DNA from: Marine Group I thaumarchaeote | Lineage (GTDB): Archaea; Thermoproteota; Nitrososphaeria; Nitrososphaerales; Nitrosopumilaceae | DNA: 44,907 nt | Direction: 5' to 3' | NCBI GenBank assembly: GCA_013390375.1 | Contig: JACATA010000008.1 | Span: 1-44,907, forward strand | Shown: one piece after another, positions 1 through 44,907 of the stretch | Position numbering within the stretch: the first letter of the stretch is position 1 | Layout: each line of letters opens with the position of its first letter | Made by a program: the position numbers and the translations under genes | Notes under the pieces: model-generated | Databases searched by the model: none | What the model saw: the letters and a program-made list of their open reading frames with translations, nothing else | Told to the model about the DNA's origin: nothing

Positions 1-66
1 GGTTTTGGTTCTGGTTTAGCTGCTGGTTTTGGTTCTGGTTTAGCTGCTGGTTTTGGTTCTGGTTCT
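1..66 (-). repeat. 24-base tandem repeat in the L31e tail
   Basis: A 24-base unit is repeated at 1-24 and 25-48 and partly after that. It encodes Lys-Pro-Glu-Pro-Lys-Pro-Ala-Ala in frame with L31e. The copies seen are nearly identical at DNA level, which suggests recent expansion or slippage. The array runs off the window edge, so the copy number is unknown. Confidence 0.85.
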
Positions 67-374
67 ACTTTTTCTGGTTCTGCTTTTTTCTCTTCTTTTT
101 CTGTTGATTCCTCTTCACCTTCATATATTGATACTAGAACATAACCCTCATCAGTTTTTGTCATTCGAACTCTGATTTTTCTAGGTGGGTGTCTAATGCC
201 TCTGGACCAAAGTAAGTGGCTTACATCTTCTTCAAGTTTAACTTGTTCTATCTTCATGTGATGTCTAGCAAATTCCTTGATCATGTTTACTGCTCTTTTA
301 GCGCGCTGATTATCTGGAGAAAGTAATACTTTTCCTAAATTGATTGTATAAACACGTTCAACATCCTGGGACAT
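1..374 (-). CDS. rpl31e: Ribosomal protein L31e, 3' end cut by window edge
   Basis: This is the large-subunit protein L31e, an archaeal/eukaryotic ribosomal protein near the exit tunnel. The protein begins MSQDVERVYTINLGKVL and has the family core (basic helix with AKRAVNMIKEFARHH, then LWSRGIRHPPRKIRVR) within the first 80 residues. After about residue 90 it changes to an acidic then Pro/Lys/Glu-rich tail made of 8-residue repeats of the KPEPKPAA type. That tail is still open at the window edge, so the true length is unknown. The usual family length is about 90-100 residues, so the tail is an addition. It starts directly after the L39e stop codon, so the two are co-transcribed. Confidence 0.93.
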   Translation of the reverse strand, partial: MSQDVERVYTINLGKVLLSPDNQRAKRAVNMIKEFARHHMKIEQVKLEEDVSHLLWSRGIRHPPRKIRVRMTKTDEGYVLVSIYEGEEESTEKEEKKAEPEKVEPEPKPAAKPEPKPAAKPEPK

Positions 375-533
375 CTAACCCACTTCCACATCAGTCTGTC
401 TCCAAGCTCTTCGTTTAGGATTAGTTCTTACTGTTTTGTTGGTTCTAAGAATAATCCATGCAGGAACAGCAGATGTTTGTTTTTGTTTTTTTAATAGGCG
501 TATCTTTCTTCCAGAACGCTTACGTGCTGCCAT
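375..533 (-). CDS. rpl39e: Ribosomal protein L39e
   Basis: This 52-residue basic protein starts MAARKRSGRKIRLLKKQ and contains AVPAWIILRTNKTVRTNPKR followed by RRAWR, the recognisable L39e signature. L39e lines the exit tunnel of the archaeal and eukaryotic large subunit. The length matches the family (about 51 residues). It precedes L31e with no gap, the usual archaeal order. Confidence 0.95.
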   Translation of the reverse strand: MAARKRSGRKIRLLKKQKQTSAVPAWIILRTNKTVRTNPKRRAWRQTDVEVG

Positions 534-556
534 AAAGTTTCAGGCAGGATAAGCTC

Positions 557-569
557 TTTTTAAATTAAA
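557..569 (-). promoter_or_regulatory. TATA-like promoter of rpl39e-rpl31e
   Basis: On the minus strand the stretch reads TTTAATTTAAAAA, centred about 30 bases from the L39e ATG. This fits an archaeal TATA box serving a leaderless or nearly leaderless transcript. It lies between the Nudix gene end and rpl39e. Confidence 0.45.
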
Positions 570-589
570 CTAAAATAGTGCTGCAGATC

Positions 590-1153
590 TTAAAGCAAAT
601 TTTTCTCAGAAAGCAAAACATTGATCTGTCTAAGCATTCTTGCAGAGGCACCCCAAACATGGTATTTTTCAAATGAAAATGTGTGCATTTCTTTTATTGA
701 ACGATGTTCTGGAAGATTATCATCAGCCATAGTATTCAAAAAAGATATGAGTGGTATGTGCAAGATAGATTCCACCTCAGAATTTGTTTTCAGAGAAGGA
801 ATGGTTTCTAAAATAGCTATAAATGGTGTGATCTTATACTTGGAATTTAATGTAATCACACTATCTAACTGACCTACAACCTGTTCCTTTGACACCTCGA
901 GACATAATTCCTCTTTTGTTTCACGAATTGCGGTTTCTAGCAAGTCTTTATCTTTTGTACACCACTTGCCACCTGGAAATGCTATCTCACCAGCATGTAC
1001 TTTCAAAGTTTTTGCTTTTTCTGTCATGAGAATTGTAGGTTCTTTTCCATAAATAATAATCAAAACTGATGCAAGCTCGTTTTCATCTAATTCAGAAAGT
1101 GGTGTAGGATTAATTTCACTGGTTAAGGCAGAACGTATTTGTTCAATGTCCAT
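590..1153 (-). CDS. Nudix hydrolase, CoA pyrophosphatase (NudL)-like
   Basis: The 187-residue protein has a Nudix fold. The box runs around residues 60-85: FPGGK, then a spacer with DLLETAIRETKEEL, giving the catalytic REXXEE helix. The extended FPGGK...LLETAxRE form is typical of the CoA/8-oxo-dGTP group including NudL. The likely reaction is hydrolysis of a nucleoside diphosphate linked to another moiety; the substrate cannot be told from sequence. It is transcribed divergently from the MetF-like gene with a 52-base shared promoter region. Confidence 0.85.
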   Translation of the reverse strand: MDIEQIRSALTSEINPTPLSELDENELASVLIIIYGKEPTILMTEKAKTLKVHAGEIAFPGGKWCTKDKDLLETAIRETKEELCLEVSKEQVVGQLDSVITLNSKYKITPFIAILETIPSLKTNSEVESILHIPLISFLNTMADDNLPEHRSIKEMHTFSFEKYHVWGASARMLRQINVLLSEKNLL

Positions 1154-1205
1154 ATCATAAGAGAAGCAACATGTGTTATTGATTTATCGATCAAAGGTTT
1201 TAATC

Positions 1206-1961
1206 ATGTATAATCAAAAACCACCTATGACTGTTAGGTATGAGATAAACCCACCTAAAATTTCTGATGATGGACAAGACGTTAGAAATGTTCTATTCGA
1301 AAGGATTGAAACTATAAGTTCTGTATGTAATGGAATTCATCTTACTGACTCGGTGTTAGGAATTCCAAGAGTATCCCCATTTGAAATCGCAAAACAAATA
1401 CGAGAATCCAATAAAAATATCAAACTTACCTGTAGTTTGAGAGTTAGAGACAAAAATCTAAATGATATTGAAAAAATCGTACAAGAGTCAATTGGTACAG
1501 TTGATGGCATACTTGTATTGATGGGTGACAAATCAGATACAATGTCAAACAAAGATAATCTAATTCCAAGCCAAGTTGTTAAGGCTCTAAATGATAATGG
1601 GCTTGATAAAAAAATTGAACTGTTTCTATCTCTACCAAGTAATCCGAACTTTGCAAAAATTCAAAAAAAAATTGATGCTAAACCTGTAGGATTTGTTACT
1701 CAAGTCATTCACTCAAAGGACCAAGTAGAAAAAATTGTTAACTATCTAAGACCTAACGGCTTTAAGATTATTCCATGTTTACTACTTCCATCAAAAAATA
1801 ATTTAAAATCTGCAGAATTTCTCAAGATTGATTGGTCAAATTACGAAGAAAACATTATTGAATTTATTAATGAAATACATAGTATAGACAGTGAGATTCT
1901 TGTTACTTCTCCAAATGATTTTAAAAGGGCACATGAAACACTTACGAAGTTAGCAACTTGA
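1206..1961 (+). CDS. Methylenetetrahydrofolate reductase-like (MetF family)
   Basis: This 251-residue TIM-barrel protein shows MetF-family features: TVRYEINPPK at the start (the E is the usual flavin-barrel acid), GIHLTDSVLGIPRVSP, GILVLMGDK in the middle, and VGFVTQVIHS (compare the MetF GxxTQ motif). It should reduce the methylene-pterin C1 carrier to the methyl form that feeds methionine synthesis. I chose the ATG at 1206 over a TTG at 1173 because a TATA-like TTTATCG lies about 22 bases before it. Its TGA overlaps the TTG of the next gene, and the following genes are both methionine-synthase parts. Confidence 0.82.
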   Translation: MYNQKPPMTVRYEINPPKISDDGQDVRNVLFERIETISSVCNGIHLTDSVLGIPRVSPFEIAKQIRESNKNIKLTCSLRVRDKNLNDIEKIVQESIGTVDGILVLMGDKSDTMSNKDNLIPSQVVKALNDNGLDKKIELFLSLPSNPNFAKIQKKIDAKPVGFVTQVIHSKDQVEKIVNYLRPNGFKIIPCLLLPSKNNLKSAEFLKIDWSNYEENIIEFINEIHSIDSEILVTSPNDFKRAHETLTKLAT

Positions 1962-2884
1962 TTTCTTCATATACATTTGGAATTTATCCACGCTCAGAGG
2001 AATTAATTGAAGCAACTAGAAAGAATACTGAAAACCTAGATTCGCTCTTTCAAAAGGAAACTGAGGAATATATCTCTGCACAAAAAAATGCAGGGCTTGG
2101 ATTTGTTTCAGACCCCTTGCTAAAGTGGGATGACATCTTTAGACCATTTTCAAATTTATCATCAGTTACTCCTACTGCATTAAACAGAATTTATGAAATG
2201 AATACGTTTTATCGCGTATTGTCTTTTGATGGACAGGATTTAGTTGGTGGTGGCAATATAGTTCAATCTAACTTAGATTCATCACTGCCAAAAAACAAAA
2301 CTGCTGCTATCCCAGAACCATTTACATTTGCTGAACTCCATACTAGTAACAAGTTCAAAAGAAAAGAGGACTTTACGATCAATCTTGCAAAAATGCTAAG
2401 AGTGGAAATAGATTCTTTAGTTAAATCAGGTTTTGAAGCAATTCAACTTTTAGGACCGTCAATTGCATACAACAACGAAGTTGACTTTGGTCTTGTTTCT
2501 GATGCGCTAAAGATACTTACTAGTGGATTAGAAGCGAAAACAATTCTTCACACGTATTTTGGAGACGTTTCAAAAAAGATTGAAAGTCTTTTGGACTTGC
2601 CTGTTTCCGGTTTAGGATTCGATATCACTACAACCCCAGCAAGTTCGATAGAAAAACATAGTTTTTCAGACAAATTACTTACTGTAGGTATAATCAATTC
2701 TTTCAATACTGCAATCGAAAAACCCCAAGAATGTATAAAACAAGTGGATGAGATTAATGCGAAAACAAAGCCAAAGGAATCCTATGTAAGTACTAATTTC
2801 GATTTGGAATATGTACCAAAGGAATTTGCGATGAATAAAATATCCGTCCTTGGAGAAATTGCAAGAGGTGCGAAAGATGTCTAA
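1958..2884 (+). CDS. Methionine synthase MetE N-terminal half-like protein (no zinc site)
   Basis: The 308-residue protein belongs to the UROD/MetE-like barrel family. It resembles the N-terminal, substrate-binding half of cobalamin-independent methionine synthase (YPRSEELIEATR near the start, GFVSDPLLKWDDIFRPF around residue 50). At the place where the catalytic half has His-x-Cys it has HTYFGD, so it cannot bind the catalytic zinc. It probably forms a complex with the next gene product. It starts with TTG overlapping the upstream TGA and overlaps the next gene by 8 bases, so the three genes are tightly coupled. Confidence 0.78.
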   Translation: MISSYTFGIYPRSEELIEATRKNTENLDSLFQKETEEYISAQKNAGLGFVSDPLLKWDDIFRPFSNLSSVTPTALNRIYEMNTFYRVLSFDGQDLVGGGNIVQSNLDSSLPKNKTAAIPEPFTFAELHTSNKFKRKEDFTINLAKMLRVEIDSLVKSGFEAIQLLGPSIAYNNEVDFGLVSDALKILTSGLEAKTILHTYFGDVSKKIESLLDLPVSGLGFDITTTPASSIEKHSFSDKLLTVGIINSFNTAIEKPQECIKQVDEINAKTKPKESYVSTNFDLEYVPKEFAMNKISVLGEIARGAKDV

Positions 2885-3887
2885 GCTGTTCCCAACACAG
2901 GAAATTGGCAGTCTGAAAAAACCAGCAGACATGCTGAAAAAGGTAAAGGATCCAAATGTTTCAGACGAGGAAAAAATTAAAGCGAGAAATGAAGCCGCGC
3001 TTTTGAATATCAAGACGCTTGAGGATATTGGGCTTGACATTGTTTATGATGGCGAAGTACGCCGTGTAGAAATGTATGAGGAACCAGTAAGATACGTAGA
3101 TGGCTTTGAATTTGCTGGCAGAGTTCGCTCATGGGATAACAAATACTACAACAAGGCAAGAGTCGTTGGACCTGTTGCCTTTAAACAAAACTTTCATGCG
3201 GAAGAATTCAACTTTGTAAAAGATAATTCTAATAGGGAACTTAAGGTTCCAGTGACCGGTGCATATACTCTAGCAGACTGGTCATATGACGAACACTACA
3301 AATCAAAGGATGAGCTTGTATTGGCACTAGCAAGAAATGTTGTCAGGCCATTAGTGAAGGACCTTGTAGGGTTAGGTGCAAAAATTATTCAAATTGATGA
3401 GCCAGCTGCAACAACACATCCAGCGGAAATGGATATTTTCAGAGAGTCAATCAATGAATCTGTAAAGGGAATTGATGCCAAGTTTGTAGTTCATGCATGC
3501 TTTTCCGGAAACGATTACAAGGCATTAGCACCACAGATGCCGGAAATTAAGGCGGAACAATACACATTGGAATTTGCAAATCGTGATACATGGAACACAG
3601 GACTTGACGATGACGCAAGAAAAGGATTTCAGGTCTTGAAACTATTCAAGGAACACGGATTCGAAGGCGAGATTGGAATTGGAGTCTCGGACGTTCATGT
3701 AAATGAAATAGAATCCCCAGAGCTCATAAGGGACAGGATATTGTATTCAGCGAAAGCACTGGGTGATCCTACAAAGGTGTACGTCAACCCTGACTGTGGT
3801 CTGCGTACAAGAACAAGGGAAGTTTCCTTTGATAAAATTAGATCAATTGTTAAGGGAGCCGAACTTGCTAGGGAAGAAATCAAGTAA
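2877..3887 (+). CDS. metE: Cobalamin-independent methionine synthase, catalytic (core) half
   Basis: The 336-residue protein is the catalytic MetE barrel, transferring a methyl group to homocysteine. Zinc ligands are visible: His and Cys in VVHACFSG (around residue 205), the Glu in AEQYTLEF about 20 residues later, and Cys in NPDCGLRTR near residue 315. An IQIDEPA motif precedes them. The length corresponds to half of a bacterial MetE (about 750 residues), so this is a core or split enzyme. The ATG at 2877 begins MSKLFPTQEIGSL, matching the family start, rather than a TTG further upstream. It ends 10 bases before the convergent ABC permease. Confidence 0.88.
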   Translation: MSKLFPTQEIGSLKKPADMLKKVKDPNVSDEEKIKARNEAALLNIKTLEDIGLDIVYDGEVRRVEMYEEPVRYVDGFEFAGRVRSWDNKYYNKARVVGPVAFKQNFHAEEFNFVKDNSNRELKVPVTGAYTLADWSYDEHYKSKDELVLALARNVVRPLVKDLVGLGAKIIQIDEPAATTHPAEMDIFRESINESVKGIDAKFVVHACFSGNDYKALAPQMPEIKAEQYTLEFANRDTWNTGLDDDARKGFQVLKLFKEHGFEGEIGIGVSDVHVNEIESPELIRDRILYSAKALGDPTKVYVNPDCGLRTRTREVSFDKIRSIVKGAELAREEIK

Positions 3888-3897
3888 TTTTAAAATT

Positions 3898-4656
3898 CTA
3901 GCGCAATCCCCATCTGGTCATAACCTTGTCTTCAATTTTCTTAAAGACCACTCCATCAACCAGTATGCCAATTCCCATTATTACTAGCATTATTGCTATG
4001 ACCTGAGATACATCGTTAAGCTGACGACCAACATTAAGAAGGAAACCAAGACCTAGGAATGAGAATAAGAGTTCTGCACCGATTACGCCTCTCCAGGCAA
4101 ATGCCCAACCCTGCTTGAATCCAGATATGATAAATGGAAATGCCGCAGGAATTAATATGGAAGTGATAAGTTGACCTTCTTTCGCACCCATGTTTCGTGC
4201 AGCTTCAATATAGGAAGGATTGATGTTCTTCACACCAGTGTAAGTATTGATGGTTACAGCAAATATTGCACCAATAACTACGACAAAGATAATTCCAGTG
4301 TCTGTAAGACCAAACCAAAGAATAGCAAGTGGTACCCAGGCTATGGATGGAATTGACTGTAGTCCAAGAACCAAAGAACCAATTGTCTGATTAACAGTTT
4401 CGACTCTTGCCATGAAAATTCCAAGTACCAAACCACCAGCAATAGCTATTGTTAGACCTATAATCAGTCTCAATATGCTTGTTCCAATTCCATAAAACAG
4501 ACTTGCATCAGCAACGCCATACGCTAGGTCTTCTACAACATCTACTGGCGATGGAAAAATATTGTCTGGCCAAATATCAGCACTGTCAAGACCCTGCCAT
4601 ACTATAATTATCATTGCGTAAAAGCCAATTTTTTTCGCAAGCAGACTTGGTTTCAT
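3898..4656 (-). CDS. ABC importer permease, SsuC/TauC family
   Basis: The 252-residue membrane protein has about six predicted hydrophobic segments. It has the EAA loop of BPD-type permeases (YIEAARNMGAKEGQLITSILIPAAFPFIISG, around residues 140-170, containing the EAA-G motif). This subfamily carries nitrate, bicarbonate, sulfonates, taurine or thiamine precursors. It is last in a three-gene operon after the binding protein and the ATPase. The substrate cannot be decided from sequence. Confidence 0.9.
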   Translation of the reverse strand: MKPSLLAKKIGFYAMIIIVWQGLDSADIWPDNIFPSPVDVVEDLAYGVADASLFYGIGTSILRLIIGLTIAIAGGLVLGIFMARVETVNQTIGSLVLGLQSIPSIAWVPLAILWFGLTDTGIIFVVVIGAIFAVTINTYTGVKNINPSYIEAARNMGAKEGQLITSILIPAAFPFIISGFKQGWAFAWRGVIGAELLFSFLGLGFLLNVGRQLNDVSQVIAIMLVIMGIGILVDGVVFKKIEDKVMTRWGLR

Positions 4657-4665
4657 TTTTTCAAC

Positions 4666-5421
4666 CTACTTTTTTACCTCAGGTCGTAATTCTGCCAAAA
4701 TCTTTTGCTGGTACGGCAAAAGATTTTCGTCTTCTGATATCCTAGGACGTTTATAATCAATCTTGAATTCCTTCTTAATCCTTCCAGGTCTGTGAGTAAA
4801 CACCAAGACACGTGTGCCCAACATAACGGCCTCGGCAACATTATGAGTCACAAAAATTATGGTTTTCTTTGTCTTCTGCCAGATTAACTGCATTTCTACT
4901 AGTAGGAGATCTCTAGTCTGCGCATCAAGTGCTGCAAATGGCTCATCCATAAGTAATACATCAGGCTCCATTACCAGAGCCCTTGCTATAGCAACACGTT
5001 GCTTCATTCCAGTAGAAAGTTGGTAAGTGTAAGAAGTTGCAAATTGAGTAAGCTGCATCATGTCTAGATATCTATGTGAAATCTGGTTTCGTTTTTCCTT
5101 TGGTATACCAGCTATCTTGAGTCCATATTCCACATTATCTTGAACATTCAGCCAAGGAAACAAAGCGCCTTCTTGAAACACCATTATTCTATCAGGTCCA
5201 GTGTTGTTCAGTGGCTGATTATCAAGTAAAATCTGACCTTCATCTGGTTTTTCTAACCCTGCTGCAATTCTTAGAAAAGTAGTTTTCCCACAGCCTGAAG
5301 GTCCAACAATGCATACAAACTCACCGTCTTCAACATTTAGATCAATTCCATCCAACGTCTTTAGTGGTTTTCCATCATGTATGAAATATTTTTCAATATT
5401 TCTAGATTCTAGTTTACCCAT
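4666..5421 (-). CDS. ABC importer ATPase, SsuB/TauB family
   Basis: This 251-residue nucleotide-binding subunit has Walker A GPSGCGKTT at about residues 40-48, a Q-loop in IMVFQEGALFPWL, Walker B VLLMDEPFAALDA, and a switch His in IFVTHNVAEA. The signature loop reads LSTGMKQR where the family normally has LSGGMKQR, a Gly-to-Thr change in the ATP-sandwich loop. Everything else looks intact. It overlaps the binding-protein gene by 8 bases. Confidence 0.93.
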   Translation of the reverse strand: MGKLESRNIEKYFIHDGKPLKTLDGIDLNVEDGEFVCIVGPSGCGKTTFLRIAAGLEKPDEGQILLDNQPLNNTGPDRIMVFQEGALFPWLNVQDNVEYGLKIAGIPKEKRNQISHRYLDMMQLTQFATSYTYQLSTGMKQRVAIARALVMEPDVLLMDEPFAALDAQTRDLLLVEMQLIWQKTKKTIIFVTHNVAEAVMLGTRVLVFTHRPGRIKKEFKIDYKRPRISEDENLLPYQQKILAELRPEVKK

Positions 5422-6448
5422 TTAGCTGTTTCACCATTGCGTTCGGATTTAAATCCGTTTCATAAAAAATTCCATCTAAATTGTAGCCAGTTCTTCCAAG
5501 ATATCCTAATACATCAGCACGCTCTGCAAAGGTTAACACAGAATTTTTAATTGGATCAGATGTAATTGTTAAATTTGAAAATGACTCATCAATAATTTTT
5601 GTTGGCAGTGATTTTCCCATGTATTTTTTCAAAAATTTTTCAAAGATGGATTTTGATTTGTCTGGATTTGAATTAATCCATGATACAGTTTCCTCGTGTG
5701 ATTTTAACCAATTTTGAATAATTTCAGGGTTGTTTTCAAGATAGTCTGTCCTCGCTATTAGTAGTACTGAGGCAAATTGTTCATTTGGCCACAACTTTTC
5801 TTCATTGAATAATCTAACGCCATCAAGTTCTTGTACCAACATTGTGGCCCAAGGCTCTGGTATCCACGCTCCATCAATATCGCCTTTTGCAAATAAAGTA
5901 TAGATGTCAGGGTTTGAAATATTCAAAACAAACACTGTCCCACCTTTTTCAACTGGTTTTAGATCATTTGATGCAAGATAATATCTAAGAGACACATCTT
6001 GACTGTTGCTAATTTGTGGTGAGGCAATGCGTTTCCCATCAAAGTTTTCAATTGACTCCAAGCCAGAATCTGGTTGTATAATAAAACTTGCGCCGCCACT
6101 GGCTGCTCCGGCTAAAATCCTGATATCTTTTCCGTGAGATTTTAAGAACCCATTGATAGTTGGACCAGGTCCAACATAAGCTACATCAATAGAACGAGCA
6201 AAGATAGATTCTATAACTTGTGGTCCGCTATCAAAAAGTTTAGTTTCGATTTGAATCTGTTCTCCAATTCCATTTTCAAAAATTCCATTTTCTAATCCAA
6301 CTATGGGCACTGCATGACTGATGCTAGGAAAAAATGCAACTCTAATTTTGTTCTGGTTTGATTGATCCGAACTATTGCCTAATGATGTGATTACTGCAAC
6401 TGCTATGATTGCTACAATTCCGAGCGTAACTGCTATTGAAATTTTCAT
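5414..6448 (-). CDS. ABC importer substrate-binding protein, NMT1/SsuA-like
   Basis: The 344-residue protein starts with a hydrophobic stretch (about residues 4-23, VTLGIVAIIAVAVITSL) that should anchor it in the membrane or act as a signal. It then has the periplasmic-binding fold typical of SsuA/TauA/NMT1 (IRVAFFPSISHAVPIVGLENG; VAYVGPGPTINGF; GDIDGAWIPEPWA). No lipobox Cys is seen, so N-terminal membrane anchoring is more likely than lipidation. It is first in the operon, with a TATA-like TATTTAA about 25 bases upstream on the minus strand. Confidence 0.88.
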   Translation of the reverse strand: MKISIAVTLGIVAIIAVAVITSLGNSSDQSNQNKIRVAFFPSISHAVPIVGLENGIFENGIGEQIQIETKLFDSGPQVIESIFARSIDVAYVGPGPTINGFLKSHGKDIRILAGAASGGASFIIQPDSGLESIENFDGKRIASPQISNSQDVSLRYYLASNDLKPVEKGGTVFVLNISNPDIYTLFAKGDIDGAWIPEPWATMLVQELDGVRLFNEEKLWPNEQFASVLLIARTDYLENNPEIIQNWLKSHEETVSWINSNPDKSKSIFEKFLKKYMGKSLPTKIIDESFSNLTITSDPIKNSVLTFAERADVLGYLGRTGYNLDGIFYETDLNPNAMVKQLNG

Positions 6449-6566
6449 AAAACAGCGTTATAATTCGGAGTTAAATAGTGATCGTATTTTAGCTCCAGCT
6501 ATTACAAAATGACTGAAAATATTCAGAACAAAGAGATAAATGCAAAACATGTAACTCATTTGCCTT
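6449..6566. promoter_or_regulatory. Divergent promoter region, ABC importer / argG
   Basis: This 118-base region separates two divergent operons. On the minus strand TATTTAACTC around 6470 suits the importer operon. On the plus strand GAGATAAATGC around 6533-6543 lies about 28 bases before the argG ATG. No clear operator repeat was found. Confidence 0.35.
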
Positions 6567-7754
6567 ATGAAACAAAAGGCAATACTTGCATTTTCAGGCG
6601 GGTTGGATACTTCTGTTGTAGTAAAGTACCTGCAAGAAAAATACAACATGGATGTTGTAACAGTTACAGTTGATGTTGGGCAGGAAGATGACTACAAAAA
6701 AATTTCTGCAAAGGCAAAAAAACTTGGAGTAAAAAAACATTACAACATAGATGCGAGGAAAGAATTTGTTTCTGATTACATTTTTCCAGCAATCAAAGCT
6801 AATGCGCTATACCAAAAAAAATATTGCCTAGCTACTGCGCTTGCTCGACCATTAATTGCTCGAAAAGTATTGCAGATTGCAAAAAAAGAAAAAGTTACAT
6901 CGCTTGCACATGGATGTTCAGGTAAAGGTAATGATCAAGTAAGGTTTGACTTAACTTTCCATGCAGGTTCCAACCTGCCAATAATTGCACCAATAAGGGA
7001 TCTTAATTTAGACAGGACAGAGGAATTAAAATTTGCAAAGAAACATGGAATTGAGATCGAAAATGTCGCAAAAAAATTTAGCGTTGATCAGAACTTATGG
7101 GGCCGTGCAATTGAGGGCGGAGTTTTAGAGAATCCTAACAACGAACCTCCAGATGATGCCTTCATTTGGGTAAAAACAAAAAATCTTCCTAACAAACCAG
7201 TATATCTAACGATAAAGTTTGAAAAAGGAATTCCTGTAGCAGTGAATGGAAAATCCATGAACCCTATAAAATTGATTGATTACGTTAACAAAAAGGCAGG
7301 CTCCTGTGGGGTTGGTATCATTGATCATATTGAAGATCGTGTAGTTGGAATAAAATCACGCGAGGTGTATGAAACCCCTGCTGCTGCCTGTTTGATCGAA
7401 GCCCACTCTGATTTGGAAAAGATGGTGCATACTAAACATGAAACAAAATTCAAGTCGTTAGTAGATGATGAGTGGTCTTGGTTGGTGTATTCTGGTCTTT
7501 GGGAGGATCCATTAAAAAATGATCTTGATATGTTCATAGAGCAGACACAGAAACGAGTATCTGGAACTGTAAAACTGAAATTGTTCAAGGGAAGTCTTAG
7601 GGTAGTTGGTCGCGAATCAAAGTATTCACTGTATAGTCATAAAATTGCAACTTATGGAAAAGGCTCAAAGTTTGACCAAAAGTTGGCCAAAGGCTTTGTA
7701 GAATTGTGGGGAATGCAGTCAACAGAAGCTAATAAATTACAAAAGAAAAAGTGA
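6567..7754 (+). CDS. argG: Argininosuccinate synthase
   Basis: This enzyme joins citrulline and aspartate with ATP to make argininosuccinate, the penultimate step to arginine. The 395-residue length is normal. The N-terminal P-loop AFSGGLDTSV (residues 7-16) is present, as are HGCSGKGNDQVRF (about residue 115) and the C-terminal GSLRVVGRES. Its stop codon is followed within 9 bases by a LysW gene and then an ATP-grasp ligase. This places the last part of arginine synthesis together with carrier-bound ornithine formation. Confidence 0.96.
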   Translation: MKQKAILAFSGGLDTSVVVKYLQEKYNMDVVTVTVDVGQEDDYKKISAKAKKLGVKKHYNIDARKEFVSDYIFPAIKANALYQKKYCLATALARPLIARKVLQIAKKEKVTSLAHGCSGKGNDQVRFDLTFHAGSNLPIIAPIRDLNLDRTEELKFAKKHGIEIENVAKKFSVDQNLWGRAIEGGVLENPNNEPPDDAFIWVKTKNLPNKPVYLTIKFEKGIPVAVNGKSMNPIKLIDYVNKKAGSCGVGIIDHIEDRVVGIKSREVYETPAAACLIEAHSDLEKMVHTKHETKFKSLVDDEWSWLVYSGLWEDPLKNDLDMFIEQTQKRVSGTVKLKLFKGSLRVVGRESKYSLYSHKIATYGKGSKFDQKLAKGFVELWGMQSTEANKLQKKK

Positions 7755-7762
7755 AAAAAATT

Positions 7763-7930
7763 ATGAAATGCCCAGAATGTGATGCAGATCTAAATATCCC
7801 TGAAGATGCTGCTGTTGGTGAGATTGTTTCCTGTAGTGATTGCGGAGCTGACTATGAAATTTCAAAGAAAGATGGTCCTACAGTTGAAATCAAGGAAGCG
7901 GAAACAGTAGGCGAAGACTGGGGAGAATAA
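7763..7930 (+). CDS. lysW: Amino-group carrier protein LysW (copy 1, ends in Glu)
   Basis: This 55-residue acidic carrier protein has a zinc knuckle: CPEC near residue 3 and CSDCG near residue 27. It ends in EDWGE. In characterised LysW proteins the side-chain carboxyl of that last Glu is joined to the amino group of glutamate or aminoadipate by LysX/ArgX. The intermediates stay attached until LysK releases them. An in-frame GTG at 7751 overlaps the argG stop and is a possible alternative start. The stop is followed immediately by the TTG of the ligase gene, so carrier and ligase are made together. Confidence 0.92.
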   Translation: MKCPECDADLNIPEDAAVGEIVSCSDCGADYEISKKDGPTVEIKEAETVGEDWGE

Positions 7931-8788
7931 TTGTCAAAAATTTGCATAGTATTTGACCGGCTAAGAACAGAAGAAAAAATGCTTCAGAAAGAGGCAGCAG
8001 AACTTGGGCATGATACCTCTCTCATTGATGCTAAAACCACACAAATCAACACGTCTAGTCAAATACAAGATTTTGATTTTGGGGATATAGTCTTAGAACG
8101 CTGTGTTAGTTACTATAGGGGATTATACATTACTGCATGTCTAGAATTTTTAGATATTCCGGTAATCAACAAGTTTAACGTTTCTACCATTTGCGGTAAC
8201 AAGCTATTAACATCAATGCTGTTAAAAAAGAACAACATACCAACACCAAAGACATACTTTTCTTTTTCTGCTGATGCAGCACGAGAAAATCTTGATAGGG
8301 TTGGTTACCCATTGGTAATAAAACCAGTTATTGGAAGCTGGGGACGAAATGTCATACCGCTCAAAGATAAAGACACCGCAGATGCAATCATCGAACAAAG
8401 AGAAATTACTGATGGTCCTTTAGATAGAATTTTCTATCTTCAGGAGATGATAGACAGACCTCCAAGAGACATTAGAGTAATTACAATTGGAGATAAGGCA
8501 GTCACTGCAATGTATAGAAAATCTTCAGGCAATTTCAAGACAAATATTGCACTAGGTGCAGAGCCTGAAATTTGTGACATAACAAATGAGATGGAAGACT
8601 TGTGTGCAAAAGCCTCAAAGGCAGTTGGAGGAGGAATTCTTGGCGTTGACTTGATGGAAGATAAAGAAAAAGGGCTAGTTGTCCATGAAGTGAATAACAC
8701 TGTAGAGTTTAAGGGTCTAGTCAAAGTTGCAAACATAAACATCCCAAAAGAAATGATTGAGTTCGTACGAAACTCGATTAGAAAGTAA
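7931..8788 (+). CDS. argX: LysW-amino acid ligase (RimK-type ATP-grasp), probably ArgX
   Basis: The 285-residue ATP-grasp enzyme is of the LysX/ArgX type and should attach an amino-acid substrate to LysW. Family marks are LERCVSYYRG, VIKPVIGSWGR (ATP-binding core, about residue 135), RPPRDIRV, and VVHEVNNTVEFK near the end. The substrate loop reads FKTNIALGAEPE, whereas the second copy in this window and Thermus LysX have an NTxxGG form. Together with the neighbouring argG this suggests glutamate as substrate (ornithine/arginine branch). The assignment is inference; a bifunctional enzyme is the alternative. It starts with TTG directly after the LysW stop. Confidence 0.82.
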   Translation: MSKICIVFDRLRTEEKMLQKEAAELGHDTSLIDAKTTQINTSSQIQDFDFGDIVLERCVSYYRGLYITACLEFLDIPVINKFNVSTICGNKLLTSMLLKKNNIPTPKTYFSFSADAARENLDRVGYPLVIKPVIGSWGRNVIPLKDKDTADAIIEQREITDGPLDRIFYLQEMIDRPPRDIRVITIGDKAVTAMYRKSSGNFKTNIALGAEPEICDITNEMEDLCAKASKAVGGGILGVDLMEDKEKGLVVHEVNNTVEFKGLVKVANINIPKEMIEFVRNSIRK

Positions 8789-8832
8789 ACCGTTAATAAT
8801 AATAAATTATATCAAATCCAAATGATGTTACA
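8789..8832 (+). promoter_or_regulatory. Likely promoter before lysY
   Basis: This 44-base gap contains AAATTATAT around 8804-8812, about 25 bases before the lysY ATG, fitting an archaeal TATA box. The lysYZJM genes may therefore be transcribed separately from argG-lysW-argX. Confidence 0.4.
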
Positions 8833-9885
8833 ATGAAAGTAGGAATAGTAGGTGCGTCTGGATATGTCGGCGGCGAAGTAGTCCGTCTACTGCTAAGTCA
8901 CCCTGAAGCTGAAGTTTCGATGGTGACGTCAACAAAACATGTTGGGGAGTATCTGCATAGAATACACCCGAGCCTAAAGGGCTTCACCAAACTAACATTT
9001 TCAGAACTTGATTATGACAAAATGTCAGACAAATGTGATTTGGTTTTCACGGCAGTGCCACATGGAACCGCAACCGACATTGTAAAGACATTTTATGATA
9101 GGGGAATGAAAATTATTGATCTTAGTGCAGATTACAGATTACACAACCCTGAAGACTATACAAAATGGTATGGTTGGGAACATCCACATCCTGATTACTT
9201 GTCAAAATCAGTATTTGGTATTCCAGAACTTCATAGGGACAAAATTAAAAATTCACAGTTAGTTTCTTGCCCTGGATGTATGGCAGTAACATCTACGCTT
9301 GCGTTATACCCACTGATCAAAAATGATCTCATTGACACGGAACACATAGTTGTTGACGCTAAAATTGGTTCGTCTGGCGCTGGTGCTGGAGGCACATCTG
9401 GCACACAACATGCAATGAGGGCTGGAGTTATTCGTCCTTACAAACCTGCAAAGCACCGTCATACGGGCGAAATCGAGCAGGAGCTTAGTGAAGTTGCTGG
9501 AAAAAAAATCAAGGTTTCAATGAGCCCACATGCAGTTGATATAGTTCGAGGAATTCTCTGTACGAATCATACATTCTTGAAAAAGGAAGTTAATGAAAAA
9601 GATATTTGGAAAATTTATCGCGCTGAATTTGGCGAGGAACCATTCATCAGGCTAATACGTGACAAAAATGGCTTGTATAAGTTCCCTGACCCAAAGTTTG
9701 TAGTTGGTTCAAACTTTTGTGATATTGGCTTCGAGCTTGATGAGGATAACAACCGATTGATTGCACTTTCTGCGTCTGACAACTTGATGAAGGGTGCAGC
9801 AGGATCTGCTGTTCAAAACATGAACATAATGTCAGGCTTTGATGAGAAGCAAGGAATTATGTATTCCCCATTGACACCGGTATAA
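8833..9885 (+). CDS. lysY: LysW-bound aminoadipyl/glutamyl phosphate reductase
   Basis: This 350-residue member of the ArgC/LysY family makes the semialdehyde of LysW-bound aminoadipate or glutamate using NADPH. It has the N-terminal dinucleotide fold GASGYVGGEVVRLL (residues 7-20), catalytic Cys in VSCPGCMAVTSTL (around residue 147), and GSSGAGAGGT afterwards. The length agrees with the family. A single copy is present, so it probably serves both the lysine and arginine branches. The next gene begins 3 bases after its stop. Confidence 0.93.
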   Translation: MKVGIVGASGYVGGEVVRLLLSHPEAEVSMVTSTKHVGEYLHRIHPSLKGFTKLTFSELDYDKMSDKCDLVFTAVPHGTATDIVKTFYDRGMKIIDLSADYRLHNPEDYTKWYGWEHPHPDYLSKSVFGIPELHRDKIKNSQLVSCPGCMAVTSTLALYPLIKNDLIDTEHIVVDAKIGSSGAGAGGTSGTQHAMRAGVIRPYKPAKHRHTGEIEQELSEVAGKKIKVSMSPHAVDIVRGILCTNHTFLKKEVNEKDIWKIYRAEFGEEPFIRLIRDKNGLYKFPDPKFVVGSNFCDIGFELDEDNNRLIALSASDNLMKGAAGSAVQNMNIMSGFDEKQGIMYSPLTPV

Positions 9886-9888
9886 CAA

Positions 9889-10692
9889 ATGATTACAATC
9901 AAAATTGGAGGGAGTGTAGTTGATGATTTACATCCCTCCGCTGTAGCAGACATAAAAAAAGTAATAGGGCAAGAGGAAGTAATTCTAGTTCATGGTGGAG
10001 GAAAGGAGGTTACCAAAGTAACGGAACAGCTAGGCAAGAAACCAAGGTTTGTTGTTTCCCCTGGCGGTGTAAAGAGCAGATATACCGACCTAGAAACTGC
10101 AGAAATTTTCACCATGGTTATGTCTGGAAGAATCAACAAGACAATTGTAAAGATGCTACAAAAAAACGGAATCAATGCGGTGGGTTTGTCTGGAATTGAT
10201 GGAAAAATAATTCAGGCTGACAGAAAGAAAAAACTCATAATTATGAATGAAAAAGGGCGAAAACAAGTAATTGATGGAGGATATACAGGTAAAATTACGC
10301 AAATTAATGCATCTCTGATAAAATCTATTCTTGAACTAGGTTACACTCCAGTCATTTCTCCAATAGCAATTAGTGAGGAATCTGATTTTCTCAATGTGGA
10401 TGGCGATAGAGCGGCTGCTAATATTGCAGGACAAGTAAAGACTGACAAGGTTTTATTTCTGACAAATGTTGACGGGTTGTTAATAGATGAAAAATTAGTT
10501 GATACTTTAACGCTAGCAAAAGCAAAAGAAATTTTGCCACAAATTGGATTTGGCATGGAAAAAAAGATACTTGCTGCGACTGAAGCGCTTGAGATGGGAG
10601 TAACGGAAGCAATAATTGCAAATGGTCAAAGGGAAAACCCCATATCTTCTGCAATTGCACATAATCATTGCACGGTAATCAAAAATGAGTGA
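9889..10692 (+). CDS. lysZ: LysW-bound aminoadipate/glutamate kinase
   Basis: The 267-residue amino-acid kinase is of the ArgB/LysZ type. It has KIGGSVVDD at the N-terminus, VLVHGGGKEVT (about residue 33) and FLNVDGDRAAANIA (about residue 165). It phosphorylates the distal carboxyl of the carrier-bound substrate before LysY reduction. Its 3' end overlaps lysJ by 8 bases, indicating translational coupling. Confidence 0.93.
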   Translation: MITIKIGGSVVDDLHPSAVADIKKVIGQEEVILVHGGGKEVTKVTEQLGKKPRFVVSPGGVKSRYTDLETAEIFTMVMSGRINKTIVKMLQKNGINAVGLSGIDGKIIQADRKKKLIIMNEKGRKQVIDGGYTGKITQINASLIKSILELGYTPVISPIAISEESDFLNVDGDRAAANIAGQVKTDKVLFLTNVDGLLIDEKLVDTLTLAKAKEILPQIGFGMEKKILAATEALEMGVTEAIIANGQRENPISSAIAHNHCTVIKNE

Positions 10693-11860
10693 AGATCAAT
10701 ATTTAGGAAATCTTTACCAGAGGTTTCCTGTAACCATAGAAAAAGGACTAGGTTCGCATGTATGGGATACTGACAACAACGATTACATTGATTGTATGGG
10801 CGGATACGGTGTTGCACTGGTTGGACATAGAAACGAGCGTGTTGTAAATGCAATTAAATCTCAAATTGACAAAGTAATTACCGTTCACAGCTCTTACTAC
10901 AATAAGACTAGGGAAGAGTTTTTGCAAGCTTTGATTGCTGTTGCACCACCAGGACTTTCCCAAGTTCATCTAAACAATAGTGGGTCTGAATCTATAGAAG
11001 CTGCTATAAAATTTGCAAGAAAGTTTACGGGTAAAAAGAAAATGGTTGCAATGAAAGGATCTTATCATGGAAAATCTATGGGAGCTTTATCTCTAACTTT
11101 TAATCCAAAATACAGGGAACCATTCCAGCCTCTTGTTGAGAAGGTATTATTTTCACCATATGGAGATATAGATGGACTACGAACTGTTGTTGATAAGGAT
11201 ACGGCATTTGTAATCTTAGAACCTATTCAAGGAGAAAGTGGAATTCATGTTCCCCCTGAAGGGTTTTTACAAGATGTTAGAAAGCTATGTGATGAAAATG
11301 ATAGCCTCCTTGTATTTGACGAAATTCAATCGGGATTGGGTAGAACTGGAAGAATGTGGGCATCAGAACACTGGAAAACAATTCCGGATATAATGTGCCT
11401 TGCCAAGGGAATTGCTGGGGGAGTTCCCATGGGTGTTACGTTAGTAAGACCAGATATACTATCTGTGATGAAAAAAGGAGAACATTCGTCAACATTTGGA
11501 GGAAACCCTTTGGCATGCGCTGCGGGAACTGCTACACTTCATGCACTAACACAAGATGGTTTAATTGACAATGCAAAAAATATGGGACAAAAACTTCTCA
11601 ATGGATTAGAAGATCTCAAATCTAAGCATAAAATAATTAGAGAAGTTAGAGGTAAGGGATTAATGATTGGTGCAGAATTAAAATTTGAAGTAAAAGATAT
11701 CTTAATGGAAGGAATCAAAAAGGGATTATTACTCTTATACTCAGGTAGAAACATCTTAAGATTTCTTCCTCCGCTGGTTATTTCCGAGGAAGATATTGTA
11801 AAGACACTACAAATACTAGATGAGCTACTTACAAATGAGGAGAATAGAAGAAATGCATAA
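10685..11860 (+). CDS. lysJ: LysW-bound semialdehyde aminotransferase
   Basis: The 391-residue class III PLP aminotransferase belongs to the acetylornithine/LysJ group. Visible features are LNNSGSESIEAAIKFAR, SYHGKSMGALSLT, FDEIQSGLGRTG (Asp that contacts PLP) and MCLAKGIAGGVPMG with the Schiff-base Lys near residue 245. It converts the LysW-bound semialdehyde to the bound lysine or ornithine. It overlaps lysZ upstream and the Lrp-type gene downstream. Confidence 0.93.
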   Translation: MSEDQYLGNLYQRFPVTIEKGLGSHVWDTDNNDYIDCMGGYGVALVGHRNERVVNAIKSQIDKVITVHSSYYNKTREEFLQALIAVAPPGLSQVHLNNSGSESIEAAIKFARKFTGKKKMVAMKGSYHGKSMGALSLTFNPKYREPFQPLVEKVLFSPYGDIDGLRTVVDKDTAFVILEPIQGESGIHVPPEGFLQDVRKLCDENDSLLVFDEIQSGLGRTGRMWASEHWKTIPDIMCLAKGIAGGVPMGVTLVRPDILSVMKKGEHSSTFGGNPLACAAGTATLHALTQDGLIDNAKNMGQKLLNGLEDLKSKHKIIREVRGKGLMIGAELKFEVKDILMEGIKKGLLLLYSGRNILRFLPPLVISEEDIVKTLQILDELLTNEENRRNA

Positions 11861-12269
11861 AGATAAAGTTGATGAAAGTATTTTGGAATTTTTACGTAAG
11901 GATTCCAGAGAATCTTTTGTTGAAATAGGAAAAAAACTGAAACTTTCAGAATCGGCCATTAGACATAGAGTAAAAAATATGGTTGGCAGCGGAACGATTA
12001 CTAAATTTACGGTAGAAGAGGGAGGGGGTCAACCAGAGGCACTTGTAATGGTATCAGCTGATTCGTCTATTGATACATCAAAGGTTTCTTTGAAACTCAC
12101 AAAACTCAATGCAGTAAAAAAAATCTATGAAATTACTGGTCAGTATGACATTTGTGTAATCATCCAAGCACCAAGTATACAAGAGATCAATGCGTGTATT
12201 GATGACTTGCGAAAAATTACTGGTGTAACTGACACTAACACTGTAATAATTCTCAAAACTATATCATAA
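11853..12269 (+). CDS. lysM: Lrp/AsnC-type regulator, LysM-like
   Basis: The 138-residue protein has an N-terminal winged helix-turn-helix (residues 4-50, VDESILEFLRKDSRESF, SESAIRHRVKNMV) and a C-terminal RAM ligand-binding domain (VKKIYEITGQYDICVIIQA). The Sulfolobus Lrp-type protein LysM, encoded in the lysine cluster, responds to lysine; the position here suggests the same role. I chose the ATG at 11853, which overlaps the lysJ end by 8 bases and begins MHKDKVDESI. Upstream in-frame codons would add residues outside the HTH domain. Palindromic candidate operators follow directly after its stop. Confidence 0.85.
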   Translation: MHKDKVDESILEFLRKDSRESFVEIGKKLKLSESAIRHRVKNMVGSGTITKFTVEEGGGQPEALVMVSADSSIDTSKVSLKLTKLNAVKKIYEITGQYDICVIIQAPSIQEINACIDDLRKITGVTDTNTVIILKTIS

Positions 12270-12359
12270 ACGATAATCGTTACATTTTTGTTAACAATAA
12301 CTAATTTAGTATCAATTAACATCTAAAACGACGATTCTAGTACGATTATCTTTATATTA
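12269..12359 (+). promoter_or_regulatory. Operator palindromes and TATA box before homocitrate synthase
   Basis: A perfect 13-base palindrome AACGATAATCGTT lies at 12269-12281. A second palindrome, TTGTTAACAA, is at 12288-12297. The half-site ACGATTATC (the reverse complement of GATAATCGT in the first palindrome) recurs at 12342-12350, immediately before TTTATATTA at 12351-12359. That TATA box lies about 30 bases from the homocitrate synthase ATG at 12385. A regulator bound at the 12342 half-site would cover the BRE/TATA region. The nearest candidate regulator is the LysM-like protein encoded just upstream. Confidence 0.6.
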
Positions 12360-12384
12360 ATGATTTTCTCTACCGAATTCAGCA

Positions 12385-13575
12385 ATGAATGATCCGAATT
12401 ACTATGCAGAGGAATATAACTCAATTGGTAAGGAGTCTAAGAAAATAAGAATACTAGATTCTACACTAAGAGAGGGTGAGCAACATCCAGGTGTCTCATT
12501 TACTGTTAAACAAAGAATTCAGATTGCTTGGGAGCTTGATTACTTTGGGGTTGATCAGATTGAAATATCTCCAATTATTTCTAGTGATCACGCTCAAGCA
12601 ACTAAGACAATTATCAAGCAGGGATTAAAAGCAGACATTGTAGCACATGGAAGGGCGCTAAAAGAGGATATTGATGTTTCATTAAAGTGTGATGCGTCTT
12701 GGGTTGCTGCATATCTTGGTATATCTGACATTCATCTCAAAGACAAGCTTCGAATTTCAAGAAATGAAGCGTTAGACAGAGCAGTGCAAACTGTAGAATA
12801 TGCAAAATCACATGGGTTGAAAATTAGGTTTACTGTTGAAGATGGAAGTAGGGCGGACCCGCAATTTCTGATCAATGTATGTAAGGCAATAGAAGATGCG
12901 GGTGTGGATAGGATCAGTCTTACTGATACCGTGGGAATTTTAAGACCTATAGGAATGTATAATTTCGTTAAGAGAGTTCGTTCTGAAATCAAGACTCCGC
13001 TTGATGCACATGTTCATAATGATATTGGCTTTGCACTAGCAAATGCTTTTGCTGCATGTGATGCTGGCGTTGACCAAATCCATACAACAATTGATGGTAT
13101 TGGAGAAAGGACTGGAATACCATCTCTCGCTGAGACTGCTGTTGCACTTACCTATTTGTACAAATCAGAAAATGATTTCAGATTAGATATGCTGGTTGAT
13201 CTTTCAAGGCTTATTGAACAATACACAAACATTAGACCTTACGATTCAAAACCGATTGTTGGCTCTTCAGCCTACAAGCATAAAGCTGGTACACATCTTG
13301 CCGCAGTTTTGAAAAATACCGCTGCATATGAACCGATTCATCCAAGAAGCGTAGGAAACAGACGAAGAATTGTATTTGGTGAATTAGCTGGTAAGACTGG
13401 TGCGGCATATCTAATGTCAATCTTAGGCTTGGAAAAAAATACTAATAACGCAAAAAATCTTGCGGCAGGTTTGAAAAATCTTAGAATGGGTGATCTGCTT
13501 GAAATTCCACTTGAAGATGAAATGGAAAGAAAGATAATTAATGATGAAAAAAGAAGGATGGATAGAAATGACTAA
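12385..13575 (+). CDS. lysS: Homocitrate synthase (LeuA/NifV-family)
   Basis: The 396-residue acyl-CoA-condensing aldolase has DSTLREGEQHPG near residue 25 (catalytic Arg and metal-binding Asp) and metal-binding HVHND around residue 211. GIGERTGIPSL follows, as in homocitrate and isopropylmalate synthases. Placement directly before lysW2-lysX-lysK argues for homocitrate, the first product of the aminoadipate route, rather than 2-isopropylmalate or citramalate. The 3' end overlaps lysW2 by 8 bases. The first 20 residues are an extension before the barrel. Confidence 0.83.
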   Translation: MNDPNYYAEEYNSIGKESKKIRILDSTLREGEQHPGVSFTVKQRIQIAWELDYFGVDQIEISPIISSDHAQATKTIIKQGLKADIVAHGRALKEDIDVSLKCDASWVAAYLGISDIHLKDKLRISRNEALDRAVQTVEYAKSHGLKIRFTVEDGSRADPQFLINVCKAIEDAGVDRISLTDTVGILRPIGMYNFVKRVRSEIKTPLDAHVHNDIGFALANAFAACDAGVDQIHTTIDGIGERTGIPSLAETAVALTYLYKSENDFRLDMLVDLSRLIEQYTNIRPYDSKPIVGSSAYKHKAGTHLAAVLKNTAAYEPIHPRSVGNRRRIVFGELAGKTGAAYLMSILGLEKNTNNAKNLAAGLKNLRMGDLLEIPLEDEMERKIINDEKRRMDRND

Positions 13576-13735
13576 TTGCCCTGAATGTGATGCAGAAATA
13601 ACCATCCCTGAGGATGCAGTTGATGATGAGATTGTAACCTGTGCTGAATGTGGAGCGAGCTTCGAACTGGCTAAGATTTCTGATGGATTTGAGCTAAAAC
13701 CGGCCCAAACTGTTGGAGAGGACTGGGGGCAGTGA
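13568..13735 (+). CDS. lysW: Amino-group carrier protein LysW (copy 2, ends in Gln)
   Basis: This 55-residue LysW paralogue has zinc ligands CPEC and CAEC and an acidic body. It ends EDWGQ: the codon is CAG at 13730-13732, followed by TGA. In known LysW proteins the last residue is Glu, whose side chain is the attachment point, so the chemistry for this copy is unclear. The ATG at 13568 overlaps the end of homocitrate synthase; an upstream in-frame start would add residues absent from copy 1. The stop overlaps the GTG start of the ligase gene. A Glu codon GAG would have allowed the same overlap, so the overlap does not force Gln. Confidence 0.9.
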   Translation: MTNCPECDAEITIPEDAVDDEIVTCAECGASFELAKISDGFELKPAQTVGEDWGQ

Positions 13736-14580
13736 CCGATAAAATCACAGTTCTTTATGATACAATCCGTCTAGAAGAAAAACTGTTAATCAAAGCCGCA
13801 GAAAGGCATGATATCCACATTGAGATGGTTGATTGTAAACAACTGTTTGTAGATTTGAACAAAAATACACATGAATTTGAGACTGTTTTGCAGCGTTGCG
13901 TCAGCTATTATCGGAATATCCACTCAACAGCAACTTTAGAGGGTCTTGGTGCCAGGGTAATCAACTGTCTAAACACTGGACTTCTTGCTGGAAACAAACT
14001 GTTCACACATATGTTGCTGCAGAAGGCGGGAATTCCTACACCTGAAGCTACAATAGCATTTTCGAAGGAGGCTGCTATGCAATCACTTGAAAAAAGTGGA
14101 TATCCGAAGATCATCAAACCAACTGTTGGTAGCTGGGGTAGAATGGTATCAAAACTAAATGACAGGGATTCAGCTGAAGGCGTTATTGAATCAAGAGAAT
14201 CAATGCATCCAACGTATCAAATGTACTTCTTAGAGGAGTTTGTACAAAGACCACCAAGGGATATACGTGCCATAGTGATAGGCGACAATGTTGCAGGTGC
14301 AATTTACAGAGTTTCTGATAATACCAATTGGAAAACAAATACGCACTTGGGTGGATCAGCTGAAGCATGCGAAGTTACAAATGAGCTAGAAGATATTTGT
14401 ATAAAAGCTAAAAATACGGTTCAAGGAGAAATTGTAGGTGTTGATCTAATGGAAAGCAACGACAAGGGATTAGTTGTCCATGAGATTAATAATACTACCG
14501 AGTTTCGAAACGTTGTGAAAGTAACAGGCGTTGACATTCCGACACAGATGCTAGACTATTTAAAAAATTCAAGTAAGTAA
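13732..14580 (+). CDS. lysX: LysW-aminoadipate ligase LysX (RimK-type ATP-grasp)
   Basis: The 282-residue ATP-grasp ligase is paralogous to the gene at 7931. It has LQRCVSYYRN, IIKPTVGSWGR (about residue 126), RPPRDIRAI and VVHEINNTTEFR near the end. Its substrate loop WKTNTHLGGSAE keeps the NTxxGG form of Thermus LysX, and it follows homocitrate synthase, so aminoadipate is the likely substrate. It starts with GTG inside the LysW2 stop region. Divergence from the first copy is large throughout, so this is an old duplication rather than a recent one. Confidence 0.86.
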   Translation: MTDKITVLYDTIRLEEKLLIKAAERHDIHIEMVDCKQLFVDLNKNTHEFETVLQRCVSYYRNIHSTATLEGLGARVINCLNTGLLAGNKLFTHMLLQKAGIPTPEATIAFSKEAAMQSLEKSGYPKIIKPTVGSWGRMVSKLNDRDSAEGVIESRESMHPTYQMYFLEEFVQRPPRDIRAIVIGDNVAGAIYRVSDNTNWKTNTHLGGSAEACEVTNELEDICIKAKNTVQGEIVGVDLMESNDKGLVVHEINNTTEFRNVVKVTGVDIPTQMLDYLKNSSK

Positions 14581-14582
14581 AA

Positions 14583-15707
14583 ATGGAACAACACTTCACA
14601 GTTACAACAAGATTCGCAGTAAAGACATTAGAGAAAGCGTTGAAGCTTTACACGCCATCGTTACGTGAAAAAAGCCTAGCTGACTTTCTTGCTGACAAAT
14701 GTGATGATTTAGGTTTCAGGGATATACATACAGATGATGTGGGAAATATTATTGCTACAAAAGGTTCTGGTTCACCTAAAATTCTTTTATGTGGACATAT
14801 GGATACAGTACCCGGAAGAATTAGGGTGAGAAAAGAAGGCGATTATCTTTTTGGAAGGGGTTCGTCAGATGCGAAGGGTCCACTTATTGCAATGTTGTTT
14901 GCTGCCGCAAGTGCACAAGAAAAAACTGGTACAGTAATATTTGTAGGTACGGTAGATGAGGAAGGAAATGCTACTGGAATTAAGAGTTTGACTAAGGACA
15001 AACCTGATGTAGAATATGCAATTTTTGGTGAGCCCAGTGGAACAAATCAAATTACCATTGGATACAAAGGACGTATTGCTATCAATCTAAAAATTAACGT
15101 TGAGAATAGTGCACATGCTAGTGCACCTTGGCTGGCAAAAAATGCAATTCATGAATCATCATTATTTGTCAATGAAATTAAGAATGTTTTAGAATCTGGA
15201 CAGGAAAACAAAAAGAAAGGCATGATGCTGACTGCCACTTTAACAGAAATAAAAGGTGGCCTAAGTCATAATGTTACACCTAGAGAGTGTGATTCAACAT
15301 TGGATATTAGAATCCCAGTTGGCATTAGTTGCAAATCTGTTGAAGAAAAAATTTCCAAAGCAGTACAGGAAATTTCTAAAAAGCAACAGGTAGAGGCGTT
15401 TTATTCCATCATAGATGAAACTGAACCTTTTGAGGCAGAACACAATTCTCCCCTTGTAAGGGCTCTCACTCTGGGAATTTTAGACATAGAGAAGAATAGA
15501 CCTACGTTGATTAGAAAAACGGGTACGGGCGACATGAATGTTATAGGCAACAGTTTAAGCATTCCAGTTGTAACTTATGGTCCAGGTGATCCTCATGCTG
15601 CACATACAATTGATGAAAAAATCTCCATTGATGAATACCTTCGAGGAATAGAGGTTCTGAAAAGAACCATACAGCATTTAAAACGACTGCATGATAAAAT
15701 CAAGTAA
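14583..15707 (+). CDS. lysK: LysW-lysine/LysW-ornithine hydrolase
   Basis: This 374-residue M20-family metallopeptidase releases lysine (and probably ornithine) from LysW. Metal-site motifs are LLCGHMDTVPGR (about residue 70) and FGRGSSDAKGPL (about residue 98). FVGTVDEEGNATGI holds the catalytic Glu, and GDPHAAHTIDE with its metal-binding His lies near the end. The length is normal. It begins 2 bases after the lysX stop, and its TAA shares a base with the next ATG (TAATG). Only one copy is seen, serving both branches. Confidence 0.9.
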   Translation: MEQHFTVTTRFAVKTLEKALKLYTPSLREKSLADFLADKCDDLGFRDIHTDDVGNIIATKGSGSPKILLCGHMDTVPGRIRVRKEGDYLFGRGSSDAKGPLIAMLFAAASAQEKTGTVIFVGTVDEEGNATGIKSLTKDKPDVEYAIFGEPSGTNQITIGYKGRIAINLKINVENSAHASAPWLAKNAIHESSLFVNEIKNVLESGQENKKKGMMLTATLTEIKGGLSHNVTPRECDSTLDIRIPVGISCKSVEEKISKAVQEISKKQQVEAFYSIIDETEPFEAEHNSPLVRALTLGILDIEKNRPTLIRKTGTGDMNVIGNSLSIPVVTYGPGDPHAAHTIDEKISIDEYLRGIEVLKRTIQHLKRLHDKIK

Positions 15708-16744
15708 TGCTGTGGTTTGTAGGACTAGGTATATCTGGCACTAGATCAATTCCAATTGAAGTTGTAAAAATCATTCAGGAAGCAGATTTTGTATATCTAG
15801 AAGCATTCACAAGTCCAATTTCCAAGCAACATGAAGACGAAATTAAAAACATGGTTAATGGAAGTTTCAAAATTGCAAAAAGATGGTTGGTGGAAGATGG
15901 TCAAGAGATCCTCAAGACGTCAAAAAGTTCTACTGTTGTCCTATTATCATATGGAGATCCATACGTGGCAACAACACACATAGAACTTAGAACTAGAGCA
16001 AAATTAGAAAATATTGAAACAAGCACGATTCATTCCGCTTCAGCAATAACATCAATGACAGGTGAAGCTGGATTACAATTCTACAAAGTTGGGAGAATGG
16101 TAACTATAATGAATGAAAAAAAGTCTACAATAACTCCTTACACTGCTATTTTCAAGAATTTAACACAGGGTCTTCATTCTATAATATTATTAGAATACAA
16201 TCATGACGAAAACTATTTTCTTGACCCAAAGGATGCAATTTCAAACCTACTGGATGTTGAAAAAGAACAAAAAAGAAATGTTGTAAATAATGATACGTTT
16301 GCGATAGTTGCCTCAAGAATTGGGTTCAAAACACAAAAAATTACCTCTGGAAAATTCAGTAATCTGCTTAAAGTTGATTTTGGGGAGCCGCCACATAGTA
16401 TAATCATTACAGGAAAATTACATTTTACAGAATCAGATGCAATAAACGTGCTGACAGAATGTTTAGACAAACCATCAGATAATTCAAGTAGAATTAAGAG
16501 TACTTCAATCCAGATGATTGAAAAATATGTTCCAATGGTTAGGGATACACTGGAAGAGATTAAGTCGCTGTACAATGACTCAAAAGAATTTCAAGTGGTC
16601 ATTCAAAATGCAGAACTCTACATTAACGACGCAGAAAATTTCCTAAAGCAGGGAAAGGATGAGAATGCAGTTTTGAGTATTGGTTATGCAGACGGTCTGG
16701 TAGATGCGTTAAGAATTGCAAAGGGTATAGACCCAAAAATATAA
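15707..16744 (+). CDS. dphB: Diphthine synthase fused to a C-terminal DUF357 domain
   Basis: Residues 1 to about 265 are the tetrapyrrole-methylase-fold diphthine synthase (MLWFVGLGISGTRSIP start, VVLLSYGDPYVATTH, HSASAITSMTGEAGLQFY). This enzyme methylates the diphthamide precursor on elongation factor 2 using SAM. The last 80 or so residues look like DUF357, a small helical archaeal domain (EKYVPMVRDTLEEI...AELYINDAENFLKQG...ADGLVDALRIAKG). Stand-alone diphthine synthases are about 265 residues, so the 345-residue product is a fusion. It is last in the homocitrate synthase-lysK operon. Confidence 0.85.
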   Translation: MLWFVGLGISGTRSIPIEVVKIIQEADFVYLEAFTSPISKQHEDEIKNMVNGSFKIAKRWLVEDGQEILKTSKSSTVVLLSYGDPYVATTHIELRTRAKLENIETSTIHSASAITSMTGEAGLQFYKVGRMVTIMNEKKSTITPYTAIFKNLTQGLHSIILLEYNHDENYFLDPKDAISNLLDVEKEQKRNVVNNDTFAIVASRIGFKTQKITSGKFSNLLKVDFGEPPHSIIITGKLHFTESDAINVLTECLDKPSDNSSRIKSTSIQMIEKYVPMVRDTLEEIKSLYNDSKEFQVVIQNAELYINDAENFLKQGKDENAVLSIGYADGLVDALRIAKGIDPKI

Positions 16745-16745
16745 C

Positions 16746-16760
16746 TTAACGATGCGTTAA
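16746..16760 (+). promoter_or_regulatory. Palindrome overlapping a likely TATA region
   Basis: TTAACG-ATG-CGTTAA is a perfect inverted repeat with a 3-base spacer. It begins one base after the diphthine synthase stop and runs into GTTAAAAAG at 16756-16764. That sequence lies about 28 bases before the TTG start of the zinc-finger gene and could be its TATA box. An operator is the simplest reading. Confidence 0.4.
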
Positions 16761-16788
16761 AAAGTGAAGAAATAATGAGGAATTACAA

Positions 16789-16947
16789 TTGGATTTATTC
16801 AAAAAAAAATCTAAAACTACGACAAGTTTAGTGTGTAAAATATGTGATATGAAATTTTCTGATCCTGAAAGAACAGTGAGACATATGGTTAAAGCACATT
16901 CAAAACCACAAAAAAAGAAAATGGCTGGCACTGGCAAATATGCTTAA
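16789..16947 (+). CDS. Small C2H2-like zinc-finger protein
   Basis: This 52-residue basic protein begins MDLFKKKSKTTTSLVC and holds Cys-x2-Cys (VCKICDMKF) followed by His-x4-His (RHMVKAH). This is a single C2H2-type finger, and a lysine-rich tail follows. It probably binds nucleic acid. The TTG start is supported by TGAGG 8 bases upstream and by the lack of any in-frame ATG before the finger. A palindrome lies just upstream and may control it. The exact role is unknown. Confidence 0.68.
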   Translation: MDLFKKKSKTTTSLVCKICDMKFSDPERTVRHMVKAHSKPQKKKMAGTGKYA

Positions 16948-17003
16948 AGTACATGAAACTGTCAACTGAAACACATTTTAATCAATATTGAAAATTTTAC
17001 TTT

Positions 17004-17453
17004 ATGGGATTATTTGGAAATAAAGGAAAAAAAATTGTATTAGCTGGAGGAGTTTTTGATATAATTCATCCAGGACATATCCATACACTCAATGCTGCAA
17101 AAGCTTTGGGTGATGTCTTGGTGGTAGCAATTGCTACTGACAAAACAGCTAAAAAGATGAAAAAGAGACAGCCGTTACATAGTCAAGAATTAAGGCATGA
17201 ACTAGTAAGCAGCTTATCTATGGTTGATGTCGCCGTTATTGGTAATGAAGATGATATTTTTGAAACAGTGAAACTGGTAAAACCTGATGTAATTGCGTTA
17301 GGGTATGATCAAGTTCATCAGGAGAAATTCATATCTGACGGATGTAAACGGATCAACCTTGATGTCAAGATAGTCAGATTACAATCTCCAGCCCCTAAAC
17401 TATCAAGCTCCGATATCCAAAAAGAATACGGGAAGGATATTCATGATCTTTAG
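17004..17453 (+). CDS. ribL: FAD synthetase RibL-type nucleotidyltransferase
   Basis: The 149-residue cytidylyltransferase-fold protein has the adenylyl-transfer motif HPGH (residues 26-29, in FDIIHPGHIHTLN), DVLVVAIATDKT and a C-terminal SSSDIQ. Archaeal RibL makes FAD from FMN and ATP. It ends 11 bases from the convergent ribK, so both steps from riboflavin to FAD are encoded tail to tail. Glycerol-3-phosphate or phosphopantetheine transferases are related alternatives, but length and context favour RibL. A TATA-like CATTTTAATC lies about 30 bases upstream. Confidence 0.8.
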   Translation: MGLFGNKGKKIVLAGGVFDIIHPGHIHTLNAAKALGDVLVVAIATDKTAKKMKKRQPLHSQELRHELVSSLSMVDVAVIGNEDDIFETVKLVKPDVIALGYDQVHQEKFISDGCKRINLDVKIVRLQSPAPKLSSSDIQKEYGKDIHDL

Positions 17454-17464
17454 CTTACGATGAG

Positions 17465-18133
17465 TTATGGACAGATTTTAACTGTAACTTTAGAACCAGT
17501 TTCCAGTCTACCGGTTTTACGTAAGTTATTTTTTGATATTAATTCAATTACTGAATTATCATGATGTGTTCTTTCAAGACGGATTAATTCACATTTGATG
17601 GAATTATTTAGTGTAGCATGAAAACATTTTGCCCAACCATATGTTCTCTTCCCGTCTGAAAATGGATCTATCATTATGTTATCAAGCTCAGCTAACTGTA
17701 GAATATCCTGTAACTGATTTAATTTTATATTTAGCGTGCCTGGAAAAGGAATGTAGCCAATTTTCACTTTGAACTGTTTAGTGTAGCCTTTCAATGACAT
17801 GTAGTAAGCTCCCTCACCAAGTCCAGAAATTACGGAACCGCTTAACTCTATGTGGGGAGGAGACGAGTTTAAGCTAAAACCCAAAACTGAATGAAGTTCA
17901 ACAAGCTCAGAGTATCCCTTCTGGGTAATTTTAACAGAAAGTTTTCGCCCAGTCATTAATCTATCAATAAATCCGCCATTTTCTAATTCTAAAATATGCA
18001 TTGAAGCAGCCTGTTGAGATTTTTTTATACTTTTTCCGAGGGATGATGTAGTAATCTGAACAAAGTTGTGTCTAGCCCCTTTAGATAATAACTGTGCTAA
18101 AGTGAGAATATGTTGAATTTTAAGATCAGACAT
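17465..18133 (-). CDS. ribK: CTP-dependent riboflavin kinase with N-terminal HTH
   Basis: The 222-residue protein has an N-terminal winged-helix part (residues 1-90, with SLGKSIKKSQQAASMHILELE). The archaeal riboflavin kinase domain follows (EGAYYMSLKGY, IPFPGTLNIKL). RibK uses CTP to phosphorylate riboflavin to FMN. The fused HTH is found in part of the family and suggests it also senses or controls flavin synthesis. It lies 6 bases downstream of dnaG on the same strand, so the two are probably co-transcribed. Confidence 0.9.
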   Translation of the reverse strand: MSDLKIQHILTLAQLLSKGARHNFVQITTSSLGKSIKKSQQAASMHILELENGGFIDRLMTGRKLSVKITQKGYSELVELHSVLGFSLNSSPPHIELSGSVISGLGEGAYYMSLKGYTKQFKVKIGYIPFPGTLNIKLNQLQDILQLAELDNIMIDPFSDGKRTYGWAKCFHATLNNSIKCELIRLERTHHDNSVIELISKNNLRKTGRLETGSKVTVKICP

Positions 18134-18139
18134 TAATAA

Positions 18140-19282
18140 TTAAGTAATGCCAAGTTCTGTAAATGTTTTTAGTATAACACCATCACTATTTGATACATTT
18201 GCAATCCTATGACCTACGATGTACTCAATTCCAGATTGGTTAGCGCCATCTAACAGTCGTTGAGTTATTATCCCATCTAAAATCAGATACTTTATTCCAG
18301 TCTGTGTGGATAATTTGTCTACTAGTTCACTTATGGGCACTTTGAATAATTGTTCATTATTAGAATCAAGTCCTACAGCTTCCAGTGTTTCGTTTAGATC
18401 ATTATACACTTTGCTTGTAGCCTCTGCTAATTGCTTATCGGCTTCGCTTACCTTTTTAGGTTCGGTAGTTTGTTGTTTTATATCCTTGGTAGCATCCTTT
18501 AGAATATCTGCAACACGTTGAGGGGTTAGTTCTTCCACTTCAAGACCTGGGTCTGCACGAAGTTCAATATCAATATTAACAACTGACTTTAACTCTTTGA
18601 GAATAAATCCTCCCGCCCTATCACCGTCTAAAAATGCCACCACTTTATCTTTAGTTGCACAGAAGTCTTTGATCGTTTCATCAATCTTTGCACCCTCAAT
18701 AGCTAAAGCATTGTCATAACCTGCTCTCAATAAATTTAAGATGTCTGCTCTGCCCTCAACAAGAATTATCCATGATGAGTCAAAAATTCCTGTACTGCAT
18801 GGAAGTTTGTTAGATCCATATGTAGTAATTTTACCTGAAAAACCCTCATGAACATCTTTTAGCATAGTATCACCTTCACTAACAGATTTGGTAGACCATT
18901 TCTGTTTGATCTCCTTTGCTCTGCGTACAATGTCTTCTTTTTTTGAGGCTCGAACATCATCAATAGCATCAAGATGAAATTTACAATCAAATGGACCCAC
19001 TTTGTCTATACTTTCAATTGCAGCTGCAATCAAGGCACATGTATCAATATCCGTACTCATTGGAAGGAGTGCAGTACCAGAAGTAGTATTTTCAGTAGTT
19101 TTGATTTCTACTTCAATTCTACCAACCTTAGAAACACGCTGAAGCTCATTCAGATTCATCTCAGGGCCTAAGAGACCCTCAGTTTGACCGAATACAGCCC
19201 CTATAATGTCTGCTCGCTCAACCAGACCGTCGACTTCATACGATAGTTTAACGTGATACTTGACGATGCCTGTGTATGGCAA
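18140..19282 (-). CDS. dnaG: Archaeal DnaG-like protein (Toprim)
   Basis: The 380-residue protein has the archaeal DnaG layout: an N-terminal domain (KYHVKLSYEVDGLVERADIIGA), a central Toprim domain with the Glu in ILVEGRADILNLL (about residue 175) and DGDRAGG (about residue 220), then a C-terminal helical region. Archaeal DnaG is found with the RNA exosome and has some primase activity. It starts with TTG, supported by AAGGAG 11 bases upstream; a nearer ATG is out of frame. It heads the operon with ribK. Confidence 0.92.
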   Translation of the reverse strand: MPYTGIVKYHVKLSYEVDGLVERADIIGAVFGQTEGLLGPEMNLNELQRVSKVGRIEVEIKTTENTTSGTALLPMSTDIDTCALIAAAIESIDKVGPFDCKFHLDAIDDVRASKKEDIVRRAKEIKQKWSTKSVSEGDTMLKDVHEGFSGKITTYGSNKLPCSTGIFDSSWIILVEGRADILNLLRAGYDNALAIEGAKIDETIKDFCATKDKVVAFLDGDRAGGFILKELKSVVNIDIELRADPGLEVEELTPQRVADILKDATKDIKQQTTEPKKVSEADKQLAEATSKVYNDLNETLEAVGLDSNNEQLFKVPISELVDKLSTQTGIKYLILDGIITQRLLDGANQSGIEYIVGHRIANVSNSDGVILKTFTELGIT

Positions 19283-19397
19283 ATAATTCTCATCTCCTTA
19301 ATATTCAATAAGCATAAAGTTTCAAATCATGGTTATAAGTGCTTGTGGCAAAAAATTAGTTTTTAGTAATAAAATAAAACAAAAATTGAAAGAATGA

Positions 19398-19748
19398 TTA
19401 TTCAGTACTAAACGATGAACCACATGAGCAACTTTTTGTTACATTTGGGTTATTGATTTTAAAACCTGAACCCATTAGACTTTCGATATAGTCAACGTTT
19501 GCACCTTTTAGGTGATCCTGACTCGATGAATCTACTATGACTTTTACACCGTTTTCCTCAATAGTTAGATCATCTTCTTCTGCTGCTTTCTCAAAACCCA
19601 TACCATAAGAAAGTCCAGAACAACCACCACCTTGAACATAAATTCTAAGAAATTTTGGACTGTCTTTTTCTTCAGTCATAAACTCCTTAATTTTCTCAGC
19701 GGCTTTTGGAGTAATGGTAATCAGTTTTTGACTTTGTTCAGTAGCCAT
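19398..19748 (-). CDS. Iron-sulfur cluster assembly protein, IscA/ErpA type
   Basis: The 116-residue A-type carrier has YVQGGGCSGLSYGM with the first Cys near residue 40 and SCSCGSSF at the C-terminus (the Cys-x-Cys pair), the three conserved cluster ligands. It carries or inserts Fe-S clusters. I chose the ATG at 19748 (MATEQSQKLITITPKA), which fits the family start, over a start 7 codons upstream. The 115 bases between it and dnaG hold only AT-rich promoter-like sequence. Confidence 0.9.
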   Translation of the reverse strand: MATEQSQKLITITPKAAEKIKEFMTEEKDSPKFLRIYVQGGGCSGLSYGMGFEKAAEEDDLTIEENGVKVIVDSSSQDHLKGANVDYIESLMGSGFKINNPNVTKSCSCGSSFSTE

Positions 19749-19828
19749 ATTAAATCTCTGACGTTTCAAATTATAATAACCTTTTCATACAAAGCATATA
19801 GTAAATGATTGTAATCACTTAGGTGAAG

Positions 19829-20590
19829 CTATTTTTTAGATTTGTTTAAAAAATCAGTCATTCTTTTTTCTCGTTCTGGATCTGAGAAACAGTTTCTCCA
19901 TGCAAGCAATTCAATACCAAGACCTGTATCAAGATCTGCATTTCGCCCTTTGTTGATTGCAGTTTTTGACATGTGAACAGCAAGAGTTGCATTTGCTGCA
20001 ATTATTTTTGCCATCTTTATAGCTTCATCCATTAAAGCAGATTGTTCAAAAACATGATTGACAAGACCAATTTCTTTTGCACTGCTAGCGTTAATCGCTT
20101 TTCCAGTAAAAACAAGTTCCTTGGCTTTTGCAATTCCTACTATTCTCATCAATCTTTGTGTTCCACCCCAGCCAGGTGGTATTCCGATTGTTACTTCTGG
20201 TTGACCAATTTTTGCATTATCAGATGCAAGTCTTATATCACAAGACATAGCAAGCTCACAACCACCACCTAGTGCGAAACCGTTAACAGCTGCAATAGTT
20301 GGTTTTGTTATATTTTCAACAGTAGCTGTAAGTTCTTGACCAAGTTTTGCATAGCGTTCAGATTCTTCTGGAGATATTTTTGACATATATTCAATATCAG
20401 CGCCAGCAGAAAACGCCTTATCACCCTCACCAGTTAAGATAATTACTTTTACGTTATCGTCTTTCTCTAGTTGCTTAAATGTAGAAATTATCTCCTTGGC
20501 AACATCAGTATTCATAGCATTTAGTTTTTCAGGACGGTTAATCTTAACAATGCAAATTCCATCATCAGTTTTAGTAGTAATATTTGTCAT
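19829..20590 (-). CDS. Enoyl-CoA hydratase family: crotonyl-CoA hydratase / 3-hydroxypropionyl-CoA dehydratase
   Basis: The 253-residue crotonase-fold enzyme has the oxyanion pieces [12 protein letters not shown] (about residue 60) and [15 protein letters not shown] (about residue 105). Catalytic glutamates are in GGCELA and [15 protein letters not shown]. In Nitrosopumilus maritimus the homologue next to the 3-hydroxypropionate-CoA ligase gene acts in the 3-hydroxypropionate/4-hydroxybutyrate CO2 fixation cycle on both 3-hydroxypropionyl-CoA and crotonyl-CoA. The same gene neighbour is present here, which supports that role. It lies 34 bases after the synthetase on the same strand. Confidence 0.87.
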
Positions 20591-20624
20591 GTAGTAAATT
20601 CTCCTCTGATAAAATTAAATGTTA

Positions 20625-22742
20625 TCAATTACCTCTGATAGAACCCCATTGGGCTAATGCAGATGCTGCCGCTACCCATGTTCGTAAGTCATCATAAACT
20701 GGAATGCCCTTTTCTTCAACCAATTTAGCCATTTTTTGTGTGTATGGACCACCGTTGGCTCCAACTAACAATGGCTTTGTTTTTTTATTAGAAAAATCAG
20801 AAAGGTGGTCAACAATTATCTCTTCAAGCGGGTCATCCTGAAAAACAAACCACGGCATGACAATATCCACATTCTTTTCATCATAAAATTGCTGAATAAC
20901 ATATCTATAGTCATCTGCAGTCGCGCCACCACCTACATCCGCTGGATTGCCATTATGAATAGGAACAGTTGGTGGAAAACGATCCTTCATTTGTTTGATA
21001 ATTCGTGGGGACATCTTTCCTATCGTAAGACCTAATCTCTCTAAATGATCAATTCCACCAATCATAGGACCAGCACCATTACTGCACATAGCAACTTTGT
21101 TACCCTTTGCAGATGGCTGCCAAGCCAAAGCCTTTGCAACTCCGACAAGTTCTTGATAACTATCAACAGAAATAATTCCAGCCTGCTTAAACGCACCCAT
21201 GAGATGCTCATGATCACCACCAAGTGAGCCCGTGTGAGACGCAGCTTGTTTTGCACCAGCAGCACTTCGTCCACTTTTCCATATCACTATAGGTTTCTTT
21301 TTTTCTTTCATAACACGCTTTGCAGTATTGATAAACTTCCTACCATCACCAAATCCTTCCACATAAAGACAAATGACTTTAGTTTGAGGATCACTTCCCG
21401 CATACAAAATCATATCTGCTTCGTCTACATCTGACCTATTTCCATAACTAATCATCTTTGAAAGGCCAAAAGAATCAGCACTCTCCAACATACTAATTCC
21501 CATCGTTCCACTTTGAGAGAAGAATGCAACATTACCAAGTCTTGCGCGAACCATTCTTGCTTGACCTTGAAATGCGCAGTCAAGACGATTTGCGGCGTTA
21601 AACATTCCAATGCAGTTTGGACCGATGACTCGTATCTTGTGTTTTAATGAAAGATTTTTTACTTCAGCTTCCATTGCAGCCCTATCACCACCAAGCTCTT
21701 TACCGCCGCCTGAAACAATTACAACATTGTGAATTCCTTTCTTTGCGCATACTTTCATAAGAGGACCGCAATGTGCAAGATCAATACAAACAACAACCAG
21801 ATCAATTTTATCTTCAATTGCATCTAATGATGGATAACATTTGATTCCAAGAATTGATTCTTGCTTTGGATTGATTGGATATACCTTTCCCTTAAAATCT
21901 TGTTTTCCAAGAGCATCTAATACAGAGTTACCAATCTTTCCTGGTGTTGCAGATGCACCTACTAATGCAACAGATTCTGGTGTAAAGAATTTCTCCATAG
22001 ATGTTATGTTTGGTTTAGCACGTGAGATTGAATTCTTTTTAATTTCTTTGTTGAGAATGATTTTTGCATCTACCACATTGTATGATTTTGGATAGACTAC
22101 GATAGGATTGAAATCTATACTGTTAATGTAATCTGCATTATCAACCCCAATCTTTCCAATTTGAACAAGAGCCTTTGCAAGCATGTTCAAGTCTATAGGC
22201 TTGCTACCACGGAATCCTTTGAGAATCTTAGAACCCTTAAGATCATTTAACATTGATTTTGCATCTGATGTCGTAATTGGAAGCATCCTCCACGAAACAT
22301 CGTTGAGAAGGTTGGTAAGAGTACCACCCAAGCCAACCATAATTACAGGACCTAACTGTGGATCAGTTTGTATTCCAACAATTAATTCAACTCCCTTTGG
22401 AACCATTTTCTCAAGTAAAATTCCTTTTACGTTGACTCCTTTCTTTTTGGAAAGTCGCCCATACATGTCATTAAATGTTTTCTTTACATCAGCAATGTTA
22501 TCTACACCAACTTTGACACCGCCTACGTCAGTTTTATGAAGTATTTGTGGTGAAACTACTTTCATCACTAGAGGAAACCCAAGTCTTTTTGCATCTCTAA
22601 CTGCTTGATTGGCAGATGTTGCTAATGAAAATCCTGGCACTGAAACTTTATACTTTTTTAGAATTGATTTGGCAGCCTCCTCTGTAATGATTTTATGATC
22701 AGTTTTTATTGTATCGTCAAAAATTTTTGTGATAGAGTTCAT
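20625..22742 (-). CDS. ADP-forming acyl-CoA synthetase, probably 3-hydroxypropionate-CoA ligase
   Basis: The 705-residue protein is built in the order ATP-grasp (residues 10-230, [19 protein letters not shown]), CoA-binding domain (from about 250, [15 protein letters not shown]), and succinyl-CoA-ligase-like domains ([19 protein letters not shown] with the candidate phospho-His). The ATP-grasp part comes first, unlike the usual alpha-beta order. Nitrosopumilus maritimus uses this type to make 3-hydroxypropionyl-CoA while forming only ADP, the energy-saving feature of its carbon fixation cycle. Neighbourhood with the crotonase gene supports that substrate; 4-hydroxybutyrate or acetate are alternatives. 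Confidence 0.86.
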
Positions 22743-22789
22743 AATAGATCGATCACAAAGTTTGTTATTATATTAAACTTATTACCATT

Positions 22790-23167
22790 ATGGAATTTCC
22801 AGAAAGTGAAATAGCAGAAATTAAAAAATTCGTGAATCTGCTCAACTCACAAAAAAATAGCGCGGTGGTAGTTGAAGGAAAACGTGACTCTGCCGCACTA
22901 ATAAAATTGGGTTATTCTGGTAAAATTTTGGAGTTTCATAAGTTCAATGGGATGATAAAATTTGCTGATTCAGCAGCCAAATATCGTAAACTCATTCTTC
23001 TACTAGATGGTGATAGAAAGGGCAGGTACCTGACAAAAAAAATTATTGAATTGCTCGAACATCGAACAAAAATTGATCTTCTGTTTAAGAAGAAGTTAGT
23101 TACAATTACAAAAGGAAAAATACGATTTATTGAACAGCTTGTTTGTTACGAATCTTATTTTGTTTAG
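22790..23167 (+). CDS. Small Toprim-domain protein
   Basis: This 125-residue protein is almost only a Toprim domain: VVVEGKRDSAALIKLG (Glu near residue 27) and LLLDGDRKGRYL (Asp-x-Asp near residue 70). Such mini-Toprim proteins are related to RNase M5 and DnaG, and their roles in archaea are mostly unknown. It is divergent from the acyl-CoA synthetase, sharing a 47-base AT-rich promoter region, and converges on glutamate dehydrogenase with 3 bases between the ends. Confidence 0.8.
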   Translation: MEFPESEIAEIKKFVNLLNSQKNSAVVVEGKRDSAALIKLGYSGKILEFHKFNGMIKFADSAAKYRKLILLLDGDRKGRYLTKKIIELLEHRTKIDLLFKKKLVTITKGKIRFIEQLVCYESYFV

Positions 23168-23170
23168 AAT

Positions 23171-24445
23171 CTAAGGCCAAATTCCTTTATGATTGAATGC
23201 TTCTAAGACACGGCTTACTGCCAAAACCATAGCGGCTTTTCTATTGTCAATGTTATGTTTTTTTGAAAGTTCGTACATGTCTTTCAAGCCTTTGACAATT
23301 TTAACCTCCATCTTACTTGCAACTTCATCGAATGTCCAGTAGTAACCCATGTTGTTTTGCACCCACTCCAAGTAAGAGATACAAACACCGCCAGAATTTG
23401 CCAAGATGTCCGGTATAACAAAAATTCCTTTCTTGTAAAGAATTGGATCAGCCTCAGGTAAAGTAGGACCGTTTGCAGCTTCACCAATAATTTTACATTT
23501 TAATTTCTCTGCAATTGCAGCAGTGATTTGATTTTCAAGTGCGCCAGGAACCAAGACGTCACATTCTGTTGTAAGCAATTCCTCTGTCGAAATCTCTTTG
23601 CTGCCTGGATAGCCAACCACAGATCCTTCCTTTTGCTTCCAATCAATTAATTCCTGAACTTTAAACCCGTCAGGAACAAGAATTGATCCCTTTGAATCAC
23701 TTGCCGCAATGCATTTTGCGCCCAATTTTTCTAGATATACACCAGAAAAGGTTGAAGCATTTCCAAATCCTTGCAGTACAACTTTAGCGCCTTTCAGTTC
23801 AATATTCAAAATTTTTGCTGCTTCTCTTATGCAATAAGAATTACCTAAACCTGTAGCAACATCTCGTGCAAGAGAACCGCCCATAGGAATTGGTTTTCCG
23901 GTAATAGTTCCTGGGGAATAATTATTTCCATTCATTTTGGTAAATGTATCCATAATCTGTGTCATTTCTTTTCCAGTTGTATAAACATCTGGAGCAGGAA
24001 TATCTTTCTGTGGACCAATTACTTCAGCAATTCTAGATGCAAACTGTCGAGTTAATCTTTCAAGCTCGCCATCACTAAGTTTTTCTTTTTTAGGGTTTAC
24101 AAAAACTCCTCCCTTAGCACCACCTAGTGGAATATCAACAACAGCACACTTCCATGTCATCCAAGAAGAAAGAGCCATTACTTCTCGTTCCATGTACTTA
24201 ACGCCGCCCTCAGGGTCAAAGTATCTTATACCGCCCTTGTATGGACCTCTATCGTTGTTATGCTGACATCTGAATCCTGTAAAAACTCTAATCTTACCAT
24301 CATCCATTTTTACTGGAACTTTGACTCGAAGGAACCTATTTGGCATAATCAAATAATCTCTTATGCCCTTATCGTTTATTCCTAAAACATCGCATGCGTC
24401 GTTAACCTGCTTTGTGGCACTCTCAAATGGGTCTGGTTGAGCCAA
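23171..24445 (-). CDS. gdhA: Glutamate dehydrogenase
   Basis: This 424-residue enzyme reversibly forms glutamate from 2-oxoglutarate and ammonium, the likely ammonium-assimilation step in an ammonia oxidiser. It has GPYKGGIRY (about residue 66), KCAVVDIPLGGAKGGV with the catalytic Lys, PAPDVYT, and a Rossmann part VVLQGFGNASTF (about residue 222). The start is TTG (MAQPDPFES). A TATA-like TTTAAATA at 24471-24478 lies about 30 bases upstream, consistent with a leaderless TTG start. Cofactor choice was not decided. Confidence 0.95.
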   Translation of the reverse strand: MAQPDPFESATKQVNDACDVLGINDKGIRDYLIMPNRFLRVKVPVKMDDGKIRVFTGFRCQHNNDRGPYKGGIRYFDPEGGVKYMEREVMALSSWMTWKCAVVDIPLGGAKGGVFVNPKKEKLSDGELERLTRQFASRIAEVIGPQKDIPAPDVYTTGKEMTQIMDTFTKMNGNNYSPGTITGKPIPMGGSLARDVATGLGNSYCIREAAKILNIELKGAKVVLQGFGNASTFSGVYLEKLGAKCIAASDSKGSILVPDGFKVQELIDWKQKEGSVVGYPGSKEISTEELLTTECDVLVPGALENQITAAIAEKLKCKIIGEAANGPTLPEADPILYKKGIFVIPDILANSGGVCISYLEWVQNNMGYYWTFDEVASKMEVKIVKGLKDMYELSKKHNIDNRKAAMVLAVSRVLEAFNHKGIWP

Positions 24446-24470
24446 GATGGATCAGATCTAATGCAATTTG

Positions 24471-24478
24471 TATTTAAA
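24471..24478 (-). promoter_or_regulatory. TATA box of gdhA
   Basis: The minus strand reads TTTAAATA here, centred about 30 bases from the TTG start of glutamate dehydrogenase. This is the spacing expected if the transcript begins at or just before the start codon. Confidence 0.45.
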
Positions 24479-24529
24479 TGTCTCTGGAATAATCAAATTT
24501 TTAAAAAAGTTGAGCAAGTTTAAAAAATT

Positions 24530-24904
24530 CTAATCGATTAATTCAATGGAATAAACAACAAGGTTTCCTTTTTGAGATGTAAATATGCCTGTTAATCTAG
24601 CAAACATACCATATTTTTTCTTACGAAGTTTAATGACTTTGTCTGCTTCTTCGCCTGTAATCTTTTCTGCCTTACCTTTTATCCACTCATTTTTTGGTTT
24701 ACCTTTGAATGAACAAAGAACAATTCGTACATCCTGATTATGTTTAAGTCTCTTAACTTTGCCTGTGCTATCCCTGGTTATAACATAGATTAGATCTTTA
24801 TCAATTACAAACCAAACAGGAGTTCTAATAGAAGTTCCATCCTTTTTGTATGTCTCAAGATTGATGTATTTTTGTTCAATAAACTGTTCTAATTGATTCC
24901 CCAT
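24530..24904 (-). CDS. PPOX-class flavin/F420-dependent oxidoreductase
   Basis: The 124-residue split-barrel protein is of the pyridoxamine-phosphate-oxidase-like class. It has KYINLETYKKDGTSIRTPVW (the usual N-terminal strand pair), FVIDKDLIYVITRDSTGKVKRL, then RIVLCSFKGKPKNEWIKGKA. Archaeal members often use F420 or flavin; the substrate is unknown. It is divergent from psmA, with a TATA-like TTAAAATATAC about 27 bases upstream of its ATG. Confidence 0.78.
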   Translation of the reverse strand: MGNQLEQFIEQKYINLETYKKDGTSIRTPVWFVIDKDLIYVITRDSTGKVKRLKHNQDVRIVLCSFKGKPKNEWIKGKAEKITGEEADKVIKLRKKKYGMFARLTGIFTSQKGNLVVYSIELID

Positions 24905-25004
24905 GCTTCATCAAAAGCAATTGTATATTTTAATGGATAGAGTTATGATTTAGATCATACATGTAATCAACCCTTAAATTGACTTGTAAGTGAATCGAAA
25001 TGTT

Positions 25005-25790
25005 ATGATGGCATCACGTGGTTATGATATGACACCTACGATGTATTCGCCAGATGGTAGAATTTATCAGGTGGAATATGCTATGGAGACAGTTAAAAGA
25101 GGAGCAATTGCAATTGGATTGCAATCTAGGGATGGGGCTGTAATAGCTGTGGAAGAAAAATCACGGGATCTTCAAGTAGAAGGTATTACACAAAAAATTT
25201 TTCAGGTGGATGATCATATAGGTATTGCAGCAGCGGGATATATTCCAGATGCCCGTATTCTGGTAGACAGTGCACGTTTTTTTTCACAAAGTAATAAATT
25301 AACTTATGATGAATCGGTAGAGATAGAAACAGTTGCTAAACATTTAGCGGATCAATCACACCAATTTACACAATATTCTGGAGTTCGTCCATTTGGTGTT
25401 GCACTAATTGTTGCTGGAGTGGACAAAAAAGGCGCTAGAATCTTTGTTACTGATCCAAGTGGAACATATATTCCATATACTGGAGTTGCAATAGGTGGCA
25501 ATTCCGATGAGGTTACAGACTTTTTAGAAAAGAATTACAAAAAAGAAATGTCAATGGATGAAGTGATGTCGTTAGCAATTTCTGCAATAAATCTAAAGAG
25601 TGATGAAAAGGGTGTGAAACATATCAGGATGTCAAAGATCAAAACAGATACTAAACTATTTGAAGAAGTGTCTCAGGAAGAACTAGCAAAGCATGCACAG
25701 GCAAAGGATCAACATGCACAGGCAAAGGATCAACATGCACAGGCAAAGGATCAACATGAGCCGGAAAATCCTGACGGTTCGTCAAAATAA
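25005..25790 (+). CDS. psmA: Proteasome alpha subunit
   Basis: This is the alpha ring subunit of the 20S proteasome. It has the N-terminal signature RGYDMTPTMYSPDGRIYQVEYAM cut here as SPDGRIYQVEYA, then GAIAIGLQSRDGAVIAVEEK and RPFGVALIVAG. The ATG at 25005 (261 residues) is preferred over a GTG at 24990. A TATA-like CCTTAAATTG ends at 24980, which would put the transcript start close to 25005. The C-terminus carries three copies of HAQAKDQ encoded by a 21-base repeat. This region also holds start codons for the next gene in another frame. Confidence 0.94.
   Translation: MMASRGYDMTPTMYSPDGRIYQVEYAMETVKRGAIAIGLQSRDGAVIAVEEKSRDLQVEGITQKIFQVDDHIGIAAAGYIPDARILVDSARFFSQSNKLTYDESVEIETVAKHLADQSHQFTQYSGVRPFGVALIVAGVDKKGARIFVTDPSGTYIPYTGVAIGGNSDEVTDFLEKNYKKEMSMDEVMSLAISAINLKSDEKGVKHIRMSKIKTDTKLFEEVSQEELAKHAQAKDQHAQAKDQHAQAKDQHEPENPDGSSK
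25692..25754 (+). repeat. Three tandem 21-base repeats in psmA 3' end
   Basis: Identical 21-base units lie at 25692-25712, 25713-25733 and 25734-25754. In the psmA frame each adds HAQAKDQ. In the +1 frame used by the next gene each gives an ATG (25693, 25714, 25735, with a fourth at 25756 just after). Copies also carry AAAGGA, a ribosome-binding-like sequence 8 bases before the following ATG. Confidence 0.95.
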
Positions 25791-26517
25791 GAGTACAGAA
25801 TATAATATCAAAAATAATAGTACTCCTGTGGGTTTAGGTAGCTATTGGGGTGAAGTGCTTGATGTTTTACAGGAAATCATACCTGTTTACGATAAGGTAA
25901 ATTCGTATATTTCATTTGGAAAAGATTCTGAACATCGAAATAGAGCAATTAAAGGGAAAATACAAAATGGCGATAAAATACTTGATGCTGGTTCAGGATT
26001 TGGTAATATGTCAAAAACTGCATTAGATGTTGCCAATGGAGAGGTGGAGATTATGTTATATGATCCTCTTTTAGCAATGATAAAAAATACTGATAGGCTT
26101 TTCAAAAAAAAACCAGAAGCGACATGTGGAGTGTTTGAACATGTACCGTTTAAGGACCAACAGTTTGACGTAGTTCTTTCTGGATATTCATTACGTGATG
26201 CAATTAGCCTGAATACAGCTATTTCAGAGATTCACAGAGTTTTGAAAAAAGGCGGTAAATGGATTATTGTTGATTTAGGAAAACCGGATGAACTAATTGT
26301 TAGATTTGGTGTTTCATTTTATCTCAAATTAATTTTACCGATTGTAGCATATGCAGCAGGAGGAAGGCTTGGATTAAAATTTGCCAAACTATACGGAACA
26401 TACAGACTTTGGCCAGAAAACAAAAAGCTAGAATCAAAACTCCTTGAAAAATTTACAAGCGTTGAATTTGAGAAAGATCTGATGGGCGGAGCAATTATGG
26501 TTGCTGCGTATAAATGA
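25756..26517 (+). CDS. Class I SAM methyltransferase, UbiE/MenG-like
   Basis: The 253-residue protein has SAM motif I ILDAGSGFGNMS (about residue 75), an acidic motif II in EIMLYDPLL, motif FDVVLSGYSLRDA and LKKGGKWIIVDLGKPDE, and a hydrophobic segment LKLILPIVAYAAGG. This is the pattern of menaquinone/ubiquinone methyltransferases. It may methylate the quinone used by the respiratory chain. I chose the ATG at 25756 because it follows AAAGGA by 8 bases and lies beyond the psmA repeats. Three upstream repeat-borne ATGs at 25693, 25714 and 25735 would add 7 residues each. It overlaps psmA by 35 bases. Confidence 0.8.
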   Translation: MSRKILTVRQNKSTEYNIKNNSTPVGLGSYWGEVLDVLQEIIPVYDKVNSYISFGKDSEHRNRAIKGKIQNGDKILDAGSGFGNMSKTALDVANGEVEIMLYDPLLAMIKNTDRLFKKKPEATCGVFEHVPFKDQQFDVVLSGYSLRDAISLNTAISEIHRVLKKGGKWIIVDLGKPDELIVRFGVSFYLKLILPIVAYAAGGRLGLKFAKLYGTYRLWPENKKLESKLLEKFTSVEFEKDLMGGAIMVAAYK

Positions 26518-26570
26518 GCAAAATTCAGGATAATACAAATATTTAATTTTGTAAAGAACGAACTAATTTT

Positions 26571-26915
26571 GTGTTAGAATACTTGCTGAATATTATCGGA
26601 AGCGAATGGCTAATAATTATCTTCATTGCACTGCTCCTACTTTTAGGCACAAACCGTTTTCCTGAAGCAGTAAAGAAAATGGGGAAAATTGTTGGTGAGT
26701 ATAAAAAAGCGAAGGATGCAGTTGAAAAACAAATGAAAGATGTCACAAAGGAAAACTTGGAAGTTTCTGGTCCCGTAAAAGATGAAAGGCAAAAGCTAGA
26801 CGTTATGTCGAAGACATTAGGAATAGACTCCAAAAGCAAGAGCGATGAAGAACTGAGGGAAATCATAAAAAATAAAATTGGACAACCAGAAAAAGAAACA
26901 CAGATTAAAAAATAA
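26571..26915 (+). CDS. tatA: Twin-arginine translocase subunit TatA
   Basis: The 114-residue protein has one N-terminal hydrophobic helix (about residues 10-27, IIGSEWLIIIFIALLLLL). The TatA hinge GTNRFPEAVKKMGK and an amphipathic helix (VGEYKKAKDAVEKQMKDV) follow, then a charged tail. It forms the pore of the Tat system that exports folded proteins. It starts with GTG (MLEYLL). TatC is not in this window. Confidence 0.88.
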   Translation: MLEYLLNIIGSEWLIIIFIALLLLLGTNRFPEAVKKMGKIVGEYKKAKDAVEKQMKDVTKENLEVSGPVKDERQKLDVMSKTLGIDSKSKSDEELREIIKNKIGQPEKETQIKK

Positions 26916-26923
26916 TCAAGTCT

Positions 26924-27682
26924 CTATTCTTTTTTTAATCGGTAAACATTTTTTTGAAGTCGTTTATTTGCAAAATCGTAATATTGTTTTACTATTTCGA
27001 ATCCCAAATATCGTCTTCCTAACATCTTGCTTATTACTGCAACCTGACCAGACCCAAGAAAAGGATCTAACACTAAATCCGTTTTTTCACTAGAATACTG
27101 CAGAATTTTTTTAATTATTTCAGCGGGAAGTTTTGTAGGAGTTTTTTCATCTCCAGTCCAGTATTCTCGATTTATGATCCAGACATCTTCCTTATCCTTG
27201 TAATGAAGACTTCGTCCATCAGATGCTTTGGCATTTTTTTTAAATCGTGAGTAGGGAAAAAATTTTCGTTTTTTGTTATCCTTGCATACAAAAAGACAGT
27301 GATAATGAGAAGTAACGAACTTTTTTGAAGTAACTACGCCAAATTGGTATTTCCAGATTATGTGATTAACAGTTGTAAAGCCATTATCATCTAATGCAGT
27401 TAGAATATCTTTGAGATTATTCCAACCAGAAAATACATACATGCTTCCAGATTTTTTTAAAATTCGATATATTTCGTGCATCCAAGCATTTGTAAAATCA
27501 TAATAATCTTCAACTTTGATTTCGTGGTAGCCAGACAAAACTCTTGATGCAGTTCTATTGTAGTTTGCTTTTTTAGCCTTGAAATTAATGGCGAAAGGTG
27601 GATCAGTAACAACCAAATCTATTTTTTCATTGGGAATTGCCTTCATTCCAACAATACAGTCTTTATTGTAGATTTTGTTCAT
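26924..27682 (-). CDS. DNA methyltransferase, N6-adenine/N4-cytosine beta class, no nuclease partner
   Basis: This 252-residue enzyme has catalytic motif IV TDPPF (about residue 28), followed later by SAM motif I DPFLGSGQVAV (about residue 215), with a variable target-recognition middle. The motif order (IV before I) is that of the beta class. The ATG at 27682 (MNKIYNKDCIVGMKAIP) fits the usual short N-terminus; a TTG 5 codons upstream is less likely. No restriction endonuclease gene lies beside it, so it looks like an orphan epigenetic methyltransferase. The recognition sequence is unknown. Confidence 0.9.
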   Translation of the reverse strand: MNKIYNKDCIVGMKAIPNEKIDLVVTDPPFAINFKAKKANYNRTASRVLSGYHEIKVEDYYDFTNAWMHEIYRILKKSGSMYVFSGWNNLKDILTALDDNGFTTVNHIIWKYQFGVVTSKKFVTSHYHCLFVCKDNKKRKFFPYSRFKKNAKASDGRSLHYKDKEDVWIINREYWTGDEKTPTKLPAEIIKKILQYSSEKTDLVLDPFLGSGQVAVISKMLGRRYLGFEIVKQYYDFANKRLQKNVYRLKKE

Positions 27683-27747
27683 GCTGAATTTTTTCAATTA
27701 TAAAAGTACACATACGTTACATAATAATTAACTAATTAAAAAATTCA

Positions 27748-27776
27748 AAATATAGATATCTGTTTTATCTATATTT
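27748..27776 (-). terminator. AT-rich stem-loop with T tract after the 27765 gene
   Basis: Arms at 27748-27758 and 27766-27776 pair over 11 bases around a 7-base loop and include the stop codon of the small coiled-coil gene. On the minus strand TTTT and, a few bases on, TTTTTT follow. This looks like a termination signal for the leftward transcript. Confidence 0.55.
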
Positions 27777-27965
27777 GATCTTGGATTTTACTTGGTTGAC
27801 TTGTGCCATTTCTTCTTTAAGATGTTGTTTCAGTAGTCTTTCATGCTGAGCCTTATGCTTCCAATAGGCGTTTAAAACTGCCTGTCTTGACTTGGCTCTC
27901 TTTAGTGCCGCGTTAAACTGTCTGTGAATTGTGGCTACTTGCCCTGTATAACTTGCCATATTCAT
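27765..27965 (-). CDS. Small basic helical protein, unknown function
   Basis: This 66-residue protein is very rich in Lys, Arg, Gln and His. Its pattern fits a long helix or coiled coil (ATIHRQFNAALKRAKSRQAVLNAYWKH then ERLLKQHLKEEMAQV). No Cys and no membrane segment are present. It could bind nucleic acid. The ATG at 27965 or the one two codons later (MASYTG) are both possible. A TATA-like TATGTATAATTATG lies about 15-20 bases upstream. I do not recognise the family. Confidence 0.6.
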   Translation of the reverse strand: MNMASYTGQVATIHRQFNAALKRAKSRQAVLNAYWKHKAQHERLLKQHLKEEMAQVNQVKSKIKYR

Positions 27966-27984
27966 TGCCTATCATAATTATACA

Positions 27985-28080
27985 TAATAGTTTCGGAGTA
28001 TGCCATACCACTACTGATCGACTGCATTGCTGCTCCCCTCAATGGGGTGCTTGGTATACAATTGGATCATAAAACTATTA
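27985..28080. other. Nested-stem intergenic element, candidate structured RNA
   Basis: Three nested inverted repeats lie in the 138-base gap between divergent genes. The outer stem is 27985-27993 with 28072-28080 (9 perfect pairs). The middle stem is 27998-28004 with 28053-28059 (7 pairs including one G-U). The inner stem is 28032-28038 with 28044-28050 (6 pairs around one mismatch, 5-base loop). A TATA-like ATTATACATAA at 27977-27987 could drive rightward transcription. It resembles no RNA family I recognise; it could be an RNA gene, a 5' leader of the SDR gene, or a small inverted-repeat insertion. Confidence 0.4.
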
Positions 28081-28103
28081 GATAGTCGTAGCAAGAAATC
28101 TGC

Positions 28104-28937
28104 ATGGAAAAGGTTGCAGTTGTTACTGGAACTTCTAGTGGGATAGGCTTTGAGACTGCTTTAGCACTAGCAAGAGAAGGATATTATACATATGCCACAA
28201 TGAGGGACACCACAAAAAGTGACAAAATTAAAGAATTAGGACAAAAAGAGAATTTGAAAATTAATGTCTTAGAATTAGATGTGGATGATGAGAACTCGGT
28301 CAAAACTGCTATACAAAAAATTCTTGATCAAAAACAAAGGATTGATGTTCTTGTAAATAATGCAGGATGGGGTCTATGGGGCTGTGTCGAGGACGTTTCT
28401 GTTGATGAATTCAGGGCACAGTTTGAGACAAACTTCTTTTCAATAATAAGACTAATTCAGAAAGTTGGACCAACAATGAGAAAGCAAGGTTCTGGAACAA
28501 TAGTAAATGTTAGTTCAGTTGTAGGCCGTATTGGATTTCCAGCATCACCTGCATACATTAGCTCCAAGTTTGCTTTAGAAGGACTAAGTGAATCTTTGAG
28601 ATTTGAACTAGCACCGTTTGGTGTTAACGTTGTAATAATTGAACCTGGAGTCATCAAAACAAACTTTATGCAAAATATGAAGATGGCTAAGAAATCAGAG
28701 TCCGATACTGTATACAGGGACATTACTGTCAAGGTAGTTTCAGGTGTCAAGATGATGGCAGAAATGGGAACGCATCCCAAGGAAGTTGCAGATACTATTG
28801 TTAAGGCTGTTAAGGATGAAAAGCCACTACCAAGATACATTGTTGGAAACGATGCATCAATGTTCTTGGAGGCAAGGAAGAATAAAACAGATATTGAATT
28901 TGAGAATTATTTGAAAAAGGAATTGTATGGGGAATAA
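28104..28937 (+). CDS. Short-chain dehydrogenase/reductase
   Basis: The 277-residue classical SDR has cofactor motif TGTSSGIG (residues 8-15), NNAGWGLWG (about residue 88), catalytic Ser in VSSVVGRIG (about residue 140) and Tyr-x3-Lys in AYISSKFALEG (about residue 152). The size and the FxTNFF segment are like the group acting on retinoids, steroids or long-chain keto compounds. The substrate is not known. No operon partner is evident. Confidence 0.88.
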   Translation: MEKVAVVTGTSSGIGFETALALAREGYYTYATMRDTTKSDKIKELGQKENLKINVLELDVDDENSVKTAIQKILDQKQRIDVLVNNAGWGLWGCVEDVSVDEFRAQFETNFFSIIRLIQKVGPTMRKQGSGTIVNVSSVVGRIGFPASPAYISSKFALEGLSESLRFELAPFGVNVVIIEPGVIKTNFMQNMKMAKKSESDTVYRDITVKVVSGVKMMAEMGTHPKEVADTIVKAVKDEKPLPRYIVGNDASMFLEARKNKTDIEFENYLKKELYGE

Positions 28938-29045
28938 TTCTTTAACAGTTATTATCTTGACTTGTTTTTGAAGATGCTTTTGTGGTTAGATTGATATACA
29001 GTTTTGATCAATTTTTGTCAAAGTCGTATTGCATTAGTGAAATAT

Positions 29046-30737
29046 ATGAAATGGAAAACATTACAACATAACGGGATACTTTTTCCTCCAGACTTTGAGT
29101 CAAAGGGAATTAAGATAAAGATTAAGGGAGAAAACGTTGCGCTTAACTTGCTTCAGGAAGAGATGGTATACCAATGGGCAAAAAAGAAGGATGCACCAAA
29201 ACCGGGCGCAACGGAAAAATATGTAGAAGATCCCATCTTTCAGAAAAATTTTGTGTCAGATTTTGCTAAAACGTTTAATGAAAAATTTAAGAACTTGGAG
29301 TATAGCGATGTTGATTTTTCTCAAGGATACAAGCTTGCAGATAAAGAAAAAGAAGAGAAAGAATTGATGACGAAAGAAGAGAAAAAGGTGCTTGCAATAA
29401 AGCGCAAGGAAATTCGTGAGGAGATGAAGGCAAAATATGGGAAGGGGGTTATCGATGGAAAAGAAGTAGAAATTGGCAATTACATGGCTGAGCCGCCAGG
29501 AATTTTTATGGGCAGGGGTGAACATCCAATGCGAGGGAGATACAAACCACGTGTTACATCTAAAGATGTAACACTGAATCTTGGTAAAGAAGCAAAGATT
29601 CCTGAAGGCGAATGGGGCAAAATTGTACACGACAGGAATTCTATGTGGATAGCAAGCTGGATGGATATTCTAACTCAAAAGCGAAAATATGTTTGGCTAG
29701 CTGATACTGCCGGAATCAAGCAAGAAAGGGATCAAGCAAAGTATGACAAGGCAAAAAACTTGTCAAGAGAAATTGAAAACGTCGTGACACAAACTATCAA
29801 GGACATGCAAGACAAAGAACAAAAAAATAAAAGAATAGCTACTGCATGTTATTTGATTTACCGTACCGCTATGAGGGTGGGTGATGAAAAAGATCCAGAT
29901 GAAGCTGATACAGTGGGTGCTACCACACTACGAAAGGAACATATCAAACTGACTGAAAACGCAATTGAGTTTGATTTTCTTGGTAAAGATGGTGTGAGAT
30001 GGAGGGAGACAATTCCTGCAGAGGGACATGATAAACAGTTTTACGACAATCTGAAAGAGTTTGTCTCAAACAAAAAAGAGAACCAAGAGATTTTTGACGG
30101 AATTACATCTAGACATGTTAATGCTTATTATTCAACTATAGTCAAGGGACTTTCTGCCAAAGTCTTCAGGACATATCTAGCCTCAAGTGTTGTTTCAAAA
30201 AATCTTCGAGCCCATGACGATATTAAATCTAAATCTGATATGAAAAAATTATTCCACGCAAAATCAGCAAATCTAGATGCAGCCATTATGTGCAATCATA
30301 AAAGAACTATTCCAAAAAACTTTGAGGCGTCGTTACAAAAGAAAAAGGATACGCTGAAAAATGTGGAAAAAACAAAACCGTGGGAAAAGTCTGAAGAGTT
30401 ACTAAAAAAAGCACAATCTAAGATTACAAAAACTGAAAAACAGAAGGAAAAGCAGAAGGAACGGATCAAAAAAATAAAGACTGTGATAAGAAAGAGAAAA
30501 GCAAAGCATGCTGAACGAATTGAAAAGCTGGAACTTCAGATAAATCTCACAGAAAAAACAAGAGACTATAATCTTGGAACATCTCTTCGAAATTATATTG
30601 ATCCAAGAATTTTCAAAGCATGGACTGATGAGGTTGGTGCAGAATGGGAAAAACTTTACACGTCTGCACTACAGAAAAAATTTCTCTGGGTAAAAAATAC
30701 CAACTTAAAATGGAATCAAATTTCAAAAGAATACTAA
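29046..30737 (+). CDS. DNA topoisomerase IB, eukaryote-like
   Basis: The 563-residue enzyme relaxes DNA supercoils by nicking one strand through a 3'-phosphotyrosine. The catalytic set seen in human TOP1 is recognisable: Arg in TAMRVGDEKD, Lys in FDFLGKDGVRWRE, Arg in KVFRTYLASSVV, His in CNHKRTIPKNFE, and Tyr in LGTSLRNYIDPRI at about residue 517. The core and C-terminal domains are joined by a charged coiled linker (about residues 430-510), as in eukaryotes. I chose ATG 29046 (MKWKTLQHNG); a GTG 3 codons earlier is possible. Thaumarchaeota are known to have this enzyme. Confidence 0.95.
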   Translation: MKWKTLQHNGILFPPDFESKGIKIKIKGENVALNLLQEEMVYQWAKKKDAPKPGATEKYVEDPIFQKNFVSDFAKTFNEKFKNLEYSDVDFSQGYKLADKEKEEKELMTKEEKKVLAIKRKEIREEMKAKYGKGVIDGKEVEIGNYMAEPPGIFMGRGEHPMRGRYKPRVTSKDVTLNLGKEAKIPEGEWGKIVHDRNSMWIASWMDILTQKRKYVWLADTAGIKQERDQAKYDKAKNLSREIENVVTQTIKDMQDKEQKNKRIATACYLIYRTAMRVGDEKDPDEADTVGATTLRKEHIKLTENAIEFDFLGKDGVRWRETIPAEGHDKQFYDNLKEFVSNKKENQEIFDGITSRHVNAYYSTIVKGLSAKVFRTYLASSVVSKNLRAHDDIKSKSDMKKLFHAKSANLDAAIMCNHKRTIPKNFEASLQKKKDTLKNVEKTKPWEKSEELLKKAQSKITKTEKQKEKQKERIKKIKTVIRKRKAKHAERIEKLELQINLTEKTRDYNLGTSLRNYIDPRIFKAWTDEVGAEWEKLYTSALQKKFLWVKNTNLKWNQISKEY

Positions 30738-30739
30738 CT

Positions 30740-30904
30740 TTACTTTTTTGTTTTCACTTTTTTCTTTCGTAATTCTTCTTGCTCTTTGAGGGCATCCTCT
30801 AGTTCTTTGTATTGTCTGTGAAGCTCAAATTTTGTTTCCCTAATCTGACTTGCAATCCAATCAATCTTCTTCTGTAAGCGCTTATCCTTGTCATCAAAAT
30901 TCAT
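30740..30904 (-). CDS. Small coiled-coil protein, unknown function
   Basis: This 54-residue protein starts MNFDDKDKRLQKKIDW and is almost fully charged. It is predicted as one coiled coil (RETKFELHRQYKELEDALKEQEELRKKK). It ends 2 bases after the convergent topoisomerase IB stop. An in-frame extension to 30958 would add 18 hydrophobic residues and reach into the tRNA promoter region, so the shorter form is preferred. Family unknown. Confidence 0.55.
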   Translation of the reverse strand: MNFDDKDKRLQKKIDWIASQIRETKFELHRQYKELEDALKEQEELRKKKVKTKK

Positions 30905-30979
30905 TAATTTTCGTATAACATTATAGAATATAATTTTGAGCAAATCATTTAATTGCATAAGAAATTCATGCGTACTTGT

Positions 30980-31075
30980 GCCGGGGTAGCTCAGCCTGGC
31001 CTAGAGTGCCAGACTCTCCAAAGAAGGGCAATACTCATAATCTGGAGGTCGTGGGTTCGAAACCCACCCCCGGCA
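30980..31075 (+). tRNA. tRNA-Met(CAT), elongator type, with a 20-base intron
   Basis: The acceptor stem GCCGGGG pairs with CCCCGGC (31068-31074). The D arm is 30989-31007, the anticodon stem CCAGA (31009-31013) pairs with TCTGG (31041-31045), and the T arm is GTGGG-TTCGAAA-CCCAC (31051-31067). Removing 20 bases gives the 7-base loop CTCATAA with anticodon CAT. Because bases repeat at both borders, the intron may start anywhere from 31013 to 31017, always 5' of the usual 37/38 site. The stem sequences fit elongator tRNA-Met rather than initiator; tRNA-Ile(CAT) is less likely. CCA is not encoded. Confidence 0.88.
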
Positions 31076-31138
31076 TTACATTATGAGTTAGGTAAGCTTA
31101 ATTTTTTAAGGGCAACGAATGTTTGTAGTACGATTACT

Positions 31139-31270
31139 TTGAAAGCAAGATTTAACGGAAAATGTGTAGAATGCAATGAACCAATTAAAGTTGGTAAAGA
31201 AATAGTAAAAAATTCTAAAGGCAACTGGGTTCACAAGTTTTGTTCTGATATTGAAGAAGAGTTGCCATAA
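31139..31270 (+). CDS. Mini zinc-ribbon/LIM-like protein
   Basis: A 43-residue product beginning MKARFNGKC contains Cys-x2-Cys (KCVECNEPI) and, 20 residues on, His-x2-Cys (WVHKFCSD). This resembles half of a zinc-binding knuckle seen in LIM/PARP-type fingers and small archaeal proteins. The only start codon after the tRNA in this frame is TTG at 31139; AAGGGC is too far upstream to help. It lies 21 bases before the next gene. Function unknown. Confidence 0.55.
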   Translation: MKARFNGKCVECNEPIKVGKEIVKNSKGNWVHKFCSDIEEELP

Positions 31271-31291
31271 TTGAATATAATGTGAGTATCA

Positions 31292-32482
31292 ATGTCAGAG
31301 TTAGATGAATTTGCTGAGGCATTGATGGGACAACTTTCGGTTGAAATTGATGAGGAAAAAGTAATAGCAGAACTTGCAAAAAAGATCAAGGAAGATAGAA
31401 ACTTTACTGTAGAATTTGACGATATTGAAAGTGTTTCACAAGGCTTGTTTCCAGATTTAGTTCAAAGGGTAAATGAATACATGGGGTTAGAGGTTTCCGA
31501 GAAACTATCTATCGAATACCTAAAACTAGATGAATTTAAGCGGTTAAAAGGAAAAAAGGTATTCACAGAGAATGGACGAGTATATGTGGATAAATTATTC
31601 GATGCTGTTGCAAAAAATGATCTGAAAAAAATTTCAGAAGTAATTAAGGAGGATACCGCAAAATTCTTGGTTTATTCTACTTATGCGAAATCATACATCT
31701 CAAAGATATCTACAACATATGGTGATTACCTTGACTCAAAGATCTATCTTAACAGGTTTATCTTAGATGATTATCCAAGAATAATTCTATACAAGCAGGG
31801 TCCACCATACGAATCTAACGCAGAATCTGTAAAATCTGGTTATTTTGGAGCTATGAAAATGACCATTTTGGAAGAGGTTATTCATTCTGTGCAAGACAAT
31901 CTTCACAGATTAAACATTCAGGCTGTCATGCAGGTTAATATAATAAACGAGGAATTAGCAAAAACCATCTTAGCGTTAGATGACAAAACGGTCACTCAGC
32001 TCACTGAATACCTACAATTACAACTTGTATCTGATGAATTCCACGTTGCCAAGAGAGCAAACTTATTTTTCATGCTGAACCCTGACAATTTTATCACCAA
32101 TGTTATGGGACCAGATGTTATGACATATACCCATGTTGAAATTGACCCTAAGATTTCAGAGCTTATTCCCTCGATAGAGGAAATCTACAAAAAATGGCTA
32201 AAACCTATTCAGGCTCAACATGCAGTATTTACTACCATGGAGGGAATGGCGGAATTTGTGGTGCAACAAATACTGAAAGATGATAGTGATTTTCAAAATT
32301 ATCTCAGTACATTTATCGGTACTAATTATTCTGAATATAGTGTAAAAAAGAGCACAGGTAAAGAATTTACCCAACATGTGTTTGATGTACATGGTAAGGA
32401 TACATTTGTGAAACTAATCGCAGATCCTCCCAACACAAGAGAGTTAAAAGATCCACATCTATATCTAAATAGAATCAAATAA
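31292..32482 (+). CDS. Unknown protein with degenerate zincin-like motifs
   Basis: I do not recognise this 396-residue protein as a named family. It is mostly helical and soluble, with no signal or membrane segment. Residues 194-201 read EEVIHSVQ and residues 317-322 read EGMAEF. These look like the HExxHxxQ and EGxAEY elements of gluzincin metallopeptidases, but the first His is Glu. Either the fold is kept without activity or the metal site is different. The next gene, 11 bases downstream, encodes a SirB1/transglutaminase-like protein, suggesting a functional pair. Confidence 0.85.
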   Translation: MSELDEFAEALMGQLSVEIDEEKVIAELAKKIKEDRNFTVEFDDIESVSQGLFPDLVQRVNEYMGLEVSEKLSIEYLKLDEFKRLKGKKVFTENGRVYVDKLFDAVAKNDLKKISEVIKEDTAKFLVYSTYAKSYISKISTTYGDYLDSKIYLNRFILDDYPRIILYKQGPPYESNAESVKSGYFGAMKMTILEEVIHSVQDNLHRLNIQAVMQVNIINEELAKTILALDDKTVTQLTEYLQLQLVSDEFHVAKRANLFFMLNPDNFITNVMGPDVMTYTHVEIDPKISELIPSIEEIYKKWLKPIQAQHAVFTTMEGMAEFVVQQILKDDSDFQNYLSTFIGTNYSEYSVKKSTGKEFTQHVFDVHGKDTFVKLIADPPNTRELKDPHLYLNRIK

Positions 32483-32493
32483 TCTGGAATCTG

Positions 32494-33321
32494 TTGTCCG
32501 CAGAAAAATTTGATCCATTTGTTTCCGAATGGATATATTTTTCGAAAAATCCAAATTATAATTTGATTGAAAAATGTCTAAAGCTTGCACAAATTATAGA
32601 ATATCCTGAACTGAATATATCAAAATACATTGAAAAAATAAATGAGATGGGTAATTCCCTGAAGATAAAAATAGGGGAAGTTAAAAACCCAACATATCTC
32701 ATCTCCGTCCTTAATGAGTACTTGTTTGATGAACTTGGTTTTCATGGTGCTGAAGAAGATTACTATGATCCAGTAAACAGTTTTCTTAACGTAGTACTTG
32801 ACAAAAAAACTGGCATTCCAATTACTCTCTCTATATTGTACTCAGAAGTTGCTAAGCATATAGGACTTGATCTTCGGATTGTTGGATTCCCCGGACATGT
32901 AATTGTAAAATACAAAAAAGAGATGATTTTGGATCCATTTTACCGTGGAAGGTTGCTTACAATTGAGGATTTAGAGAAAATTCTTAATAGAAATTTTGGA
33001 GAAGATGTTGAATTTGTTCCAGAATATCTAAACGAAGCTACAACGGAACAACTTTTGACTAGGTTATTAAGAAATCTGAAAAATGCGTACACACAATCAT
33101 ATGCATATGATAATGCTATGAAATGCACAGATATGATTTTAGGAATGCAGCCAGAATCTCCTGAGGAAATTAGAGATAAGGGTATTTTAGAAGAGCGGCT
33201 TTTGCGTTATGATAAAGCACTACCTCTACTCAATAAATATCTGGAATTAGAGCCAGAGGCGGATGATGCAGATTTCATTCTAGAATTAATTAAAAGTGTC
33301 AGAGAAAAGTCTAATCTATAA
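32494..33321 (+). CDS. SirB1-family transglutaminase-like protein with TPR-like tail
   Basis: The 275-residue protein carries the SirB1 N-terminal/transglutaminase-like domain: NSFLNVVLDKKTGIPITLSILYSEVA (about residues 90-115) and RIVGFPGHVIVKY with the conserved His, then LDPFYRG. A helical repeat tail follows (YDKALPLLNKYLELEPE). The Cys usual in true transglutaminases is absent at the expected place, as in other SirB1 proteins. It starts with TTG soon after the upstream unknown gene and ends overlapping a convergent small gene by 11 bases. Confidence 0.82.
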   Translation: MSAEKFDPFVSEWIYFSKNPNYNLIEKCLKLAQIIEYPELNISKYIEKINEMGNSLKIKIGEVKNPTYLISVLNEYLFDELGFHGAEEDYYDPVNSFLNVVLDKKTGIPITLSILYSEVAKHIGLDLRIVGFPGHVIVKYKKEMILDPFYRGRLLTIEDLEKILNRNFGEDVEFVPEYLNEATTEQLLTRLLRNLKNAYTQSYAYDNAMKCTDMILGMQPESPEEIRDKGILEERLLRYDKALPLLNKYLELEPEADDADFILELIKSVREKSNL

Positions 33322-33481
33322 TGGAAGATATTTCAGTGCCTTTCCTTGCCATTTTGACTTCATGGCGCGCCAGTTCGTTTCGTAATGCATGTTTTAGAAA
33401 ATCAATTTCACTTCTCAACGCAGCTACTTCATCTTCCAGTTTAGCAATTCTATCGTAAACGGTTTCAGATTCTGATGCCAT
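33311..33481 (-). CDS. Small coiled-coil protein
   Basis: This 56-residue protein begins MASESETVYDRIAKLEDEV. It shows a heptad-like pattern over most of its length (EDEVAALRSEIDFLKHALRNELARHEVKM), so a short coiled coil is likely. Its 3' end overlaps the convergent SirB1-type gene by 11 bases. No known family is recognised, but codon use and the clean start make it a believable gene. Confidence 0.6.
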   Translation of the reverse strand: MASESETVYDRIAKLEDEVAALRSEIDFLKHALRNELARHEVKMARKGTEISSIID

Positions 33482-33538
33482 GCTATTTTTAAAAAATGAA
33501 AAGACATTAAAAGTTATGGGTTGGATTAGTAGTAATAT

Positions 33539-33700
33539 CTAAAGCTCAAACTCTTTGTTGCATTTTTGACACTTTGCTCGCTCTTGACCAACCTGACCGA
33601 GAATAAAGATTCTACCTATAGTTTTACATTCTGGACACATGCCAGTGGTTACATTTTTTGGACCAGTCTTGATAATTTTTTGTGTTTTTCTTCGTCCCAA
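33539..33700 (-). CDS. Small zinc-ribbon protein
   Basis: This 53-residue protein has Cys-x2-Cys (MCPECKT, about residue 22) and Cys-x2-Cys (KCQKCNKEF, about residue 44), a complete four-Cys zinc ribbon with a basic N-terminus (MGRRKTQKIIKTGPK). It is reminiscent of ribosomal or transcription zinc ribbons. The start is TTG at 33700; no ATG is available before the first Cys pair except one directly at it. It lies between a coiled-coil gene and tRNA-Ser. Confidence 0.65.
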   Translation of the reverse strand: MGRRKTQKIIKTGPKNVTTGMCPECKTIGRIFILGQVGQERAKCQKCNKEFEL

Positions 33701-33745
33701 TAATGAAAATGTGTATCATCGTACTTTTAAATTTAATTAAAAAAG

Positions 33746-33829
33746 CGCGGGGAGAGGGATTTGAACCCCCGTGTTCTTGCGAACATGGAATTAGCAATCC
33801 CACGCCCTACCAGGCTAGGCGATCCCCGC
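33746..33829 (-). tRNA. tRNA-Ser(GCT)
   Basis: On the minus strand GCGGGGA pairs with TCCCCGC and the discriminator base is G. The anticodon arm is TGGGA-TTGCTAA-TTCCA with anticodon GCT. The long variable arm (TGTTC-GCAA-GAACA) is the class II mark of tRNA-Ser. There is no intron and CCA is not encoded. An AT-rich TAATTAAC about 25 bases upstream (33852-33859) can serve as its promoter. Confidence 0.95.
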
Positions 33830-33946
33830 ATGTTTGTTGCTTAATGAATTCAGTTAATTAGTATAACGTGAGCATGTCAATAATTACAGAAATGTGCAGC
33901 TATTTTCACAATAAAAATTCGGTTGTAAAATTTTAGTAAACCAAAT

Positions 33947-34690
33947 TCAATCTGTTAACTGGGTATAATTTTTTACAATATCCCGCAACGGTGTTCTTTT
34001 GCCGCCAACAATTTTTAGGTCAACACGGAAAGTTCCATTTTGAACATTTACTATATTATACGAGTTTTCAAAGAAGCCGCGAACTCTTTCTGATGAAGCA
34101 GTGCCAGCATTTGCAATAGATAGTGTATTAAAATCCCAAATCCATGGTCTGTGTTTATGGCCACATAGAACCAAGCTTACGTTAGAGTCTAGGATAGTTC
34201 GTAGTATATCTCCCGCATCAATCACAGTCAATCTGTCAGAACCAGTATCAGGAATACTGATCAAATGGTGATGCATTGCAACTATCTTTAGTTTGTCATC
34301 ATATTTTTTCAGAGTTCGTTCAAGCCACAGATTTTGATGGTGGCCAACCTCCCCCTCATCACGATCTGGCCTAGCTGAGCCAAGCGTTACAAGTATGGTA
34401 TCGTCTCCCAATTTATTTTCAGACCTAAAGGGAAAATATTTCTTGAACAACAAGTAACCTGTGTTTCTATAATCATGGTTTCCACTAATTACAATTTTTT
34501 TCTCAACATCAATTTGTGAAATCAGTTTTTTACATTTTTCATATTGTTCTATTAATCCTTCATTAGTAAGATCTCCAGTGATTACAACAACGTCAGGTTT
34601 TAATGAGTTAATTTCATCAATTACTTTTTGAAATGTTTCTTCACGGAATTGTGAGCCTACATGAATATCTGATAATTGAACAATTTCCAC
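33947..34690 (-). CDS. Metallophosphoesterase (calcineurin-like)
   Basis: The 247-residue protein carries the full metal-site set: LSDIHVG (residues 6-12), VITGDLTNEG (about residue 37), ISGNHDYR (about residue 70), AMHHHL (about residue 140) and LCGHKHRPW (about residue 180). It resembles Icc/CpdA-type phosphodiesterases, but the substrate is unknown. The 117 bases between it and tRNA-Ser hold only the tRNA promoter. Confidence 0.9.
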   Translation of the reverse strand: MEIVQLSDIHVGSQFREETFQKVIDEINSLKPDVVVITGDLTNEGLIEQYEKCKKLISQIDVEKKIVISGNHDYRNTGYLLFKKYFPFRSENKLGDDTILVTLGSARPDRDEGEVGHHQNLWLERTLKKYDDKLKIVAMHHHLISIPDTGSDRLTVIDAGDILRTILDSNVSLVLCGHKHRPWIWDFNTLSIANAGTASSERVRGFFENSYNIVNVQNGTFRVDLKIVGGKRTPLRDIVKNYTQLTD

Positions 34691-34796
34691 ATTATAAAAA
34701 ATAAATCCAGATGTTTTAAACAGTTAATGTAATACAATTTCAACAAATCAGGAAATTTCAAGGTAGGAATAAATAATTAAAAATTAGAACTATCAT

Positions 34797-35825
34797 ATGA
34801 CAAAAAAAGCAGCAGTCATCAAGGGTGATGGAACGGGACCTGAGCTTGTTAATGCAATGCTTCATGTCTTAAAGGAATGCAATACTCAAATTGAACTAGT
34901 TTTATGTGAAGCAGGTTCTGAACAGTGGGAAAAACATGGTGGTCAGACATACATTCCTGAGGAAACTCAAAAAATTATGGAGGAAAGTGATGCCTGTTAT
35001 AAAGGACCGACAACTACTATTCCTTCTCCAGATGCACCAAGAAGTGTTGCAGTTTCGACCAGACAAAAATTTGAGCTATATGCAAATATAAGACCGATTA
35101 AGACATACGACAGATTATCACCAGATAAAAAATTAGATTTTATATGCTTTAGAGAAGCAACTGAGGGACTCTATGCAGGAATTGAATTGAGTATATCTGA
35201 TGACGCTGCAATTGCAATTAGAAAAACTACAAGAAAAGGTTGCAAAAGAATTGTTGATGCTGCTTTTGATTGGGCTAAAAAAAACAATTTATCCAAAGTT
35301 ACAGCAATTACGAAAAGAAACATCCTAAAGAGAACTGATGGGATTTTCTGGGGAGAAGTAGAACGCGCTGCAAGAGAGAATCCTGAAATCGAGATTGAAG
35401 AGTATTACATTGATAATATGGCACAGCAACTGGTTAAAAATCCAGAGAGATTCAACAATTCTGTTTTAATTAGCACAAACTTGTTTATGGATATTATTTC
35501 GGAGTGTGCATCAGGCAATATTGGTTCCATTGGAAATGTGTACTCTGCAAACATGGGAGACAATTATGCAATGTTTGAGCCAGCACATGGTAGTGCTCCA
35601 AAATACAAAGGAATGGACAAGGTAAACCCAACTGCATCAGTCTTATCAGGGGCGTGGATGGCTGAATATCTAGGTGAGCCTGAGATAAGGGATGCAGTGT
35701 TTGCAGCAACAGATGATGTAATCAATGAGGGAAAATATGTCACATATGATATTGGTGGTAATGCTACTACAACTCAGATGTCTGATGCAATAGCTACCAT
35801 TGCAAAAGAAAAACTACGAAAATAA
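34797..35825 (+). CDS. Isocitrate/homoisocitrate/3-isopropylmalate dehydrogenase family
   Basis: The 342-residue beta-decarboxylating dehydrogenase has KGDGTGPEL near the N-terminus, the substrate-loop Arg residues in RSVAVSTRQKFELYANIRP (about residues 82-100), TEGLYAGIE, KRNILKRTDGIF, and the cofactor region FEPAHGSAPKYKG. The loop resembles NAD-type isocitrate and homoisocitrate dehydrogenases more than LeuB. Since this organism uses homocitrate for lysine, it could serve the TCA cycle, the lysine route, or both. It converges with the methyltransferase gene, overlapping by 12 bases. Confidence 0.85.
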   Translation: MTKKAAVIKGDGTGPELVNAMLHVLKECNTQIELVLCEAGSEQWEKHGGQTYIPEETQKIMEESDACYKGPTTTIPSPDAPRSVAVSTRQKFELYANIRPIKTYDRLSPDKKLDFICFREATEGLYAGIELSISDDAAIAIRKTTRKGCKRIVDAAFDWAKKNNLSKVTAITKRNILKRTDGIFWGEVERAARENPEIEIEEYYIDNMAQQLVKNPERFNNSVLISTNLFMDIISECASGNIGSIGNVYSANMGDNYAMFEPAHGSAPKYKGMDKVNPTASVLSGAWMAEYLGEPEIRDAVFAATDDVINEGKYVTYDIGGNATTTQMSDAIATIAKEKLRK

Positions 35826-36356
35826 TTTAACAGCCTCAACAAGTATCAATTCCTCAAAGAACAATTTCTTTTTTGCAAGAATGCTTACATTGAAGCCATC
35901 AAGTTCAGTATAAGAAATTAATTTTTTAAAATTAGAAAGTGATGAGGTAACATAGATAAATTTACCACCAGATTTGATTCGTGATTTAGCTGAACCGATG
36001 ATTCTCATTGGTACTTCTAATCCATCCTTTCCACCGTCTGTTCTAATATCCAATATTTCATCCGTATTTAGATATGGCATGTTACAAATAATGAGATCAA
36101 ACAGATTGTGTAAAGCATCTGCGCCATTGCAACAAACATTATTGGTCGTAAAATATTCTTGTTTTTTTAAAACATTAAAACTCAGATCTGTTCCTACAAC
36201 TAAGGAAAATGATTTCTCTAAAAGAGCAGCCAGATAACCAGATCCTGTACCAACATCTAATGCGGATTCACCTTTTTCATTTTTAATATAATCAGCTAAA
36301 AAGAATGTGTCCTCAGAGGGAGGATAGGGCTCAGCTTCTGACAATTTTTTGTGCAA
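35814..36356 (-). CDS. PrmC/HemK-like N5-glutamine methyltransferase with NMPY motif
   Basis: This 180-residue protein is the short archaeal/eukaryal Mtq2-type of release-factor methyltransferase: YPPSEDTFFLADYI (residues 11-24), SAM motif ALDVGTGSGYLAALL, and the catalytic-site motif ICNMPYLNTDE. The usual sequence at that site is NPPY, so the first Pro is Met here. The likely target is the GGQ glutamine of aRF1. It starts with TTG (36356 or 36344), overlapping the ksgA end, and is last in the L21e-rpoF-DUF655-ksgA cluster. Confidence 0.8.
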   Translation of the reverse strand: MHKKLSEAEPYPPSEDTFFLADYIKNEKGESALDVGTGSGYLAALLEKSFSLVVGTDLSFNVLKKQEYFTTNNVCCNGADALHNLFDLIICNMPYLNTDEILDIRTDGGKDGLEVPMRIIGSAKSRIKSGGKFIYVTSSLSNFKKLISYTELDGFNVSILAKKKLFFEELILVEAVKLFS

Positions 36357-37032
36357 TTTTTATAATTTCATCTCCAGACAACTCATCTAGTCGTTTTTTA
36401 GAAGTAGAATTTAGACCGAATTGTTTTAAAATATTTTGCAAAGTTTTACGTCTATATGAAAAAACCCTGTTAACTGTGGAAATCAATACCTTCGATATTA
36501 TCTTCTTTTGCTCCAAAAGAATTACGACAGAATCTACTTTTGGTATTGGAAAAAAATTTGATTTTTTAACATTCATCAAAAACTTTATCCTAAAACCATA
36601 ATTTGCTAAAACTGATATCGCCTTATGTTTTTCGTTTGAGCTCAATTTCTCAGAAAACTCCTTTTGTACCATTATAACTGCTCGTGAAAATTTTTTTTGT
36701 AATAACCATTCTACCGCAAACCTACTTTTTGAATAAGGAAGATTTGAAACGAAAATAGAAAAATTGTGGTCGGAATTAAAACCATCTCCATATTCTAAAA
36801 CTAGGTTTGAATAATCATGAAAATTAGATTTCGCTGAAAGATGCAAATTTTGATCATTTTCTATTGAAAAAACTTGTTTTGCATTTTTGCATAGATATGG
36901 AATTAAAATTCCATAGCCAGTTCCTATTTCAAGGACGACATCATTTCTTGTAATATTGGCGTTGGAAACAATAGATTTTGCAATTGTTTTTGATTTCAGA
37001 AAGTGCTGTCCCAGATTTTTACGTTTGTTCAT
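36331..37032 (-). CDS. ksgA: 16S rRNA dimethyladenosine transferase
   Basis: The 233-residue KsgA/Dim1 enzyme dimethylates two adjacent adenines near the 3' end of 16S rRNA. It has NLGQHFLKS (residues 5-13), SAM motif VVLEIGTGYGILIPYL, acidic SIENDQNL, catalytic NLPYSKSRFAVEWLL, and a short C-terminal helical domain. It is about 30-40 residues shorter than typical members, mostly at the C-terminus. Its ATG overlaps the DUF655 TGA (ATGA). Confidence 0.92.
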   Translation of the reverse strand: MNKRKNLGQHFLKSKTIAKSIVSNANITRNDVVLEIGTGYGILIPYLCKNAKQVFSIENDQNLHLSAKSNFHDYSNLVLEYGDGFNSDHNFSIFVSNLPYSKSRFAVEWLLQKKFSRAVIMVQKEFSEKLSSNEKHKAISVLANYGFRIKFLMNVKKSNFFPIPKVDSVVILLEQKKIISKVLISTVNRVFSYRRKTLQNILKQFGLNSTSKKRLDELSGDEIIKIAQKIVRS

Positions 37033-37595
37033 CGTTTAACAAAGAGATTCATTCTTGTTTCCCCTGAAATCTCTTCAATTATTCTTTGTGACAAGTGTTT
37101 TATTGGTTCTTTCAAGCCCGTCCGTTTTTCTATATCATGAAAACTTTCAAATGGTTCTTTTTCTCTTTCTTTTATTATAACAGTCATGTATGTTTTGCCA
37201 ATACCAGGGATCAGCTCAAGTGCGTGAATTCTTGGCGTAAGAGGTTGTGCGTTATTTATGTAATCTACAAATTTTTTTTCATTTTTTGTTACAATTGATT
37301 CAATAACTGTAGGAATTTCATTTTTTGCAGAATCGGAAATTTTTACGTAATCCATTTTGCCTAACACTGACTGAACCTTAGTTCTTCCTTCTTTCCCAAT
37401 GTATATTCTCTCATCAACATCAAATGTTGAATTTTCTATTCCCAATATTTCTAGTAGTGTGAGTCTTTCTTCTCCTATTGCAATTACAATTATTCCTGTC
37501 CTTCCACGAACTGTTGTTGATTTAGAACGTGATTTAGAATCCAAAACGTATGCGTATTCCTCATACTTTCTTATCTGGGTAGGTCCCATCTCCAA
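37029..37595 (-). CDS. DUF655 protein (OB-like plus helix-hairpin-helix)
   Basis: The 188-residue archaeal protein is of the DUF655 family. The N-terminal half is beta-rich (YAYVLDSKSRSKSTTVRGRTG, VDERIYIGKEGRTKV). The C-terminal half has helix-hairpin-helix elements (LELIPGIGKTYMTVIIKERE) that suggest nucleic-acid binding. It always tends to sit between rpoF and ksgA in archaea, as here, so a role in rRNA or ribosome maturation is guessed. It is biochemically uncharacterised as far as I know. Confidence 0.88.
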   Translation of the reverse strand: MEMGPTQIRKYEEYAYVLDSKSRSKSTTVRGRTGIIVIAIGEERLTLLEILGIENSTFDVDERIYIGKEGRTKVQSVLGKMDYVKISDSAKNEIPTVIESIVTKNEKKFVDYINNAQPLTPRIHALELIPGIGKTYMTVIIKEREKEPFESFHDIEKRTGLKEPIKHLSQRIIEEISGETRMNLFVKR

Positions 37596-37612
37596 AATTA
37601 AACACCTAAAAT

Positions 37613-37939
37613 TTATGAATTCTCGTCAATTATTTTGAGGATCTTTTCCAGTGTTTCTGAGAGAATTAGTTTTTTCCATCCAAAAGTGAATGAACGTAAC
37701 TCAGGTAATGACTTTGGCTGAATATTTACAATTTCAACCGCTTCCTCTTCAGTTAAACCACATTGGTTAATTAGATCCTGTTTCATTTTCTTTGCAGCTT
37801 TGGGTTCAATCTTGGCAAATTTTGATACGTAATCATATGTCCAACGCTGAATCTGATCCATTGATTCAAGGTCACGCTTTGATAATATCTCCTTAACTTC
37901 TGGTAATGAGAGCATTCGTTTCTTTACTACTTCTTCCAT
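37613..37939 (-). CDS. rpoF: RNA polymerase subunit Rpo4 (F)
   Basis: This 108-residue Rpb4 homologue forms the RNA polymerase stalk with Rpo7. It is helical with the HRDC-like C-terminal pattern (KMKQDLINQCGLTEEEAVEIVNIQPKS, DLINQCGL then ELRSF). Its ATG shares a base with the L21e TAA (TAATG). The L21e-rpoF-DUF655 order is a conserved archaeal arrangement and supports the call. Confidence 0.92.
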   Translation of the reverse strand: MEEVVKKRMLSLPEVKEILSKRDLESMDQIQRWTYDYVSKFAKIEPKAAKKMKQDLINQCGLTEEEAVEIVNIQPKSLPELRSFTFGWKKLILSETLEKILKIIDENS

Positions 37940-38241
37940 TAATTAACACCAAAGGGTTTGATATGATCAAATCTTGTGATTAAGGTTTTCATCTTATTAC
38001 CAAGTTTAACACCAAGAATCACGCTACGCCTACCTACCTTATTTATGGTACCTACTTTACCATGATATCGTCTATGTGGTAATCCCTTATGTTGTCTAGG
38101 ATCAATAATCACTACCGCTTTATCTCCCTCGTGATACTCACGAAGCAGGAATGAAACACCTCTAGGAGCCTTCTTTGTCATGACAGATCTGGACTTGTGT
38201 TTAAATCCATGAGAGCGACCTGATGTTTTCTTGGTAGTCAT
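37939..38241 (-). CDS. rpl21e: Ribosomal protein L21e
   Basis: The 100-residue basic protein has SHGFKHKSRS (residues 9-18), GDKAVVIIDPRQHKGLPHRRYHG and GTINKVGRRSVILGV, the L21e signature. I chose the ATG at 38241 (MTTKKTSGRSHG), the family start. The frame remains open for 59 codons upstream, but that sequence is unlike L21e. It is first in the rpoF-ksgA cluster and divergent from the gene at 38291. Confidence 0.95.
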   Translation of the reverse strand: MTTKKTSGRSHGFKHKSRSVMTKKAPRGVSFLLREYHEGDKAVVIIDPRQHKGLPHRRYHGKVGTINKVGRRSVILGVKLGNKMKTLITRFDHIKPFGVN

Positions 38242-38290
38242 ATCTGAGTATAACTTCAAAACCCTTATTTTAATACTAGCACACACATGT

Positions 38291-38776
38291 TTGGTTTTTC
38301 CACTTGCAGGTGTAACTAAAATTGCTCTAGAGCTTACCCAGTTGTCTATGAAAAACAACATTCCTAATGATATGAATGAGGAGATAGATTTCTTATACTC
38401 ACAACTTCGTTCATACAACGATCATTTTGAAACTGACTTGCTACCAAAATTGAAAAAATCAAAGCCTATTTTTCGAATCCAAAATCTAAAACCTCTAAAG
38501 TACTCAACAAGCAAAAAAGGAAAAGAAGTTCTAAATGACGCAGTTGAGTTGTTTTATAGGATAAAACATGTTTATCTTTTAACTTCTATTTTAGAGGAAA
38601 AGAAGAAACTGCCAAAAAAACACGTTAAAGACATCAAAGGACTCAAGCTGGCCTCGATTAATCTTATGGAGAGTATGCTTGAGAATATGATAAAGGCTGT
38701 GGGAAAAAATCAGGGAAAACTCTTAAAGTCCCAGATTTTCGATAACCTTGAGTTCTTGTCAAAGCTAGACATCTAG
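38291..38776 (+). CDS. Unknown helical protein
   Basis: A protein of about 161 residues, mainly helical and lysine-rich, without Cys motifs or clear membrane helices (EEIDFLYSQLRSYNDHFETDLLPKLKKSK; YRIKHVYLLTSILEE; NLMESMLENMIKAVGKN). The start is uncertain: TTG at 38291 gives MVFPLAGVTKIALEL and lies about 22 bases after a TATA-like TTATTTTAATAC. An ATG at 38348 (MKNNIPNDM) would be shorter by 19 residues. It could be a thaumarchaeal-specific protein. I do not recognise it. Confidence 0.7.
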   Translation: MVFPLAGVTKIALELTQLSMKNNIPNDMNEEIDFLYSQLRSYNDHFETDLLPKLKKSKPIFRIQNLKPLKYSTSKKGKEVLNDAVELFYRIKHVYLLTSILEEKKKLPKKHVKDIKGLKLASINLMESMLENMIKAVGKNQGKLLKSQIFDNLEFLSKLDI

Positions 38777-38817
38777 ACAGTGGCAGACTTTAGTATCAGG
38801 AATTCACTATATTTTTT

Positions 38818-39042
38818 GTGTCTTCTAATGAAAAAATCCAGCACGAAAAGAACTTGGCTGGAAAAAAAATTTCCCGTTGTTGTGACTGCCACGAACCAAG
38901 CTGGGAGATTACATATAATCTTGGAGAGGCCGTAGAAAAAGTTTCAGGAATAAGATACGAAACATATTACGTATGTAACGACTGTCTAGAAAATAAAAGA
39001 TATTGGAACAAGTGGATTAAATCTAAAAAGGCTATAGGATGA
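38818..39042 (+). CDS. Small Cys-rich zinc-binding protein
   Basis: This 74-residue protein has CCDCHEPSW (about residue 21) and YVCNDCLENK (about residue 51), giving two Cys-x2-Cys pairs that should hold one zinc. The C-terminal tail is basic (KWIKSKKAIG). It starts with GTG at 38818. It converges with a pair of other small Cys/His proteins. Function unknown. Confidence 0.68.
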   Translation: MSSNEKIQHEKNLAGKKISRCCDCHEPSWEITYNLGEAVEKVSGIRYETYYVCNDCLENKRYWNKWIKSKKAIG

Positions 39043-39049
39043 CCGCACT

Positions 39050-39247
39050 TCAGTTCGTTTCATTATCATATTTTCTCATCTCTGGTTTTAGATTACCTTT
39101 TTTCTTTTCATTCTTTGGGTGACATGTACAAAAACAGTTGTCATGCCTAAAGTTATGATTATTTCTGTATGTACATTCCCTGGTATGTGTCATATCTGAT
39201 TTACCGGAATTGCGTGTTGATTTTGGCGGATAATTATTGTTATTCAT
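39050..39247 (-). CDS. Small Cys/His-rich protein (CFCTCH)
   Basis: This 65-residue, Asn- and Lys-rich protein has several metal-ligand residues in the middle: HTRECTYRNNHNFRHDN followed by CFCTCHPK. Start ATG 39247 overlaps the stop of the gene just upstream on the same strand, so both are translated from one message. The shared C-x-C-x-C-H motif with that neighbour suggests a related metal site. Composition is unusual, so it is a moderate call. Confidence 0.5.
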   Translation of the reverse strand: MNNNNYPPKSTRNSGKSDMTHTRECTYRNNHNFRHDNCFCTCHPKNEKKKGNLKPEMRKYDNETN

Positions 39248-39350
39248 AATCACTTATTGTATTAGAAAAATGACATGGACATTTACAGTTTACCTTTACT
39301 AATCTCTGTTCATAAAGATGAATTTCTTTACAATTTCTACAGGACTTCAT
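39240..39350 (-). CDS. 36-residue Cys-rich mini protein (CxxC and CKCPCH)
   Basis: The short frame begins MKSCRNCKEIHLYEQ and contains Cys-x2-Cys, then CKCPCHF, ending SDYE. Five Cys and two His in 36 residues point to a metal site. Its last codons overlap the ATG of the next mini gene by 8 bases. Upstream lies the Rieske gene's stop only 12 bases away on the same strand, so it may be read through from there. Confidence 0.45.
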   Translation of the reverse strand: MKSCRNCKEIHLYEQRLVKVNCKCPCHFSNTISDYE

Positions 39351-39362
39351 TAGGCTTCTGAT

Positions 39363-39671
39363 TTATGCTTCTACAAAGACGTTATCTGATTCAACTGTAA
39401 CTTTGTATGAGGACAAATCCTTGAGCTGTGTACCAAACGCAATTAGTTTTCCTGTTTTACAGTCCCAAGTTGAACCATGCCATGGACATGTGAGAGTAGA
39501 TCCATCTAACGATCCTTCAGAAAGGCTTGCACCAGCATGCGTGCATGTATCGTCCATTGCGTAGTAATTTCCATCAACATTAGTTACCAGAATATCTTTA
39601 CCGTCTGTTGACACCATAATCATCTTACCAGATGGAATATCAGAGGCCTTGCCAGCCAATATTTTACTCAT
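39363..39671 (-). CDS. Rieske-type [2Fe-2S] ferredoxin
   Basis: The 102-residue protein carries Cys-x-His (DTCTHAGASL, about residue 43) and Cys-x2-His (TCPWHGSTWD, about residue 62), the four ligands of a Rieske cluster. No membrane anchor is present, so it is a soluble electron carrier of the NirD/BphF-like kind. A TATA-like CTATAAAGA (39691-39700) lies about 25 bases upstream of the ATG. Confidence 0.92.
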   Translation of the reverse strand: MSKILAGKASDIPSGKMIMVSTDGKDILVTNVDGNYYAMDDTCTHAGASLSEGSLDGSTLTCPWHGSTWDCKTGKLIAFGTQLKDLSSYKVTVESDNVFVEA

Positions 39672-39798
39672 GCAATTATCACTTGATCATTCTTTATAGT
39701 TTTTCTGGAACCATTTTTTCATAGTATCCTTGCAGGTCACCTATCGACTAAATTGTTCCTTTCCCACAATATCTTGCTTGATATAGAACTAGTTCTGG

Positions 39799-39921
39799 CT
39801 ATTCTAGACGCTTACCTGAAGCGCTAAATTTCTCTTTGAACCCACAATTGGCACAAGTAAATGCAAAGATCTTGTCAGTAAATCCCTCAAAAGGTCTATT
39901 ACACATCCTACAGTGAAACAT
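39799..39921 (-). CDS. 40-residue zinc-ribbon mini protein
   Basis: The product begins MFHCRMCNRPFEGF and has a second pair CANCGF near residue 28, forming a minimal four-Cys zinc ribbon. The tail is KEKFSASGKRLE. The 127 bases between it and the Rieske gene hold that gene's promoter and no further gene. Its size is like many short archaeal zinc ribbons. Confidence 0.6.
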   Translation of the reverse strand: MFHCRMCNRPFEGFTDKIFAFTCANCGFKEKFSASGKRLE

Positions 39922-39969
39922 TGTTTGTATAATTGACTGAACGTAATAAAAATTAATGATTGCTGGCAA

Positions 39970-40590
39970 TTATGCGTATTTTTTTAATATATCAAGCACT
40001 TCTTCATCAGAAACCTGTTTGAAGTTAGCGTAAAAATCACTAATTGACATGAAATTAGTGGGAGTCTCCACCGCAAAGACATTCTGGAATTTCTGATTTA
40101 ACAGTTCAAACATGTCTGCCGCAACAACAGGTGAAGCAATAGAGGCATGCAATATTTTTTTTGTCGTAAGCCATTCTGCAACGACCAACACGGTTGAACC
40201 TGTTGCGATTCCATCATCTACTAAGATTACATTTTTGTTTGCTAAATCATATTCGGAATTGCCTCTGAATTTTCTTTGCCTCTCTTCAACCTCGGCCTTT
40301 TTGATCGAGATCTCGTTTTGTAGACTGGCTTGTGTAAAATATTTTGTGTATGAATCTGGCAAATAGGTAACACCGTCATACGTAATTGCTCCAATTCCAA
40401 ACTCCGGATTTTCCGGCGGGGTCAGCTTCTTGGAAACTATCACATCAAGTTGTAGATCATAACGCTTGGCGATCTGGTGCCCTATGACAACGCCTCCTCT
40501 AGGAATTGCAAGAACCACTGTGTTTTCATCTATGACATCTGCCATCTTCAATGCAAGCTGATTGCCAGCGTCTACACGATCTGAAAACAT
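39970..40590 (-). CDS. Phosphoribosyltransferase-family protein
   Basis: The 206-residue protein has the PRPP-binding loop VILVDDGIATGSTVLV (about residue 125) and AIPRGGVVIGHQIAKRY near the N-terminus. This is the COG1926-like group often found alone or next to erythromycin-esterase and hydrolase genes. The base used as substrate is unknown. ATG 40590 is preferred over a GTG one codon upstream. A TATA-like AAAAATAAG lies about 30 bases upstream. Confidence 0.85.
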   Translation of the reverse strand: MFSDRVDAGNQLALKMADVIDENTVVLAIPRGGVVIGHQIAKRYDLQLDVIVSKKLTPPENPEFGIGAITYDGVTYLPDSYTKYFTQASLQNEISIKKAEVEERQRKFRGNSEYDLANKNVILVDDGIATGSTVLVVAEWLTTKKILHASIASPVVAADMFELLNQKFQNVFAVETPTNFMSISDFYANFKQVSDEEVLDILKKYA

Positions 40591-40641
40591 CACTTAATAC
40601 TCAACTTGGAAATACTTATTTTTAATCCAAACATAACAAAC

Positions 40642-40674
40642 TCACATTCATTAGAGAATAAATAGTGAATGTGA
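40642..40674. promoter_or_regulatory. Inverted repeat between divergent genes
   Basis: TCACATTCA at 40642-40650 is mirrored exactly by TGAATGTGA at 40666-40674, with 15 bases between (24 bases centre to centre, about two helical turns). It lies upstream of both the phosphoribosyltransferase and the small membrane protein. A dimeric regulator site is the simplest reading; an RNA hairpin is possible. Confidence 0.45.
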
Positions 40675-40714
40675 AACAAATAACAATGAAATACTAAGAG
40701 AATGAATAAAAGAT

Positions 40715-41017
40715 ATGGTCAATGTTATTATTATTCCGCTTGCAATAGTAGCTATAGTTGGAATTTCAGGATATCTGATATATCGTTTTGTTCTTTATGA
40801 TTATTTTTGTAAAAAATCTGTAAATAAAACACTTCGAAATTATAACATTAAAAAAACACAATTTCAAATAATAAAAGAATATCACGAAAATAAAGGAGAA
40901 AAAATATCAGAAAAAGAAATCTCACAACTAGAAAAACGTTACAGACAGCATGAGCCTGAACAATTTCTTATAATGTATGATGCCATAAGAGACAAATCAA
41001 GAACTGACGAGAATTAG
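40715..41017 (+). CDS. Small membrane-anchored protein, unknown
   Basis: The 100-residue protein has one N-terminal hydrophobic helix (residues 3-25, VNVIIIPLAIVAIVGISGYLIY in shape), then a charged helical cytoplasmic part (KISEKEISQLEKRYRQHEPEQF). No catalytic motif is seen. It converges on the stomatin/prohibitin gene, ending 24 bases away. Confidence 0.65.
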   Translation: MVNVIIIPLAIVAIVGISGYLIYRFVLYDYFCKKSVNKTLRNYNIKKTQFQIIKEYHENKGEKISEKEISQLEKRYRQHEPEQFLIMYDAIRDKSRTDEN

Positions 41018-41028
41018 TCTCACGTTTC

Positions 41029-41039
41029 AAAAAAAAAAA
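41029..41039 (-). terminator. T tract after the stomatin/prohibitin gene
   Basis: Eleven A on the plus strand give eleven T on the minus strand, starting 2 bases after the stop of the leftward gene. Archaeal RNA polymerase stops efficiently at such U tracts without a hairpin. Confidence 0.6.
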
Positions 41040-41040
41040 G

Positions 41041-41904
41041 TTATGGTTCAGTTGGTATCTGAATGAAAGGTGTTCCGCCTTGACCTACAACTAGTGGTAG
41101 CGTGCCGTCCCATGCTTGTATTTTAAGCCATTCCAAATACCATGGATTTGACGCTAGGGCTTGGTTGATAATTTTAATTGCTTGAGCTTCTCCGTTAGCT
41201 TGGGCAATATTGGCTTTTGCAATACCTTGTGCTACTGCTTCAGATTGTAGTGCCTCTACCTGAATTCTTCTAAGGTCGTTTTCTGCTTTAAACGCTTTCT
41301 GCTCTGCTTCTACCTTTGACTCAATTGCCTGTGCAAAGAGAACTGAGAACTGAAAGTCTGTAATTGAGACAACATCAGTTTGGATGTTGAATTCAGATAG
41401 ACGTTTGCCTATTTCAATTTCAATGTCAGACTTGACCAGTGGTCTTTTTGTGATTAATTCCTCTGCATTATAGTTTGCCGTTACTTGTTTTACCACCTCT
41501 TCTATCGCTGGCTGAATAACCCTATTCTCATAATCCAGACCAACTTCTTTGTACAAGTAGTGAATTGATTCGACAGATGGATGGTAGTTAACCGTTACTT
41601 CGGTAGAAACGGTCTGAAGGTCTTTAGAAGCCGAAGAAGTTGCTTTTATGACCTTCATTGTCCTGACTTCTATCTGTACTACAGAGTCTGCAAATGGCAC
41701 AACGAAATGAAGCCCCTCCTCTAGAGGTGCAATAGTTAGATCAACTGCATTCCAATGTAGTAAGACGCCTCTGTGACCAGCATCTACTATTGTTACGGCT
41801 GCAGACGCGATCACGCCAATAACAATTAGAGCGACAATAATGACTGCTATTGCTTTGACTGCACCACCGGGAACATTTACTTTTGGTGTTTCGTATTTTG
41901 ACAA
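41041..41904 (-). CDS. SPFH/band 7 protein, prohibitin-like
   Basis: The 287-residue protein has an N-terminal membrane helix (residues 16-40, VKAIAVIIVALIVIGVIASA). The SPFH domain follows (VDAGHRGVLLHWNAV, EEGLHFVVPFADSVVQIEVRTMKV), then a long coiled coil of Ala/Glu repeats (ESKVEAEQKAFKAENDLRR; AEAQ-type region). Prohibitin-like proteins form ring scaffolds on membranes and guard membrane proteases. No NfeD or FtsH partner is next to it. It ends at an 11-base T tract. Confidence 0.9.
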   Translation of the reverse strand: MSKYETPKVNVPGGAVKAIAVIIVALIVIGVIASAAVTIVDAGHRGVLLHWNAVDLTIAPLEEGLHFVVPFADSVVQIEVRTMKVIKATSSASKDLQTVSTEVTVNYHPSVESIHYLYKEVGLDYENRVIQPAIEEVVKQVTANYNAEELITKRPLVKSDIEIEIGKRLSEFNIQTDVVSITDFQFSVLFAQAIESKVEAEQKAFKAENDLRRIQVEALQSEAVAQGIAKANIAQANGEAQAIKIINQALASNPWYLEWLKIQAWDGTLPLVVGQGGTPFIQIPTEP

Positions 41905-42010
41905 TTTCTTGTTATAATCACTTTAATTTCATTATTATACCATCGGATAAGATCGAACCACGAGGTTCTGAAGTATCTAGGTTCTAATTTTCTGTTTTAA
42001 ACTAAAATCC

Positions 42011-42277
42011 TTAAGCCATCTGCGTAGGTGCCTGTCCATCATATCCCTGCTTTTTATGAACAGAGTCAATAACCGACTTTGTAAACCTGTCAAACTCTTC
42101 GTCTTTCATAGAATCAATAACCTGATCTACAGTTTTGTTCATATCAATTTCTTTGCACCTGCGATCAGCCTCAGAACAATAAAACTCGATGTAACTTTTT
42201 ATGTAATCATATTCTGGACCGTCAATTCCAATTTCTTGTCTTCTTCTGCTTAGTCTTTCTCTCCAAGTTTCGCTCAT
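42011..42277 (-). CDS. Small unknown acidic/helical protein
   Basis: This 88-residue soluble protein starts MSETWRERLSRRRQEIG and reads as several helices (DYIKSYIEFYCSEADRRCKEIDM; DEEFDRFTKSVIDSVHKK). It has two Cys but no metal motif. The ATG at 42277 fits better than upstream in-frame codons. The 106 bases to the SPFH gene contain a small GAACC-ACGA-GGTTC hairpin and T-rich sequence but no gene. Family unknown. Confidence 0.6.
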   Translation of the reverse strand: MSETWRERLSRRRQEIGIDGPEYDYIKSYIEFYCSEADRRCKEIDMNKTVDQVIDSMKDEEFDRFTKSVIDSVHKKQGYDGQAPTQMA

Positions 42278-42320
42278 GAGTCTCAACTTTACTATACTTT
42301 AGGAGAATATAAAGAAGAAA

Positions 42321-42410
42321 ATGACGAAAACTCATGGTATAGAAAACGAAAGGCTGGAAAACTTGAGGGACAAAAGCGTCACAGCTAAATACTTAGCACT
42401 CAAACATTAA
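42321..42410 (+). CDS. Possible 29-residue micro-protein
   Basis: A short ATG frame (MTKTHGIENERLENLRD then KSVTAKYLALKH) lies in the 122-base gap and overlaps the end of the convergent hydrolase by 11 bases. A TATA-like ACTATACTTTA is about 28 bases upstream. The composition looks protein-like, but at this length chance cannot be excluded. Confidence 0.25.
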   Translation: MTKTHGIENERLENLRDKSVTAKYLALKH

Positions 42411-43275
42411 AACCGTCTTTGATGGCATTGATGAATTTGTTTGAATCAGACACCCAGCCAAAAACTCCTCCCTGCATCTTAATCTGTTTGATTGCAGCCT
42501 CGTAATTCTCTTGGTTCGTGGCCCCTGTGCAATCTTTGAGGAGTATGCACCAATATCCAATATCATTTGCCTCTCTCATTATTGTATGCACACAAACATC
42601 CGTGGTAATACCCGTCATTATCAAGTGAGTTATTCCCAATTTTTTTAAGGTTACACCAAAATCACTATGTGCAAATGCGCCCTTTGCAGATTTATCTATA
42701 ACATATTCACCATCCATAGGAGCCAATTCGTCTACAATGTTCCAGTTTTTTTGTCCTCTAACAAGAAGCTGTCCCTCTCCGCCCTCTGGTTTGTCACCAA
42801 TACCAACACCCTTTCCTATGATCTTGCTTCGTAACAGCTTGTTGTAGGGCAGGTCAGAAAGGTTTGGCATATGACCCTCCCGTGTATGTATTACTTTGAT
42901 ATCAGTTCCGTCTCGGACTGCGTCTAAAATATTTTTAATCGGCTTGATGGGACCGGCAGTTAGAGAAAGGTCATAACCCATTACGTCTACATATCCATTC
43001 TTGCCACAGAAATCTATCTGCATATCCACAACTATTATTGCTGTTCTGGCAGAATCAAACTCTACAAATGCCTTGTCACCAAAATTTGGGCAGTCCTCAA
43101 TTTCCACTTTGATGAGTTTGCCTTGTATAGGTCCGTAAAGCCAACTGGGAAATTTGAAGGTACGTGTCTGTAGAAATGTTTCATAATCCTCCTGAACTCT
43201 AGCAAGTTTTTCTTCTTTTGATAACTCTGAGTCTTCTTTTATTTTAGTATTCGATTCCAGTGATTCATTATCCAT
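42400..43275 (-). CDS. Isochorismatase-fold cysteine hydrolase (amidase-type)
   Basis: The 291-residue protein has the cysteine-hydrolase triad: Asp in IIVVDMQIDFC (about residue 80), Lys in VIDKSAKGAF, and nucleophile Cys in MTGITTDVCVHTIMREA (about residue 220). A 60-residue N-terminal extension (KFPSWLYGPIQGKLIKV) precedes the domain. Relatives hydrolyse ureidoacrylate, biuret, triuret or N-carbamoyl compounds. The divergent neighbour is an AllG-like gene, which fits a role in small ureido/carbamoyl nitrogen compounds. I chose ATG 43275 over a GTG two codons upstream. Confidence 0.86.
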   Translation of the reverse strand: MDNESLESNTKIKEDSELSKEEKLARVQEDYETFLQTRTFKFPSWLYGPIQGKLIKVEIEDCPNFGDKAFVEFDSARTAIIVVDMQIDFCGKNGYVDVMGYDLSLTAGPIKPIKNILDAVRDGTDIKVIHTREGHMPNLSDLPYNKLLRSKIIGKGVGIGDKPEGGEGQLLVRGQKNWNIVDELAPMDGEYVIDKSAKGAFAHSDFGVTLKKLGITHLIMTGITTDVCVHTIMREANDIGYWCILLKDCTGATNQENYEAAIKQIKMQGGVFGWVSDSNKFINAIKDGFNV

Positions 43276-43281
43276 AATCAC

Positions 43282-43331
43282 TTCATCTCTTTATCATATG
43301 TTAATATATTGAAAAAATTCTTTTTCACCCA
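43282..43331. promoter_or_regulatory. Divergent promoter, hydrolase / DUF1116 gene
   Basis: This is the short shared region between divergent genes. GTTAATATATTG at about 43300-43311 lies about 26 bases before the DUF1116 ATG, a good TATA position. The leftward gene would use the same AT-rich stretch. Joint control is plausible. Confidence 0.4.
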
Positions 43332-44582
43332 ATGGCAAATGGAATAAAGGAAAAGATTGAAGATGCAAATGAGAAAGCGATCGACAAGGTTCTCACATCA
43401 AACCCAATCTTAGTTGATGTCAAGCCAGCTATAGAGGTAGTACCTGGAATGAAGAAAAATATGATCATGCATGCAGGTCCTCCAATTGACTGGCAAAATA
43501 TGTGTGGACCCATGAAGGGAGCCGTAATGGGAACTTTGCTGTTCGAAGGTCTTGCCAAAACGAAAGACGAAGCTGTCAAGGTTATCGAAAGCGGAGAAAT
43601 TGAATTCTCACCAAACCACGAGCATCATGCAGTAGGTCCTATGGCTGGAACCACTTCTGCATCTATGCCAGTCTTTGTTGTGAAAGATGAGACACATGGC
43701 AATACAGCTTTTGCACGCCTAGTTGAAGACAAGGTACAGTTTGGGGACTACGGAGACGAGGCGGTTGAAGGTTTGCGCTTTTGGAGAGATAAATTATCTA
43801 CTGCAATTGGTATTGCAACCAGGAAAGCTGGTGGGATTAATTTGAAGGGTATTATTGCCAAGGCTTTGTACAGAGGAGATGAATTGCATAACAGGCCTGA
43901 CGCTGGAAGTTCCATGTTTGCCAATATGATAATATCAAACCTAATTGATACTGGCATGGATCATAAGGAACTGCTTCCAGTTGCAAAGCATTTGACCAGC
44001 GATGAAATATTTTTCCTTGGTCTGAGTATGGGTGCCTGTAAGGCAACCATGGATGCTGCGCATGGAATAGACTATAGTACATTAGTTACTGCTATGGCAA
44101 GAAATGGTGTTGAGTTTGGAATCAAGGTAAGCGGCTTGGGCGATGAATGGTTTACCGGACCTGCAAGCATGATTGATGGGTTATACTTTCCGGGATTTAC
44201 AGCTGAAGATGCCAATCCAGACATGGGAGACAGTGCCATTACGGAAACTGCTGGACTGGGAGGCTTTACCTTGGCAGCTGCGCCTGCAATTATTAATTTG
44301 GTTGGAGGAACTCCTGATGAGGCAATCAAGTACAGCAAGCAAATGCAGGAGATAACCATGACAAAAAACAATGGATACACAATCCCTGCGCTAAACTTTG
44401 AGGGAACGGCAACTGGAATTGACATAAGGAAAGTTGTCAAGACTGGAATCCTGCCAATCATTGACACTGCAATGGCATGCAAGGATCCTGGAAAGCGCAT
44501 GATTGGAGCCGGCTTGGTCAAACCGCCGATGGAATCTTTTAAGAAAGCATTACATGGGTTTGCAAAAAAATACGATATCTGA
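43332..44582 (+). CDS. DUF1116 protein, AllG (YlbE)-like
   Basis: This 416-residue protein belongs to the DUF1116 family (MHAGPPIDWQNMCGPMKGA near residue 50; GEIEFSPNHEHHAVGPMAGTTS about residue 90; HNRPDAGSSMFAN; IKVSGLGDEWFTGPA). In Escherichia coli the DUF1116 protein AllG works with AllF (FdrA) and AllH as the oxamate carbamoyltransferase at the end of allantoin use. The other two subunits are not next to it here. It is divergent from an amidase-type hydrolase. Function in this archaeon is inferred, not shown. Confidence 0.85.
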   Translation: MANGIKEKIEDANEKAIDKVLTSNPILVDVKPAIEVVPGMKKNMIMHAGPPIDWQNMCGPMKGAVMGTLLFEGLAKTKDEAVKVIESGEIEFSPNHEHHAVGPMAGTTSASMPVFVVKDETHGNTAFARLVEDKVQFGDYGDEAVEGLRFWRDKLSTAIGIATRKAGGINLKGIIAKALYRGDELHNRPDAGSSMFANMIISNLIDTGMDHKELLPVAKHLTSDEIFFLGLSMGACKATMDAAHGIDYSTLVTAMARNGVEFGIKVSGLGDEWFTGPASMIDGLYFPGFTAEDANPDMGDSAITETAGLGGFTLAAAPAIINLVGGTPDEAIKYSKQMQEITMTKNNGYTIPALNFEGTATGIDIRKVVKTGILPIIDTAMACKDPGKRMIGAGLVKPPMESFKKALHGFAKKYDI

Positions 44583-44602
44583 TTTATTCTGTCACTAGAA
44601 AA

Positions 44603-44907
44603 ATGAAATCAAAAGCAACAAAGTACAAGCAAAGAATAATTAACGTTTGGAACGAGGTTGCACCATTTTACCACAACCGATGGGCAAAAAATGAGATTGG
44701 TCCTTTTAGCGTAACAAATGATCTGATAAAATCTGCAAGAATAAAGTCTGGATATACAGTACTGGATCTGGCATGTGGTACGTGTCTTGTTACAAAGAAA
44801 ATTTTAACTAAGGTTGGAAAGGGTCAGGTTTACGGCGTTGACAGCTCAAAGTCTGCACTAGACATTGCAAGAAGGTGGGTAGGAAAAAAACAAAACATAC
44901 ATTTCAT
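44603..44907 (+). CDS. SAM-dependent methyltransferase, 3' end beyond window
   Basis: Only the first 101 residues are in the window. Motif I VLDLACGTC lies near residue 54 and an acidic motif II in QVYGVDSSKSAL follows, a class I methyltransferase of the UbiE type. The start MKSKATKYKQRIINVWNEVAPFY (first 10 residues basic) is typical of that group. It follows the DUF1116 gene by 20 bases on the same strand, so they may be co-transcribed. Confidence 0.82.
   Translation, partial: MKSKATKYKQRIINVWNEVAPFYHNRWAKNEIGPFSVTNDLIKSARIKSGYTVLDLACGTCLVTKKILTKVGKGQVYGVDSSKSALDIARRWVGKKQNIHF

Follow-up and report, generated by a model that had tools for sequence, protein, structure and literature searches.

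How can a LysW carrier protein, which bears amino acids during the synthesis of lysine and arginine, be loaded if its gene ends in a codon for Gln, a residue without a side-chain carboxyl? To our knowledge, the side-chain carboxyl of the last Glu is used in every characterised LysW/ArgW member. The question arises in the window analysed here, a 44,907-nucleotide stretch of DNA from a Marine Group I thaumarchaeote, in which two LysW genes lie in one cluster and only the first ends in Glu. The first-pass annotation of this DNA had offered four readings of the second: prior deamidation, use of the main-chain carboxyl, a changed LysX chemistry, or a LysW2 that accepts no substrate and regulates LysX.

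A cluster with two LysW carriers

The gene order is argG, lysW1, lysX1, lysY, lysZ, lysJ, an Lrp-type regulator, a homocitrate/isopropylmalate-synthase-like gene, lysW2, lysX2, lysK and dph5; the lys genes and the synthase-like gene are all on the forward strand. LysW1, the argG-linked carrier (7763..7930; sequence reading and profile search), ends in EDWGE and is followed by LysX1 (7931..8788), an ArgX-type ligase with an EFKG signature and GSWGR (TIGR02144, 307.4 bits; alignment). Downstream are the LysY/ArgC reductase (8833..9885; TIGR01850, 427.1 bits), the LysZ/ArgB kinase (9889..10692; NF010662, [LysW]-aminoadipate/[LysW]-glutamate kinase, 297.7 bits, cut-off 194), the LysJ/ArgD aminotransferase (10685..11860; TIGR00707, 424 bits, cut-off 410) and, beyond lysX2, LysK (14583..15707; TIGR01902, 279.6 bits, cut-off 163.1; Peptidase_M20), the M20 hydrolase that cleaves the finished product off its carrier and a candidate deamidase of the Gln tail. 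The dph5 gene (diphthine synthase, window 15707-16744) adjoins the 3' side of lysK in families f1 and f11 (loci L108-L165) and was not found beside lysK in the clusters of f10 or f13.

LysW2 (13568..13735; MTNCPECDAEITIPEDAVDDEIVTCAECGASFELAKISDGFELKPAQTVGEDWGQ, 55 aa, read from the ATG at 13568) shares 56% identity with LysW1 and matches NF041070 carrier_LysW_Arch (82.2 bits, cut-off 75) and PF21344 (46.8 bits, cut-off 27). Its zinc-binding cysteines C4, C7, C25 and C28, arranged as two CxxC pairs, are all conserved, and its C-terminus is EDWGQ, so that at the level of the gene the substrate-bearing terminal Glu of EDWGE is replaced. Re-reading confirmed this difference between the carriers, which the first-pass annotation had noted: the terminal codon is CAG (13730..13732), kept in genus-mates, followed by the stop TGA (13733-13735), and it is not a sequencing artefact. 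The degenerate pattern GARGAYTGGGG has two sites in the window, at the lysW1 and lysW2 tails only, against 0.05 expected by chance.

The G that closes the CAG codon (13732) also opens the GTG start of lysX2, and the start and the lysW2 stop share four bases (GTGA); what had been described as a LysW2 fused to LysX is thus two separate, overlapping genes. LysX2 (13732..14580) is a LysX-type ligase with an EFRN signature (TIGR02144, 321.7 bits, cut-off 275.6; alignment to 3VPB/3VPD chains). Like LysX1 it carries GSWGR, which is reported to recognise EDWGE (PMC10433800); the ligase next to the Gln-tailed carrier thus has the motif described for the Glu tail. At the specificity site, where an Asn-Thr versus Gly-Phe swap has been described (PMC10433800), LysX2 is Asn-type (EFRN) and LysX1 Gly-type (EFKG), and by sequence the former fits aminoadipate and the latter glutamate.

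The synthase-like gene (12385..13575), directly 5' of lysW2 with an 8-base overlap, has HMGL-like and HCS_D2 domains. It falls below the cut-off of every specific NCBIfam synthase model, the best being a 2-isopropylmalate synthase subfamily (411.9 bits, cut-off 517), and both the name homocitrate synthase and the substrate that it implies are putative.

Conservation of the Gln tail

In the genus of the window, every one of the 24 readable LysW2 copies from genus-mates ends in Gln, and the LysW1 copies have a Glu tail; across the family, VGEDWGQ occurs in 73/74 sampled members. A scan of named genomes for the tail pattern found at least 119 stretches. Among the matches listed, 116 are LysW tails, 108 of which passed a strict scripted test, the other eight being truncated, either where the stretch stops or at the edge set by the script; the remaining three (L225, L238 and L290) proved on inspection to be chance DNA-pattern matches. 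Named genera among the matches listed include Nitrosopumilus, Nitrosopelagicus, Nitrosarchaeum, Nitrosotenuis, Nitrosotalea, Cenarchaeum, Nitrososphaera, Nitrosocosmicus, Nitrosopolaris and Nitrosocaldus.

Many of the genomes compared are metagenome assemblies, and the Glu/Gln pattern also holds in single-contig genomes; together with the conservation of the residue, this rules out a sequencing or assembly error as the source of the Gln codon. The overlap with lysX2 does not force CAG either, since the GTGA overlap is kept equally well by GAG (G149, G295, g45, g49) and Gln tails also occur without it (CAATAA, CAGTAG). The first-pass view that decay of LysW2 is unlikely holds.

Glu and Gln have been exchanged on either carrier

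The Gln tail is not peculiar to the second carrier: across ammonia-oxidising Nitrososphaerota, either LysW, or both, can be affected. The family of the window has Glu on LysW1 and Gln on LysW2 (E/Q), with exceptions in two of three g16 genomes, in which both carriers end in Gln, and in three g12 genomes (G149, G295 and G210), in which LysW2, assigned there by sequence context and not by neighbouring genes, ends in Glu. In f11, genera g42, g43, g46 and g47 are Q/Q and g45 and g49 are Q/E; genus g50 is E/Q. Family f10 contains both E/Q (g40) and E/E (g41), family f13 is E/E, and other families of the class have a Glu tail in every match listed. The suggestion that the copy linked to homocitrate synthase always ends in Gln therefore fails in G149, G295, G210, g45 and g49, and Gln as a mark of the second carrier is too narrow a description, since LysW1 has a Gln tail in several further genera.

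Tail changes were counted on a tree built by a quick method from six neighbouring proteins (LysW itself is too short for its own gene tree); at least two are needed for LysW1 and four for LysW2. The cases in g16, g12 and g117 lie outside this tree and add one switch each, giving at least about nine in total if the argG-adjacent and LysX2-adjacent positions hold the same genes throughout. The paralogue residues before the tail (AE versus PAQ) agree with the LysW1/LysW2 assignment in the clusters read; the count could be smaller if gene conversion has swapped tails between the two genes. No last residue other than Glu or Gln was seen, judging by the near-equal numbers of genes found by the profile and by the Glu/Gln pattern. 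The persistent E/Q arrangement in the family of the window suggests that the two residues are not fully interchangeable.

Among the families tested, amoA is present in f1, f10, f11 and f13 only (no genome among fourteen controls was positive), so that within the class Gln tails are restricted to ammonia oxidisers. A strict link between the two was rejected. The gene amoA also occurs in the Glu-only g41, f13, G052 and G210, and G461 (genus g117), the single case found outside ammonia oxidisers, has a genuine LysW with a Gln tail, followed by LysX, without amoA; its genus-mate G426 has a Glu-tailed LysW. In family f20 (L158, L159), LysX lacks GSWGR, yet LysW ends in EDWGE.

Genomes with a single, Gln-tailed LysW

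In genus g44, taken as Nitrosocosmicus from the identical tail sequence in named Nitrosocosmicus loci, each genome yielded a single full-length LysW in the profile search, and it ends in Gln; three single-contig genomes (G301, G302 and G303) are included. The four g44 clusters read have kept both LysX1 (ArgX-type) and LysX2 (LysX-type) and lack LysW1. ArgJ, of the acetylated route, was absent from 19/19 genomes tested, with 10/14 controls positive, and arginine synthesis in g44 thus most likely depends on the Gln-tailed LysW. For lysine, a second route (DAP) may exist in f11, in which a LysA-like protein is present below the curated cut-off. With two LysX kept and the only detectable LysW ending in Gln, a Gln tail in g44 cannot be the sign of a carrier that is defunct or serves regulation alone.

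A single LysW with a Gln tail was also found in three genomes of g51. The g51 clusters (L137, and L322 of G340) contain LysX2 only, with LysX1 and LysW1 missing there; the remaining ligase may be bifunctional, or a gene may have moved elsewhere. In g2 and g16 the carriers are rearranged (L321 of G052; L110 of G031; L112, L114 and L116 of g16): the sole LysW of G052 is argG-linked and Glu-tailed, and in G031 and g16 the second LysW sits apart from argG and LysX1. One g16 contig (L246) is labelled Cenarchaeum.

Partner enzymes do not follow the tail

GSWGR was found in all LysX read from the order, and within either LysX paralogue no alignment column separates enzymes paired with Gln tails from those paired with Glu tails. 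His93 of LysX2 is common to all copies of the Gln lineages and is also present in f13 (Glu) and in Glu-tailed f11 copies; it therefore follows descent. A changed LysX chemistry, one of the four initial readings, thus finds no support. The columns of LysY, LysZ, LysJ and LysK show weak, lineage-like differences only; in LysK, which is also present in lineages with Glu tails on all carriers, no residue cleanly tracks the Gln lineages, with only weak candidates such as C40. Every complete cluster read has one LysY/Z/J/K set for both carriers, second copies being judged within the cluster and two gene models in L126 being split.

Alternative explanations

The chief rival to deamidation is that, in these archaea, LysX attaches the amino acid through the main-chain (alpha) carboxyl of the terminal residue, which would make Glu and Gln equivalent. 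RimK, the S6:glutamate ligase, acts in this way on ribosomal protein S6, and LysX belongs to its family (TIGR00768, 298.6 bits); such loading would account both for the interchange of the two residues and for the constancy of LysX. However, LysX, for all its shared superfamily, is known to act on the side chain, and in the systems tested the substrate is bound by the C-terminal Glu, in Thermus through its gamma-carboxyl (PMC10433800). A side chain left free would also be predicted to vary, but Glu and Gln alone are seen, and a single LysZ/Y/J/K set handles carriers with either tail. We consider main-chain loading rather unlikely. The same absence of a third residue, despite other single-base changes being available, weighs against neutral drift at a position that no longer matters in these lineages; the many independent switches would be expected under drift, but EDWG is otherwise nearly invariant and Gln is stable in nearly all sampled members of the family of the window, and we give this explanation very little credence.

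A non-acceptor, Gln-tailed LysW2 that binds and regulates LysX2 while LysW1 carries both pathways would suit the family of the window, in which Glu is kept on LysW1 and Gln on LysW2. This reading, also among the initial four, is contradicted by the sole Gln-tailed carrier of g44, by the genera in which both carriers end in Gln (g42, g43, g46, g47) and by the reversed roles in g45 and g49, and it appears quite improbable. The amino acid might instead replace the Gln amide directly, with no free Glu intermediate; transamidation of this kind would likewise yield a normal gamma-linked carrier, in keeping with the shared downstream enzymes. ATP-grasp ligases, however, activate carboxylates rather than amides, so that a separate enzyme would be needed, and LysX is unchanged where the tail is Gln; we judge direct replacement very unlikely.

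Proposed deamidation before loading

We favour, with some confidence, the reading that LysW2 is a working carrier that is translated in an amidated, inactive form and loaded once its Gln has been deamidated to Glu, with LysK as the proposed deamidase. Among the four initial readings, prior deamidation is best supported, by the repeated Glu/Gln exchange, the sole Gln carriers and the unchanged LysX. Both loading and the deamidation that would precede it are inferred from this comparative pattern. As both carriers share one LysZ/Y/J/K set, and LysX shows no change that goes with the tail, the loaded carriers are probably chemically identical, and hydrolysis of Gln to Glu before loading is the simplest way to make them so. 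The side-chain amide of the terminal Gln would be hydrolysed post-translationally, LysX2 with ATP would activate the resulting gamma-carboxyl and attach aminoadipate there, after which the common LysZ, LysY, LysJ and LysK would process the loaded LysW2 just as they do the Glu-tailed LysW1.

The identity of the deamidase is the least certain step. LysK is proposed as the candidate because it cleaves the same gamma-amide: hydrolysis of the Gln amide to acid and ammonia is the type of reaction by which LysK releases lysine or ornithine. A precedent is offered by Pup, a ubiquitin-like tag of some bacteria, whose C-terminus is Gln or Glu depending on the lineage and whose deamidation is 'chemically equivalent to depupylation', with one enzyme for both (PMC8223512; PMC7947786). 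In actinobacteria, Dop deamidates Pup-Gln and also removes Pup from its targets; by analogy, LysK comes first among the candidates. Pup resembles LysW as a small carrier that is joined via the gamma-carboxyl of its last residue, by a bond that the deamidating enzyme also reverses; for LysW the deamidation is inferred only. The two systems are not homologous: on the LysW side the carrier is a zinc ribbon, the ligase is of the ATP-grasp type and LysK is an M20 metallohydrolase, and in profile searches LysW2 and LysX2 matched other families than Pup and Dop/PafA (glutamine-synthetase fold).

The LysW/ArgW carriers of Thermus, Sulfolobus, Thermococcus and Natrinema resemble LysW2 in size, zinc-ribbon cysteines, EDWG tail, adjacent GSWGR-bearing LysX and downstream enzymes, and differ in their terminal Glu, which is also found in each of the three LysW chains of known structure (3VPB, 3WWL, 5K2M). 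A literature search at title and abstract level, covering few subscription journals, found no mention of LysW tail deamidation in what it reached, which speaks only weakly for novelty.

The LysW family is taken to be defined by its linking Glu, and Gln replaces this residue in most of the ammonia-oxidising archaea sampled, among them genomes with a single carrier. This natural replacement implies either a maturation step that has gone unrecognised or another kind of linkage, in organisms that have a central place in the global nitrogen cycle. More tentatively, LysW in ammonia-oxidising archaea may be masked by its Gln and unmasked by LysK, in which case the same isopeptidase would start and end the lysine/arginine cycle. 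This would be a Dop-like double role, evolved independently in an unrelated metallohydrolase, and might be a point at which the cycle is controlled in step with ammonia. If true, LysW deamidation would be an independent parallel to the deamidation of Pup.
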